Made by a program: the position numbers and the translations under genes | From: a virus | Virus record (IMG/VR): IMGVR_UViG_3300025816_000049 | Span: 1 to 31,107 of that record | Direction: 5' to 3' (one strand) | Length of the DNA stretch: 31,107 bases | Shown here: piece by piece, positions 1-31,107 of the stretch | Layout: the number at the start of each line of letters is the position of its first letter | Numbering within the stretch: position 1 is the stretch's first letter | Notes under the pieces: generated by a model | What the model was told of the DNA's origin: nothing | The model's database searches: none | What the model saw: only the letters and a program-made list of their open reading frames with translations

Positions 1-1
1 T

Positions 2-151
2 GCGCATTATCGTAAAGCATTACAGTTACCAGACAATAATCCTGCTAAGCGTGATATAATTCACCATTGGGAATTAGAAATTATTAAACAAAAAAACGCA
101 TTACAAATGGACTTTGATGAACTACGATACTGTGACATAAATGTCACATAA
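2..151 (+). CDS. hypothetical protein, C-terminal part (cut by window edge)
   Basis: An open frame enters from the left edge and runs 49 codons to TAA at 149-151. The visible tail is charged and helix-prone, with a basic and acidic stretch ending CDINVT. I do not recognise it. Its last codons overlap the 18-bp palindrome at 131-148, so that regulatory-looking element lies inside the coding end. The other two forward frames have early stops, which supports this frame. Confidence 0.5.
   Translation, partial: AHYRKALQLPDNNPAKRDIIHHWELEIIKQKNALQMDFDELRYCDINVT
131..148. promoter_or_regulatory. 18-bp palindrome (operator-like), copy 1
   Basis: TGTGACATAAATGTCACA is an inverted repeat with 8-bp perfect arms around a 2-bp centre. 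It lies 45 bp upstream of the -35 box at 194. Three more copies precede similar promoters (8743, 21896, 23270). TGT-N12-ACA dimer sites are typical of bacterial regulators; which protein binds is unknown. Confidence 0.65.
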
Positions 152-193
152 TATACTGAATGCAAATTAAATGTATTTTACCGCATTTAACTA

Positions 194-222
194 TGTACAT
201 TGGTCTCCACTTATAGTATAAA
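194..222 (+). promoter_or_regulatory. early-type promoter (TGTACA family)
   Basis: The -35 box TGTACA (194-199) and the -10 box TATAAA (217-222) are separated by exactly 17 bp. The preceding CGCATTTAACTA element is shared with several other promoters in the window. It would start transcription about 25 bp before the gene at 253. Confidence 0.75.
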
Positions 223-252
223 GGTATCAAGAGATAAACAAAGGAAATCAAA

Positions 253-507
253 ATGAAACTCGTAAAAATCCAACGTGAAATCCTCGAAAATGCTGTTGCT
301 TCAGAAGCAAAAAACGGTGTACGTAAGCCAATTCACGTCAGCAACTTTGGTAAAGATCTTACTGGTTTCTCTAAGTCATATGCAAGATATTGCGGCAAAA
401 TGGAACAGCTTATCGAAGCTGGTTTTATTTCTCGTGATATTAATCCTAATGATGGATATGCTTATATCACATTCAAAGGTGAGAACTTTATCAATGCATA
501 CGTTTAA
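253..507 (+). CDS. small hypothetical protein, 84 aa
   Basis: The start is ATG at 253 after AAGGAA. The protein is basic at the N-terminus. Its C-terminal half (IEAGFISRD, then YAYITFKGENF) has the look of a winged-helix recognition helix followed by a beta wing, so a DNA-binding role is possible but not shown. It is the first gene behind the promoter at 194-222 and overlaps the next gene by 14 nt, so the two are probably co-transcribed early after infection. Confidence 0.8.
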   Translation: MKLVKIQREILENAVASEAKNGVRKPIHVSNFGKDLTGFSKSYARYCGKMEQLIEAGFISRDINPNDGYAYITFKGENFINAYV

Positions 508-727
508 AAAAATCACACAATGTAAAGTGACCGGTCGTAAACTTAAGAGACCTGAGTATCTTTACCGAGGTTTTAAGTTTAAAAGCGAACCATGGAAAAA
601 TTCATATGGTCATTGGATAGCCGTTCAAGTAAGTAAAAATGGTAACTGTTGGAAGTTTAGCCGCAATACTCGCAAAGATGTCAAGTACGACGTTGATTGT
701 TTATTAGATGGAACTTCTAGTGTTTGA
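494..727 (+). CDS. small hypothetical basic protein, 77 aa
   Basis: The start is ATG at 494, about nine bases after AAAGGTGAG, overlapping the gene before it. The protein is rich in Lys, Arg, Trp and Tyr, with alternating hydrophobic/polar stretches (WIAVQVSKNGNCWKFSRN) that suggest a small beta-sheet domain. Family not recognised. It sits in a run of tightly overlapping small genes leading to PhoH. Confidence 0.7.
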   Translation: MHTFKKITQCKVTGRKLKRPEYLYRGFKFKSEPWKNSYGHWIAVQVSKNGNCWKFSRNTRKDVKYDVDCLLDGTSSV

Positions 728-950
728 TATTGAATACAGAGTTATAGATACGATACAAATCGGCGGCCTTAAGGGTGGAACTTATTTACAACTCGTAATA
801 AATAAATATTCCACTGATTCTTCTCCAAGAGAATATATTAGGTCTTGGTCGGGCCTGTCTAAACAATGGAATATTATGTATAGATATAATGTAGAAGAAT
901 CATGGAACAAATGGAAAAGGACTGAAAAAACGTGCCAACGTATACATTAA
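708..950 (+). CDS. small hypothetical protein, 80 aa
   Basis: The start is ATG at 708, overlapping the previous gene by 20 nt, with no strong ribosome-binding site visible, so translational coupling is likely. The N-terminal half is beta-like (MELLVFDIEYRVIDTIQI) and the C-terminal half is Trp-, Arg- and Lys-rich. Not recognised. It overlaps the next gene by 19 nt, consistent with a single early transcript. Confidence 0.6.
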   Translation: MELLVFDIEYRVIDTIQIGGLKGGTYLQLVINKYSTDSSPREYIRSWSGLSKQWNIMYRYNVEESWNKWKRTEKTCQRIH

Positions 951-1165
951 AAAATATTAAAACAAATGATAGATGGGACACTATTTGTAGCTGGAATCAA
1001 TTACAAGAAATGTTAGAGCATGATCCTGAAATTATTCAAGTTCCTTCGGCCCCTCGAACAGTTGCCTCAAAGGGCGATACGTTTGGAAAAACGCCTGATG
1101 GTTTTAAAGATTTAAAAAGAAGAATGAAGAGTGGTTCTGGTAAAGGTAATACAATTAACATATGA
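932..1165 (+). CDS. conserved marine-phage protein (MPTYT... family), 77 aa
   Basis: The start is GTG at 932, giving MPTYTLKNIKTNDRWD. From memory this resembles a conserved family in T4-like marine phages whose N-terminus looks like the FmdB zinc-ribbon group but lacks the cysteine pairs. The tail DGFKDLKRRMKSGSGKGNTI is basic and glycine-rich. Function unknown; nucleic-acid binding is a guess from the tail. Its TGA overlaps the PhoH start (ATGA). Confidence 0.8.
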   Translation: MPTYTLKNIKTNDRWDTICSWNQLQEMLEHDPEIIQVPSAPRTVASKGDTFGKTPDGFKDLKRRMKSGSGKGNTINI

Positions 1166-1851
1166 CTAAAAAGAATAATTCGTTACAGGTTCATGCCGAA
1201 GAACTTATTCGTATTGAACCTATTACAGAAAATCAGCGATTAGCGTTTTCTGCTTGGCAAGAGAATAAAAACATAGTGTTATCAGGAAGTGCTGGTACTG
1301 GTAAAACCTTTATTGGCTTATATTTAGCTTTGAAAGCAATGCTTGATGAACCTGAAATTTATCGTGATATAACTATTATGAGATCTATTGTTCCTACGCG
1401 GGACGGCGGATTTCTTCCTGGTACAATAGAAGAAAAAAGAGAACCATTTAATTTGCCTTATAAATTCATATGTAATGAGTTGTTCGGTGAGTTTGGTTCT
1501 TATAATAAAATGATAAACGCAAAGCAGATAAAATTTGAATCTACTTCATATATTCGTGGTTGTACATTTGATCACTCAATTATTCTTATTGATGAAATGC
1601 AAAATTTAAACTTCCATGAATTAGACTCTGTTATTACACGTATTGGTAAAGATTGTCGTGTTATTTTTTGTGGCGATTATATGCAATCAGACTTTAAATT
1701 TGATGATGAGAAAGATGGTATTTTAAAGTTCTTAAAAATTGTAGAACAAATGAGATTTTTTGAAGTAGTTAAATTTGGATGGGAAGATATTGTAAGATCT
1801 GATTTAGTTCGTGATTATATAATGACAAAAGAAATGTTAGGAATATCATAG
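1162..1851 (+). CDS. phoH: PhoH-like ATPase
   Basis: This is a 229-aa P-loop protein. Walker A is GSAGTGKT (about residues 42-49) and Walker B is IILIDEMQN (about 139-147), followed by the GDYMQSD segment typical of PhoH. PhoH is a cytoplasmic ATPase related to RNA helicases and is common in marine phages; its role in infection is unsettled. Length fits the short phage form, which lacks the N-terminal PIN or KH domains of some bacterial relatives. The start overlaps the upstream stop. Confidence 0.93.
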   Translation: MTKKNNSLQVHAEELIRIEPITENQRLAFSAWQENKNIVLSGSAGTGKTFIGLYLALKAMLDEPEIYRDITIMRSIVPTRDGGFLPGTIEEKREPFNLPYKFICNELFGEFGSYNKMINAKQIKFESTSYIRGCTFDHSIILIDEMQNLNFHELDSVITRIGKDCRVIFCGDYMQSDFKFDDEKDGILKFLKIVEQMRFFEVVKFGWEDIVRSDLVRDYIMTKEMLGIS

Positions 1852-1860
1852 GAGAATTTA

Positions 1861-2028
1861 AATGAAAGATTGGGTTATTCAAAAAATCGGTGAAAAGACA
1901 TCGTTAAATGGAGCAGCTTTAATTGCTGTAGGTGTTATTGTTTTAATTGCTGGACCATTTGCTAAATTAGCAGCATATGCTGCAATTGCCTATGGCGCAT
2001 GGTGTATCTGGGATAATGGTGATGATTG
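1861..2028 (+). CDS. small membrane protein, 55 aa
   Basis: ATG at 1861 follows AGGAGAATTTAA. After about 20 polar residues comes a long hydrophobic stretch (about residues 18-50), enough for one long or two short membrane helices, ending in DNGDD. Not recognised. It overlaps the glutaredoxin start by 7 nt, lies between PhoH and glutaredoxin, and is presumably co-transcribed with them. Confidence 0.7.
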
Positions 2029-2270
2029 AAATTTATGGTACAAGTAGATGTGGTTATTGTAAGAAAGCTGTAGCATTAGCTGAATCATATAAATTAAAAT
2101 ATGAATATAAAGATGCAGAAGATTTAGATATATATGAACAGTTACTTAGTAAAATAGGTTCTGTTCCTACCGTTCCACAAATATTTTGGAACGACAAACA
2201 TATTGGAGGCTATGAAAGCTTTTCCTTAGAAATAGAAAACACACGGGAGTACGGACAAGATGGATTTTGA
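2022..2270 (+). CDS. glutaredoxin
   Basis: This 82-aa protein has the thioredoxin-fold pattern MIEIYGTSRCGYCKKA, with active-site CGYC at residues 10-13, the cis-proline segment GSVPTVPQIF, and the GGYESF glutathione-site loop. Phage glutaredoxins supply electrons to ribonucleotide reductase (T4 NrdC role); no reductase gene is in this window. I chose ATG 2022 because the glutaredoxin fold starts directly there; ATG 2016 is an alternative. It overlaps the endolysin start by 11 nt. Confidence 0.92.
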   Translation: MIEIYGTSRCGYCKKAVALAESYKLKYEYKDAEDLDIYEQLLSKIGSVPTVPQIFWNDKHIGGYESFSLEIENTREYGQDGF

Positions 2271-3099
2271 TTTTACAGAAGATCATGTCAAAACAATTCT
2301 ACATAAAAGCGATGTATCAGATTGGTACAATGCAATGGTAGAAATGTTTCCAAAATATGATATTACTACACCCAATCGGGTGGCTGGGTTTATTGCTCAG
2401 ACAGCACACGAGAGTGCAAGTTATAAAACAATTACTGAAAATCTAAATTATAGTGCAAAAGCACTTGATGCTATTTTTGGTAAATACTTTAAACGTGCTG
2501 GTGTCGATGCTCAAGGATATCATAGACAACCAGAAAAGATTGCTAATCGCATTTATGCCAATCGTATGGACAATGGAGATACTGCATCCGGCGATGGTTG
2601 GACATTTAGAGGTGGTGGAATTCTTCAGCTTACTGGTAGATATAACTATACCGAGTTTGGTAAGACTGTAGGAATGACTGCTGAAGAAGCTACTGATTAT
2701 GTACGAACACCTCAAGGTGCTATTGAATCAGCTTGCTGGTTTTGGAAGACTAATAACATTAATAAGTATTGTGATGCAGACGATATTGTTCGTATGACAA
2801 AACGTATTAATGGTGGAACCATTGGTCTTGCAGATCGTAAGAAGCATTATGCACATGCTCTTGAAGTACTTGGAGGTCATGTAGAATTTGATGATGATAA
2901 CGATGATGTTGAACTTAAATTGGTTCGTAGAGGATCAAAGGGTGATACAGTAAGAAAGCTTCAAGAATGTCTTGGTCTTGATGCCGATGGTGATTTTGGT
3001 CGTGGTACTGAAGCAGCACTTAAAGCATGGCAACTTGAAAATGGATGTACTCCAGACGGAATTGCAGGACCACAAACACTAGGCAAAATTTTCTCATAA
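2260..3099 (+). CDS. endolysin: GH19 chitinase/muramidase-like domain plus peptidoglycan-binding domain
   Basis: This 279-aa protein has two parts. Residues 1-200 match the GH19 fold: AQTAHESASYKTITENLNYS carries the catalytic Glu (HES, E51) and a second acidic residue (E60), followed by FRGGGILQLTGRYNY and CWFWKTNN. Residues about 205-278 form a PG_binding_1 repeat (LVRRGSKGDTVRKLQECLG ... TPDGIAGPQT). GH19 endolysins cut the peptidoglycan glycan backbone at the end of infection. An acidic linker (DDDNDDVE) joins the domains. No signal peptide, so a holin elsewhere is expected. Confidence 0.93.
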   Translation: MDFDFTEDHVKTILHKSDVSDWYNAMVEMFPKYDITTPNRVAGFIAQTAHESASYKTITENLNYSAKALDAIFGKYFKRAGVDAQGYHRQPEKIANRIYANRMDNGDTASGDGWTFRGGGILQLTGRYNYTEFGKTVGMTAEEATDYVRTPQGAIESACWFWKTNNINKYCDADDIVRMTKRINGGTIGLADRKKHYAHALEVLGGHVEFDDDNDDVELKLVRRGSKGDTVRKLQECLGLDADGDFGRGTEAALKAWQLENGCTPDGIAGPQTLGKIFS

Positions 3100-3120
3100 C
3101 ATAAAGGTGAAATAAGTAAG

Positions 3121-3309
3121 ATGGCTAAATTTGGTCGATTTGATCCACGTAATAAGAAACGTGACAGAAATAAAAATATGTCTCAAAGCAAAGATAATAG
3201 AATTAGAGATGTTGAAGAAAGAAAAACTGGTTTTAAAATACGAGGCCATAATATAGATTATGCAATGTATGAACGTCAAGATGAATTTAGTGATGATAAT
3301 GAAAGCTAA
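3121..3309 (+). CDS. small basic hypothetical protein, 62 aa
   Basis: The start is ATG at 3121 after AAAGGTGAAATAAGTAAG. The first 40 residues are very rich in Lys, Arg, Asn and Asp and likely disordered; the tail is acidic (DEFSDDNES). Not recognised. It lies between the endolysin and a HAD phosphatase in the same orientation with short spacers. Confidence 0.7.
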   Translation: MAKFGRFDPRNKKRDRNKNMSQSKDNRIRDVEERKTGFKIRGHNIDYAMYERQDEFSDDNES

Positions 3310-3312
3310 CTT

Positions 3313-3897
3313 ATGAATAAAATTATACTAACAGATTGTGATGGCGTTCTCCTAGATTGGGAGAGCGCTTTTACTGATTGGATGAGTCAACGAGGATTTA
3401 AAGTTGATGAAAACAATCGAAGAGAATACAATATGGGAAAACGCTATGGTATAAGCTCCGAAGAAAAAGATCAAATAGTACGAGCTTTTAACGAATCAGC
3501 ATGGATGAAATATTTAAATCCACTGCGTGATGCTGTATATTATGTAGATCTTTTACATCGTAAACATGGTTATACCTTTCATATGTGTACATCACTTACT
3601 ACAGATGAATATGCTCAAAAGTTAAGAATAGAAAATATTGAAAGATTATTTGGTAAGACTGCATTTACTAAATATATTTTTTGTGATACCGGTGCTGATA
3701 AAGATGAAGCACTTGAGCCATATAGAGATAGTGGATATCTTTGGGTAGAAGATAAAGTTGAAAATGCTGAACTTGGATTGCGAATAGGTTTAGATCCTGT
3801 TTTAATATCACATCCATGGAATAATAATTATGATAATGATTGTATTCCTAAATATTTTAGTTGGTGTAGTCTATATGAAGAGGAAATATTTGCATGA
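3313..3897 (+). CDS. HAD-superfamily phosphatase (nucleotidase-like)
   Basis: This 194-aa protein has HAD motif I DCDGVLLDW (catalytic D8 and D10), a motif II-like segment (MCTSLTTDEY) and motif III/IV-like VEDKVENAELG. The pattern resembles 5'(3')-deoxyribonucleotidases and the phosphatase domain of polynucleotide kinases; no kinase domain is present. A role in nucleotide salvage or DNA/RNA 3'-end repair is inference. It overlaps the next gene (ATGA). Confidence 0.82.
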   Translation: MNKIILTDCDGVLLDWESAFTDWMSQRGFKVDENNRREYNMGKRYGISSEEKDQIVRAFNESAWMKYLNPLRDAVYYVDLLHRKHGYTFHMCTSLTTDEYAQKLRIENIERLFGKTAFTKYIFCDTGADKDEALEPYRDSGYLWVEDKVENAELGLRIGLDPVLISHPWNNNYDNDCIPKYFSWCSLYEEEIFA

Positions 3898-4091
3898 GTA
3901 TCGCAGAAATTTTAAGTCTTCGTTTTCAATTTGAAGAAATTATTCAAAACTTTGTTATTCCTGATAACAGAAAAGCAAGTATTTTAGAAAATATCATATG
4001 GTTTAAAAAATATGGCAATAGAAAAAATAGATTTAGAACTGGTTATGATCAAGCTATGGAAATTGCTAATAAAATTTTAAAGAACATTTAA
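3894..4091 (+). CDS. small hypothetical protein, 65 aa
   Basis: ATG at 3894 overlaps the HAD gene stop. The protein is helical and basic at the C-terminus (RKNRFRTGYDQAMEIANKIL). Not recognised. It ends 10 nt before the first base-paired segment of the permuted tmRNA gene, so the tmRNA could be transcribed by readthrough from this operon. Confidence 0.7.
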   Translation: MSIAEILSLRFQFEEIIQNFVIPDNRKASILENIIWFKKYGNRKNRFRTGYDQAMEIANKILKNI

Positions 4092-4100
4092 CTTATATAT

Positions 4101-4167
4101 ACTATGTAGTTGATGATATTAACTAGATGCATACTGGACTCGGGGGCGGTACCCGACAGCTCCACCA
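4101..4167 (+). ncRNA. ssrA: permuted tmRNA: acceptor (3') piece
   Basis: The segment ends in CAGCTCC + ACCA (4157-4167), the alanine-type tmRNA acceptor end; CAGCTCC pairs with GGGGCTG at 4308-4314, which lies downstream rather than upstream. A five-pair T stem (TCGGG 4140-4144 with CCCGA 4152-4156) encloses a 7-nt loop GGCGGTA that lacks the usual TTC. Upstream bases 4102-4107 and 4118-4122 can pair with 4342-4347 and 4332-4336 of the coding piece. The 5' boundary is approximate. The order acceptor-spacer-coding piece is the circularly permuted, two-RNA tmRNA layout. Confidence 0.87.
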
Positions 4168-4182
4168 TAAGGACACTAAATA

Positions 4183-4320
4183 ATGGACTTTCATTGGATA
4201 AGTTGGACTAAAGGAGAACCCTTTCAATGGGGAGATTTTAGATACAATAACGGTAATCCATATAAAAATTACCGTATTGGTCCGTTACTTATTCGTGTCT
4301 TTTTGAGGGGGCTGAAATAG
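4183..4320 (+). CDS. 45-aa ORF inside the tmRNA intervening segment
   Basis: ATG at 4183 follows AAGGA (4169-4173) with about 9 nt spacing, and the frame runs 45 codons to TAG at 4318-4320. The product is Trp/Tyr/Phe-rich with a basic hydrophobic end (IGPLLIRVFLRGLK), not an obvious random translation. Nearly all of the 140-nt segment between the two tmRNA pieces is this ORF, and its last 13 nt are the first bases of the tmRNA coding piece. Cleavage to form the tmRNA 5' end would therefore cut this message. Not recognised. Confidence 0.5.
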   Translation: MDFHWISWTKGEPFQWGDFRYNNGNPYKNYRIGPLLIRVFLRGLK

Positions 4321-4478
4321 GATCGACAGGTGTTGACGGAAACATGGAGACTATCCCGATCTAAGCTGGGTTAACGCGAAGAACTTTACAAGTGCAAACA
4401 ATAATTGTGCTCCATCTGGTTACGCCCTAGCGGCCTAACACAGGGGGTTGGCGACTTACCTAGCAACAGAAAAGTCGT
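4308..4478 (+). ncRNA. ssrA: permuted tmRNA: coding (tag) piece
   Basis: It begins GGGGCTG followed by AAATAGGATCGACAGG, the conserved tmRNA 5' tRNA-like half. The tag frame starts at GCA 4394 and ends TAA 4436-4438, encoding ANNNCAPSGYALAA, whose YALAA end is the classic ClpXP degron. The stop lies in a hairpin region (CCCT/AGGG), as in known tmRNAs. The piece closes with a 6-bp hairpin (CGACTT 4452-4457, AAGTCG 4472-4477). Function by family knowledge: rescue of stalled ribosomes and tagging of the nascent chain, with SmpB. The 3' end is approximate. Confidence 0.92.
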
Positions 4479-4488
4479 ACTTATTTTT
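4451..4488 (+). terminator. hairpin plus T-rich run after tmRNA
   Basis: CGACTT/AAGTCG stem with a 14-nt loop is followed by TTATTTTT. It may terminate the tmRNA transcript or form the 3' end of the coding piece. The late promoter begins two bases later. Confidence 0.45.
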
Positions 4489-4489
4489 G

Positions 4490-4497
4490 TATAAATA
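4490..4497 (+). promoter_or_regulatory. T4-type late promoter
   Basis: TATAAATA, the gp55-type late promoter core, lies 25 bp before the lipoprotein start (4522) with AGGAG between. It separates the tmRNA from the late block downstream. Confidence 0.8.
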
Positions 4498-4521
4498 GTA
4501 TCGATAGACAGGAGTTTAACT

Positions 4522-5103
4522 ATGAGTAAACAACTATTGATATTGATATTATTAACACTAGCAGCATGCACATCAAAGCCTATTGTTTTGTATGCGCAAA
4601 CTGTAATAGACTCCACAACTGATAGTAAAAGCAAAACAGACTCTAAGGGTAGAACAATTGTAATTTCTCCTCCACCAAGTGCTATTTCTCCAAGTGCTGG
4701 AGGTAGTTCTCAAGATTTATGTACTGTTGGCATATCAGGTGCAGTACAAACACAAATTTTAGGTATATCAACTGGAGAAACTGTTACCGATCAGAATTGT
4801 GAAAGACTTAAAATATCAAAAACATTATATGACTTTGGAATGAAAGTTGCGGCAGTATCGGTCTTATGTCAAGACCGTAGAGTATACGATGCTATGGGAA
4901 TGGCAGGAACACCTTGTCCAATTTATGGTAAAATTGGCGAAGACGCAAAGGTTGAATGGAAAAAGCCATCAGGCAAAAAGAAAATTCCTGCAATAATTAT
5001 TCCGGAGACAAAAGCAGATGTTCAGAAAAGGCAATGGGATACTGGCAAAAGTGCTATTGGCGGTGCTCTTCTTATGCTTCTTTTGCTTGCCGCTGCCGGC
5101 TAG
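4522..5103 (+). CDS. lipoprotein, conserved in marine T4-like phages
   Basis: This 193-aa protein has a short signal peptide with lipobox LAAC (residues 13-16), predicting lipid attachment in the cell envelope. A Ser/Thr/Lys linker and a Pro/Ser stretch (ISPPPSAISPS) follow, then a conserved-looking domain (LCTVGISGAVQTQILGI ... NCERLKISKTLYDFGMKVAAVSVLCQD) with paired cysteines. The end is hydrophobic (GGALLMLLLLAAAG). From memory similar proteins recur in marine T4-like phages next to tail or envelope-interaction genes; function unknown. It has its own late promoter. Confidence 0.82.
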   Translation: MSKQLLILILLTLAACTSKPIVLYAQTVIDSTTDSKSKTDSKGRTIVISPPPSAISPSAGGSSQDLCTVGISGAVQTQILGISTGETVTDQNCERLKISKTLYDFGMKVAAVSVLCQDRRVYDAMGMAGTPCPIYGKIGEDAKVEWKKPSGKKKIPAIIIPETKADVQKRQWDTGKSAIGGALLMLLLLAAAG

Positions 5104-7018
5104 CTCTCAAGATTTAGTTTTAGAATCCACAAGTACACCAACCTCTTCTGGTGGTGCACCTACGTACGTAACAAATAATGATGGATCAATAACCACTAGT
5201 CCAGAAATTGGCGATCTTACTGATGGTACTATAACAATGGGTGCATGTGATGGTGGTTCAACACATTTAAATTTAATACCTTCGACTAGTAATACATGGG
5301 GCGGAAATGCTTTACAATGGGGAGCTTGTGCTGATAGCTTTGCATTAGGAATAGCTATAAATGAAGCTCTTTCAGATGCTGGTACTGGAATAAGTTTAGA
5401 TAAAATTCACTATCGTTGGAAATGGATAAATGGGTGTTTTAACGTAACTAAATCAGATGGTACTCAAATATATTGTGATGCTGATATATCAAGTAGACTT
5501 GATGAGAATATGAAAGCTACTGGTGAATATGCTGACCAGCTAGATACGTTAAATATTGTTGTTACTTTAACAGATGCTGCAGGAAATGTTGTAAAAACTA
5601 AAACTTATGATTATGATACATGGTATAGTTGGTATGAGGAAAATGCTCATAGTTCAAATGAAGAAGTAGAAGGTGGATCTGTATGGCAAATAGAACAAGA
5701 CTATATGGAGATATTTAATCATCTTACAGGATCTGGAACAATTTATACGCCAGCACAATTAGGTAATATTACATTTGTTACAACTGCACAAGACAATGGA
5801 CAATGGAACGGGTATTATGGTCCTGTAGTAAAAGATGGATCTATGTGGTTTACATATAGAAATAATCCTTGTGATTTAGACACTTTATATAATCCTACGT
5901 GCCCAGGCTATGCAGAAGCATATGTAGCATATCTTTATAATAAAGCTTGTGAAGCTGATACTTTATATGATTCTGGATGCCCAGGATACGATACAGCATA
6001 TCTTAATCAACAATGTAATATAGATCAGTTATATTCGCCATCTTGTCCTTTATATCAGGTTGCTTATTATAATCAACAATGTGAATTAGATAGTCAATAT
6101 GATCTGGGTTGTCCGAATTATATTGCTCCTAGCACAGAAAGCAATGTAGCAGTAACAGCCCCAGAGTCAATAGAAGAAATATTAGCAGAAACTAATATTA
6201 CATCTCAACCTATTGCTGAACTAAATGTTATTGTAGTACCAGATATTCCTATTATTCAACCAGTTATAATTCCTCAACCAGTAGTTGTAGAAGAAATTCC
6301 GGTTGTAAGTGATATTAGTACAGAATCTATAGAACAAGAAATAGCGCAAATAGAATTACAAGTGGAGGATGCGTCAAATGGACGACCTGAAACGGAAATT
6401 ATTGAATCAAATACCTCCGACTCAAATGGAGGAGATGGAGGAGGAGATTCAGGAGAAGGAGACCCTGGATCCGAGCCAGAGCCAGAGCCGCAAGAAAAAC
6501 CAACCGAGCCAGAAAAGAATGACGAATCTGAATCCGATACTGATGGAAAAAGTAAAGAATCATCCGATGATGAATCGAGCGAGTCCGAGAGTGATGACGG
6601 AGAAGAAAAAGACACTGGGGAAGATACTAGCTCTGAAGATAGTGATGAAAAGACTGAAAAAGATGAATCAGTAGATGAAAAACCAGCACCTAAAAAGCAA
6701 GATAAAAAACCTGAGCCTAGTGAAAAAGAAAAAAAAGATAGTAGAACAGAAAAGATTAAGGCCTTAGTTGCTGCTAAAATTGAAGGATTAAGAAAAAAAA
6801 TAGACAACGCAGATACAATTGAAGAGCAAATGGTAATTCAAGCACAGCTGCTAGCATTAATAGCATTTGTACCTGATTTCGATTATGGTGAAATGGAAGT
6901 ACCAGATATTTATTTCTATCCACCTAAGCCAACAGTTGATCATGAATTTTCAAGATGGTTTGTAAATGATCCTACATTCGGTGCGATGGAAGATTTACAA
7001 TATCCGAATTTAAGGTAA
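5018..7018 (+). CDS. large secreted protein with Cys-Pro repeats and acidic disordered region
   Basis: This 666-aa protein begins with a strong signal peptide (residues 1-30, ending LPASSQ). Residues about 50-280 form a domain rich in Gly, Asp and Trp. Four tandem units of about 23 residues follow (5870-6124), each with C-x5-Y-x3-CP-x-Y. Residues about 460-590 are an extremely acidic Ser/Glu/Asp/Pro segment, then a helical part and a C-terminal Tyr/Pro-rich part. Function unknown; surface or virion-associated adhesion is a guess. The signal peptide is read from the same DNA as the hydrophobic tail of the preceding lipoprotein (86-nt overlap). Confidence 0.85.
   Translation: MFRKGNGILAKVLLAVLFLCFFCLPLPASSQDLVLESTSTPTSSGGAPTYVTNNDGSITTSPEIGDLTDGTITMGACDGGSTHLNLIPSTSNTWGGNALQWGACADSFALGIAINEALSDAGTGISLDKIHYRWKWINGCFNVTKSDGTQIYCDADISSRLDENMKATGEYADQLDTLNIVVTLTDAAGNVVKTKTYDYDTWYSWYEENAHSSNEEVEGGSVWQIEQDYMEIFNHLTGSGTIYTPAQLGNITFVTTAQDNGQWNGYYGPVVKDGSMWFTYRNNPCDLDTLYNPTCPGYAEAYVAYLYNKACEADTLYDSGCPGYDTAYLNQQCNIDQLYSPSCPLYQVAYYNQQCELDSQYDLGCPNYIAPSTESNVAVTAPESIEEILAETNITSQPIAELNVIVVPDIPIIQPVIIPQPVVVEEIPVVSDISTESIEQEIAQIELQVEDASNGRPETEIIESNTSDSNGGDGGGDSGEGDPGSEPEPEPQEKPTEPEKNDESESDTDGKSKESSDDESSESESDDGEEKDTGEDTSSEDSDEKTEKDESVDEKPAPKKQDKKPEPSEKEKKDSRTEKIKALVAAKIEGLRKKIDNADTIEEQMVIQAQLLALIAFVPDFDYGEMEVPDIYFYPPKPTVDHEFSRWFVNDPTFGAMEDLQYPNLR
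5870..6124 (+). repeat. four tandem Cys-Pro coding repeats
   Basis: Four consecutive coding units of roughly 60-70 nt encode C-x5-Y-x3-CP-x-Y-x2-A-Y patterns (for example CDLDTLYNPTCPGYAEAY). The spacing of two Cys per unit suggests one disulfide per repeat outside the cytoplasm. The DNA repeats are diverged, so the array is old. Confidence 0.8.
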
Positions 7019-7022
7019 TGGC

Positions 7023-7337
7023 ATGTTAGAATTAGGATTAGCTTTAACTCTTCATTTAAATATGAATCAAGACTACAATGAATTTCATCCTTATGGAAAA
7101 TTCAGTTATCAAGACTATAATATTGGAGCATTTTACAATAGTGAAAAAAATATGAGTTATTTTGTTTCTTCTGATATTTATTTTAATAATGATTTAAGTG
7201 CAGAGGTTGGAATTGTAAGCGGATATTATAAAGATATATTGCCACTTATAAGATTAAAATATAAAACATTTTTTATAATGCCAAGTATTGAAAATAAAAA
7301 AATAGGAATAGTTGTTGGAAAAGAAATTAAATTTTAA
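7023..7337 (+). CDS. beta-barrel-like hypothetical protein, 104 aa
   Basis: The start is ATG at 7023, 4 nt after the previous stop. The sequence is a run of alternating polar/hydrophobic strands (YGKFSYQDYNIGAFYN, SYFVSSDIYFNNDLSAEVGIV, IRLKYKTFFIMPS) ending in a basic F-terminal strand (VVGKEIKF), the pattern of small outer-membrane barrels. No clear signal peptide, although the first 12 residues are hydrophobic. Function unknown; it belongs to the late envelope/tail block. Confidence 0.72.
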   Translation: MLELGLALTLHLNMNQDYNEFHPYGKFSYQDYNIGAFYNSEKNMSYFVSSDIYFNNDLSAEVGIVSGYYKDILPLIRLKYKTFFIMPSIENKKIGIVVGKEIKF

Positions 7338-7349
7338 AGGAATAAAATA

Positions 7350-7949
7350 ATGGCAGAGGTAGAATTTGGTGGATTAAAGTTTACAGGTGGAAAGATGTTT
7401 GTGCTATTAACAGCATTGAGTACATTAGGAGGAGCCGCATGGGGTGGATTTGAATTTTATAATGATTATCGTAATATGAAAGAACAGATTCAAGAATATG
7501 TTGCTCCTGATTTAAGTGCTATTACAGAAGAATTAGCGGTTACTCGTGAAGAGCTTGAATCTACAAGAGCAATTGTAGAATCATTTCAAAGTCAAATTAA
7601 AACAATTCGAGATAGTGTAACTCAGACTCAAGAAAATATTAGCCAAACAACTGGGTCACTTAGAAGTTCAATCATGAGAACTGAAAGTATGATTACTCGA
7701 CTTGAAATTAAAGTCAATGGAACTATTGATAAAGTCGAGGGAATGATTGATAAGGGTAAAGATGATTCTCGTAAATCAGTAGATGCCGCTTCAGATAGAT
7801 TTGATGATAAAGTAGATGCAATGGTAAGTAAGGTTGAAGCTAAAATTACGTCAATGGAATCTGGTGTAGATAAAGAAATTAATCGCATTGAAACTGATTT
7901 AAATAATCTAATTACAAAAGCTTTAGATAATCCACTTGCTAGTCGATAA
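7350..7949 (+). CDS. membrane-anchored coiled-coil protein
   Basis: This 199-aa protein has one predicted membrane helix (about residues 15-33) followed by long heptad-rich helix (residues about 40-190) with repeated Ile/Val/Leu spacing and many Glu/Lys. AAGGAATAAA precedes the ATG. This architecture suits a spacer or scaffold at the inner membrane, but no family is recognised. Its 3' end overlaps the convergent minus-strand gene by 11 nt. Confidence 0.82.
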   Translation: MAEVEFGGLKFTGGKMFVLLTALSTLGGAAWGGFEFYNDYRNMKEQIQEYVAPDLSAITEELAVTREELESTRAIVESFQSQIKTIRDSVTQTQENISQTTGSLRSSIMRTESMITRLEIKVNGTIDKVEGMIDKGKDDSRKSVDAASDRFDDKVDAMVSKVEAKITSMESGVDKEINRIETDLNNLITKALDNPLASR

Positions 7950-8157
7950 CATCCATTAGTTTAGTTTTAGAATCAACTGACGCTGGCACACAGTACACAG
8001 TTACTTGATCCATGTGTGACCAGTGTCCCCATCTTTTTGACAATTCTTTTGCAGTCAAATTGCACGTAATAATTGATTTAAAATATAATGTTTCTTCAAT
8101 AGGTTTTCTATCTTCACCTATTCCCATAATAAGTACTAACATAAAAACTTGTATCAT
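7939..8157 (-). CDS. small hypothetical protein, 72 aa, possible signal peptide
   Basis: On the minus strand ATG at 8157 begins MIQVFMLVLIMGIG, a short hydrophobic leader, then a mixed domain (YFKSIITCNLTAKELSKRW ... VTVYCVPAS) with two cysteines that could form a disulfide. I prefer this start because it lies one base after the stop of the gene at 8159-8647 and keeps the leader at the N-terminus; an in-frame start at 8190 is possible. Not recognised. Confidence 0.68.
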   Translation of the reverse strand: MIQVFMLVLIMGIGEDRKPIEETLYFKSIITCNLTAKELSKRWGHWSHMDQVTVYCVPASVDSKTKLMDVID

Positions 8158-8158
8158 T

Positions 8159-8647
8159 TTACCACCATGGAGGAGTTTGTACAGAACCAATAAGATAGAC
8201 TCCTAAAAAAACTGAACCCAATATTCCAAGCGAAAGTGCTACCATGATGGCACCATCAATGATGGCATGTTTAAATTCTTCAGCAGCATAAATCGTCTCT
8301 TCGCGTTCTTTTTTAATGGATCTTCTTAATTCTAACATTTCTTCCCAAGTGTTAGGACCAAATCTCATGTTCAACATAAAAGCTATTTCTTTTTCTTGCT
8401 CTTTCATTTTCTTCTTATGAGTAAGAATAGCAAATGCTTCTTCTTCGATAGAACCAGAGCCCATCAACTTTGCATGAAGTGGAGGTCTCTTCCTTTGCTC
8501 TTCAGCTCTATTAATATCATTAAGAGCGCCAAACCATTTACCTAATTGATTAGTACAGTTTTCTAATTCCTGACCTGCACTTACAACAGCATTTAATCCT
8601 TTGTATGCTGCTGATGCAGCAGCAATAGCAGTGATTGGATCGATCAT
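8159..8647 (-). CDS. conserved marine-phage membrane protein (MIDPITAIAAA family)
   Basis: This 162-aa minus-strand protein starts MIDPITAIAAASAAYKG, a form I recall from T4-like marine phages. A conserved helical core follows (NQLGKWFGALNDI, GSGSIEEEAFAILTHKKKMKEQEKE, MRFGPNTWEEML), then one membrane helix near the C-terminus (about residues 130-153) and the tail TPPWW. Function is unknown. A minus-strand late promoter lies 67 bp upstream, so it is expressed late, opposite to its neighbours. Confidence 0.83.
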   Translation of the reverse strand: MIDPITAIAAASAAYKGLNAVVSAGQELENCTNQLGKWFGALNDINRAEEQRKRPPLHAKLMGSGSIEEEAFAILTHKKKMKEQEKEIAFMLNMRFGPNTWEEMLELRRSIKKEREETIYAAEEFKHAIIDGAIMVALSLGILGSVFLGVYLIGSVQTPPWW

Positions 8648-8713
8648 AACTTTTCTTTCTTAATTGTTACTAATCCATATCAAAAATCAAAAATATTATG
8701 TACTTCACTTATA

Positions 8714-8721
8714 TATTTATA
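8714..8721 (-). promoter_or_regulatory. T4-type late promoter, minus strand
   Basis: Plus-strand TATTTATA reads TATAAATA on the minus strand, 67 bp upstream of the gene ending at 8647. It explains late expression of the two minus-strand genes. Confidence 0.7.
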
Positions 8722-8742
8722 CATAAATAGCTGTAATAAAAA

Positions 8743-8760
8743 TGTGACATAATTATCACA
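8743..8760. promoter_or_regulatory. 18-bp palindrome (operator-like), copy 2
   Basis: TGTGACATAATTATCACA is a TGTGA-N8-TCACA inverted repeat. It lies 46 bp upstream of the -35 box at 8807, almost the same offset as copy 1, with a terminator between. Confidence 0.65.
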
Positions 8761-8780
8761 CTTCTATCTAATACTAAATT

Positions 8781-8805
8781 AATGCGGTTTGGCCGCATTT
8801 TTTTT
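8781..8805 (+). terminator. intrinsic terminator upstream of promoter
   Basis: A 7-bp stem AATGCGG/CCGCATT with loop TTTGG is followed by a run of Ts. It sits directly before the promoter at 8807, insulating it from upstream transcription. The other CGCATTT promoters look like they keep only the right arm of this hairpin. Confidence 0.8.
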
Positions 8806-8806
8806 A

Positions 8807-8835
8807 TGTACATTGACCTCTACTTATGGTATAAA
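8807..8835 (+). promoter_or_regulatory. early-type promoter (TGTACA family)
   Basis: TGTACA (8807-8812), 17-bp spacer, TATAAA (8830-8835). The promoter and its flanks closely match the one at 194-222. Confidence 0.78.
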
Positions 8836-8839
8836 GGTA

Positions 8840-8879
8840 TTAACAAAACAATAGTTGATCTTGAAAGGATCATAAAATG
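8840..8879 (+). repeat. 40-bp translated-leader repeat, copy 1
   Basis: The 40 nt ending in the ATG of the gene at 8877 match 9121-9160 at 37 of 40 positions. The unit contains GATC-N7-GATC around AAAGG, so the ribosome-binding site could sit in a small hairpin. Confidence 0.8.
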
Positions 8880-9119
8880 AAAACTCTTGAGTCTCTTTTC
8901 ACCGAAATGGTACATGATGTTATGGTTTCTGACAAATTCTCTAAGCCAGTCGTTGCTCATTGCTTTAAAGAGCATAGCTGTAATTGGGGCAGCATATGGA
9001 CACTCACGATTGACGGTGTTGCTCACCGCGGTGTTTATGCTGAAAAAATGGAATCTTTCGCTGAAGTACTAGATCGTATCCAACATGAATTAGATATGGA
9101 AAATTTACATATCGTTTAA
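8877..9119 (+). CDS. small hypothetical protein, 80 aa
   Basis: ATG at 8877 follows GAAAGGATCATAAA. It is the first gene of the promoter at 8807. The sequence has His and Cys residues (VVAHCFKEHSCNWGSIW) and an amphipathic C-terminal helix (FAEVLDRIQHELDMENL). I do not recognise it; strong expression is expected from the promoter and leader. Confidence 0.78.
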   Translation: MKTLESLFTEMVHDVMVSDKFSKPVVAHCFKEHSCNWGSIWTLTIDGVAHRGVYAEKMESFAEVLDRIQHELDMENLHIV

Positions 9120-9120
9120 A

Positions 9121-9160
9121 TTAACAGAACAATAGTTGATCTCGAAAGGATCTTAAAATG
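9121..9160 (+). repeat. 40-bp translated-leader repeat, copy 2
   Basis: Second copy of the leader at 8840-8879, with three substitutions, ending in the ATG of the 168-aa gene. No promoter lies between the copies, so duplication of a translation signal is the simplest reading. Confidence 0.8.
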
Positions 9161-9664
9161 GAAAATACTTATTGGGCCAACAAAGGCAAGTATCAAACAG
9201 ACTATGATCGTTTGGCTAATCTAATGCCAGTCATGGGCGATGCTGATACTGTAGCAGGCGAAATGATCCGGAGCGTTAGCCGCTTAGGACATGAGCTGTA
9301 CAATAACGGCATGGGAAATAACAGCTCAGGTGCTGCTAACTTTCTTCTCAACCACGATTGTATCGATGCTACTACTCATGGAATAATTTATCCATTTACA
9401 CGTGGTCGTCTTTACGAAGGCAATTACAATGGTGATACATTCCAGAAAGCGGTTGAAAGTGCTATTGATCAAACTCTTTTTCATATCATTAATAATCCTG
9501 GTTTAGAAACAGAGCCTAATACTGAAAGCATGTTTGATGCCGAAGAGGAAGGTCAGCAATTTTGCGAAGAATGTGGTGATGAATTAGATGAATTTGATGG
9601 CAATATTTGTAACTCTTGTGAAGACCATATATGGTTTTGGGCTGAAGAAGAGGAAGATTATTAA
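9158..9664 (+). CDS. hypothetical protein with C-terminal zinc ribbon, 168 aa
   Basis: Residues 1-110 form a helical domain (VAGEMIRSVSRLGHELYNNG, FLLNHDCIDATTHGIIY). After an acidic linker, residues about 132-155 read CEECGDELDEFDGNICNSC, a CxxC...CxxC zinc ribbon, followed by an acidic Trp-rich end. The N-terminal half feels familiar from other phages, without a known function. The zinc ribbon suggests protein or nucleic-acid contacts. Its stop overlaps the next start. Confidence 0.8.
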   Translation: MENTYWANKGKYQTDYDRLANLMPVMGDADTVAGEMIRSVSRLGHELYNNGMGNNSSGAANFLLNHDCIDATTHGIIYPFTRGRLYEGNYNGDTFQKAVESAIDQTLFHIINNPGLETEPNTESMFDAEEEGQQFCEECGDELDEFDGNICNSCEDHIWFWAEEEEDY

Positions 9665-9765
9665 TGGAAATGATTCTAAGTATTATAATTGGCTCGAGTG
9701 CAGTATATGCTATATTTATTGTAGTGTATACTGCTATAACAATTTTAAATGATAGGAAATCATAA
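9664..9765 (+). CDS. single-span membrane peptide, 33 aa
   Basis: ATG at 9664 overlaps the preceding TAA. Residues 4-28 are almost entirely hydrophobic, followed by NDRKS, giving one membrane helix with a basic inner tail. It is the first of a chain of overlapping mini-genes (9664-10277). Function unknown. Confidence 0.6.
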   Translation: MEMILSIIIGSSAVYAIFIVVYTAITILNDRKS

Positions 9766-9766
9766 T

Positions 9767-9928
9767 ATGTGGGAAGTTAAATCATACGACTGGATCGAAG
9801 GCAAACGCACTTTGGTTGCTTGGGCCAGTGGTATAAATAGTCAAATGGCTAATAAATTTTGGAATGAACAGTATCGCGCTGGCCGCGCTATGATTGAAAT
9901 AAAGAACTTAGAAAAGGTTAAATCATGA
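9767..9928 (+). CDS. small hypothetical protein, 53 aa
   Basis: ATG at 9767 begins MWEVKSYDWIEGKRTLVAW; the rest is Trp/Arg-rich and soluble (FWNEQYRAGRAMIEIK). Its TGA overlaps the next ATG. Not recognised. A TATAAATA within it (9832-9839) may be chance. Confidence 0.65.
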   Translation: MWEVKSYDWIEGKRTLVAWASGINSQMANKFWNEQYRAGRAMIEIKNLEKVKS

Positions 9929-10026
9929 AAAACTTAGATGCATTTGATGTTATATTATATGGCTTCTCTCTTGCAGCTGTAATGATTGCTATCGATTATT
10001 TCTTAATTCCAGGAGGAATATATTAA
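9925..10026 (+). CDS. single-span membrane peptide, 33 aa
   Basis: ATG at 9925 overlaps the previous stop. Residues 8-28 are one hydrophobic helix (VILYGFSLAAVMIAIDYF). The stop overlaps the next ATG (TAATG). Coupled translation with its neighbours is likely. Function unknown. Confidence 0.6.
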   Translation: MKNLDAFDVILYGFSLAAVMIAIDYFLIPGGIY

Positions 10027-10277
10027 TGGAAGATTTCTTAAACTCATTTCGAGATGGAGGTCCAGTACCTACAACCGGAGCGGATGAGCTATGCGTTCAT
10101 GCGCTTTTAGCTGGTTATCATCAGCCAAAGTTTGATAAAGAAAAAATCATCGATATGTTTATTGCGGATGCATATTCTGGTCATCTTGAATGCCTTGATG
10201 AAGATGAAGTTGAACTAGCTCTTAAGATGATTAAAAACATCCTTGATGATGCTAACTTAAAAGGTATATCATTATAA
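10026..10277 (+). CDS. small acidic hypothetical protein, 83 aa
   Basis: The start overlaps the preceding TAA and follows CCAGGAGGAATAT. The protein is acidic and mostly helical (DEVELALKMIKNILDDANL) with a Cys/His pair in ELCVHALLAGYH. Not recognised. It is the last gene of the early-type run before a late promoter. Confidence 0.75.
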   Translation: MEDFLNSFRDGGPVPTTGADELCVHALLAGYHQPKFDKEKIIDMFIADAYSGHLECLDEDEVELALKMIKNILDDANLKGISL

Positions 10278-10280
10278 ATA
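10273..10280 (+). promoter_or_regulatory. T4-type late promoter
   Basis: TATAAATA overlaps the stop of the preceding gene and lies 30 bp before ATG 10311. It drives the block containing the two ADP-ribosyltransferase-like genes. Confidence 0.8.
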
Positions 10281-10310
10281 GAATAAAATAATGATAAAGG
10301 TAGACTTAAT

Positions 10311-10544
10311 ATGATTAAAAGTTTTAGTAAATTTGCAGACGGTCTTGCTATAAAAAAAGCAAAAGAATCAAACGATAAAAAACAGAGTCCTACTAAGTTT
10401 TTGCAACCTATTATAAAAAGATTTCCAAAGCATGCAGCTGAGTTGAAAAATCATATTAATACTCATGTTGAATTAGATGGTCCTAGTGGTTATGCCCAGC
10501 TCAGAAAAGATATTCATGCGACTTTAGATAAAATAGGAAAATAA
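10311..10544 (+). CDS. small basic protein, possible capsid internal protein, 77 aa
   Basis: The protein starts MIKSFSKFADGLAIKKAKES, an N-terminus like the others in this window that may be capsid-targeting signals. It is strongly basic and helical with several His residues. It is directly behind the late promoter at 10273. Packaging into the capsid is inferred from the start, charge and timing; no family match is recognised. Confidence 0.7.
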   Translation: MIKSFSKFADGLAIKKAKESNDKKQSPTKFLQPIIKRFPKHAAELKNHINTHVELDGPSGYAQLRKDIHATLDKIGK

Positions 10545-10546
10545 TC

Positions 10547-10660
10547 ATGGAAGAGGAAGACGAAGGCTTTTATATTGATGACGACGGCGTAGCAGTTATT
10601 CTTGAACCTATCCATTTTAAATATCCATATGGTAGAGATGACGACGATGAAGACGTTTAA
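10547..10660 (+). CDS. mini-protein sharing the DEGFYIDD motif, 37 aa
   Basis: ATG at 10547 gives MEEEDEGFYIDDDGVAVI. The same motif appears at residues 10-23 of the next protein (KEDEGFYIDDKGVAVF), so this looks like a duplicated N-terminal cassette or a remnant of a longer gene. It overlaps the next gene by 14 nt and ends in an acidic run. Confidence 0.55.
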   Translation: MEEEDEGFYIDDDGVAVILEPIHFKYPYGRDDDDEDV

Positions 10661-11567
10661 ACAGTATTCAAAAGAAGACGAAGGCTTTTATATTGATGAT
10701 AAAGGCGTTGCTGTATTCACTGATATTTTAGGACACGGTGATAAACCTAAAAGTATCAATAAACCTAAAAAAGTTGTTAAAGAAAATGCTTCTGCTGTCA
10801 AACATATAGCAAAAGAAAAAAGCTGGTTGAATTGGCGTCATGAATCTATTCACGACGGAGAAGAAGTAGATAATGATGAACATGTTGAAGAAAAGTCTCA
10901 TCAATTATTGCAGCACCATCAAAAGCATCAAGAGAAAAATCCTTTAAGTGACGATCAAAAGAAAGCGATCAAAGGATATACATTAGATTCAGAAAGATTT
11001 AATAAACATTTAATCGAAAAGCACACATTAAAGTCTCGCAGAAAAGTTCCAGACCACCATTGGGATGGCATGAATGGAATTCCTGATGACAAGGAAAGAG
11101 CTAGGCATGATGTAATGCATAAACATTTGAGTGATGCTTATCATCCTATGGGAGGACATTTCAAGCTATGGGCTGGAGTATCTTCTAGAGTTAGCAAAGC
11201 AGTAAAAAAATCGAAAAATGGTATAATTCATCCAGGTGGAGGTCACATATCTACTACATATGATAAAGATGTGGCACAGACTTTTGCAGCTAAAAAGACT
11301 AAGGGGCCTGATGGGTTAAAACAACCGTATGGTAGACATCACTATATGTGTATACATGCGAAACCAAAAGACAATGTTCTTAGTACTGAGCATAACAGTA
11401 AATGGCAATCGGAGAGAGAAGTTTTAGTTAAAGATAAATTAAAACATATCGGTACTACAAAGCACTACGTTAAACATGCTTTTAAAAAAGCTGATGGCAG
11501 CTATGACGAACACACTACAGAACATCACGTTGATCATTTTGAAATTCATCACGACGGGAGTAAATAA
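10647..11567 (+). CDS. ADP-ribosyltransferase-like protein, probable injected internal protein
   Basis: This 306-aa protein starts MKTFKQYSKEDEGFYIDD, recalling the capsid-targeting leader of T4 internal proteins (MKTYQEF...). Residues about 105-265 follow the R-S-E ADP-ribosyltransferase plan: helix GYTLDSERFNKHL, strand KLWAGVS where the usual Arg is replaced, ISTT (201-204), and SEREVLV with the E-x-E pair E256/E258. It is very rich in His and Lys. Such enzymes modify host proteins right after injection (T4 Alt role). I chose ATG 10647 rather than upstream ATGs because of the leader match. Confidence 0.72.
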   Translation: MKTFKQYSKEDEGFYIDDKGVAVFTDILGHGDKPKSINKPKKVVKENASAVKHIAKEKSWLNWRHESIHDGEEVDNDEHVEEKSHQLLQHHQKHQEKNPLSDDQKKAIKGYTLDSERFNKHLIEKHTLKSRRKVPDHHWDGMNGIPDDKERARHDVMHKHLSDAYHPMGGHFKLWAGVSSRVSKAVKKSKNGIIHPGGGHISTTYDKDVAQTFAAKKTKGPDGLKQPYGRHHYMCIHAKPKDNVLSTEHNSKWQSEREVLVKDKLKHIGTTKHYVKHAFKKADGSYDEHTTEHHVDHFEIHHDGSK

Positions 11568-12583
11568 TGGAAAGATTTGGATCATTCATAAAAGATGAAG
11601 GTTTTTATATGAGCAATGGTGTGGTTACTCTCAGCAAAGCTATAGGTGACAAAACTCCTAGAACAAAAAGAATTGAAAGAGGTATATTTGAAGGATTTGA
11701 TACTACCGGTTTTAAGCAGGCAAAAAAAGAAAAACGGGTCGATCATAAACATCACGAGGCTCGTGATGACTTACATGATAATAAAAAAAGAACACATATT
11801 GATGATGTTCAGATGAATAAGAATATCTTTGGTGAAACTGGTCATGAACTCAGCACATCACATCGTGGATCTGATATAGAAGAAGTAGGTAGTTTATCAA
11901 GTAAACTTGAACAAAAAATGACACCAGCACAACATAAAGCTTTTCACCATTTTACGGCTGGAAAATCTGACACAGCTGGTGATGGTAAAAAATGGGCATC
12001 TAGTCATATAGCTCAGCATTTTATAGCTATGCACAAACATAAGACAGAAAATAAAAAGTTAAGTGAGTACCATCCGCACTCAGTTGTTGGTCAAGATAAA
12101 GACACTGCAGAACATCTTAAAACCGCAGCTAAACCTCTTGGCCATAATGTACATCTTTATTCTGGTGTTCATCCTTCATTTGTACAAGCCATTAAACATG
12201 CAAAAAAACATACCGATGGCGTTGTTCATTCTCCAGCTCATATTTCTACTACTCATGATGTGCACACCGCAGCTGGATTTGCAATTCATTCCGGCCACGC
12301 GAATGAGCATGTTAGACCTTTAAATAAAAATACAGATACTCAATATGTAGGTAAAACAACTAAACATATGATTCACGTTCATGCTAAAGCTAGTGATAAA
12401 GGTATTCATATGAGTGGTGTAGAAGGTAACAAACATGCTGCTGAAGCAGAAACTGTACTTCCGCCTGCAACACAGTTAAAATATTCGCATACTACACATC
12501 ATTATCACACAATGCCAGATCAGGGCGATGACGATCATCATAGAATAGACGTACATCATTGTACGATCCATAAACAGGACTAA
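11567..12583 (+). CDS. ADP-ribosyltransferase-like protein 2, probable injected internal protein
   Basis: This 338-aa paralogue-like neighbour starts MERFGSFIKDEGFYMSNGVV, sharing the DEGFY leader. The catalytic region shows LYSG (197-200; the family Arg position is Ser), HISTTHD (226-231) followed by AAGFA, and AAEAETVLPPATQ with E293-x-E295, a clear ARTT-loop ending. It is His-rich throughout. It overlaps the first ART gene stop by one base and ends the late block. The target is unknown; host RNA polymerase or ribosome-associated proteins are precedents in T4. Confidence 0.75.
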   Translation: MERFGSFIKDEGFYMSNGVVTLSKAIGDKTPRTKRIERGIFEGFDTTGFKQAKKEKRVDHKHHEARDDLHDNKKRTHIDDVQMNKNIFGETGHELSTSHRGSDIEEVGSLSSKLEQKMTPAQHKAFHHFTAGKSDTAGDGKKWASSHIAQHFIAMHKHKTENKKLSEYHPHSVVGQDKDTAEHLKTAAKPLGHNVHLYSGVHPSFVQAIKHAKKHTDGVVHSPAHISTTHDVHTAAGFAIHSGHANEHVRPLNKNTDTQYVGKTTKHMIHVHAKASDKGIHMSGVEGNKHAAEAETVLPPATQLKYSHTTHHYHTMPDQGDDDHHRIDVHHCTIHKQD

Positions 12584-12585
12584 AA

Positions 12586-12606
12586 AAATGCAGCATAATC
12601 GCATTT
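12586..12606 (+). terminator. weak hairpin before promoter
   Basis: AAATGC/GCATTT 6-bp stem with a 9-nt loop lies between the ART gene and the promoter at 12612. There is no T run, so it may be a decayed form of the terminators at 8781, 21923 and 23297. Confidence 0.35.
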
Positions 12607-12611
12607 AACTG

Positions 12612-12640
12612 TGTACATTGCCTTAAAACTATGTTAGTAT
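12612..12640 (+). promoter_or_regulatory. early-type promoter (TGTACA family)
   Basis: TGTACA, 17-bp spacer, TAGTAT (12635-12640), with the shared upstream CGCATTTAACTG and internal TTAAAACTATG elements. Confidence 0.8.
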
Positions 12641-12663
12641 AGTAATATCAAAAGGAGATGATG

Positions 12664-12900
12664 ATGATTGATACAAATACCCCTCAGCCAGTAATTATGA
12701 TAAAATCAGCGATTGTTGATGAGCTTCTACGCATTCATGCACAAGACGTTCAAGGTGAACAGTCTGTATCGATGGTTAAAGCTAAAATGGTTGATCCTCG
12801 TTATGAACCACAGAATGGTACATATGAAACCGAATATAATGGTTTTGCAATTGCTCTTGGTCGACAAACTCTAATTCACACTAAAGAGGGTAATGTATAA
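12664..12900 (+). CDS. small hypothetical protein, 78 aa
   Basis: AAAGGAG (12651-12657) is followed by three consecutive ATGs; only the third (12664) has a workable 6-nt spacing, so I start there. The protein has a helical N-terminal part (IMIKSAIVDELLRIHAQD) and a beta-like C-terminal part (YETEYNGFAIALGRQTLI). Not recognised. First gene of a run of four overlapping mini-genes. Confidence 0.72.
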   Translation: MIDTNTPQPVIMIKSAIVDELLRIHAQDVQGEQSVSMVKAKMVDPRYEPQNGTYETEYNGFAIALGRQTLIHTKEGNV

Positions 12901-13010
12901 TGGATTATCAAGTTAGTATTACACTTATTGCTTGCACAATGTCAATCTCAGCTTTTGTGATTGGCTATGTTCTTGGTATGAAACATGCATGGGCAGACTC
13001 TAAAAAATGA
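12900..13010 (+). CDS. single-span membrane peptide, 36 aa
   Basis: ATG at 12900 overlaps the previous TAA. Residues 5-27 form one membrane helix (ITLIACTMSISAFVIGYVLG), followed by MKHAWADSKK. The TGA overlaps the next ATG. Function unknown. Confidence 0.6.
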   Translation: MDYQVSITLIACTMSISAFVIGYVLGMKHAWADSKK

Positions 13011-13129
13011 TAGAAGCTATCAGAATTTTTATTGATACTATTGCAGATGCATTTAAATGTATTGTATGGTTCTTAACCTTTTGCGCATTGTGCAAATACC
13101 TTGAAATCTTTATGTATTCGGTACCTTAA
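13007..13129 (+). CDS. small membrane peptide, 40 aa
   Basis: ATG at 13007 overlaps the previous stop (ATGATAG). Hydrophobic with several Cys (FKCIVWFLTFCALCKYLEIF), consistent with a membrane segment. Function unknown; support is the overlap-chained arrangement only. Confidence 0.5.
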   Translation: MIEAIRIFIDTIADAFKCIVWFLTFCALCKYLEIFMYSVP

Positions 13130-13130
13130 T

Positions 13131-13385
13131 ATGATTCGTAAAACAACAAAAGCTTCTGAAATAGTTATTGATCTTGATGGTCCAAATGGTAATGCATTTT
13201 ATCTGTTAAAAGTAGCAAAAGAATATGCTCATTCAATGGGCATGAAAGCATCACCTATTATGTCTGAAATGTGTGCAGGTACAGATTACTATAAATTAGT
13301 AAGAGTATTTGATAAGTATTTTGGTCATTTCGTTGTTCTAGAAACTAACAATCCAGAACTATTGGAGTATATCAATGAGAATTAA
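13131..13385 (+). CDS. conserved phage protein (IDLDGPNGNAF family), 84 aa
   Basis: ATG at 13131 is one base after the previous stop. The sequence VIDLDGPNGNAFYLLKVAKEYAHSMG, continuing to a VRVFDKYFGHFVVLE end, resembles a small protein I recall from many T4-like phages, with no known function. An upstream in-frame ATG (13101) lies inside the preceding gene and is less likely. Overlaps the next gene by 11 nt. Confidence 0.78.
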   Translation: MIRKTTKASEIVIDLDGPNGNAFYLLKVAKEYAHSMGMKASPIMSEMCAGTDYYKLVRVFDKYFGHFVVLETNNPELLEYINEN

Positions 13386-13608
13386 TTCATATGGTAGATT
13401 AGCAATGGTAGCAACCACCAACCGCGATGTTGCAGTCAAACAAGTAAAAAAAACTGAGTTTATGTCAGTTATGGAATTACAGGAGGTATCTCGAAAAGAT
13501 AGTTCTAGTGCTAATCTTTTACCTAAAATTCCAAAAGCACAACAAAAATCAGATATTGATTTTAATGTTTTACTTGATGCCATTCTTAAAAGTGGTGATC
13601 TAAAATAA
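13375..13608 (+). CDS. small hypothetical protein, 77 aa
   Basis: ATG at 13375 lies within the end of the preceding gene. Basic and partly disordered (NRDVAVKQVKKTEFMS, SSSANLLPKIPKAQQKSD), ending in a helix (FNVLLDAILKSGDLK). Its last base overlaps the next ATG (TAATG). Not recognised. Confidence 0.7.
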   Translation: MRINSYGRLAMVATTNRDVAVKQVKKTEFMSVMELQEVSRKDSSSANLLPKIPKAQQKSDIDFNVLLDAILKSGDLK

Positions 13609-13916
13609 TGATTGTATCACTTACCGAAAAAGCAAAAGAATATATGACGAATCAGTTAGTTTTAGCTGATAAAAATTACGTACTTCTTGAAGTAAAAGGT
13701 GGCGGGTGCAGCGGGTTTAAATATGATTGGACATATGTAGATGATGACTCAAAGGGAACAGTTATAGATAACACTTTAGTTATTGACGCTATGGCTGAAA
13801 TGTTTTTATTTGGTTGTACGGTTGACTATATAACCGAACTAGGTGGAAACTATTTAGTTGTAAAAAATCCACAAGCGACAGCTCAATGTGGATGTGGAGA
13901 AAGTTTTGCAATATAA
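13608..13916 (+). CDS. A-type Fe-S cluster carrier (IscA/HesB-like)
   Basis: This 102-aa protein has the full A-type signature: GGGCSGFKYDW with C34 and QCGCGESF with C94 and C96, the three cysteines that bind a Fe-S cluster. Length matches the family (about 105-110 aa). It would transfer clusters to recipient proteins in the cytoplasm. Marine T4-like phages often carry it. The radical-SAM gene 0.6 kb downstream needs a 4Fe-4S cluster, a plausible recipient by context only. Confidence 0.93.
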   Translation: MIVSLTEKAKEYMTNQLVLADKNYVLLEVKGGGCSGFKYDWTYVDDDSKGTVIDNTLVIDAMAEMFLFGCTVDYITELGGNYLVVKNPQATAQCGCGESFAI

Positions 13917-13923
13917 TTTATAT

Positions 13924-13952
13924 TGTACATACTAAACAAACTGTGATATAAT
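13924..13952 (+). promoter_or_regulatory. early-type promoter for tRNA-Arg and structured RNA
   Basis: TGTACA (13924-13929), 17-bp spacer containing ACTGTGA, perfect TATAAT (13947-13952). Predicted start about 13959, three bases before the tRNA. Confidence 0.85.
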
Positions 13953-13961
13953 ATAAGTATT

Positions 13962-14038
13962 GGTCCCTTAGCTCAGCTGGATAGAGCAAGTGCCTTCTAA
14001 GCACTAGGTCAGAGGTTCGAATCCTCTAGGGTCCGCCA
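13962..14038 (+). tRNA. tRNA-Arg (anticodon UCU)
   Basis: A 77-nt cloverleaf with encoded CCA. Anticodon TCT at 13996-13998 reads AGA. D stem GCTC/GAGC, anticodon stem AGTGC/GCACT, T stem AGAGG/CCTCT with TTCGAAT loop. The acceptor stem has one U-U mismatch at the third pair (T13964/T14032). AGA is common in AT-rich phage genes, so it likely supports late translation. Confidence 0.95.
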
Positions 14039-14040
14039 GA

Positions 14041-14203
14041 CACTAACTATGAACTAAAGGGGGATTAGTTAGTGAAACCCTATAGATTTTGGAGGCCCCA
14101 ATCTATAGGTCGGTACATTCGCTGATACCGCGAGAAACTCAGCCGGTTGCTGCATACGTAAAATGCAGATAGAAGGGGAGGCACTGCAGAAGGCCTCCCC
14201 TTT
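14041..14203 (+). ncRNA. unidentified structured RNA downstream of tRNA-Arg
   Basis: No ORF covers this segment, but it folds almost completely: helix A 14041-14049/14066-14074 (9 bp, perfect), helix B 14079-14088... (CCTATAGATT/AATCTATAGG, 14100-14109, 10 bp), an H-type pseudoknot from CGGTA/TACCG (14111-14115/14126-14130) and GCTGA/TCAGC (14121-14125/14139-14143), helix D CTGCAT/ATGCAG (14150-14155/14163-14168) and helix E 14073+100 to 14202 (AAGGGGAGGC/GCCTCCCCTT at 14173-14182/14193-14202). G-rich loop A (14059-14063) could kiss the CCCC in loop B (14096-14099). Probably co-transcribed with the tRNA. I cannot assign a family. Confidence 0.72.
14173..14203 (+). terminator. strong GC hairpin, terminator-like
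   Basis: A 10-bp stem AAGGGGAGGC/GCCTCCCCTT with a 10-nt loop is followed by only three Ts and an AT-rich stretch, so it may end the RNA or be its last structural helix. Confidence 0.5.
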
Positions 14204-14246
14204 GATTAATAAATAACGGATTTATTAATCATTGATTAATAAATAA
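14204..14246 (+). promoter_or_regulatory. AT repeat with two AATAAATA late-promoter-like boxes
   Basis: GATTAATAAATAA occurs at 14204-14216 and 14234-14246, with the inverted TTTATTAATC at 14221-14230 between. Each direct copy includes AATAAATA (14208-14215, 14238-14245), which fits the relaxed NATAAATA late motif of marine T4-like phages. They precede the gene at 14280. Confidence 0.5.
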
Positions 14247-14279
14247 TATCAATAAGGAATTTTAAATAAGGAGATTGCA

Positions 14280-14504
14280 ATGCTAGTATGTTTAGTAATA
14301 GCAGGATCGTTATGGATAGGTGATGAGAAAATAATGTATCCTACACAAGGATCATTTTACTTTCATAAATTTCAAGATACTATAAAAATATATGGCAATG
14401 GTGGGGATAGATATGGAAGCTTTGTTATCCCAAAAGAATTTAAAAACGAAAATACTATAAGTGGTGTATTTCAAAAATGTTCAGAAAAAAATGATATAAA
14501 TTGA
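14280..14504 (+). CDS. small hypothetical protein, 74 aa
   Basis: ATG at 14280 follows AAGGAGATTGCA. The start is hydrophobic (MLVCLVIAGSLWIG), then aromatic and beta-rich (GSFYFHKFQDTIKIYGNGGDRYGSF). Not recognised. It ends 13 nt before the radical-SAM gene and is likely co-expressed with it. Confidence 0.7.
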   Translation: MLVCLVIAGSLWIGDEKIMYPTQGSFYFHKFQDTIKIYGNGGDRYGSFVIPKEFKNENTISGVFQKCSEKNDIN

Positions 14505-14517
14505 AAGGATATACAAT

Positions 14518-15693
14518 TTGTATTGTAGAATGCCCCACGCAGGTTTAACACTTCAACCTAACGGTGATATTGGTCTTTGTTGCGCGGCTTGGCAAAAAAT
14601 GGAATTTGGTCATATATCAAAAATCGATAGCATTAAAGAAATATGGGAAAATGATCCTAAGCTTTTAATGTTAAAGGAAGATGAACCGTATTTAGTACAG
14701 CAAGCGTGTGGTACATGTTTAAAAAAATCTAAACAAAATCTTGATTGGCAATGGGGACTTTGGAATATTCCAAAGAACGGTTCTTACAGAAAAGAAGTAG
14801 GTGAGTTAGACGGTAAGCTTAAGTTTCTAGAATTTACAACATCTAATATTTGTAATCAAACATGTATTACTTGTTCAAGCTATTTTAGTTCAAAATGGAA
14901 ATCTGTTGAACAACAGATTCTGCGTGAAGGTATTCCACTTTATGATTGGAAAACTCATGAACATGGCTTCGGCGCTTATGGTTATGATCATTATAGAATG
15001 ACTGATTCTGACATCGATAAAATTATAGAAATTCTACCAGACCTTAGAATAATTTCTATAAAAGGTGGAGAACCTTTTGCTGATAAAAATAATTTTAGAA
15101 TTTTAGAAGAGTTAAAAAAAGTAAATCCTTCTTGCATTATTAAAGTCAATAGTAATTTTTCAAAAATTCCAAAAAAATTTGTTGATGTTTTAAAAAACTT
15201 TGAATGCCAAATTACAGTGTCAACTGACGGAATTAATAAATCATACGAATATATAAGATCTACTAAGTTTAAAAATACTATTGATAACATGAAAATGTGG
15301 AAAGAAGAAATTGGAGGAAAAATAGCAATAGCTTCAATAATTAGTATTTACAATATGTACGATATAGAAGAAACATGTGATTATTGGGAAAAAAGTCCTT
15401 ATGTTGATTATTGTAATATTAGAGGATTTGTGTTTAATCCAGACTTTGTTTCACCATTATCTTTATTAAAAGAAGAGCAGCTTGATGAATGGATATATAA
15501 TACTAATCAATATATTTCTAATATGCAATCACGTAAAATTCAATACAACTTATTAAAACATGTTAATCATAAAAATATTAATGAATTAGAAAAAAATAAA
15601 GTAGTATCAAAATTTCATTCATATACTAAATTTATGAATAAATATAGAAAAATTAATATATATGATATACATCCACAATTAAAAGATATATAA
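14518..15693 (+). CDS. radical SAM protein with twitch domain
   Basis: This 391-aa protein starts at TTG 14518 after GAAAGGATATACAA. The N-terminal part (CRMPHAGLTLQPNGDIGLCC ... ACGTCLKK, C3, C21/C22, C64, C67) resembles a SPASM/twitch auxiliary cluster region placed before the core. The radical SAM cluster motif is CNQTCITC (CX3CX2C, about residues 113-120), then ISIKGGEPFADKN (the GGEP motif) and STDG. It would cleave S-adenosylmethionine to start radical chemistry. The substrate is unknown; peptide modification is the commonest role of twitch/SPASM enzymes. Confidence 0.85.
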   Translation: MYCRMPHAGLTLQPNGDIGLCCAAWQKMEFGHISKIDSIKEIWENDPKLLMLKEDEPYLVQQACGTCLKKSKQNLDWQWGLWNIPKNGSYRKEVGELDGKLKFLEFTTSNICNQTCITCSSYFSSKWKSVEQQILREGIPLYDWKTHEHGFGAYGYDHYRMTDSDIDKIIEILPDLRIISIKGGEPFADKNNFRILEELKKVNPSCIIKVNSNFSKIPKKFVDVLKNFECQITVSTDGINKSYEYIRSTKFKNTIDNMKMWKEEIGGKIAIASIISIYNMYDIEETCDYWEKSPYVDYCNIRGFVFNPDFVSPLSLLKEEQLDEWIYNTNQYISNMQSRKIQYNLLKHVNHKNINELEKNKVVSKFHSYTKFMNKYRKINIYDIHPQLKDI

Positions 15694-15706
15694 AGGAGGA
15701 TTATAA

Positions 15707-15961
15707 ATGGAAGTAAATGGCCCAGGTTTTTCACACCATTATGCTACTCAGCCTCTTGAGTTAATAGTAAAGACACAAGCCGCAAAAGAGCAGCAAATGA
15801 ATATTGTTGAAAATATTCGACGAAGAACAGAACAATCAATAAAAGCTCCTCAAAAAGCTTTAGCACAATCTTATGAAGGACATAATGGGACTTATGGTGC
15901 AGATGGTAGAAAAACACATATACCGCAAATTGAAGCAAAAAGGGTAGATATAAAAGCATGA
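15707..15961 (+). CDS. conserved small phage protein (MEVNG family), 84 aa
   Basis: AAAGGAGGATTATAA precedes ATG 15707. The sequence MEVNGPGFSHHYATQPLEL followed by a long basic helix (MNIVENIRRRTEQSIKAPQK) resembles a protein I recall from marine T4-like phages; no function is known. It could be tested as a substrate of the adjacent radical SAM protein, but it lacks a typical core peptide. It overlaps the next gene by 4 nt. Confidence 0.75.
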   Translation: MEVNGPGFSHHYATQPLELIVKTQAAKEQQMNIVENIRRRTEQSIKAPQKALAQSYEGHNGTYGADGRKTHIPQIEAKRVDIKA

Positions 15962-16290
15962 CTAAGTCAATTGGACCAAATGATATTGTTCCACCAAAAT
16001 ACTATTCTGGTTGGGGACATGGTGAACATAATAAACATGAACAAAGCTATATAGTAGATAATTCTGATGATATGGTCGATTATACTTTTGAAATTTCAGA
16101 TAAAATAGACACGTCTGGCCCATTTAAATCTGCATTTGAAGCATCAACAGAAGGAGTAATTAGACAAGAATTTATTACGTATAAAATGCGTGATGGGTTA
16201 ATGATAAAAGAAGTCAATATAAGAAAATATACACCAAACGATTATATTGATTCAAAAGATGTAATTCCATTAGGGGAGATAGATAAGTGA
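15958..16290 (+). CDS. hypothetical protein, 110 aa
   Basis: ATG at 15958 overlaps the previous stop. Acidic and aromatic, with the order MTKSIGPNDIVPPKYYSGWG, a beta-rich centre (VDYTFEISDKI, EFITYKMRDGLMIKEVNI) and a short acidic end. Not recognised beyond a likely place in a phage structural/accessory operon. Overlaps the next gene. Confidence 0.75.
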   Translation: MTKSIGPNDIVPPKYYSGWGHGEHNKHEQSYIVDNSDDMVDYTFEISDKIDTSGPFKSAFEASTEGVIRQEFITYKMRDGLMIKEVNIRKYTPNDYIDSKDVIPLGEIDK

Positions 16291-16487
16291 AAGAACAATT
16301 GTTGCTAGCATGTCGTATGCATGCCGAAGGTGAACTAGAAAGAGCTAAAACTAATTTTATGGTTTATTTAAATAATCCTGTTGGTATTGGCGAACATAGC
16401 GATATTGTAGAGGCTATGCAAAAAGAGCTTAGCACTATGGGTCATGCAAGTGAACGTCTTGAAATGTTAAGTAAGCATTTTGAATAG
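16287..16487 (+). CDS. small helical protein, 66 aa
   Basis: GTG at 16287 overlaps the previous stop and follows GGGGAGATAGATAA. The product is almost all helix (LLLACRMHAEGELERAKTNF, IVEAMQKELSTMGHASERLEML). Not recognised. Confidence 0.7.
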   Translation: MKEQLLLACRMHAEGELERAKTNFMVYLNNPVGIGEHSDIVEAMQKELSTMGHASERLEMLSKHFE

Positions 16488-16689
16488 AAGAATAAAATTA
16501 TTTATTGCTTGGTATAAACAATTAAGGGAAAGGAGACATGAATTTCCTTTCCCTTGGTACTATCACACTTCATATAATATTTGGAATTGTTTTCGTTGGG
16601 CTGTATATAATTCAGCTAATAATGATATTAATGGAAATTACTTGTATAAATATTCCCAATGTGGCAAATATAAGAAAAGGATAAGATAG
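16480..16689 (+). CDS. small basic hypothetical protein, 69 aa
   Basis: TTG at 16480, overlapping the preceding gene, is the best available start. The protein is rich in Arg, Trp and Tyr (WYKQLRERRHEFPFPWYYHT). Not recognised. A TATAAATA sequence (16645-16652) lies inside its 3' end and appears to serve the next gene. Confidence 0.6.
   Translation: MNRRIKLFIAWYKQLRERRHEFPFPWYYHTSYNIWNCFRWAVYNSANNDINGNYLYKYSQCGKYKKRIR
16645..16652 (+). promoter_or_regulatory. T4-type late promoter before the synthetase-like gene
   Basis: TATAAATA lies 37 bp upstream of GTG 16689, inside the previous gene. The exact match and its position make a late promoter for the synthetase-tRNA pair plausible. Confidence 0.6.
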
Positions 16690-17513
16690 TGACACAGTTG
16701 ATTGAACCAAAAAAATTTACGAAAGCAGCTGACCTTTTAAGGTCATTTTTTTTAAATAGAGGCTTTCAAGAAGTACATACCCAAAATCGTTTAAGTATTT
16801 TAGCGGCGTGCGAAGATCCAGAAAATGTAGCAACATATAATTATGAAGGGCAAATATGGCCTCTTCCTCAAACTGGCCAGATGTGGTTGGAATATGAATT
16901 ATTAACTCGCCCCTCTTCGAAGGGGTTTTTTTGTATCTCAACTTCATACAGACAAGAACCAAATGCAATTCCTGGAAGACACGATACAATTTTTCCAATG
17001 TTTGAATTTGAAATGCCAGGAGACTTTGAAGATCTTAAAGTAATGGAAAGACAACTTTGTGCTTATATGGGATTTGATGATTTGACAGAAAAAACTTATG
17101 CTGAGTGGCAGGAAAATTATTCATTACCTTTAGATAAAGAGCTTACAGCTGATCATGAACTAGCAATGTACTATGAATATAAAAGCTGTATGATCACAGA
17201 TTTTCCAGAAATAACTAGTCCATTTTGGAATATGTCAAGGAATGAAGACGGAACAAGCAAAAAAATAGATGTCATTCTTGGTGGCATGGAAACAATTGGC
17301 AGCGCTGAAAGATCTACAGATGTTAAGCAAATGAGAGATACATTTCATACTATTTCAAACGGCGAATATGCCGGTCTTATTAACAAGTTATTTGGTAAAG
17401 ATCGTGTTGAAGCTGAACTTGAAAAGTTTCTTGAATTTGATTTCTTTCCAAGAGTTGGTGGTGGAATAGGTATGACCCGCATGATCAGTGCGCTCGATAC
17501 TCTTAAAAAATAA
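16689..17513 (+). CDS. free-standing class IIb aminoacyl-tRNA synthetase core (AsnRS/AspRS/asparagine-synthetase-A-like)
   Basis: This 274-aa protein starts at GTG 16689 (AAAGGATAAGATA upstream) and shows all three class II motifs: motif 1 LLRSFFLNRGFQEVHT (about 16-31), motif 2 TSYRQEP...GRHDTIFPMFEFE (85-108; R88, E90, R97, H98) and motif 3 VGGGIGMTRMISAL (256-269; R264). QTGQMWLEYELL and GGMETIGSAERSTD match the Asp/Asn/Lys subgroup. The N-terminal OB-fold anticodon-binding domain is absent. It could charge a tRNA or, like archaeal AsnRS-derived AsnA, make asparagine from aspartate and ammonia. The Asn-anticodon tRNA 6 nt downstream favours a link to asparagine either way. Confidence 0.85.
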   Translation: MTQLIEPKKFTKAADLLRSFFLNRGFQEVHTQNRLSILAACEDPENVATYNYEGQIWPLPQTGQMWLEYELLTRPSSKGFFCISTSYRQEPNAIPGRHDTIFPMFEFEMPGDFEDLKVMERQLCAYMGFDDLTEKTYAEWQENYSLPLDKELTADHELAMYYEYKSCMITDFPEITSPFWNMSRNEDGTSKKIDVILGGMETIGSAERSTDVKQMRDTFHTISNGEYAGLINKLFGKDRVEAELEKFLEFDFFPRVGGGIGMTRMISALDTLKK

Positions 17514-17519
17514 GAATAA

Positions 17520-17628
17520 TCCGAGGTGGTGGAATGGTAGACACGCCGTACTGTTTATACGGTGAATCAAATGTACCCGCAAAAGTATATTTATATTCGT
17601 GAAGGTTCGAATCCTTCCCTCGGAGCCA
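17520..17628 (+). tRNA. atypical tRNA, anticodon GUU (Asn) on a class II Leu-like scaffold
   Basis: A 109-nt tRNA with encoded CCA. Acceptor TCCGAGG/CCTCGGA with discriminator G, D stem GTG/CAC with a Leu-type loop, anticodon stem CCGTA/TACGG around CTGTTTA (anticodon GTT 17553-17555; position 37 is U), T stem GAAGG/CCTTC with TTCGAAT. The variable region is 38 nt (17563-17600) and folds into a 12-bp arm (GAAT/ATTC, then AAATGTAC/GTATATTT). Bacterial tRNA-Asn normally has a 5-nt variable loop. The U1-A72 pair, G73 and GUU are Asn-type; the body is Leu-type. Confidence 0.88.
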
Positions 17629-17639
17629 ATAAAAAAATG

Positions 17640-17647
17640 TATAAATA
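17640..17647 (+). promoter_or_regulatory. T4-type late promoter
   Basis: TATAAATA lies 12 bp after the tRNA end and 36 bp before ATG 17684. Its predicted start falls after the GTG at 17651, which rules out that codon as the gene start. Confidence 0.8.
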
Positions 17648-17683
17648 GTAGTGAACGATTATAAAGAAAATCAAGGAATACCC

Positions 17684-18730
17684 ATGATGCAAACTTTTAA
17701 ACAGTACACTCGATTATTTGAAGCCAGTGATAAACTAGTTAAAGCTAATGCTTCTAATAATGATAGAGGTGTTATGCATGAGTTATTAGTAGGTAAACAT
17801 TTAAATGGTGGTAAGCATATGCCTCATCATCCAAATAAAGAAGGCAGATCTGCAGCCGAAGAGCACGATCATATTAAAGCTAAAATGTCACTTAGCGATT
17901 ATAAAGCAGCTGTTAAAAAAGCTAATGTTAAGGCTAAAAAGCTTGGAGAACATTTAGGTAAAATAAAGAAAGTATCTTGGACATCAAAGTCTGGCGATAT
18001 AGAGAAAGCTACCGGCATAAAATCTTCACAAAAAGAAGATTCTGGAGATATTGTAGTAACTAGTCATAGAGGTCATCACACAAGCGTTAGTTTAAAAGTT
18101 ACTAAAGGACCTACCCCTAATATTACTACAGCTAATCTCGGTAAATCTCAGCATCACAAAAATTCTGAAAAACATCACAAAGAAATGATTGCTAATATAA
18201 AGAAAAAATATCCTGAAATAGCTAAGATGGGTAAAGCAGAGCAGAATGAATGGACAAAAAATAATCCTAAAAAGCATGAAGAAGTTAAAAAAATATTTAA
18301 GAAGACTTTAGGTTCTCATGCTAAAGCTCATGGCGACGAGCTAAATCATCATTTAAAACATGGTGGACAGAAAGGTGTTAATCATGTAAAACACTATATT
18401 TCAGGACTACTTCATGCCCATGAAACACCATTAGAAAAAAACGGCCATTCTCATATAAGAGCAACTATAACTGTCCATAATGGTAAAGATAAAGCACATA
18501 TTATTCACCCCCATGAGCACTATAAACATGTAATGAAAGATCCTGATTTTCATAAAAATATTAAAATAACACACACAGGGGGTAATGTACATTTTCACCA
18601 TAAAGGAAAGAAAATAACAAGCCTTACTTATAAGATGGGGTCACAAAGTAGACCGACTTACGGAACTAGCCTTGTTGTAGTAGGCAGACCAAACCATAAT
18701 ATGAAAGATGGAGAAATCTCAGATCATTGA
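17684..18730 (+). CDS. His/Lys-rich PD-(D/E)XK-like nuclease, probable injected protein
   Basis: This 348-aa protein starts MMQTFKQYTRLFEAS, close to the MKTFKQY leader of the ART-like protein and to T4 capsid-targeting leaders. The region E33 (HELLVGKHLNGG), then GDIVV (D122) and VSLKV (K138) fits a PD-(D/E)XK nuclease core, and KVSWTSKSGDIEKATGI recalls a marine-phage endonuclease-like family. It is exceptionally rich in His and Lys, as DNA-associated capsid proteins can be. Role inferred: packaged with the genome and acting on host DNA. RBS AAGGA supports ATG 17684 (17687 possible). Confidence 0.7.
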   Translation: MMQTFKQYTRLFEASDKLVKANASNNDRGVMHELLVGKHLNGGKHMPHHPNKEGRSAAEEHDHIKAKMSLSDYKAAVKKANVKAKKLGEHLGKIKKVSWTSKSGDIEKATGIKSSQKEDSGDIVVTSHRGHHTSVSLKVTKGPTPNITTANLGKSQHHKNSEKHHKEMIANIKKKYPEIAKMGKAEQNEWTKNNPKKHEEVKKIFKKTLGSHAKAHGDELNHHLKHGGQKGVNHVKHYISGLLHAHETPLEKNGHSHIRATITVHNGKDKAHIIHPHEHYKHVMKDPDFHKNIKITHTGGNVHFHHKGKKITSLTYKMGSQSRPTYGTSLVVVGRPNHNMKDGEISDH

Positions 18731-18744
18731 AAAGGAATTAATAC

Positions 18745-18939
18745 ATGACAGGAACAATAATTGAATTCCCAAAAATATCAGAATTGGATAGGCAATACAT
18801 GACACTTGAATCACAACAAGAAATTATTAGAGATCAGGCAGCTTTAATAAAAAAACTTCAAGACGAAAAAAAAGCTAAAAAAGAGCTACGCGAAGAGGGC
18901 GAATTGATTGAAGGTGAAAAGCTCTTTTTACAGGAGTAA
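18745..18939 (+). CDS. small coiled-coil protein, 64 aa
   Basis: ATG at 18745 follows AAAAGGAATTAATAC. After a short beta start (TGTIIEFPKI) the protein is a charged heptad helix (EIIRDQAALIKKLQDEKKAK). Not recognised; probably transcribed with the nuclease gene. Confidence 0.72.
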   Translation: MTGTIIEFPKISELDRQYMTLESQQEIIRDQAALIKKLQDEKKAKKELREEGELIEGEKLFLQE

Positions 18940-18943
18940 TTCA

Positions 18944-18951
18944 TATAAATA
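18944..18951 (+). promoter_or_regulatory. T4-type late promoter
   Basis: TATAAATA lies 33 bp before the lipase ATG (18985), with CAAGG in the leader. Confidence 0.78.
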
Positions 18952-18984
18952 GTATTATCTAAAAGAATACAAGGTAATACAATT

Positions 18985-19752
18985 ATGGCACAACCAATAA
19001 ATCAATTAAGTTTTAAAGCCAGAAGCCTCTTGTTTGCTCGACTATCAGCAATTGCGTACTCCGACCTTAAAGAAGCTAAGGCCGCTGCCCGCAGACTCGA
19101 ATTTAATACAATTGAATTTTATGATGTCAATGGCGCACAGGCATACAGATTTATGAATAAGTATGATTGTATCATCGCGTGTCGAGGAACTCAACCAAAC
19201 GAATTCAATGACATTAAAGCTGATTTACAATCTATTCCAGTAATGGCTGAAACTGTCTCACGAGTTCATAAAGGGTTTAAGGCCGAGGTCGACGAACTTT
19301 GGCCCGCGATATGTGAAGATCTAAATAGAAAACAAAATAATAGCAAAACATTATGGTTTTGTGGTCACTCGCTTGGAGCTGGAATGGCCACTATTATGTC
19401 GTCAAGATGTTTACATAATTTATTTCTAAAAGATCCGGTTGAGTTATATACATTCGGTTCACCTCGCGTAGGATTTAAAAAATATTGTAATTCTCTTGGT
19501 GTAATTCATCATAGGTTTGTAAATAATAACGATGTTGTTACACGTGTGCCTTTGGTAATGATGGGCTATAGACATCATGGAACAGAGCATTATATGAATT
19601 CTAATGGGGAATTTGTAAATGTATCTGGTTTTAAAAGAATTTGGGATAGATTAAAAGGCATGGCTGCCGGTATTATAAAATTAAAAATAGATAATTTTAG
19701 CGATCATAGTATGGATTGTTATATAAAAAACATAAAAAATATGAAAGAGTAG
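18985..19752 (+). CDS. class 3 lipase-like alpha/beta hydrolase
   Basis: This 255-aa protein has the lipase_3 plan: CRGTQ oxyanion segment (66-70), nucleophile elbow GHSLG (S129), YTFGSPRVG, the acid NNNDVVTRVP (D183) and the base in DHSMDCY (H241). It would hydrolyse acylglycerols or phospholipids. No signal peptide is visible, so action on the inner membrane from inside, or release at lysis, is inferred. It has its own late promoter and sits after the injected-nuclease block. Confidence 0.88.
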   Translation: MAQPINQLSFKARSLLFARLSAIAYSDLKEAKAAARRLEFNTIEFYDVNGAQAYRFMNKYDCIIACRGTQPNEFNDIKADLQSIPVMAETVSRVHKGFKAEVDELWPAICEDLNRKQNNSKTLWFCGHSLGAGMATIMSSRCLHNLFLKDPVELYTFGSPRVGFKKYCNSLGVIHHRFVNNNDVVTRVPLVMMGYRHHGTEHYMNSNGEFVNVSGFKRIWDRLKGMAAGIIKLKIDNFSDHSMDCYIKNIKNMKE

Positions 19753-19770
19753 GAGACTCGGAGACTACAG

Positions 19771-19848
19771 TTGGATTTCCCTTCTTACTGGTTGTTTGAC
19801 GACCCGTGTGATGATTGCACACATTGGATTAACTATTTCTACAAATAA
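19771..19848 (+). CDS. possible 25-aa peptide
   Basis: TTG at 19771, about 8 nt after CGGAG, opens a 25-codon frame rich in Asp, Cys, Trp and Tyr (FDDPCDDCTHWINYFYK). No other gene fits 19753-19850. The CxxC and composition look protein-like, but TTG start and length make this tentative. Confidence 0.3.
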   Translation: MDFPSYWLFDDPCDDCTHWINYFYK

Positions 19849-19851
19849 ATG

Positions 19852-19880
19852 TGTACTTTTTATTAAAAATATGTTAAAAT
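19852..19880 (+). promoter_or_regulatory. early-type promoter (TGTACT variant)
   Basis: TGTACT (19852-19857), 17-bp spacer, TAAAAT (19875-19880), 25 bp before ATG 19906. Weaker match than the others. Confidence 0.55.
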
Positions 19881-19905
19881 ATAATTGAACATGATGGAGA
19901 TATAC

Positions 19906-20268
19906 ATGAAAAAATTACTTATGATGTGTTCAGCACTTGCTATTGTCGCATCTTCTAGTGATGCTGCCGTGCGGGTGGCAACTGTAATACATGTTGAAAA
20001 TTATCAACAGCAGTGCCAAAGGCCTAATAACGATCTTTTGGGCTCAATGATTTTTGGTGCTATTCTTGGCAAAATAGTAACAGGAAATGATAGAGGTGCT
20101 GCAGTCGGAGCATTGCTTGGAACGAGTATGAATAATAATGTAGTATGCTCAGCATTTCAAAGAGTATACTGGAGAGCAGAAAGTTATGGGAGACTTTATC
20201 AAGGATCCTTTAACTCAAATAGGTCACATTATCTTGGCCAAAGAATACATGTAGATGGATTACCATAA
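19906..20268 (+). CDS. exported glycine-zipper-like protein, 120 aa
   Basis: ATG at 19906, after GGAGATATAC, begins a signal peptide MKKLLMMCSALAIVASSSDA. The mature part has a small-residue hydrophobic pair (LLGSMIFGAILGKIVTGN, GAAVGALLGT) like glycine-zipper outer-membrane proteins, and two or three Cys. An upstream in-frame ATG at 19885 would bury the signal peptide and is rejected. Likely envelope protein; role unknown. Confidence 0.8.
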   Translation: MKKLLMMCSALAIVASSSDAAVRVATVIHVENYQQQCQRPNNDLLGSMIFGAILGKIVTGNDRGAAVGALLGTSMNNNVVCSAFQRVYWRAESYGRLYQGSFNSNRSHYLGQRIHVDGLP

Positions 20269-20534
20269 TGAGTAATAAAATAGAAAGAATGGCTGAAATA
20301 ATCAACTATATTAGCTGCAAATTAATGGATGAAGGCAATTCACCAGAATTAGTAGCTGGAGTATTAGCGGCGTGTTCGCTAAGTATATATAAATCAGTAT
20401 TAAAAGACGATGATTATCAATCAATGATTGATGAAATTAGTAAAAGTCGAGATAATGTAGGTCCATTTATTCGAACTGAAAAAGCTAGTATCGAAGATAT
20501 GATGACAGCTGCTCATAGTAAATATATTCATTAG
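20268..20534 (+). CDS. small helical hypothetical protein, 88 aa
   Basis: The ATG overlaps the preceding TAA (TAATG). Helical throughout (IERMAEIINYISCKLMDEG, LVAGVLAACSLSIYKSVL), with no membrane helix long enough to call. Not recognised. Confidence 0.75.
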   Translation: MSNKIERMAEIINYISCKLMDEGNSPELVAGVLAACSLSIYKSVLKDDDYQSMIDEISKSRDNVGPFIRTEKASIEDMMTAAHSKYIH

Positions 20535-20550
20535 TAAAGGAGTAATTAGT

Positions 20551-20709
20551 ATGGTACAGTTAACAGATGACACAGAAGCTGAACGGTATCGAAAAATACT
20601 CTTATTACAAGCCGAAGAAATAGAGCTACTAAGAAAAATGCTCAAGGAAGAAGTGAAAGAAAAGTATGGTTATATAAAAAGAATTAAGGAATTAACAAAT
20701 GTTCAATAA
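20551..20709 (+). CDS. small coiled-coil protein, 52 aa
   Basis: ATG at 20551 follows AAAGGAGTAATTAGT. The protein is one charged heptad helix (KILLLQAEEIELLRKMLKEE). It overlaps the lipoprotein gene by 11 nt. Not recognised. Confidence 0.7.
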   Translation: MVQLTDDTEAERYRKILLLQAEEIELLRKMLKEEVKEKYGYIKRIKELTNVQ

Positions 20710-21163
20710 AATATTTCTACTAGTATCAGTATTCATTGTTGCTTCATGTACAGCGAGTATATCAGTAAAAGCAGATCCAGAATTGTATCTAGAGCCCTTA
20801 GCACCTAATATATTAGATGATAAAAAAGATAAACAATTAGCTGATAAAAACTATGCTGCTCCACCTACAGAACTTCCAAGAAATCCAACTATGCAGGCAA
20901 TGAGAATTCCTTGTGATAATACGGGTTATGTGATGAATTTGTTAGAAGAATATGGTGAGAAAAAACTATTTGATGCCACAGGTTTATTGCATATGATTCC
21001 TCCAGGTCGCCCTCCACAATTTGCTCAACCATTCGCAGCTCCTGTATCTTTTTATGTAAATATGGATAATGGCAAATGGACTATGGTTGTAAGTCAAAGC
21101 GGTTATACATGTCTTATAACAAATGGCACTGATTTTATTGCTGGTGGCAAAGACGGTGGGTAA
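20699..21163 (+). CDS. lipoprotein-like exported protein, 154 aa
   Basis: MFNKIFLLVSVFIVASCTAS is a signal peptide with a lipobox (VASC, Cys17). The mature protein is Pro/Asp-rich at first (YLEPLAPNILDD), then has a domain with VSFYVNMDNGKWTMVVSQSG and a second Cys near the end. Not recognised. Probably anchored in the cell envelope during infection; overlaps its neighbour's coding end at both sides. Confidence 0.78.
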   Translation: MFNKIFLLVSVFIVASCTASISVKADPELYLEPLAPNILDDKKDKQLADKNYAAPPTELPRNPTMQAMRIPCDNTGYVMNLLEEYGEKKLFDATGLLHMIPPGRPPQFAQPFAAPVSFYVNMDNGKWTMVVSQSGYTCLITNGTDFIAGGKDGG

Positions 21164-21446
21164 TGGAATATGGATGCTTTATTCGCTTTTTTTGCTTGTA
21201 GAGCCAAACGAAAGATTTATTTTTGAAGGAACACACTATCAAAGTAAAGCTCAATGTGTACAAATGACAACCCAAAATATTTTAAAATTATCTCAATCAC
21301 TAGTAACAAAATTAAATAATACTTATGGCGAAAATACGTGGAAAGCATTGGAAATAGGATGTGTAGAAAAAGGTGGTGATCCTATGAATAGAGTTCCAAT
21401 AATTAATAAAAACAAAGAGAAAAAACCAGAAGGCATAATGGTATGA
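21156..21446 (+). CDS. conserved small phage protein, 96 aa
   Basis: GTG at 21156 overlaps the preceding stop; ATG 21174 is an alternative start giving 90 aa. A hydrophobic start (WMLYSLFLLVEP) is followed by ERFIFEGTHYQSKAQCVQM and WKALEIGCVEKG, with two Cys likely paired. The motif order feels familiar from marine T4-like phages; function unknown. It overlaps the next gene by 4 nt. Confidence 0.7.
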   Translation: MGNGIWMLYSLFLLVEPNERFIFEGTHYQSKAQCVQMTTQNILKLSQSLVTKLNNTYGENTWKALEIGCVEKGGDPMNRVPIINKNKEKKPEGIMV

Positions 21447-21649
21447 CTGAAGCTGAAATTGAAATTGAATTAAACCGGCAAATGTCTGATTATTTTCATG
21501 AAGAAAGAATGTTAAGATTTAGACAAAATATCAAAGACGCAGCGTTTAGAGCTAAGAGGATGGATATGAAAGTAATGCCAGTTGAAAAACAAGAAAGCTA
21601 TCATGCATACATTGCAAGAAGATACAAAGAACTAGAGGAAAACACATGA
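21443..21649 (+). CDS. small basic helical protein, 68 aa
   Basis: The ATG overlaps the preceding stop. Helical and charged (IEIELNRQMSDYFHEERMLR, FRAKRMDMKVM). Not recognised. Overlaps the next gene by 4 nt. Confidence 0.72.
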   Translation: MTEAEIEIELNRQMSDYFHEERMLRFRQNIKDAAFRAKRMDMKVMPVEKQESYHAYIARRYKELEENT

Positions 21650-21894
21650 GCGATATTTTTGACTTTGGCTTTACAGCCGTTACTGAAGATGAATTAGAAG
21701 TTTCAAAACAAGCTATGAGTTCAGCATCAGATGCTGAATCGAGTCAAACAAGACTAGACGATTTGTATAATGCAATTATTCCACTATTAAATAATTTAAA
21801 GAAAAATCCTGAAAAAGAATATATTCTTTGGCCAAATAGACTTTCCAAAGTTGAATCATTTGAAACGCATCTTACAAAAATCTATAAAGGTTAA
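21646..21894 (+). CDS. conserved marine-phage protein (MSDIFDFGFTAVTEDEL), 82 aa
   Basis: The N-terminus MSDIFDFGFTAVTEDELEV and the end NPEKEYILWPNRLSKVESF match a short protein I recall from cyanophages and other T4-like marine phages. Mostly helical, acidic. Function unknown. It is the last gene before a palindrome-terminator-promoter cassette. Confidence 0.8.
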   Translation: MSDIFDFGFTAVTEDELEVSKQAMSSASDAESSQTRLDDLYNAIIPLLNNLKKNPEKEYILWPNRLSKVESFETHLTKIYKG

Positions 21895-21895
21895 C

Positions 21896-21913
21896 TGTGA
21901 TAAATATGTTACA
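21896..21913. promoter_or_regulatory. 18-bp palindrome (operator-like), copy 3
   Basis: TGTGATAAATATGTTACA, an imperfect inverted repeat, 36 bp upstream of the -35 box at 21950. Confidence 0.6.
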
Positions 21914-21922
21914 CTTATAATT

Positions 21923-21948
21923 AAATGCATCTTCGGGTGCATTTTTTT
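21923..21948 (+). terminator. intrinsic terminator with UUCG loop
   Basis: Stem AAATGCATC/GGTGCATTT (9 bp, one G-U) closes a C(UUCG)G tetraloop and runs into seven Ts. This is a very stable textbook terminator ending the upstream operon. Confidence 0.92.
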
Positions 21949-21949
21949 G

Positions 21950-21978
21950 TTTACATTTACTCCTAAATGGTATAGATT
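21950..21978 (+). promoter_or_regulatory. early-type promoter (TTTACA variant)
   Basis: TTTACA (21950-21955) with TATAGA or TAGATT at 15 or 17 bp. It starts two bases after the terminator T run and serves the gene at 22003. Confidence 0.7.
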
Positions 21979-22002
21979 ATATCTAACAAAGGAGAATACA
22001 TT

Positions 22003-22176
22003 ATGCAAGAATATAGAGAAATCGCACAAATGCTTCGCCAGCTAATTGCTAATACACAATCATCAGAAGATCCAATTCCAGCTGGCCACATCATGGCTTT
22101 ATCAGAAGTCTTTGATGATAAGGCTGATACTATTGAATTGGATATGATTGTAGAAATGCAAAGGGATGCAGTATGA
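22003..22176 (+). CDS. small acidic protein, 57 aa
   Basis: ATG at 22003 follows AAAGGAGAATACATT. Helical and acidic (IAQMLRQLIANTQSSED, DDKADTIELDMIVEMQRD). It overlaps the metallopeptidase start (ATGA) and is co-transcribed with it. Not recognised. Confidence 0.72.
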   Translation: MQEYREIAQMLRQLIANTQSSEDPIPAGHIMALSEVFDDKADTIELDMIVEMQRDAV

Positions 22177-22811
22177 TTTATCATTCTTATCAAAAGCCAG
22201 TTGTAATTGATCTCAAAAGTAAAGGTTGGGATGATGATACTATTATGAAGTTTCTTGATTATGTAAATAAGAAAGAAACTTTGATTAAAACTGGCCGTAA
22301 GAATGGCAAATATTCTCGTGACTCAGACAAATCAAAAGTTTATAGTGCTGAGTTTAAGTACGAACGTACTTATGGTCAGGGTAAAAAGTTTCAAAATCTT
22401 GAAGAAGCTCAAAAATATTGTGACAAAGTTTTAGCTTCGAAGACTTGGAAAAAAATATCAACTGCCGGTGTAAAAAATATTGCTTTGGCTGAAATGTCTG
22501 GTAGCAGAACAGCTGGCCGTGCATGGGCTCATAATATCGATCTTAATCGTAGAAGCGGTTTAAATCAATATGTTCTTCTCCATGAGATGGCACATAGCGC
22601 AGGCAATATGCACCATGATGTACGCTTTCGTATCACTCTTCTTAAACTGGTTTCTCGTTTTATGAGTAGCGAAAATGCTGCTTATCTCAAAGCTTGCTTT
22701 AAAGAAAAGAAGTTGAAAGTTACCGAGTCATCAAATATCAAATCTCCAGAAGTCTGGAAAAAAGGATATGACCGATTAGCGGCTGCTCGTAAAGAAAGGA
22801 TGCCATCATGA
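22173..22811 (+). CDS. zinc metallopeptidase-like protein (SprT-like)
   Basis: This 212-aa protein has LLHEMAHSAGNMHHDVRFR: HExxH at residues 137-141 with a third ligand H147, like SprT/WSS1-type metallopeptidases that cut DNA-linked proteins. The N-terminal 100 residues are basic (KTGRKNGKYSRDSDKSKVY) and may bind DNA. No signal peptide. The role in infection is unknown. First of two HExxH proteins in this region. Confidence 0.82.
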   Translation: MIYHSYQKPVVIDLKSKGWDDDTIMKFLDYVNKKETLIKTGRKNGKYSRDSDKSKVYSAEFKYERTYGQGKKFQNLEEAQKYCDKVLASKTWKKISTAGVKNIALAEMSGSRTAGRAWAHNIDLNRRSGLNQYVLLHEMAHSAGNMHHDVRFRITLLKLVSRFMSSENAAYLKACFKEKKLKVTESSNIKSPEVWKKGYDRLAAARKERMPS

Positions 22812-23017
22812 AAATATGTCAGCCAGCCTTATATAATTATCACGATTTAGAATTTATTTCTAAGCTGGTGTCAAAACGGTTGGCTGATAATATTGACGAT
22901 AAGTCAATTATCAAAGAAGTAAAGAACAAAGTAGGATCAACCTACATGGAATATGTAATGAAACAAATTGAGGTACAAAAATGTTCGAACAACCAATTCT
23001 TGAAGGCATCTTCCTAG
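22808..23017 (+). CDS. small hypothetical protein, 69 aa
   Basis: The ATG overlaps the preceding TGA. Helical (LEFISKLVSKRLADNIDD, IIKEVKNKVGSTYMEYVM). Not recognised. Its end overlaps the mini-ORF at 22981 in another frame. Confidence 0.65.
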   Translation: MKICQPALYNYHDLEFISKLVSKRLADNIDDKSIIKEVKNKVGSTYMEYVMKQIEVQKCSNNQFLKASS

Positions 23018-23046
23018 CATGTCTTCTTATATCAATGTTAACATAG
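22981..23046 (+). CDS. possible 21-aa membrane peptide
   Basis: ATG at 22981 follows GAGGTACAAA. The product FEQPILEGIFLACLLISMLT is one short hydrophobic segment. It overlaps the 3' end of the 69-aa gene by 37 nt. The good ribosome-binding site is the main support. Confidence 0.35.
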   Translation: MFEQPILEGIFLACLLISMLT

Positions 23047-23056
23047 GAGAAATATA

Positions 23057-23263
23057 ATGGCATACGATAAACGTCATGGTGGGCCATATGATAGAGGATC
23101 AGCGGATAGCTGGTATCGCCGTAATCCAGAACCGCACTATTGGACTGGTGGATCTTATCACGGTATTCATATTACTGAAGATCGAATGACAAAAGAAGAA
23201 ATAAAAGCTTATTGGGCTGGATTTGATGAAAATGAAGCTTCGGGTTGTCATAAAGAGTGGTAA
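23057..23263 (+). CDS. conserved small phage protein (MAYDKRHGGPYDRGSAD), 68 aa
   Basis: ATG at 23057 follows AGGAGAAATATA. The sequence MAYDKRHGGPYDRGSADSW, a His/Tyr-rich middle and the end MTKEEIKAYWAGFDENEASG resemble a family I recall from many phages; function unknown. Ends just before the second cassette. Confidence 0.8.
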   Translation: MAYDKRHGGPYDRGSADSWYRRNPEPHYWTGGSYHGIHITEDRMTKEEIKAYWAGFDENEASGCHKEW

Positions 23264-23269
23264 TACTAT

Positions 23270-23287
23270 TGTGACAAATATGTTACA
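23270..23287. promoter_or_regulatory. 18-bp palindrome (operator-like), copy 4
   Basis: TGTGACAAATATGTTACA, 36 bp upstream of the -35 box at 23324. Confidence 0.62.
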
Positions 23288-23296
23288 CCTATAATT

Positions 23297-23322
23297 AAAT
23301 GCATCTTCGGGTGCATTTTTTT
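23297..23322 (+). terminator. intrinsic terminator with UUCG loop
   Basis: Identical to the terminator at 21923-21948: 9-bp stem, C(UUCG)G loop, T run. Confidence 0.92.
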
Positions 23323-23323
23323 G

Positions 23324-23352
23324 TTTACAATTAGCTCAAAATAGTATAGACT
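23324..23352 (+). promoter_or_regulatory. early-type promoter (TTTACA variant)
   Basis: TTTACA (23324-23329), then TATAGA at 15 bp or TAGACT at 17 bp. Serves the gene at 23376. Confidence 0.68.
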
Positions 23353-23375
23353 ATATTTAACAAAGGAGAAACTAA

Positions 23376-23567
23376 ATGAAATCTTTTACTTTTCAACCTA
23401 ACCCAACCTTTCAATTTTCACTTCTTCCGATCTTTACTGAAGGATTAGGAATCGACTACACAATTAATTCCGATAAAACTGTTACTTTCTCTTCAAATGA
23501 TGAGGATGCTCTTGAAGAATGCTGGGAACAACTATACGACGATCCCTTTGACCTCATGGCGGTATAA
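23376..23567 (+). CDS. small hypothetical protein, 63 aa
   Basis: ATG at 23376 follows AAAGGAGAAACTAA. Beta-like start (MKSFTFQPNPTFQFSLLPIF) and an acidic helix at the end (NDEDALEECWEQLYDDP). Not recognised. Separated by 4 nt from the next gene. Confidence 0.72.
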   Translation: MKSFTFQPNPTFQFSLLPIFTEGLGIDYTINSDKTVTFSSNDEDALEECWEQLYDDPFDLMAV

Positions 23568-23571
23568 TAAT

Positions 23572-23967
23572 ATGATTCTTGATACAATCAATCTTCCAAA
23601 AAAGATTAAACCAGAAATGCTTGACTCAATTGTTAATCATGCAAACGAGGTTCTTGATCTTTCAGATCTCGATGAGCTAGTAATTCGTTTTAAAGCACAG
23701 AATGATGCTTGTGGTTACTTCGATGGATTTGATGATGACTCTACCGCTGGTATTGAAGTTAACACAAAAAATACTATCGATGAGATTGTTACTACAATAT
23801 TTCATGAGCTTGTACATGTACAGCAAGTTCTTCACGGAGTCTTTGATGACTTTGAAAAAACTTGGAATGGAGAGTCATTCGGACATCTCGATTACAATGA
23901 TCGTCCATGGGAGATAGATGCATTTAAAAAAGAAAAAGAGCTTTTTTCTTCCTGGAACCGCATTTAA
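23572..23967 (+). CDS. HExxH metallopeptidase-like protein, 131 aa
   Basis: FHELVHVQQVLHG gives HExxH at residues 78-82, and RPWEIDAF supplies a later Glu (E114), a gluzincin-like arrangement. The fold-length is minimal, about 130 aa. No signal peptide. Start ATG 23572 follows the previous stop closely. The C-terminal codons RI-stop form the upstream element of the promoter at 23971. Target unknown. Confidence 0.8.
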   Translation: MILDTINLPKKIKPEMLDSIVNHANEVLDLSDLDELVIRFKAQNDACGYFDGFDDDSTAGIEVNTKNTIDEIVTTIFHELVHVQQVLHGVFDDFEKTWNGESFGHLDYNDRPWEIDAFKKEKELFSSWNRI

Positions 23968-23970
23968 CTG

Positions 23971-23999
23971 TGTACATTACCTTAAAACTGTGGTAGTAT
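23971..23999 (+). promoter_or_regulatory. early-type promoter (TGTACA family)
   Basis: TGTACA (23971-23976), 17-bp spacer with TTAAAACTGTGG, TAGTAT (23994-23999). One of the best matches to the family. Confidence 0.82.
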
Positions 24000-24024
24000 G
24001 ATCTTAAATCAAATGGAGAGTATC

Positions 24025-24315
24025 ATGATTGCAACAAATATGGCAGACCGTCTTGCATTGATTGCGGCAATTGCTGAAAAGCAAAAAAACGAAAAGGCTC
24101 GTAAAGAGCGGTTGTCAACTATTCGCAAAAACACTGCAAAAGTTCGTATCGTTGCTCGTAAAAAGCGTACAGCTGAAGATAAAAAGCTTTCGGATTTTAC
24201 TGGCGGTCAGGAAAATATCAATCACTATACCGATGCATCTAAGTATGCTAAAACACACTATGGCGAGACACTCCACGAAACAACTCGTCATGATACAGAT
24301 TGGGGAGACTACTAA
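24025..24315 (+). CDS. small basic protein, 96 aa
   Basis: ATG at 24025, after ATGGAGAGTATC, is preferred over ATG 23998, which lies at the promoter -10 box. Very Lys/Arg-rich helix in the first 60 residues (EKQKNEKARKERLSTIRKN), then a polar end. Possibly nucleic-acid binding. Not recognised. Its last base overlaps the next ATG. Confidence 0.7.
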   Translation: MIATNMADRLALIAAIAEKQKNEKARKERLSTIRKNTAKVRIVARKKRTAEDKKLSDFTGGQENINHYTDASKYAKTHYGETLHETTRHDTDWGDY

Positions 24316-24491
24316 TGATTAATCCATTATGGATCGCATTCACTCTATTTTTCGGTGGGCTTGGTATTTGTCTTATAATACTAGACTCGCTTTCAGGATA
24401 CCTAATGTGCTTCGGTGTATTGGGTTGGTTGTTTGTAGCAAACAATACAGGTCAATTGTTTATTGAAGAAGATGATGAAGAGGATTACTAG
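24315..24491 (+). CDS. small two-span membrane protein, 58 aa
   Basis: ATG at 24315 overlaps the preceding TAA (TAATG). Two hydrophobic segments (IAFTLFFGGLGICLIILDSL, YLMCFGVLGWLFVAN) and an acidic tail EEDDEEDY. Not recognised. Confidence 0.7.
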   Translation: MINPLWIAFTLFFGGLGICLIILDSLSGYLMCFGVLGWLFVANNTGQLFIEEDDEEDY

Positions 24492-24493
24492 TA

Positions 24494-24619
24494 ATGTATG
24501 AATTGTTAGAAAGCCTTGCTTTTGGTTTCCTTGTAAGTGTACTTATAGGAATTATGCTGATGCAAGCGGCCGCTTTAGTATGGATGTTCTGGGATATGTT
24601 TATACGTAAGGATATGTAA
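24494..24619 (+). CDS. single-span membrane peptide, 41 aa
   Basis: ATG at 24494 is two bases after the previous stop. Residues 8-34 are one long hydrophobic segment with several Met and Trp, then FIRKDM. The stop overlaps the next ATG. Function unknown. Confidence 0.6.
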   Translation: MYELLESLAFGFLVSVLIGIMLMQAAALVWMFWDMFIRKDM

Positions 24620-25170
24620 TGGAAAATTATGTAATGTTAGATAAAGCGATTTCATTTGCAAAACGTGCACATGCTAATCAAACCCGTAAGTATACAGGCG
24701 AAGAATATTTTTCGCACTGTCTTGCAGTTTCGGATATGATCGAAGAGCATCTTGATGAAAATCCACACTATACTGATCCTCATGGTCCAAACCCCGTTAG
24801 TGTTACTGTGGCAATGGCTGTGGCGCTTCTTCATGATGTTGTTGAAGATACATCATTTGATCATATGGACATCAGAGAGCGGTTTCCAGATGAAGTTGCA
24901 AAAGGTGTATGGTTTTTAACTAACACTGAATTGTTTGTTGGCAATCGTGCACTTCGAAAAGAACTTGATCGTGATCGTTTAGCAAAAGCTCCAGGCTGGG
25001 TAAAACTAATCAAGAAGTTTGATATTGAGCACAATCGTGAAAGTATCAAAAAGCATGATCCAAAGTTCTATAGAATATTCAAGCAAGAAACTGATGAATT
25101 GCTTGAAGCTATGGGTATGCACGACGACGAATACTATAATGGTCCAGCTGATATTCAGCTGGCATTTTAA
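24619..25170 (+). CDS. HD-domain alarmone-hydrolase-like protein (MESH1/SpoT type)
   Basis: This 183-aa protein shows H18...QTRKYTGEEYFSH (H33) and LLHDVVEDT (H72, D73, E76, D77), the metal and substrate pattern of (p)ppGpp hydrolases, followed by KLIKKFDIEHN, which resembles the family's KxxDxxxN. Size matches free-standing MESH1/small alarmone hydrolases. It may remove host alarmone to keep synthesis running, but related HD proteins have other substrates. Start overlaps the preceding TAA. Confidence 0.8.
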   Translation: MENYVMLDKAISFAKRAHANQTRKYTGEEYFSHCLAVSDMIEEHLDENPHYTDPHGPNPVSVTVAMAVALLHDVVEDTSFDHMDIRERFPDEVAKGVWFLTNTELFVGNRALRKELDRDRLAKAPGWVKLIKKFDIEHNRESIKKHDPKFYRIFKQETDELLEAMGMHDDEYYNGPADIQLAF

Positions 25171-25182
25171 AGGAGGACAGTA

Positions 25183-25557
25183 GTGGTATCAGAAATTCAA
25201 ACGCACGGTTTTGAAAAGGAGGAAAATGAACATGATGTTGTGGACAAGGTTTATTTAGATATTAATCCTCGTCCACAGCAATCTGAAGTTGTTCAATCAC
25301 TTAAAAATCAAGCAGGTGAAGAATGGAAGGCCAGATGCACTGAGCATTATGCTTGGAAAGCGGCTGAATATATTATTGAGCTTGAAAATGCTTTGGAAAA
25401 AGAAAAAGAAATACAAGATCATATGTGGAAATCTATAAGTCGTATTGAACAGCAAAGAGATGAAGCAGACAATACTAATAAATTCTTAAGAAAACTTATT
25501 AACAAGTATCATTTAGAAAATGATGCATTTACCGGAAAGGGTAATATTAATGACTGA
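25183..25557 (+). CDS. coiled-coil hypothetical protein, 124 aa
   Basis: GTG at 25183 follows AAAGGAGGACAGTA, a near-perfect ribosome-binding site. The N-terminal 50 residues are polar; from about 60 the protein is long helix (AAEYIIELENALEKEKEIQD, ISRIEQQRDEADNTNKFL). Not recognised. Overlaps the next gene by 8 nt. Confidence 0.75.
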   Translation: MVSEIQTHGFEKEENEHDVVDKVYLDINPRPQQSEVVQSLKNQAGEEWKARCTEHYAWKAAEYIIELENALEKEKEIQDHMWKSISRIEQQRDEADNTNKFLRKLINKYHLENDAFTGKGNIND

Positions 25558-25834
25558 AGATCGTGATAACTATATGAGTATGCTTACATCAGGCGTATGT
25601 GAAGTAACCTTTACAAAAGTAAATGGCGATAAGCGAGTTATGACTTGCACTTTGCTAGAAGGTATGATTCCATCTGCTGAAAAAGATGAACCTATTACTC
25701 AAAAGAAAGTTCGTGCTGTAAATCCTGAAGTCATTCCATGCTGGGATACAAAGGCAGAAGGCTGGCGTTCTTTTCGTGTTGATAGCGTGCAGGAATGTAA
25801 ATATGTTTATCGCCCAAAAGTTTATTATGTATAG
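25550..25834 (+). CDS. SH3-like conserved phage protein (DUF2693-like), 94 aa
   Basis: ATG at 25550 is inside the preceding gene's end. The sequence LTSGVCEVTFTKVNGDKRVM, then CWDTKAEGWRSFRVDSVQ, resembles a small beta-rich family I know from T4-like phages as DUF2693. Function unknown. It ends before the promoter at 25848. Confidence 0.75.
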   Translation: MTEDRDNYMSMLTSGVCEVTFTKVNGDKRVMTCTLLEGMIPSAEKDEPITQKKVRAVNPEVIPCWDTKAEGWRSFRVDSVQECKYVYRPKVYYV

Positions 25835-25847
25835 CCGCATTTAACTA

Positions 25848-25876
25848 TGTACATTACATTAAAACTGTGATATATT
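25848..25876 (+). promoter_or_regulatory. early-type promoter (TGTACA family)
   Basis: TGTACA (25848-25853), 17-bp spacer with TTAAAACTGTGA, TATATT (25871-25876), preceded by CGCATTTAACTA. Confidence 0.8.
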
Positions 25877-25917
25877 ACTAGAGTAGGAAGAATCACTTAT
25901 CACTGAGAGGACAAAAA

Positions 25918-26118
25918 ATGACTATATCTATATGGGGTGATGATAACATCGACGAGTGGTTGACACAAGTAGAGATAGCATTAGACGAGTGGGATCAGAG
26001 CGAAGTTTGTAAGAATTGTGATGGTTCTGGTGTTGTCGAGATTTCAAAAATAGAATGTGAATTTTGTTTTGGAACTGGTTATGAAGAAAAAGATAAAGCA
26101 TTAAACGAAAAAACATAA
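25918..26118 (+). CDS. DnaJ-type zinc-finger mini-protein, 66 aa
   Basis: ATG at 25918 follows GAGAGGACAAAAA. Two CxxCxGxG units (CKNCDGSG, CEFCFGTG) form the DnaJ central zinc-finger pattern, without J domain or substrate-binding domain. It could recognise unfolded protein or simply be a zinc ribbon; no more can be said. First gene of a transcript that continues into two tRNAs. Confidence 0.82.
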   Translation: MTISIWGDDNIDEWLTQVEIALDEWDQSEVCKNCDGSGVVEISKIECEFCFGTGYEEKDKALNEKT

Positions 26119-26149
26119 AAAGAGATTTATTGCTTGACATAGAAGTTTT

Positions 26150-26224
26150 TGGAACGTAGCATAATGGTAATGCCCCTGTTTTTGGTACAGGTGATTGTAG
26201 GTTCGAGTCCTACCGTTCCAGCCA
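26150..26224 (+). tRNA. tRNA-Gln (anticodon UUG)
   Basis: A 75-nt cloverleaf with encoded CCA. Acceptor TGGAACG/CGTTCCA, anticodon stem CCTGT/ACAGG, anticodon TTG at 26182-26184, T stem GTAGG/CCTAC. It reads CAA, a preferred codon here. Confidence 0.95.
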
Positions 26225-26233
26225 AAGACGTGT

Positions 26234-26318
26234 GCGGATGTGGTGAAATTGGTAGACACGCTAGATTTAGGTTCTAGTGCTTCACGGCGTGAGAGTTCAA
26301 GTCTCTCCATCCGCACCA
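26234..26318 (+). tRNA. tRNA-Leu (anticodon UAG)
   Basis: An 85-nt class II tRNA with encoded CCA and a normal-length variable arm. Acceptor GCGGATG/CATCCGC, anticodon stem CTAGA/TCTAG, anticodon TAG at 26268-26270. It shows what a normal class II tRNA of this phage looks like, in contrast to 17520-17628. Confidence 0.95.
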
Positions 26319-26336
26319 AATAAAAAGGAGTATACA

Positions 26337-26669
26337 ATGTCTATGCACATGATTCAAGGCGTTCAAGTACATGGAAAATCAAAAATCAAAAAGAAGCCTG
26401 GTTGGAAAGCAAGAGAAGCTGAACATCAGGCTTTTCTTGATCGTATGGGTGTGAAAGGTACTAAACAAGACTATCGTCATGAGCGTCACGTATTCAGTAC
26501 AAACCGCTCGATGCTTTCTAATAAGATAGAAAATGGTACACTAAAAGAAACGAATAAATACACAGGTGATGAGATTGCTGGTATTGTAGTAACGCATAAA
26601 AGTAATCTTATGCCAATTCGTAAAGATAACAAAAATGCAGCAATTGATGCTGCTAATATGAGACGATAA
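26337..26669 (+). CDS. basic hypothetical protein, 110 aa
   Basis: AAAGGAGTATACA precedes ATG 26337. Strongly basic start (VHGKSKIKKKPGWKAREAEH), then a mixed domain with several His and Lys. Possibly nucleic-acid binding. Not recognised. Separated by one base from the next gene. Confidence 0.75.
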   Translation: MSMHMIQGVQVHGKSKIKKKPGWKAREAEHQAFLDRMGVKGTKQDYRHERHVFSTNRSMLSNKIENGTLKETNKYTGDEIAGIVVTHKSNLMPIRKDNKNAAIDAANMRR

Positions 26670-26670
26670 T

Positions 26671-26952
26671 ATGGCAAACTTTGATAATCGCTTTGAAGAA
26701 ATTATAATAGACAACGTAAATATGACAGTGCCATTCTATATCATGGCATCATATGCATATTATGAAGAGGACGATCCTATATTGTCAGATGCTTTTTTTG
26801 ACAAGTTAGCCAATAAAATTCTAAAAGAATGGGATAATATAACACATTATCATAAGCATCTTTTAAGTAAAGAATTATTAGAGGCTGGCAGTTTTCTTGG
26901 CGAATATCCTAGTATTGTGAAAGGTGCATTAAAAAATATAAAAGGAAAGTAA
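26671..26952 (+). CDS. conserved phage protein resembling NAD-ligase Ia domain, 93 aa
   Basis: The pattern PFYIMASYAYYEEDDPILSDAFFDKLANKIL recalls domain Ia of bacterial NAD-dependent DNA ligases, which binds NMN, and the end EAGSFLGEYPSIVKGALK recalls a family in marine T4-like phages. No adenylation domain is present, so it is not a ligase alone. Function unknown. Confidence 0.78.
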   Translation: MANFDNRFEEIIIDNVNMTVPFYIMASYAYYEEDDPILSDAFFDKLANKILKEWDNITHYHKHLLSKELLEAGSFLGEYPSIVKGALKNIKGK

Positions 26953-27072
26953 ATGATTCAGTCAGATAAAGATTTTATAATTAAATCTGTTGAAAAGCTT
27001 TTAGAAGTTCCAATTTGCACTCTTACTAATGCTGAAATATCTAAGTTAAAAATATTAATACGAAAGATCTAA
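26953..27072 (+). CDS. small helical protein, 39 aa
   Basis: ATG at 26953 directly follows the previous stop with AAAGGAAAGTAA as ribosome-binding site. Amphipathic helix and basic end (LKILIRKI). The next ATG follows its stop directly. Not recognised. Confidence 0.6.
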   Translation: MIQSDKDFIIKSVEKLLEVPICTLTNAEISKLKILIRKI

Positions 27073-27300
27073 ATGATTACTATAGAACATGAATTCGATC
27101 ATAGCATTATTACTATCTTAGATAATAAAGGCGGGGCTGATGATGTTGAAATAATAGTAGACGAAGAATATTGTTATATTAGACAATACGATGAACACGA
27201 AGATTTTAATATTGTGGTAATTACACCATATATGTTAAAAGAACTCGTCGCAGCATATGATATGGCTGAAGGCTCATACGTTACTAACGGAAAAAATTAA
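27073..27300 (+). CDS. small acidic conserved protein, 75 aa
   Basis: ATG at 27073 directly follows the previous stop. Beta-rich and acidic (FDHSIITILDNKGGADDVEI, YCYIRQYDEHEDF). I recall similar small acidic proteins in marine phages, function unknown. It ends 18 bp before the promoter at 27319. Confidence 0.75.
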   Translation: MITIEHEFDHSIITILDNKGGADDVEIIVDEEYCYIRQYDEHEDFNIVVITPYMLKELVAAYDMAEGSYVTNGKN

Positions 27301-27318
27301 ACAAAACGCATTTAAAGG

Positions 27319-27347
27319 TGTACATTACTTTTAAACTGTGATAGTAT
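27319..27347 (+). promoter_or_regulatory. early-type promoter (TGTACA family)
   Basis: TGTACA (27319-27324), 17-bp spacer with TTTAAACTGTGA, TAGTAT (27342-27347), preceded by CGCATTTAAAGG. Confidence 0.8.
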
Positions 27348-27370
27348 TGTCTTATGCTAAGGAGATATCA

Positions 27371-27604
27371 ATGAACGAACTCTTATTAATTAACTCTAAT
27401 ATTACTTTCGGTGTCTGCATCGCCGGTATTATTTTTGTTTCTTATGTACTCGGCCAGCGTAATGCTAAAGAAGCCGAAGTTGAAGGAATTGTGGATCTCG
27501 TAATTACAAAATTATGTCATGAAGGTTATATTCATTATGAAGAAATGGATGATGGTGATTATGACTTGATTAAAATAAAGGACTATGATAATGGTAGCGC
27601 GTAA
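27371..27604 (+). CDS. small membrane protein, 77 aa
   Basis: ATG at 27371 follows AAGGAGATATCA; an in-frame ATG at 27338 overlaps the promoter and is rejected. One membrane helix (about residues 12-30, FGVCIAGIIFVSYVLGQR) then an acidic soluble part. It overlaps the next gene. Not recognised. Confidence 0.75.
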   Translation: MNELLLINSNITFGVCIAGIIFVSYVLGQRNAKEAEVEGIVDLVITKLCHEGYIHYEEMDDGDYDLIKIKDYDNGSA

Positions 27605-28718
27605 GACAACAAAAAGAGCTAAAGTTAAGCCAACATTTTCTCGACGTGCAAGAACTGGTTTTGCGGCTGCTCCTCAAGATAACTTTCGTAATTTTAATGA
27701 TTACGTCCGAACAGAAGTTGATAAGAAAGATGTTATAAGCAAGATTAAGTCTTATATCAGAAAAGTTGTTCCTAAAGCTGATGCTAGAATAGCCATGGAC
27801 GCGCCTGAGTGGTCCTTTGCGGGTCTACCTTTATTGGCATCTACTATTGTATGGAAAGAAATGGATAAAGAATTCCCAGCATGGTGGGATGCTGATAAGG
27901 TTCTAAAAAAGCATGTAAAAGAATTACTAGCCCGCGGTAGAGCTAAACAAGCTGAAAAGGCTAATAAGCCAGAAGAAACTGGTCCAGTAAAGAAAACCAT
28001 TCAAGAAATTATTCAAGAGCGCACGTCTGAATTTATTGGCGGAATTGATAATGTTGTAGATAATTGGGAAACTGCTGGCGACTATTCAGTCTATGACGAA
28101 TTAAAGAAAATCGATGCCCCATATAATATGGCTAAGACTGCTTTTGTGTATTATACACCTCAGATAAATGAAATAAATGAACTTATCAATGATAAACCTG
28201 AAGATCTTATTGAAGCATATTCAGGCTGGTCAACGTCACGTCGTAAAAAATATTTAAAATTTCTTACCGAACTATGTGCTGAAATCGAAAAGTATATGGC
28301 TTCGAAAAAAGCTTTGCGTGCTACTCGTAAACCCAAAGTTAAAACTGCGGATAAACAAGTTGAAAAACTTAACTATGCAAAAGAGTCAAAAGAATATAAG
28401 CTAACATCTATTACGCCTACTTCAATTATTGGTGCGATGCGGCTTTATACTTTTAATACGAAATATAGAGAATTAACTGAATATGTGTGTCAAAAGGCAA
28501 TTGGCTTTGAAGTCAAAGGTACTACTATTCTCGGATTAGATGCTGACCTATGTCGGAGCACACGGCTTCGTAAGCCAGACGAATTTATTCCAATAATTTT
28601 AAGTAAATCCTCGACTCAGATCAATAAAGAATGGTCAAAGCTCACAACTAAGACATCAAAAAATGTTAATGGACGCATCAATAAAGATGTTATCATATTA
28701 AGAGCTTTGGCTAAATAG
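27591..28718 (+). CDS. conserved 375-aa phage protein of unknown function
   Basis: ATG 27591 has AAGGA at good spacing (8 nt), better than ATG 27585. A basic N-terminus (MVARKTTKRAKVKPTFSRRA) is followed by a helical domain, a Lys-rich linker (about 235-260) and a C-terminal domain with TFNTKYRELTEYVCQKAIG and KGTTILGLDADLCRSTRLRK. From memory this family accompanies gp33/gp32 in marine T4-like phages. DNA or transcription-related role is inferred from position and basic ends. Confidence 0.82.
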   Translation: MVARKTTKRAKVKPTFSRRARTGFAAAPQDNFRNFNDYVRTEVDKKDVISKIKSYIRKVVPKADARIAMDAPEWSFAGLPLLASTIVWKEMDKEFPAWWDADKVLKKHVKELLARGRAKQAEKANKPEETGPVKKTIQEIIQERTSEFIGGIDNVVDNWETAGDYSVYDELKKIDAPYNMAKTAFVYYTPQINEINELINDKPEDLIEAYSGWSTSRRKKYLKFLTELCAEIEKYMASKKALRATRKPKVKTADKQVEKLNYAKESKEYKLTSITPTSIIGAMRLYTFNTKYRELTEYVCQKAIGFEVKGTTILGLDADLCRSTRLRKPDEFIPIILSKSSTQINKEWSKLTTKTSKNVNGRINKDVIILRALAK

Positions 28719-28729
28719 AAAGGTTTAAA

Positions 28730-28963
28730 ATGGCAGAAGAATTAGAATTTATGAATCGTGCTAAGTTTGGTAAAATGATAGAGAAGCAAGTTATTGATAA
28801 AAAGCTATCATATATTGATGCTGTTATTGAGACTTGTGAAATTACAAATATAGATCCACAAGATGTAAAAAAGTTTATATCAAACGTGATTCGAGAAAAA
28901 ATTGAGGCTGAAGCAATGAGTCTTAATTTTTTACCAAAGCAGAACGAATTGATATTTGAATGA
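28730..28963 (+). CDS. 33: late transcription accessory protein, gp33-like
   Basis: This 77-aa helical protein has FGKMIEKQVIDKKLSYIDAV, then VIREKIEAEAMSLNFLPKQ. The order matches short gp33 proteins of marine T4-like phages, which link RNA polymerase and sliding clamp at late promoters. Its presence fits the TATAAATA promoters in this window. It is shorter than T4 gp33 (about 112 aa). Call is from motif memory. Confidence 0.7.
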   Translation: MAEELEFMNRAKFGKMIEKQVIDKKLSYIDAVIETCEITNIDPQDVKKFISNVIREKIEAEAMSLNFLPKQNELIFE

Positions 28964-29139
28964 TACGTTGGTATGATTATGTAGCAGTGGCTATCATGAC
29001 AGTGTTTATATTTCCTGCCGCAATAATGATATTACCGCCAATAATTAATTTAAATGCTATTATACCTCTATATGCTTCTTGGTATATGTGGATAATGTAC
29101 TGTGATAAAAGACAGAGTATGGAAAATGACAAACGATGA
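28960..29139 (+). CDS. two-span membrane protein, 59 aa
   Basis: The ATG overlaps the gp33 stop. Two hydrophobic segments (VAVAIMTVFIFPAAIMILPP, AIIPLYASWYMWIMY) and a basic end. Not recognised. Overlaps the next gene by 14 nt. Confidence 0.65.
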   Translation: MIRWYDYVAVAIMTVFIFPAAIMILPPIINLNAIIPLYASWYMWIMYCDKRQSMENDKR

Positions 29140-29266
29140 AATACAAGAATTTATTAAAATGTTTAAAGGAGTGTTACCAGACCCAGACAACTATCCGGCA
29201 ACTTTCGACTATTACTATCAACTATATAAACACATAAAACAAACAAAGGAAAACAAAAATGTTTGA
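29126..29266 (+). CDS. small conserved phage protein, 46 aa
   Basis: ATG at 29126 overlaps the preceding gene. EIQEFIKMFKGVLPDPDNYP followed by TFDYYYQLYKHI resembles a small marine T4-like family next to gp33/gp32. Function unknown. Overlaps the next start. Confidence 0.65.
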   Translation: MTNDEIQEFIKMFKGVLPDPDNYPATFDYYYQLYKHIKQTKENKNV

Positions 29267-29453
29267 ACTAATTATGATCACAATGCTCTTTTTGAATGAC
29301 AATGAAGAGTTTTTTAATGCCGGTCCAGCAAATAAAGAAGCTGGCCGTACATGGCAATATACTGGAACTCAACCTGTTCCTGAAGGTCATGTTGCGATCC
29401 CATCAGTTAATCCAGATACTGGTAAAGAAACAGTTATTTTCATCAGAAAATAA
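29259..29453 (+). CDS. small hypothetical protein, 64 aa
   Basis: ATG at 29259 follows AAAGGAAAACAAAA and overlaps the preceding stop. Short hydrophobic start, then a beta-rich polar part (GHVAIPSVNPDTGKETVIFI). Not recognised. Confidence 0.7.
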   Translation: MFELIMITMLFLNDNEEFFNAGPANKEAGRTWQYTGTQPVPEGHVAIPSVNPDTGKETVIFIRK

Positions 29454-29466
29454 TGATATATAATAG

Positions 29467-29495
29467 TGTACAAATCGTACAATATATTGTATAAT
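29467..29495 (+). promoter_or_regulatory. promoter for gp32 (TGTACA family)
   Basis: TGTACA (29467-29472), 17-bp spacer, perfect TATAAT (29490-29495). A 40-nt AT-rich leader with AAGGAACATAAT precedes the gp32 ATG. Confidence 0.85.
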
Positions 29496-29542
29496 AATTC
29501 AGTAATATAAAAACATAATTCAGCAAATATAAGGAACATAAT

Positions 29543-30451
29543 ATGTCTTTTGCAAATCTTAAACGTGACCGCGGTCAGATTAATAAACTCGTCGCAGCAG
29601 CCGAAGCTGCTGGTGGTGGGGCAACGTCAAATAAATATACGGATGATCGTATGTGGAAACCGACTGTTGACAAACAGAATAATGGTTATGCTGTTATTCG
29701 CTTTCTTCCAGCTACTGAAGGTGCCGAACTTCCATGGGTTCGTTATTGGGATCATGGTTTTAAAGGTCCAACTGGTAAATGGTATATCGAAAAATCACTT
29801 ACTTCTATTGGTCAAGAAGATCCAGTTGGCGAACTGAATAGTAAGCTCTGGAATACCGGACTAGAATCTGATAAAGAAACTGCACGTCGTCAAAAACGTC
29901 GTTTACATCACGTATCAAATATTTTAGTTGTATCCGATCCAGGTAATCCTGCTAATGAGGGTAAAGTATTTCTTTATCAGTATGGCAAAAAAATCTTCGA
30001 TAAATTGATGGATGCAATGCAACCAGACTTCGCGGATGAGGAACCAATTAATCCATTTGATTTCTGGACTGGTGCAAACTTTAAACTAAAAATTCGTGAT
30101 GTTGAAGGCTATCGTAATTATGATAAGTCTGAGTTCAGCCGACAAGAAGCACTATCTGAAGATGATGCAAAACTTGAAGGGATTTATAATTCCATGCATG
30201 ATTTAAACAAATATGCAGAAGAAGGCTATAAGTCATACGCAGAACTTAAAACTAAGCTAATGAGTGTACTAGGTGAAGCCGCTGTTGGTGGTGCGCCTAC
30301 CATGGCTCAAGAGCGTAGTCTAGGTGAAGAACGGCCAGCTGCTCCTATAAAGACCGCTCCAGCGCCTCAAATGACTGCTGTGGCATCGTCTGAAGCAAAT
30401 GATGACGATGACATTATGTCACACTTTGCTAATCTAGTAAATGAAGACTAA
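29543..30451 (+). CDS. 32: single-stranded DNA-binding protein gp32
   Basis: This 302-aa protein aligns with T4 gp32: basic N-terminal domain for cooperativity (FANLKRDRGQINKL, about 1-20), core OB fold (YAVIRFLPATEG, HGFKGPTGKWYIEKSL, NILVVSDPGNPANEGKVFLYQYGKKIFDK), and acidic C-terminal tail (EANDDDDIMSHFANLVNED) that contacts replication partners. The zinc ligands of T4 (three Cys) are missing; only the His is kept, as in marine T4-like gp32. It coats ssDNA in replication, recombination and repair. Confidence 0.95.
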   Translation: MSFANLKRDRGQINKLVAAAEAAGGGATSNKYTDDRMWKPTVDKQNNGYAVIRFLPATEGAELPWVRYWDHGFKGPTGKWYIEKSLTSIGQEDPVGELNSKLWNTGLESDKETARRQKRRLHHVSNILVVSDPGNPANEGKVFLYQYGKKIFDKLMDAMQPDFADEEPINPFDFWTGANFKLKIRDVEGYRNYDKSEFSRQEALSEDDAKLEGIYNSMHDLNKYAEEGYKSYAELKTKLMSVLGEAAVGGAPTMAQERSLGEERPAAPIKTAPAPQMTAVASSEANDDDDIMSHFANLVNED

Positions 30452-30470
30452 GATTAATTACATTACTACT

Positions 30471-30500
30471 TTAAAGGCCGGCAGAAATGTCGGCCTTTAA
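30471..30500. terminator. bidirectional terminator between convergent genes
   Basis: TTAAAGGCCG/CGGCCTTTAA (10 bp, extendable to 12) with loop AGAAAT. The stop codon of the minus-strand gene (30497-30499) lies in its right arm. It can end both transcripts. Confidence 0.85.
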
Positions 30501-31107
30501 TTTAAATGCCATGTATTAGGTGGACCACGACCGGTACCGGCTTCAAACATATCAAGATAGGCATAGCGTTCAGGACTGATATAAGTAACAGAAGACTGTG
30601 TAGTTGTATCACCAACAGATCCAATTACGGAACTCGGCATGGATCGGCTTTCCTCGCGAAGTGCACTGGCTCGTTTCTCGGCTTCAGCTGCTGCTGTTAA
30701 CCTTTCCACTATAGGTATTAACATATCACGGTTATGTTTAGACATTGCATCGTGTTCACTGGCCATATAATTACCTAAATTTTTATAATTGTGATCCTGC
30801 ATTAGCCCCGTCTTAGGGTTAAACGCCTGTACCTCCAGCAACGGCCCGAAAGGTCTTAATCCCTGTTCTGTTCTCTGTTTAGTGTTCAGCTCTACTTTTT
30901 GCTGTGTAGTTAACGGACCTGAACCTTCTGTTCCAGCACTGATACCAAAAAATTCTAATATTCCTTGACCAATGCTACCCATTTTGCGTACTTGCTTAAT
31001 AAGACTGTTTTTAATATCTTCCATGCTTGGAATAAGATCAAAAATCATAGTTAGCATATCAGTAACTTTTGCAGTGATATTGCCCATTAAATCAAAATCT
31101 GGAACTA
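30497..31107 (-). CDS. minus-strand protein, C-terminal part (runs off window), possible structural protein
   Basis: The frame is open to the right edge, so at least 203 residues are seen and the true start lies outside. A hydrophobic helical segment (MLTMIFDLIPSMEDIKNSLI) is followed by a glycine-rich stretch, a long helix (PIVERLTAAAEAEKRASALR) and an ordered end (YISPERYAYLDMFEAGTG). The look is that of a virion or tail assembly protein, but I do not recognise it. An ATG at 31085-31087 exists but is not preferred. Confidence 0.75.
   Translation of the reverse strand, partial: VPDFDLMGNITAKVTDMLTMIFDLIPSMEDIKNSLIKQVRKMGSIGQGILEFFGISAGTEGSGPLTTQQKVELNTKQRTEQGLRPFGPLLEVQAFNPKTGLMQDHNYKNLGNYMASEHDAMSKHNRDMLIPIVERLTAAAEAEKRASALREESRSMPSSVIGSVGDTTTQSSVTYISPERYAYLDMFEAGTGRGPPNTWHLN

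Follow-up and report, generated by a model that had tools for sequence, protein, structure and literature searches.

A phage two-piece tmRNA gene whose spacer probably houses a small protein gene

Introduction

What lies between the two parts of a two-piece tmRNA gene, and can it be more than waste? So far, the two-piece form has passed for an RNA gene whose spacer is simply discarded. The locus analyzed here, from a marine virus of bacteria whose IMG/VR record is linear and 31,107 bases long (all of which we call the window), raises the question anew, as its spacer contains an open reading frame that begins shortly after the encoded CCA end and runs on into the second part of the tmRNA. We asked whether this frame is a gene, how it relates to the RNA around it, and how far the arrangement extends among other phages.

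Results

A permuted tmRNA gene in a phage genome

Two Rfam covariance models match the locus over their full length, RF04321 (tmRNA_permuted) at 4106–4438 with 109.1 bits (cut-off 47, E = 1.1e-20) and RF01849 (alpha_tmRNA) at 4071–4481 with 100.1 bits (cut-off 50, E = 1.9e-26), and ARAGORN, which is independent of Rfam, reports a permuted tmRNA* at 4074–4529 with the tag ANNNCAPSGYALAA. The acceptor stem pairs, the CCA-bearing acceptor part lies 5′ of the mRNA-like part, and the tag frame has a stop codon and a degron-like ALAA end (Table 1). The window also encodes PhoH, an endolysin and single-strand DNA-binding proteins of phage families, and phage proteins on both flanks of the tmRNA rule out host contamination. 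The locus is a real two-piece tmRNA gene. A preliminary description of this DNA had proposed as much, and its phage-borne circularly permuted tmRNA, its reversed part order (CCA upstream of GGGGCTG) and its ALAA-ending tag are all borne out. By its suggestion, such a phage copy may keep ribosomes free or add a phage tag. Because phage Melnitz has already been published with a two-piece tmRNA (PMC9004378), the tmRNA is not new as a kind. Its 14-residue tag is unlike all 32 tags read from Pelagibacteraceae-family loci, among which ANDKFALAA and ANESYALAA together make up 21.

Table 1. Features of the tmRNA locus, in positions of the window
Feature	Position	Strand	Basis
T4-late-promoter-like TATATATA, differing from TATAAATA at one base, 46 nt ahead of the T arm	4094..4101	+	Motif comparison
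tmRNA 3′ (acceptor) part with T arm and encoded CCA (4165–4167)	4106..4167	+	RF04321, RF01849, ARAGORN
Intervening sequence, 140 nt, not in mature tmRNA	4168..4307	+	Between CCA and acceptor 5′ strand
Putative ribosome-binding site AAGGA of nested gene, within helix strand, just after CCA	4169..4173	+	Sequence
Predicted helix 5′ strand AAGGACAC, extends acceptor stem, pairs with 4295–4302	4169..4176	+	Pairing, covariation
Nested gene, 45 codons, ATG 4183, stop TAG 4318–4320 inside mature tmRNA	4183..4320	+	Open frame
Predicted helix 3′ strand GTGTCTTT, doubles as nested-gene codons	4295..4302	+	Pairing, covariation
tmRNA 5′ (mRNA-like) part; acceptor 5′ strand GGGGCTG at 4308–4314	4308..4481	+	RF01849 to 4481
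Tag frame ANNNCAPSGYALAA including stop	4394..4438	+	ARAGORN

A probable small protein gene nested in the spacer

The stronger finding is the gene nested in the spacer, an open frame that was absent from the preliminary description and whose ATG follows an AAGGA motif by nine nucleotides. Taken singly, this 45-codon frame could be chance. Its predicted product is rich in aromatic residues, and a search of this and nine other nested proteins against Pfam and PHROGs gave nothing above the Pfam cut-offs and a best PHROG match at E = 0.0018; seven further nested proteins likewise had no Pfam match above cut-off and weak PHROG matches. Among 50,697 phage records, the window protein and its relatives (family A) returned four weak mycobacteriophage matches, with E values from 0.4 to 2, that we judge irrelevant, and a second nested family (family C) and the L044, L042 and L007 frames returned no match. 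The predicted fold of family A is poor (mean pLDDT 68). A third nested family (family B) is modelled as a beta-beta-alpha-beta fold (pLDDT 92) with four cysteines that are invariant across 40 sequences, and its model matched nothing in a viral structure library at E = 0.001 or better. As to function, we can only guess that the nested cargo performs varied small tasks late in infection.

Phage spacers are often long and the long ones hold open frames

The RF04321 match spans 333 nt in the window. We sampled 79 genomes from the family of one uncultured Pelagibacteraceae genome; in 62 of them the match spans 178–191 nt, and in the other 17 the model had no match. A bacterial genome scan gave at least 118 loci and from these at least 101 distinct permuted tmRNAs, 99 with a measurable spacer, and a viral scan gave at least 120 loci and at least 62 distinct permuted tmRNAs. 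Among the matches listed, the bacterial spacers had a median of 28 nt (n at least 99), with one of at least 100 nt (L344), and the viral spacers a median of 77 nt (n at least 62), with 19 of at least 100 nt. The difference is significant by a rank test on the matches listed (p = 2e-8), which were collected with different search patterns; neither sample is random.

Length and open frames go together. From the viral loci listed we extracted by pattern 75 distinct spacers, and a frame covering at least 70% of the spacer was present in 16/16 of those of at least 150 nt, 9/17 of 100–149 nt, 8/24 of 50–99 nt and 9/18 of the shorter ones; as such frames are common below 100 nt (17/42), coverage alone means little in short spacers. 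Compared with dinucleotide shuffles, 13 of the 16 longest spacers reached p < 0.05, and the pooled test gave p = 2e-14 for the 33 spacers of at least 100 nt, a value made too small by the kinship of some of the 33, versus p = 0.997 for the 42 shorter spacers, whose frames were no longer than in shuffles. The contrast between long and short spacers holds all the same.

The pattern of substitution points the same way. In nested copies, the median pairwise dN/dS was 0.176 for family A (19 distinct coding sequences, 158 pairs), 0.179 for family B (22 sequences, 214 pairs) and 0.124 for family C (38 sequences, 418 pairs). Pairwise substitutions at codon positions 1, 2 and 3, counted with the last eight codons excluded, numbered 197, 248 and 464 in family A, 2401, 1320 and 3680 in family B, and 1643, 839 and 3081 in family C, so that the third position is the most substituted in all three families alike. 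By these sequence measures, the nested genes of three unrelated families evolve under purifying selection as proteins while they reside inside the spacer.

We also made a forward test on the premise that a binding site directly after the CCA marks a nested gene, in which case fresh spacers with this mark should hold a frame. Scanning for CCA followed by TAAGGA yielded at least 111 new loci, which reduced to 64 distinct spacers with both tmRNA halves; 13 matches had no recognized second half and the remainder were repeat spacers. Among the matches listed, a frame running from the binding site over at least 70% of the spacer was found in 53/64, versus 14/43 control spacers of at least 60 nt from the first viral scan that lack an initial binding site and were read at the same start offsets (Fisher p = 1.8e-7). 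The forward-test frames of at least 20 residues fall into 17 blastp groups, 16 of them with a shown member of 70% coverage, and the longest example encodes 118 residues (L818). Another grouping, of the L397, L096, L023 and L084 frames, arises in part from tmRNA sequence that is translated at the frame ends. All 31 nested loci that were given to Rfam passed the RF04321 cut-off. We rejected a chance open frame as the explanation on the grounds of length-dependent coverage, dN/dS, third-position excess and the forward test, and RNA structure alone as the cause of conservation on the grounds that synonymous sites vary and that the helix described below covers only the spacer ends.

A predicted helix joins the spacer ends and in the window takes in the binding site

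The two ends of the spacer are predicted to pair with each other. Among the viral matches listed, 53/55 spacers of at least 60 nt can form an unbroken helix of at least 8 bp, compared with 27% when partners are swapped; spacer positions 2–9 are paired in 52 to 54 of the 55, and most of these positions show several pair types. Covariation thus supports a helix that would continue the acceptor stem into the spacer, a region that the consensus lines of both RF04321 and RF01849 give as unpaired. The helix is found even where the spacer has no long frame, so it did not originate for the sake of the cargo.

In the window the AAGGA motif lies inside this helix, and in the folded precursor its five bases have pairing probabilities of 0.73–1.0, whereas folding a transcript stopped at 4260 leaves the last two binding-site bases free. 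The start codon is mostly paired both in the full precursor and in the transcript stopped at 4260, so the predicted folding around it does not favour easy translation and neither proves nor excludes early loading of ribosomes. A binding site falls in the first 12 nt of 10/24 spacers with a frame of at least 35 codons versus 1/31 without (p = 5e-4), and 17/24 versus 8/31 have a binding-site-like sequence with the usual spacing ahead of their longest frame (p = 0.001); 7/24 long frames have no binding site recognized by pattern, and 14/24 have none in the helix strand. Several unrelated nested proteins share a C-terminal ending, V, I or M followed by S-L-stop, since the 3′ strand of the helix supplies their final codons. 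The stop codon itself lies inside the mature tmRNA in 10/24 long frames of the first sample and in 17 of the 19 distinct nested family A sequences, and within the spacer in 14/24 long frames.

A late-promoter-like motif marks the upstream boundary

Just upstream of the window tmRNA lies a close match to TATAAATA, which we take to be the T4 late promoter motif. Among the matches listed, the exact motif occurs within 112 nt before the T arm in 43/74 viral versus 0/42 bacterial loci, and with up to one mismatch it occurs 44–53 nt before the T arm in 52/76 viral versus 0/42 bacterial loci, the bacterial loci not being matched for base composition. Its position is nearly constant, with 39 of the 43 exact occurrences in the viral loci listed at 45–52 nt before the T arm. 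A promoter scan of 3700–4700 found 5 promoter-like sites versus 4.2 expected, with no excess near the spacer, and a terminator scan of the same interval found a single terminator-like site versus 0.4 expected; this site lies within the spacer and is on the minus strand.

Three related contigs (L123, L124 and L125), which share 86–91% identity with the window over the upstream genes, have no tmRNA here and carry another gene instead. They match the window up to about 4099, and the tmRNA-bearing L054 matches it from about 4093 on. As this junction of similarity, at about 4093–4099, coincides with the promoter-like motif, the module seems to have been exchanged at the promoter.

The same small genes occur inside and beside tmRNA genes

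Searches of viral contigs that used nested proteins as queries found 51 loci encoding family A relatives, 43 of them nested. Two of the others are cut by contig ends (L416 and L448), L444 shows the acceptor half only, and in L400 the gene lies directly upstream of a tmRNA that has a different spacer. Four family A genes lie elsewhere: L418 and L439 keep a piece of the tmRNA 5′ end 3′ of the gene, L423 keeps spacer sequence 5′ of the gene, and L446 has no such remnant of a tmRNA or spacer beside it. From the remnants at L418, L439 and L423, the genes at these loci appear to have left a spacer.

In the same kind of search, we kept 80 of 191 relatives of family C, of which 70 are nested, 2 are cut by contig ends and 8 are classed as separate, and 80 of 180 relatives of family B, of which 32 are nested and 48 are not, the latter comprising 20 beside tRNA genes, 3 beside a tmRNA and 25 elsewhere; another search pattern placed a fourth family B locus (L591) beside a tmRNA. 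Melnitz carries an annotated family B homologue (QZI94817.1, 67% identity) directly upstream of its tmRNA. Other phages have homologues of the L042, L007 and L099 frames upstream of a tmRNA, and homologues of the L038 frame upstream or downstream of one. It thus seems that small genes from a pool pass back and forth between the tmRNA flanks and the spacer.

Many family C spacers (L449–L524; for example L452 at about 2460–2520) contain a second short frame after the helix binding site AAAGGAG, which overlaps the start of the main gene and encodes a recurring GDSDEE-like peptide. This short frame is perhaps a leader that couples translation.

Other features of the window and related contigs

At 16689–17513 the window encodes a 274-residue class II aminoacyl-tRNA synthetase core (PF00152) with weak PDB matches to AspRS and LysRS, followed within a few bases by a tRNA-like gene (17520–17628, 48.8 bits in Rfam) that default ARAGORN misses. 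This gene has the anticodon loop CTGTTTA (GUU) and about 38 nt between the anticodon arm and the T arm; with introns allowed, ARAGORN reads it instead as Leu(CAA) with a 14-nt intron. The synthetase and tRNA recur together at 56 of 81 synthetase loci (the window and 80 of 595 relatives), with a variable region of 13–39 nt, and in all but one of the cases measured the tRNA begins 5–12 nt after the synthetase stop. In the window the two possibly form a phage-specific pair, for which we found nothing relevant in the literature searched.

A glutamine riboswitch (RF01739) lies near phage tmRNAs in two contigs, upstream in L053 (2150–2198) and downstream in L397, which is Melnitz (3107–3155); in the window no RF01739 match reaches the cut-off. 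Another viral contig with a nested-gene tmRNA has a COG2908 RNA motif (RF02939, 70 bits; L792, 2484–2528). The window further encodes a radical SAM protein with a SPASM domain (14518–15693), a small Fe-S biosynthesis-like protein nearby (PF01521, 13608–13916) and a class 3 lipase-like protein (PF01764, 77 bits; 18985–19752). Two adjoining proteins of 321 and 338 residues (10602–12583) are alike by eye; the first has a sub-threshold match to the ADP-ribosyltransferase family PF03496 (15.9 versus 23.4 bits) and the second has none.

Discussion

The sequences show a tmRNA, a nested gene with selection at the protein level, a helix that joins the spacer ends and holds a binding site, and a stop codon inside the tmRNA. 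From these elements we infer that the precursor is translated, that the helix, once complete, shuts the binding site, and that each transcript is used as mRNA or as tmRNA. We consider it likely that this is a phage two-piece tmRNA whose spacer houses a real protein gene, so that one transcript would serve as mRNA or as tmRNA; the same degree of confidence extends, as part of the explanation as a whole, to the spacer as a cargo site whose small genes differ from phage to phage and in some cases also sit beside the tmRNA. In a phage with T4-like genes, a single transcript, probably made from the late-type promoter just upstream, would hold the ribosome-binding site and then the 45-codon gene between the CCA end of the tmRNA upstream and its 5′ end downstream. 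Ribosomes would read the nested gene from the precursor while it is still uncut, most likely at a time when transcription has yet to reach the distal helix strand. Folding of the precursor would then shut the binding site, processing enzymes would excise the spacer and the tmRNA would mature, so that each transcript would be spent either as a messenger or as a tmRNA.

A less committal reading accepts the gene and drops the either-or: the nested gene would be passive cargo whose message is either a transcript of its own or the spacer after excision, with the helix serving tmRNA processing only. The occurrence of the helix with and without cargo agrees with this, as do the 14/24 long frames that end inside the spacer and family C, in which the main start codon, about 41 nt from the beginning of the spacer, has a binding site of its own that is not part of the helix strand. 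We nevertheless think it unlikely. The binding site of the window forms part of the helix and the nested frame there ends within the mature tmRNA, so the excised spacer would have no stop codon, and the promoter scan gives a separate transcript no promoter-like excess near the spacer.

That the maturing cut would leave the spacer of the window without a stop also invites a bolder reading, a self-limiting switch in which maturation of the tmRNA turns off its own cargo gene. Ribosomes on the uncut precursor would end the nested protein at the stop codon lent by the tmRNA. The cut at G4308 that matures the tmRNA, which is presumably made by RNase P, would strip that stop away and strand a ribosome on the spacer as on a non-stop message, and the stranded ribosome would be rescued, and its product tagged, by the very tmRNA just made. 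Frames that end in the last spacer bases would escape such a switch, which therefore cannot be general, and we regard it as a rather improbable elaboration.

It is very improbable that the tmRNA is a decayed or non-functional copy and that the protein gene is what is kept. Loci such as L444, where the acceptor half and the gene were seen and the second half was not, L418 and L439 with their short pieces of the tmRNA 5′ end, and L423 with spacer sequence before the gene would suit such decay. In the window, however, both covariance models match at full length and the acceptor stem, CCA and ALAA-ending tag are present, and the RF04321 cut-off was passed by every one of the 31 nested loci. The least probable account, an ordinary phage two-piece tmRNA whose spacer frame is a chance or RNA-structure by-product, can draw on RNA constraint at both spacer ends, the absence of a frame excess in short spacers and the little that a lone 45-codon frame proves, and is contradicted by dN/dS values of 0.12–0.18 in three families, a third-position excess even without the last eight codons, homologues encoded outside any tmRNA and the forward test (53/64 versus 14/43).

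If the spacer does code, as we favour, one precursor would be both messenger and ribosome-rescue RNA, with translation tied directly to RNA processing. This would explain why phage spacers are often long, and would make them a place to seek unannotated small phage proteins, of which the Melnitz frame that lies under an SsrA annotation is an example. The spacer would also be an exchange hot spot, with phages moving small genes into and out of an RNA gene.

Relation to known systems

The closest published relative is the Methylophilales phage Melnitz (MZ577097.1), which like the window has a phage-borne permuted tmRNA of the alphaproteobacterial type; the excerpts of its report that we draw on count 53 two-piece tmRNA structures among the phage genomes of 2021 and a permuted tmRNA in 17/47 Melnitz-like contigs (PMC9004378). 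Its spacer is also long, at 142 nt, with an open frame that starts at an ATG 19 nt in. The protein differs from that of the window, in 4/4 records nothing but the SsrA annotation covers the frame, and the same excerpts do not mention it (PMC9004378). Unlike the nested copies, the family B gene of Melnitz is separate. A T4-late-like motif stands just upstream of the tmRNA here too, as TATAAATA in Melnitz, which suggests late transcription, in contrast to the early transcription proposed in the excerpted report (PMC9004378).

The alphaproteobacterial two-piece tmRNAs described by RF01849 and RF04321 share with the window the order of the parts, the acceptor domain and the tag frame, and differ in their spacer, which in bacteria has a median of 28 nt (n at least 99) with one of at least 100 nt. 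A second survey lists 79 phage tmRNA sequences and, in the portion available to us, describes a tmRNA with a group I intron and homing endonuclease in 36/883 cases and two permuted genes with a tRNA gene and a repeat in their spacers, a protein gene not being mentioned there (PMC11915505). The group I intron tmRNAs resemble the window in that a protein gene lies within the tmRNA gene, in a part that is removed; they carry it in a self-splicing intron in the T loop, as that portion of the survey describes (PMC11915505), whereas the window carries its cargo in the spacer of a permuted gene. We ruled out a group I intron in the window tmRNA, as its T arm is unbroken in the RF04321 alignment. None of 17 nested proteins scanned had a Pfam match above cut-off that would indicate an endonuclease in the insert; one has a sub-threshold NUMOD1 match (15.6 versus 22.8 bits). 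The open-licence tmRNA literature searched, as far as its accessible text goes, does not describe a protein gene in a tmRNA spacer, although a report elsewhere is possible. Relative to the phage two-piece tmRNAs in those published sources, as excerpted, what is new here is the protein gene nested in the tmRNA spacer.

Follow-up and report, generated by a model that had tools for sequence, protein, structure and literature searches.

A family of small structured RNAs in marine T4-like phages with palindromic loops predicted to support self-association

Introduction

What is the structured RNA encoded directly behind a tRNA-Arg gene in a marine T4-like phage, and does it act on its neighbors or away from them? 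The roles of RNAs from phage tRNA islands have been a puzzle for decades, as with T4 RNA C and RNA D, or for years, as with GOLLD and ROOL. RNA D (species 2) and RNA C (species 1) are stable RNAs of unknown role (PMC3014915, PMC9697503). GOLLD and ROOL, from phage and prophage tRNA islands, form homo-oligomeric cages, and the kissing loops of GOLLD are backed by covariation of palindromes (PMC12286853). Here we describe the RNA of the window, by which we mean the whole 31,107-base stretch of DNA that was analyzed (a virus record of IMG/VR), together with its relatives in other marine phages.

Setting of the RNA in the window

The window encodes several tRNAs and comes from a T4-like phage, whose gp32 is 59% identical to gp32 of Phage C48C1 and 51-55% identical to those of Kyanoviridae pelagi-, methylo- and cyanophages. 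The tRNA-Arg gene, with anticodon UCU and an encoded CCA, occupies 13962-14038 on the plus strand (ARAGORN; Rfam tRNA, 67 bits), and the structured RNA begins 2 nt past its end. A tRNA-Arg(UCU) is found at the equivalent place in most close relatives, and it is presumed to form one transcript with the structured RNA. A preliminary description of the locus had given the two a strong shared promoter. An extended -10 site, TGTACA-17-TATAAT, is present before the tRNA at 13924-13952, but 3 promoter-like sites were counted against 4.2 expected from shuffles, and the claim is withdrawn. In the relative L002, TATAAT alone is retained from this site.

Other elements of the window were recorded in passing. 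A circularly permuted tmRNA of the alphaproteobacterial type, with the tag ANNNCAPSGYALAA, lies at 4071-4529, and the related phages L288 and L289 also carry a tmRNA, with the tags ANNNFAPSGYALAA and ANDNFAPSGYALAA. Two adjacent long open reading frames at 10602-12583 (321 and 338 aa) partly resemble each other, and neither matches Pfam or PHROG. Downstream of the structured RNA, a Radical SAM/SPASM protein gene (14518-15693) is unaligned in the close relatives compared. The region 16689-17625 holds a class II (D/K/N) tRNA synthetase-like protein that matches phrog_29758 (unknown function) at 437 bits. After its gene, at 17520-17625, is a tRNA-like gene (Rfam 48.8 bits, no ARAGORN call) whose body is of the leucine type, whose variable region is long and whose anticodon seems to be GUU (Asn); L093 has an identical anticodon loop. 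The protein and the tRNA-like gene are possibly a phage-specific synthetase/tRNA pair.

Fold of the RNA

The segment 14036-14210 has a folding energy of -62.1 kcal/mol, where shuffles average -43.4 kcal/mol (z = -4.9, with 0 of 200 shuffles as low), and the RNA itself spans 14041-14203 on the plus strand. The preliminary description had placed a structured RNA of five helices here. The fold is confirmed and its core helices are backed by relatives, with the count rising to six (P1-P6) when the two pseudoknot stems are taken separately. Our covariance model, R1, scores 14075-14205 at 151.6 bits, the window being part of the R1 training set.

P1 is a 9-bp hairpin (14041-14049 with 14066-14074; whole element 14041-14074) that forms a variable outer domain. 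In relatives it takes the form CUGAGUA/UACUCAG or GRG-GAAAGCC-hairpin-AAACGUA-CYC, and it is apparently missing from several copies linked to gene 32. P2 (14079-14109) pairs 14079-14088 with 14100-14109 and carries the palindrome GGCC at its apex (14094-14097). An earlier proposed contact between GGGG at 14060-14063 and CCCC at 14096-14099 does not stand, as L006 shares the P2 loop and has GUUUAAAC in place of the G-run. P3 (14111-14130), the first stem of the pseudoknot, pairs 14111-14115 with 14126-14130 as CGGUA/UACCG, and P4 (14121-14143), the second stem, pairs 14121-14125 with 14139-14143 as GCUGA/UCAGC. The 5′ strand of P4 sits in the loop of P3, so the two form an H-type pseudoknot, at exactly the coordinates first described (14111-14143). 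Its first loop has five bases (CAUUC), the 5′ strand of P4 abuts the 3′ strand of P3, and the last loop is A-rich. P5 (14150-14168; 14150-14155 with 14163-14168) closes a conserved loop, ACGUNAA, at 14156-14162. P6 (14172-14203) is a G+C-rich hairpin of 11 bp (14172-14182 with 14193-14203), whose loop contains the self-complementary hexamer CUGCAG (14184-14189) and which is directly followed by a conserved GA (14204-14205).

Members of the family

A cmscan of the window RNA against Rfam 15, one of the checks proposed at the outset, matched no family either at the gathering threshold or at E 5, and the other members tested gave only tRNA and tmRNA matches. The search for homologues was productive, with relatives in ~100 marine T4-like phage contigs, and an RNA near tRNAs that is real, conserved and covarying across these contigs bears out the original description. 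Relatives were gathered from contigs with a HesB-like neighbor, from pattern scans, with R1, and from one MAG contig (L114). The upstream Fe-S (HesB-like) gene, used as an anchor, led to contigs with the RNA after tRNA-Arg. The copies in L002, L004 and L006 have 90-96% identity. A strongly diverged set, group B (L008, L009, L013-L017 and L085), was left out of R1, which was built from ten sequences; R1 nevertheless recovers the group B members with scores of 58-65 bits and E values of about 1e-15 to 1e-17.

Other searches came back empty: blastn of three members against INPHARED phages gave no real match, the exact pseudoknot string was not present in viral contigs, and the Radical SAM neighbor, tried as an anchor, led to no relatives. 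R1 found no match in the cultured phages HTVC008M, P-RSM6 and C48C1, and only chance-level matches (E 0.14 and 0.71) in Melnitz phage. Each contig holds a single copy of the RNA, even those as long as 221, 151 and 135 kb. Judged by these sequence searches, these RNAs make up an undescribed non-coding family of marine T4-like phages, small (about 130-200 nt) and structured. The breadth of this family was absent from the preliminary description, as were the palindromic loops and the copies linked to gene 32.

Covariation of the helices

In an alignment of ten sequences, 96.2% of the cells in paired columns are paired and 15 pairs have two-sided changes, with 0 of 500 shuffles as high. An alignment of 71 sequences, which was fitted to R1 and hence is biased towards the nested helices of R1, gives 95.8% paired cells and two-sided changes in 24 of 34 pairs (0 of 500 shuffles), with 350 two-sided cells compared to 86 in shuffles; when the partners are slid, pairing falls to 33-44%. 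By helix, the changes fall in 6 of 8 pairs of P2, 5 of 6 of P5 and all 10 counted pairs of P6, while P3 is 99.2% paired.

P4 is absent from R1 and was assessed differently. Two of the search patterns had fixed letters of this stem, one CTGG with CCAG and another CTG, and for this reason covariation of P4 is claimed solely from groups found by other means. Group A (GCUGA/UCAGC), group B (CUCUG/CAGAG) and L102 (ACUGG/CCAGU) were recovered without any condition on P4, and together they alter all five of its pairs two-sidedly. A scan with a pattern for P5 only added nine sequences in which a C-G pair of P3 becomes U-A, and a further form of P4, ACUGA/UCAGU. Compensatory change, the test on which the preliminary description had staked its helices, supports every core helix and both stems of the pseudoknot, and it shows an architecture of P2, an H-type pseudoknot of P3 and P4, P5 and P6.

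Palindromic loops of P6 and P2

P6 lay outside every search pattern used. In 63 of 63 members examined outside group B, its loop holds a hexamer (CUGCAG, CCUAGG or CUCGAG) that is perfectly self-complementary, and the flanking purines are unpaired in most. The group B loop, UGUGCAUA, is self-complementary only by way of two G-U pairs. Across the alignment, self-complementarity in the columns of the hexamer reaches 98.1%, and their covariation score is 0.80 compared to 0.22 in shuffles. Control hairpin loops from the same contigs contained a 6-mer palindrome in 114 of 1917 cases. The covarying bases of the hexamer include adjacent ones, which cannot pair within one chain, and the argument is then the one made for the symmetric kissing loops of OLE and GOLLD. 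Loops L9.3 of OLE and L21a of GOLLD are the precedent for recognizing such contacts by palindromes that persist while their letters change (PMC12286853). The P6 loop might alternatively pair with P5 (through CUGCA), but this was ruled out, as members with CCUAGG retain an identical P5.

The apex of P2 behaves similarly. It carries GGCC in the window and UGCA, GUAC, UCGA, ACGU, GCGC or UUAA elsewhere, and 20 of 26 distinct apical loops contain a 4-mer palindrome (shuffle mean 9.9, maximum 17; 0 of 5000 shuffles as high), set against 79 of 1176 control tetraloops. In several of the other six, the minimum-energy fold places the palindrome outside the loop. L310 and L327, otherwise nearly identical, have UCGA and GCGC at the apex, both sides having changed with the palindrome intact. 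Counting palindromes over the whole inner sequence of P2 is weakly informative (45 of 45 against 32.6 expected, maximum 41), and the apical-loop and control-hairpin tests were used for this reason. Some of the P2 palindromes are weak (UUAA), and often they have just 4 nt. The ACGU of the P5 loop is a fixed string in most members and not a changing palindrome.

Comparison of the two loops adds some qualifications. The palindromes of P2 and P6 are mostly unlike, except that in L295 and in group B each RNA has one core palindrome in both loops; orthogonality of the two contacts is therefore not universal. P6 differs between the window and L114, which are otherwise near-identical copies, and recombination may swap whole P6 modules; independent changes of the palindrome would then be fewer than the sequences. 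With this reservation, the loop comparisons show palindromes kept at the P6 loop and the P2 apex while the letters change. Both loops are proposed as homotypic contacts, with P6 a kissing-dimer site and P2 a symmetric kissing loop, through which the RNA probably self-associates as pairs or larger assemblies.

Genomic context and alternative explanations

Among 70 relatives examined for context, over half of the copies have a tRNA gene within ~350 nt, in most cases Arg(UCU). At least 14 contigs have the RNA directly 3′ of gene 32, beginning ~2-121 nt past the point where the gene 32 match ends. A tRNA-Arg comes directly downstream of the RNA in L102 and L270. The next gene differs among relatives, being a 74-aa ORF, another ORF, tRNA-Met or others, which argues against the riboswitch-like leader initially suggested and for a trans-acting RNA. 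A cis-acting leader and a terminator were both rejected on these varying neighbors and on P6 itself: a terminator scan called 0 canonical terminators, P6 included, and in many members P6 ends without a U-tract (CCCACGAAAA). That the copy is single, mobile and conserved, with no constant partner gene, suggests that the RNA works in trans.

Two further elements were seen near such loci. A possible second structured element, CCYGTGAAATAYCRGTGTCGTGAAAAC, is shared by two contigs ahead of the tRNA/RNA, in L219 upstream of 7315 and in L156 on the minus strand just 5′ of the RNA. In Melnitz phage (L303), a 208-nt gap 3′ of gp32 (2406-2613) contains a strong terminator-like hairpin that R1 does not match, and is another candidate RNA at the gene 32 3′ position.

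The placement behind gene 32 also fits a cis-acting element at the 3′ end of mRNAs, in which the pseudoknot and terminal hairpin would shield abundant transcripts (gene 32 mRNA and tRNA precursors) or end transcription, with the palindromes incidental or aiding the pairing of transcripts. The G+C-rich P6 and the short U-runs of some members agree with such a role. The terminator results above, and the two copies with a tRNA downstream, do not. Additionally, protection leaves the two kept palindromes, the changes in P4 and the constant P5 loop unexplained, and a general 3′ protector is not expected as one copy per contig. We consider this reading unlikely, though the best placed of the alternatives.

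Gene 32 raises a second possibility, as the leader of T4 gene 32 contains an autoregulatory H-type pseudoknot. By analogy, the RNA described here, with its own H-type pseudoknot and its adjoining gene 32 in at least 14 contigs, could bind gp32 as an operator or a titrating decoy. The position is 3′ of the gene and not in its leader, tRNA islands hold most copies, and no copy sits behind gene 32 of the window itself (29543-30451), all of which make a gp32-binding role very improbable. Nearly as far down, and slightly below it, we place a DNA-level element, for example a recombination or terminus site of nearly palindromic hairpin DNA to which RNA structure would be secondary. Inverted repeats with palindromic centers and the apparent swap of P6 between the lineages of the window and L114 would suit it. 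The P6 loop is consistently asymmetric, usually with 1 nt before the hexamer and 2-3 purines after it, the pseudoknot pairs of P4 covary in a manner not required of DNA hairpins, and the RNA lies on the same strand as the neighboring transcript, and these three features count against it. The weakest candidate, by analogy with the theta ribozymes next to phage tRNAs for which trimming of tRNA 3′ ends has been proposed (PMC10879173), is a small self-cleaving ribozyme with that function, since the pseudoknotted RNA does begin right past the tRNA CCA in the window and several relatives, but Rfam ribozymes are unmatched even at E 5, P1 is a simple, variable local hairpin, hence there is no HDV-like nested double pseudoknot starting at the CCA, and many copies lie at a distance from any tRNA or precede one.

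Comparison with known RNAs

GOLLD and ROOL resemble the marine RNA in being structured and phage-encoded near tRNA islands, and their symmetric kissing loops (PMC12286853) have proposed counterparts in it. They differ in fold, and many GOLLD RNAs exceed 800 nt, compared to about 130-200 nt here. The OLE homodimer uses a palindromic tetranucleotide loop contact in which GGCC changes to GAUC or AGCU (PMC12286853), a changing palindromic loop much like the contacts proposed for the marine RNA; OLE is otherwise large, protein-binding and not phage-linked. The Rfam 15 profiles of GOLLD, ROOL and OLE leave the members of the marine family unmatched. The oligomerization predicted from covarying palindromic loops fits the contacts of these three RNAs, and from sequence comparison the marine RNA is a new family of a known broad kind, not a member of GOLLD, ROOL or OLE. 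Like the window RNA, T4 RNA C and RNA D come directly after tRNA-Arg in a phage of the T4 type, and this shared synteny suggested homology to RNA D. The sequence and predicted fold are unlike, and R1, which has no match in the complete T4 record at E 0.1, rules it out.

Two further RNAs are comparable only in how they work. The HIV-1 dimerization initiation site (DIS) is a hairpin loop with a 6-nt palindrome and unpaired flanking purines, and its palindrome varies by lineage. It is an unrelated RNA, and the marine RNA has in addition a second palindromic loop and a pseudoknot. The packaging RNA of phi29 is likewise a small phage RNA that oligomerizes by loop-loop pairing, between two different loops, and is unrelated in sequence and phage type.

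Proposed model and significance

We put at roughly two in three the probability that this is a small phage RNA family that forms homodimers or oligomers by homotypic kissing loops and acts in trans. The RNA would be transcribed with a host operon, that of tRNA-Arg here and of gene 32 elsewhere, and would persist as a stable RNA. Two or many molecules would then bind through P6-P6 kissing over 6 bp, flanked by purines like those of the DIS loop, and through homotypic P2-P2 kissing over 4-6 bp. The resulting dimer or higher oligomer would display the pseudoknot and the conserved loops, the A-rich L3 and the ACGUNAA of P5, in two or more copies. During infection, this assembly may serve in trans as a scaffold for its partner or as a decoy, the partner being perhaps a protein, the ribosome or a tRNA.

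It is a further speculation that the P6 palindrome may define self-recognition. That a common marine phage RNA class builds an RNA-only assembly whose lineage-swapped palindromes amount to RNA-coded self-recognition is a tentative extension of the model that we think rather doubtful. If true, each phage RNA would assemble during infection solely with its own kind, into a closed dimer, ring or filament, and few natural RNAs bearing two self-complementary kissing loops would be as small.

The two palindromic loops make an unusually clean prediction of self-assembly, in a family of short RNAs that recurs widely across marine viral metagenomes. If the prediction is true, RNA homo-oligomers would extend beyond the giant RNAs, and the family would offer a compact model for what phage RNA assemblies do.

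Follow-up and report, generated by a model that had tools for sequence, protein, structure and literature searches.

A phage gene for a core-only AsnRS-like protein and an adjoining class II tRNA-Asn as a candidate dedicated pair

A gene for a class IIb aminoacyl-tRNA synthetase-like protein and a class II tRNA gene with an asparagine anticodon lie next to each other in the 31,107-nucleotide stretch of viral DNA analysed here (IMG/VR record IMGVR_UViG_3300025816_000049, positions 1–31,107; the window), and the two most likely form one functional unit that is conserved and reciprocal in phages. The enzyme is predicted to charge the tRNA with asparagine for phage translation, a reading that is given about an even chance (roughly 0.5). 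Its basis is sequence and structure comparison: the core-only architecture of the protein, a pocket of the asparaginyl-tRNA synthetase (AsnRS) type, a tRNA fold with GUU and a near-obligate two-way linkage in phages. The features are collected in Table 1.

Table 1. Positions in the window of the synthetase-like protein gene, its motifs and the downstream tRNA.
Feature	Position	Strand	Basis
Core-only class IIb aminoacyl-tRNA synthetase-like protein, AsnRS-type pocket	16689..17513	+	PF00152, phrog_29758, AF2, structure match
SILAACEDP, codons 36–44, counterpart of the substrate-covering (flipping) loop	16794..16820	+	Assigned by eye
L67-E68, AsnRS-type swap for AspRS K198-Q199	16887..16892	+	Invariant, 64/64
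Motif 2 region (R88, E90) through E106/E108	16926..17012	+	E106 for AspRS D233, as in AsnRS
Motif 3 region with R264	17451..17501	+	Invariant in alignment A3 and in 64/64 sequences
Class II tRNA-Asn(GUU), encoded CCA, U1-A72, G73	17520..17628	+	Covariance model (CM) R1, covariation, conserved position
Anticodon GTT	17553..17555	+	Sequence; GTT in 106/107 unfiltered relatives
38-nt giant variable region forming a hairpin (GCAA loop; TATTTA in the 3' strand)	17563..17600	+	Sequence; relatives

The protein is encoded by a GTG-start open reading frame of 274 codons. Its sole Pfam match is to tRNA-synt_2 (D, K, N) (PF00152; E-value 1.1 × 10−14), and Pfam found neither an OB nor an N-terminal anticodon-binding domain in the 274 residues, the whole length being core; the synthetase core without anticodon-binding domain that had been proposed from the sequence alone is thus borne out. 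A strong match to phrog_29758 (E-value 3 × 10−131) leads to PHROG 29758, which has no assigned function. Proteins of the family are strongly acidic, with a median pI of 4.7.

Residue roles were transferred by eye from established work on AspRS and AsnRS. Glu42, which we take to be the counterpart of the glutamate that binds the α-amino group in these enzymes (matched by eye to the known AspRS residues), is invariant among 64 phage and cellular sequences, as are the motif 2 and motif 3 arginines, R88 and R264, and the pocket residues L67, E68 and E106; phage and cellular members do not differ in their catalytic residues. An Asn-type pocket has no equivalent of AspRS Lys198, a glutamate at the next position and a glutamate in place of Asp233, and this is the combination found in L67/E68/E106. 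At the same Asn/Asp-discriminating site, Brugia AsnRS has 'LE' where AspRS has 'KQ'.

The AF2 model built from a 36-sequence alignment has a pLDDT of 91.6, against 38 when no alignment is used. The top PDB matches of the AF2 core in a Foldseek search are AsnRS structures, several of them with Asn-adenylate bound, and VIA Z scores are 27.1 for 8h53 and 25.5 for 1x54; AspRS, EpmA and archaeal asparagine synthetase A follow at Z 23–24, where gaps in Z of less than 1 are ties. These comparisons lead to the prediction that the protein activates asparagine with ATP. The similar size and fold of the archaeal enzyme (AS-AR; Z 23.5 for 3reu) speak for the alternative already named in the sequence-only reading, an AsnA-type asparagine synthetase that has the tRNA as a neighbour by chance. 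This alternative is disfavoured and appears very improbable: at the positions where all 64 family sequences have the AsnRS-type residues, AS-AR has Lys and Asp, as in the Asp-type pocket, AsnRS structures rank higher (Z 26–27), and the score against the NCBIfam asparagine synthetase A model (PRK06462) is 21 bits against a cut-off of 389.

The tRNA gene begins 6 nt after the end of the open reading frame, and its description from the sequence alone, with an Asn anticodon and a giant variable arm, holds (GTT; 38 nt). The anticodon loop reads CTGTTTA, so that position 37 is T rather than the A expected for t6A. A cmsearch run with R1 places the gene at 87 bits, a value that gives placement and no independent test because the R1 training set includes this tRNA. 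ARAGORN missed the gene in the window because of the 38-nt variable region, and it types relatives with shorter arms as tRNA-Asn(gtt).

Compensatory double changes occur at 20 of the 26 base pairs in 22 aligned relatives, and the sequences therefore represent a genuine tRNA family rather than a chance fold. When acceptor and T-arm geometry alone were used, with neither an anticodon nor a discriminator filter, a downstream tRNA was found in 107 of 125 phage or phage-like relatives, with GTT in 106 and G73 in all 107; CM search added the tRNAs of L094 and L128. Within a set of 116 distinct tRNAs that was preselected for GTT and G73, U1-A72 is universal, position 37 is T, A or C in 84, 24 and 8 cases, and the variable region measures either 11–19 or 28–41 nt. 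The same GTT-filtered set contains 34 anticodon-stem types, and this constancy of GTT while the stems vary suggests that the tRNA probably decodes. Every distinct giant arm (52/52) has TATTTA on its 3' strand and 43 of the 52 have a GCAA loop. Arm length nevertheless switches 15 times along the protein tree, and the giant arm is therefore no strict requirement.

The protein gene occurs in many marine phages, and the class II tRNA lies downstream of it in 109 of 125 phage or phage-like relatives, within 20 nt in 101 of them. In the reverse direction, a pattern for the tRNA alone matched at least 119 IMG/VR stretches at the true spacing, against two matches in the whole viral collection for a control pattern with one extra N. 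Examination of 118 tRNA-pattern matches among those listed placed 112 beside the protein gene, five at contig edges and one alone, so that 112 of 113 non-edge matches among those listed adjoin the protein gene. Co-occurrence in other phages, the check proposed in the sequence-only reading, is accordingly found in both directions, and chance adjacency of the two genes is excluded by this two-way test. Other neighbour families never exceed 24 of 112 loci. Divergence of the protein and that of the tRNA are correlated over 50 pairs (Mantel ρ = 0.59, p = 0.001), and the pair is present in the isolated cyanophages P-SSM2, P-SSM5 and P-SSM7.

The tRNA is missing from about 10% of the phage relatives (approximately ten), some of which lie on contigs of 72, 89, 146 and 187 kb. 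Homologues also occur in huge phages (L085, LR756501, 735 kb, 48% identity; L086, LR756508, 484 kb, 43% identity); none of their typed matches is a class II tRNA-Asn, the typed class II tRNAs being tRNA-Leu, and LR756508 has a tRNA-Asn of ordinary length elsewhere in the genome. A class II tRNA-Asn at position 7331 of L305 (IMGVR_UViG_3300035698_009402), a 115-kb record without the protein, adjoins a second tRNA-Asn(gtt) (88 nt).

The family shares GUU, G73 and U1-A72 with bacterial tRNA-Asn and departs from it in two respects: the short-variable-loop class I body is replaced by one with a variable region of 11–41 nt, and the A37 needed for t6A is found in only 24 of the 116 distinct tRNAs and is a T in the window. 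Judged from its sequence, the combination of U1-A72 and G73 is an Asn-like acceptor end. A73 is a determinant for Leu and G1-C72 one for Ser (PMC9976931); G73 therefore argues against LeuRS and U1-A72 against SerRS, and together with GUU they do not fit a tRNA-Leu or tRNA-Ser identity. G34-U35-U36, G73 and U1-A72 are determinants for bacterial AsnRS and for tRNA-dependent amidation (PMC9976931), and retention of this identity set means that host enzymes could charge the tRNA. AsnRS, or AspRS with the amidotransferase, might thus supply it for translation or nuclease evasion, the neighbouring enzyme being merely co-inherited and having another target. The precedent of phage T5, in which tRNA-Asn variants aid the rescue of cells from PARIS (PMC12409363), is in line with this explanation. 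It is nevertheless improbable, because the class II tRNA-Asn is found almost exclusively beside the protein gene, with a single exception among the 113 non-edge matches listed, and because the other neighbours turn over while the pair stays.

Relatives of the protein at 50–60% identity turned up in many phyla when bacterial and archaeal genomes were scanned. No adjacent class II tRNA-Asn was found at these cellular loci, and the best-scoring CM matches typed elsewhere in the carrier genomes are tRNA-Leu; GTT appears among the typed best-scoring matches only for L094 and L128, genomes with phage-like contigs. A phylogeny with AsnRS, AspRS and AS-AR outgroups, as suggested in the sequence-only reading, sets a phage clade (40 rows) apart from the cellular sequences, but its branches are saturated and its root is uninterpretable.

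PyrD, PyrE or PyrF adjoins at least 20 of approximately 75 cellular loci in unrelated phyla, examples being Pasteurella atlantica, Midichloriaceae, Chitinophagaceae, Myxococcota and Dependentiae. Cellular copies sit within or next to clusters of pyr genes (PyrD/E/F, PRTase and Prs) at L112, L105, L107, L110, L096, L141, L144, L147, L154 and L163–L165, for the most part in PyrB-free genomes. PyrB above the cut-off is absent from 11 of the 12 pyr-operon genomes tested, and full-scoring PyrC and CarB are also absent from most of the 12. In P. atlantica (L112; NZ_CP074346, 3604–6892) the gene is followed after 2 nt by PyrF and then by a PRTase, with PyrD divergent; PyrB, PyrC and CarB are absent from the complete genome, in which ornithine carbamoyltransferase is the sole PyrB-like/carbamoyltransferase match. 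A canonical AsnRS is present as well, which excludes replacement of the ordinary cellular AsnRS. A short open reading frame and a terminator-like hairpin precede the gene (L112, 4800–4920) and resemble a pyr-attenuator leader.

Traces of the same neighbourhood occur in phages. A short DHODH-like gene lies 63–590 nt upstream of the pair in some of them (L003, 1280–1969; L002, 5249–5938; L040, 5100–5801; L036, 4701–5411; L094, 5324–6025), encoding proteins of 229–236 residues that are homologous to the short ones of Midichloriaceae pyr operons, and a PRTase is found 122 nt downstream of the pair in some; in L036 and L040 (both 6935–7327) and in L214 (3731–4123) it lies about 20 nt after the class II tRNA. 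The gene order in L036 and L040 is DHODH, synthetase, tRNA and PRTase. DHODH exceeds the cut-off in nine of 48 virus records.

As the cellular relatives are free of the tRNA and many of them sit in pyrimidine operons, the job of this fold in cells lies outside tRNA charging, and an Asn-activating pyrimidine enzyme is a serious rival. It would make orotate or dihydroorotate from asparagine and feed pyrimidine synthesis in place of CarAB, PyrB and PyrC, with phages keeping the role and their tRNA acting as a cofactor, a regulator or a second acceptor of activated asparagine. One guess at the chemistry has asparaginyl-adenylate react with CO2 and the side-chain amide close the ring to dihydroorotate. 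The pyr-linked loci, the P. atlantica cluster, the lack of PyrB, the DHODH-like and PRTase genes flanking the pair in some phages and the identity of catalytic residues between phage and cell members all point in this direction. The explanation is still considered unlikely: it does not account for a near-universal phage partner that is a tRNA and whose decoding anticodon never varies, the complete genomes of P-SSM2 and P-SSM7 contain the pair without DHODH or the PRTase of the other phages, many Patescibacteria copies adjoin dus and dnaX instead of pyr genes, and the absence of genes from incomplete metagenome-assembled genomes is weak evidence. A doubtful extension, rated somewhat lower, is that the AsnRS-derived core makes dihydroorotate directly from asparagine and, in a range of cells, takes the place of carbamoyl-phosphate synthetase, PyrB and PyrC, and that marine phages route the activated asparagine, via their private tRNA, into pyrimidines and translation, or share it.

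For the preferred reading, a pair that charges and uses its own tRNA, we infer asparagine activation, charging of the class II tRNA, its translational use and the reason for its independence. The AsnRS-derived catalytic core would bind L-asparagine and ATP, form asparaginyl-adenylate and load the asparagine onto the class II tRNA that the phage itself encodes. As the protein has no anticodon domain, charging would rest on recognition of the acceptor end (U1-A72 and G73) and of the class II tRNA body. The charged tRNA would then decode AAC and AAU during infection, independently of host AsnRS or of the AspRS and amidotransferase route; the invariant anticodon argues for AAY decoding and makes asparagine the simplest choice of amino acid. 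The unusual tRNA body may serve to keep host synthetases or anticodon nucleases off. Class II synthetases approach tRNA from the variable-loop side, so that a long arm could block access by the AsnRS or AspRS of the host. Loss of A37 could in addition remove nuclease or modification signals, a modified A37 being required by PrrC and UAAU lying within the AriB target site (PMC12409363).

The dedicated pair proposed in the sequence-only reading therefore stands in part. It is supported by the conserved two-way linkage, the correlated divergence, the structural match to AsnRS with Asn-AMP, the core-only enzyme with its AsnRS-type pocket and the arm motif that is kept. Against it stand the pyr-linked, tRNA-free cellular relatives, the tRNA-free tenth of the phage relatives, the acidity of the protein and the switching of arm length. 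Nor is tRNA charging known for any core-only paralogue of class IIb synthetases, whether EpmA or archaeal AsnA. Relatives that carry the genes apart, named in that reading as one observation that would count against it, are found in cells, whereas in phages the genes stay together.

Elsewhere in the window, a radical SAM/SPASM protein is encoded upstream of the pair (14518–15693) and a class 3 lipase at 18985–19752; P-SSM2 and P-SSM5 likewise have a lipase after the pair. A tmRNA call by ARAGORN at 4074–4529, marked with an asterisk, is probably false, and similar calls occur at other loci.

In bacteria, the tRNAs known to have a class II body are those for Leu, Ser, Tyr and Sec. The open-access literature, with few subscription journals covered, yielded nothing on a core AsnRS paired with a class II tRNA-Asn, on a phage class II tRNA-Asn or on an AsnRS-like pyrimidine enzyme, and a family of tRNA-Asn that has a long arm, giant in some members, and is tied to a core-only synthetase appears to be undescribed. 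Should the proposed mode of action hold, the pair would be a candidate orthogonal synthetase–tRNA pair of naturally small size and would show phages setting up a route of their own to a sense codon; a real pyrimidine link would point to a hitherto unknown route within a central pathway.

The only mention of the family protein found in the literature is as 'tRNA ligase' (T4-GC 194; P-SSM2 and P-SSM7) in a table of cyanophage genes, and no discussion of the tRNA partner or of its class II body was found there (PMC3037559). The annotations of P-SSM7 and P-SSM5 do place a tRNA-Asn beside the T4-GC 194 gene. The GenBank P-SSM2 tRNA-Asn (PSSM2_199; AY939844.2, 164094–164179) is about 2 kb away from the true position at 162083–162171.

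Compared with AsnRS, the family has the core fold (Z 27), motifs 2 and 3 and the AsnRS-type pocket, but it lacks the N-terminal OB domain, shows approximately 20% identity and is tied to a class II tRNA; it scores 22 bits against curated AsnRS cut-offs of 343–414 (TIGR00457/NF003037). Archaeal AS-AR (3p8t and 3reu) is likewise a core-only AsnRS relative of similar length, but 3p8t has HKQ and QLD (Lys and Asp) where the family has WLE and E106. EpmA/GenX/PoxA is another core-only class IIb paralogue (Z 23.7), but it acts on EF-P with lysine-type specificity, and the family scores 16–17 bits, far below the 264–287-bit cut-offs of the NCBIfam EF-P lysine aminoacylase (EpmA/GenX) models. The T5 tRNAs that counter PARIS include a phage tRNA-Asn with an altered anticodon loop, as here (U37 or C37 in most), but they are ordinary class I molecules without a companion synthetase. 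PylRS/tRNA-Pyl and SerRS/tRNA-Ser belong to other synthetase subclasses; unlike them, the phage protein has no extra tRNA-binding domain and its partner carries an ordinary sense anticodon for asparagine. In its way of working, the phage pair would nonetheless resemble both systems in joining a synthetase that ignores the anticodon to a tRNA with an unusual body.

Follow-up and report, generated by a model that had tools for sequence, protein, structure and literature searches.

Why would a phage bring its own charging enzyme for an amino acid as common as asparagine? This question is raised by a 31,107-nucleotide stretch of viral DNA (positions 1 to 31,107 of IMG/VR record IMGVR_UViG_3300025816_000049, here called the window), in which a tRNA gene with the asparagine anticodon GUU is located directly downstream of a synthetase gene whose stop codon precedes it by 6 nt. 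The original prediction had described the tRNA as an Asn anticodon and acceptor end on a Leu-like class II body and had offered two readings: a Leu tRNA re-targeted to asparagine, or a tRNA seen only by a dedicated enzyme; the upstream synthetase gene went unmentioned there. We consider it probable that the tRNA and the upstream gene constitute a dedicated AsnRS-like enzyme/tRNA pair of marine T4-like phages; asparagine charging and decoding are inferred.

The tRNA gene occupies exactly positions 17520 to 17628 (plus strand) and is intact, with an encoded CCA end. It was parsed as TCCGAGG / TG / GTGGAATGGTAGACAC / G / CCGTA CTGTTTA TACGG / 38-nt variable region / GAAGG TTCGAAT CCTTC / CCTCGGA / G / CCA. 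The 5' acceptor strand beginning with U1 (17520 to 17526) pairs with positions 17618 to 17624, the last of which is A72, and is followed by a Leu-type D arm (17529 to 17544), the anticodon arm (17546 to 17562, with GUU at 17553 to 17555 and U37 at 17556), the variable region (17563 to 17600), the T arm with loop TTCGAAT (17601 to 17617), and discriminator G73 with the CCA (17625 to 17628). Standard pairs are present throughout the acceptor, D, anticodon, and T stems. The variable region is predicted to form two helices, GAAT/ATTC of 4 bp and AAATGTAC/GTATATTT of 8 bp (one G.U), giving an arm of 12 bp in total (−6.5 kcal/mol) with a GCAA-containing loop. Parse and fold thus bore out GUU, U1-A72, G73, U37, the 38-nt region, and the 12-bp arm as initially described. 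A search with the Rfam tRNA model RF00005 gave 48.8 bits (E 1e-7), above its gathering threshold of 29 bits; ARAGORN made no tRNA call at 17520 to 17628. When the whole tRNA is folded by itself with no constraints, the structure of lowest energy is not a cloverleaf; the evidence for the cloverleaf is thus the match to the model, or homology, together with covariation.

Relatives that had been located via the neighboring protein, without using the anticodon for their choice, all carried GUU (82/82), and 81 of the 82 retained every acceptor, anticodon, and T-stem pair. U1-A72 and G73 were invariant in 128 of 128 distinct copies; acceptor pairs 2-71 to 5-68 vary in the family. In an alignment of 26 relatives, pairing holds in 99.0% of 597 cells, compared to 77.7% (sd 1.0) in shuffles and 39.6 to 61.3% with slid partners. 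Changes on both sides were found in 18 of 23 pairs, among them all three variable-arm pairs tested, whose covariation in relatives had been suggested as a check. Pairings were therefore kept, and the tRNA reading, which their loss in relatives would have refuted, stood. A pseudogene is ruled out by the constancy of GUU, the retained stems, and the pairing and covariation in relatives; the tRNA is intact and conserved. The variable region spans 11 to 44 nt in the family, with the 38 nt of the window near the upper end. A GCAA motif occurred in 55 of 65 long variable arms (3.9 expected by shuffling); as the sequences are related, this can be taken only as a hint.

Long-arm tRNAs are known for leucine, serine, bacterial tyrosine, and selenocysteine. 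The D-arm region (8 to 26) showed a mean similarity of 0.83 (maximum 1.00) to class II Leu tRNAs versus a mean of at most 0.55 to any of the other isotypes occurring in the loci, and the variable arm is bordered by 1 nt at its 5' and 2 nt at its 3' side, both here and in tRNA-Leu, which substantiated the Leu-like D arm and arm borders noted before. Two marks of tRNA-Leu are thus present (Leu-type D arm and variable-arm borders) and two are absent: the anticodon is GUU, and G73 is found instead of A73. Further differences from class II tRNA-Leu are U1-A72 instead of G1-C72 and a variable arm that is often far longer. With canonical tRNA-Asn, the phage tRNA shares GUU, U1-A72, and G73, but it is a class II tRNA with a Leu-type core and lacks both the short (class I) variable loop and A37. 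In bacteria, asparagine identity is set by the anticodon and G73 and leucine identity above all by A73, with Leu, Ser, and bacterial Tyr named as long-arm tRNAs (PMC9976931). When cellular genomes were searched with the family RNA model, the best-scoring matches read out were Leu tRNAs (UAA, CAA). The Leu-type body together with the invariant GUU, G73, and U1-A72 supports the idea of a re-targeted Leu tRNA, and we infer that the tRNA most likely derives from tRNA-Leu with an altered acceptor end and anticodon.

Two protein searches of viral contigs revealed at least 595 stretches in IMG/VR encoding relatives of the enzyme, and 95 distinct phage enzymes were assembled from such searches and from annotated phages. 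The scans were ranked by similarity to the query, and distant members are under-sampled. Among the matches listed, the tRNA lies directly downstream of the enzyme in 84 of the 95, with a gap of usually 4 to 11 nt. A tRNA-only DNA pattern, blind to the protein, retrieved 80 loci in viral contigs; the enzyme was found upstream in all 75 with enough upstream sequence, and no tRNA without the enzyme was found among these 75 testable loci. Linkage and co-occurrence, which we required of a dedicated pair, were therefore both given. Flanking genes differ among loci: the largest other neighbor cluster comprises about 22 of the 95 loci; it spans the junction on the minus strand and looks like a shadow of the pair itself. 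As no real neighbor is comparably shared, the pair has been kept together while its surroundings changed, and a chance neighbor is excluded by the reverse linkage and the absence of equally shared neighbors. This near-complete linkage, with an Asn-type synthetase core only 6 nt upstream, favors the second initial reading, a tRNA for a dedicated enzyme, although charging is inferred. The two readings are compatible with each other, and both are supported.

The pair is also present in cultured phages. In Prochlorococcus phage isolates P-SSM7 and P-SSM5 it is annotated as 'tRNA ligase' plus tRNA-Asn, and P-SSM2 carries it by sequence. In the P-SSM2 record (AY939844.2, L003), the annotated tRNA-Asn (164094 to 164179) is misplaced by about 2 kb; the family model puts the tRNA at 162083 to 162168, right behind the enzyme. 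The 'tRNA ligase' T4-GC 194 of P-SSM2 and P-SSM7, a gene listed in a 2010 comparison of T4-like cyanophages (PMC3037559), belongs to the same protein family as the window enzyme. In the passages of that paper available to us, neither the tRNA link nor the class II tRNA nor the enzyme type is described.

The enzyme gene (16689 to 17513, plus strand) encodes a 274-aa, Asn-type class II aminoacyl-tRNA synthetase catalytic core. It matched Pfam family PF00152 (tRNA-synt_2, which covers the class II enzymes for D, K and N) at 1.1e-14 and, at 1.1e-130, phrog_29758, a PHROG family without an assigned function. Modeled with AlphaFold2 from 38 homologs of phage and cellular origin, the protein reached a mean pLDDT of 92.8 and a pTM of 0.90. 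The top structural matches of the model were AsnRS (human AsnRS with Asn-AMP, VIA, Z 26.6, rmsd 2.4, 248 residues); next came archaeal-type AspRS (Z 25.6), then asparagine synthetase A from archaea (Z 23.2) and GenX/EpmA (Z 23.1). The alignment to AsnRS is limited to the catalytic domain, e.g., residues 118 to 421 of the Thermus thermophilus enzyme, and by this structural alignment an N-terminal OB-fold anticodon-binding domain is absent. E68, R88, E90, R208, and R264 are invariant across the 38 homologs. In the amino-acid site, TGQM..E of the enzyme resembles SGQL..E of AsnRS, whereas AspRS has SPQLYKQ; the shared Arg of GSAER is retained (R208). This comparison drew on AsnRS and AspRS sequences from other genomes and did not include archaeal asparagine synthetase A sequences. 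The protein thus has a class II core, including motifs 2 and 3, together with an Asn-type amino-acid site, and the gene is under purifying selection (dN/dS about 0.1 in related-gene comparisons). Relative to canonical AsnRS, the catalytic fold and Asn-site residues are the same, but the N-terminal anticodon-binding domain is lacking and scores are far below the curated cut-offs (TIGR00457, 22.2 versus 342.6; NF003037, 22.5 versus 414). Cut-offs were likewise not reached for EpmA/GenX (TIGR00462, 16.3 versus 286.9; NF006828, 17 versus 264). A close structural match is a giant-virus protein, from Pithovirus LCPAC304, named Asp/Asn-tRNA synthetase (A0A481Z9R2; 41% identity, TMq 0.91).

Specificity for lysine is disfavored by alignment only, and specificity for aspartate by the amino-acid-site residues. 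The latter bear on a two-step route, in which the tRNA is charged with Asp by the phage enzyme or by a non-discriminating host AspRS and then amidated by host GatCAB via U1-A72. That base pair, the GatCAB determinant of tRNA-Asn (PMC9976931), is indeed invariant in the family; however, at the positions of Lys-Gln in AspRS the enzyme carries residues of the AsnRS type, and GatCAB would need to accommodate the long variable arm. Nor is U1-A72 specific to the amidation route, since bacteria with a direct AsnRS usually have it in their tRNA-Asn too. We regard the two-step route as very improbable.

A challenge to the dedicated pair comes from enzymes that lack the tRNA. The adjacent tRNA was missing for 11 of the 95 phage enzymes; in one 187-kb phage record (L223), no such tRNA was detected anywhere at E<=0.001. 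In another record (L091), a collapsed remnant (TCCGGGGTCCCCCGGAGCCA, 5866 to 5885) lies behind the enzyme, with both acceptor halves, G73, and CCA present and the body deleted. Cellular relatives of the enzyme were found on at least 110 genome contigs, and 73 of 80 fetched cellular homologs had no such tRNA beside the gene (for example, L112, 5001 to 5813). A paired tRNA in cells was rejected as a candidate after 23 cellular genomes had been searched with the family RNA model: matches reached 75 bits or less, and the parsed top ones were Leu tRNAs (the remaining, lower matches were not read individually). In a quick tree of the enzymes, those bearing the tRNA fell into one corner, with several apparent tRNA losses inside the phage clade. 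The exceptions, MAG contigs with the tRNA beside the enzyme (L087, L088, L089, L094, and L128), grouped with or next to phages and are probably phage contigs in bins. Because 11 of the 95 phage enzymes and nearly all cellular homologs are unaccompanied, the enzyme must have some value without the tRNA and may have a second or older role. By names assigned by eye from sequences, pyrE/F-type genes neighbored the cellular enzyme in 17 of 76 loci and pyrD-type genes in 13 of 76, hinting at a metabolic role, which itself remains unknown. In Pasteurella atlantica, pyrD, the enzyme, pyrF, and a phosphoribosyltransferase gene are adjacent (names likewise by eye). A phosphoribosyltransferase-like gene is also found near the enzyme in 11 phage loci (e.g., upstream in L228), and by eye it resembles the one beside the Pasteurella enzyme.

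These observations would fit an enzyme that makes free asparagine, or another Asp/Asn-using synthetase, next to a tRNA charged by the host, with both serving asparagine supply. Archaeal asparagine synthetase A and EpmA, which do not charge tRNA, are core-only class IIb paralogs of the same size, likewise without an anticodon domain, and are only slightly lower in fold similarity (Z 23.2 and 23.1); unlike the phage enzyme, they have no partner tRNA. In addition, the cellular homologs share the invariant residues, have no tRNA, and are often near pyrD/E/F, and the enzyme persists alone in some phages under purifying selection. However, the phage tRNA never occurred without the enzyme (75/75), at a spacing of usually 4 to 11 nt; host AsnRS would not be expected to favor the odd Leu body; and the asparagine synthetase A model NF005055 scored only 21.4 bits against a cut-off of 389. 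We therefore consider a free synthetase quite unlikely, while acknowledging that the unaccompanied enzymes, the pyrimidine neighbors, and the closeness in fold of non-charging paralogs count against a dedicated pair, as do the U37/C37 and C33/G33 variants described below.

Given that each testable tRNA came with the enzyme, that the pocket is of Asn type, and that GUU and the acceptor identity bases are invariant, we propose charging with asparagine. Most likely, the 274-aa core would activate asparagine and attach it to the class II tRNA; both the charging and the amino acid are inferred. The charged tRNA would then read AAC/AAU codons in phage protein synthesis, again by inference. As the enzyme has no anticodon-binding domain, it would probably recognize the tRNA via the acceptor end (U1-A72, G73) and perhaps via the long variable arm. 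That GUU is invariant even though such a domain is missing suggests its preservation by the needs of ribosomal decoding. G73 should withdraw the tRNA from host LeuRS. As to origin, a pre-existing core-only enzyme was probably joined with a tRNA-Leu turned tRNA-Asn, the order of events being inferred. PylRS/tRNA-Pyl is a natural dedicated pair, comprising a small class II synthetase and an odd tRNA that only PylRS is expected to charge. The phage pair is similar in linking a small class II synthetase to an odd tRNA, but it would act on a sense codon with a standard amino acid (inferred), belongs to another class II subgroup, and has a long variable region where that of tRNA-Pyl is short. Whether it is a natural orthogonal pair on a sense codon, with a synthetase devoid of an anticodon-binding domain reading the acceptor end and the long variable arm (usually with a GCAA loop), we can put forward only tentatively, doubt slightly outweighing conviction.

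The anticodon loop varies at positions 32, 37, and 38, and position 37 is U in 107, A in 15, and C in 6 of the 128 distinct copies. According to PMC4717488, t6A37 is found in nearly all ANN-reading tRNAs. In six otherwise intact class II Asn tRNAs (L037, L042, L049, L053, L232, and L058), C33 or G33 replaces U33. For an elongation tRNA, both the U37 or C37 of most copies and the C33 or G33 of these six records are unusual. One explanation is that the tRNA resists host anticodon nucleases and acts as a decoy or a replacement, recharged by the enzyme, with resistance rather than codon supply under selection. Targets of AriB, the nuclease of PARIS, are marked by U36AAU close to where it cuts, with tRNA-Asn(GUU) as a secondary target; the Asn tRNA of phage T5 helps escape, and phage tRNAs altered around the cut evade the nuclease (PMC12409363). 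All of this would accord with the prevalence of U37 and the variable loops. A37 is nevertheless kept in 15 of 128 distinct copies, and no nuclease is known from this analysis in these hosts. We judge a decoy unlikely as the main function, but it is compatible with a dedicated pair and does not exclude it. Just upstream of the pair, window positions 14518 to 15693 encode a radical SAM protein with a SPASM domain, followed by several small ORFs. Together with the odd U37 and C33/G33 variants, this neighborhood could point to aminoacyl-tRNA made for a non-ribosomal reaction. We give this hardly any credence: a radical SAM gene was present in only 4 of 95 loci, and GUU in 82 of 82 relatives despite an enzyme without an anticodon domain fits decoding.

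A phage-encoded tmRNA of the permuted alphaproteobacterial type is located at 4074 to 4529 of the window (tag ANNNCAPSGYALAA predicted by ARAGORN) and suggests an alphaproteobacterial host. Dedicated synthetase/tRNA pairs are already known as a kind; we found no description of the present pair in the open-licence PMC literature, and what appears to be new is the class II asparagine tRNA and its connection with an AsnRS-like enzyme that consists of the core alone. The pair would represent a self-contained tRNA-charging module of marine phages, and with relatives of the enzyme in at least 595 IMG/VR stretches, the system is widespread among them. A long-arm Asn tRNA rebuilt from tRNA-Leu and served by a core-only enzyme would, if true, be a clear example of a tRNA that changed its identity, testable with one purified protein and one transcript. 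Should the pair prove orthogonal, it might serve as a small point of departure for expanding the genetic code. For the phage, an orthogonal pair would free the charging of its Asn tRNA from dependence on host synthetases and from the effects of damage to host tRNAs.
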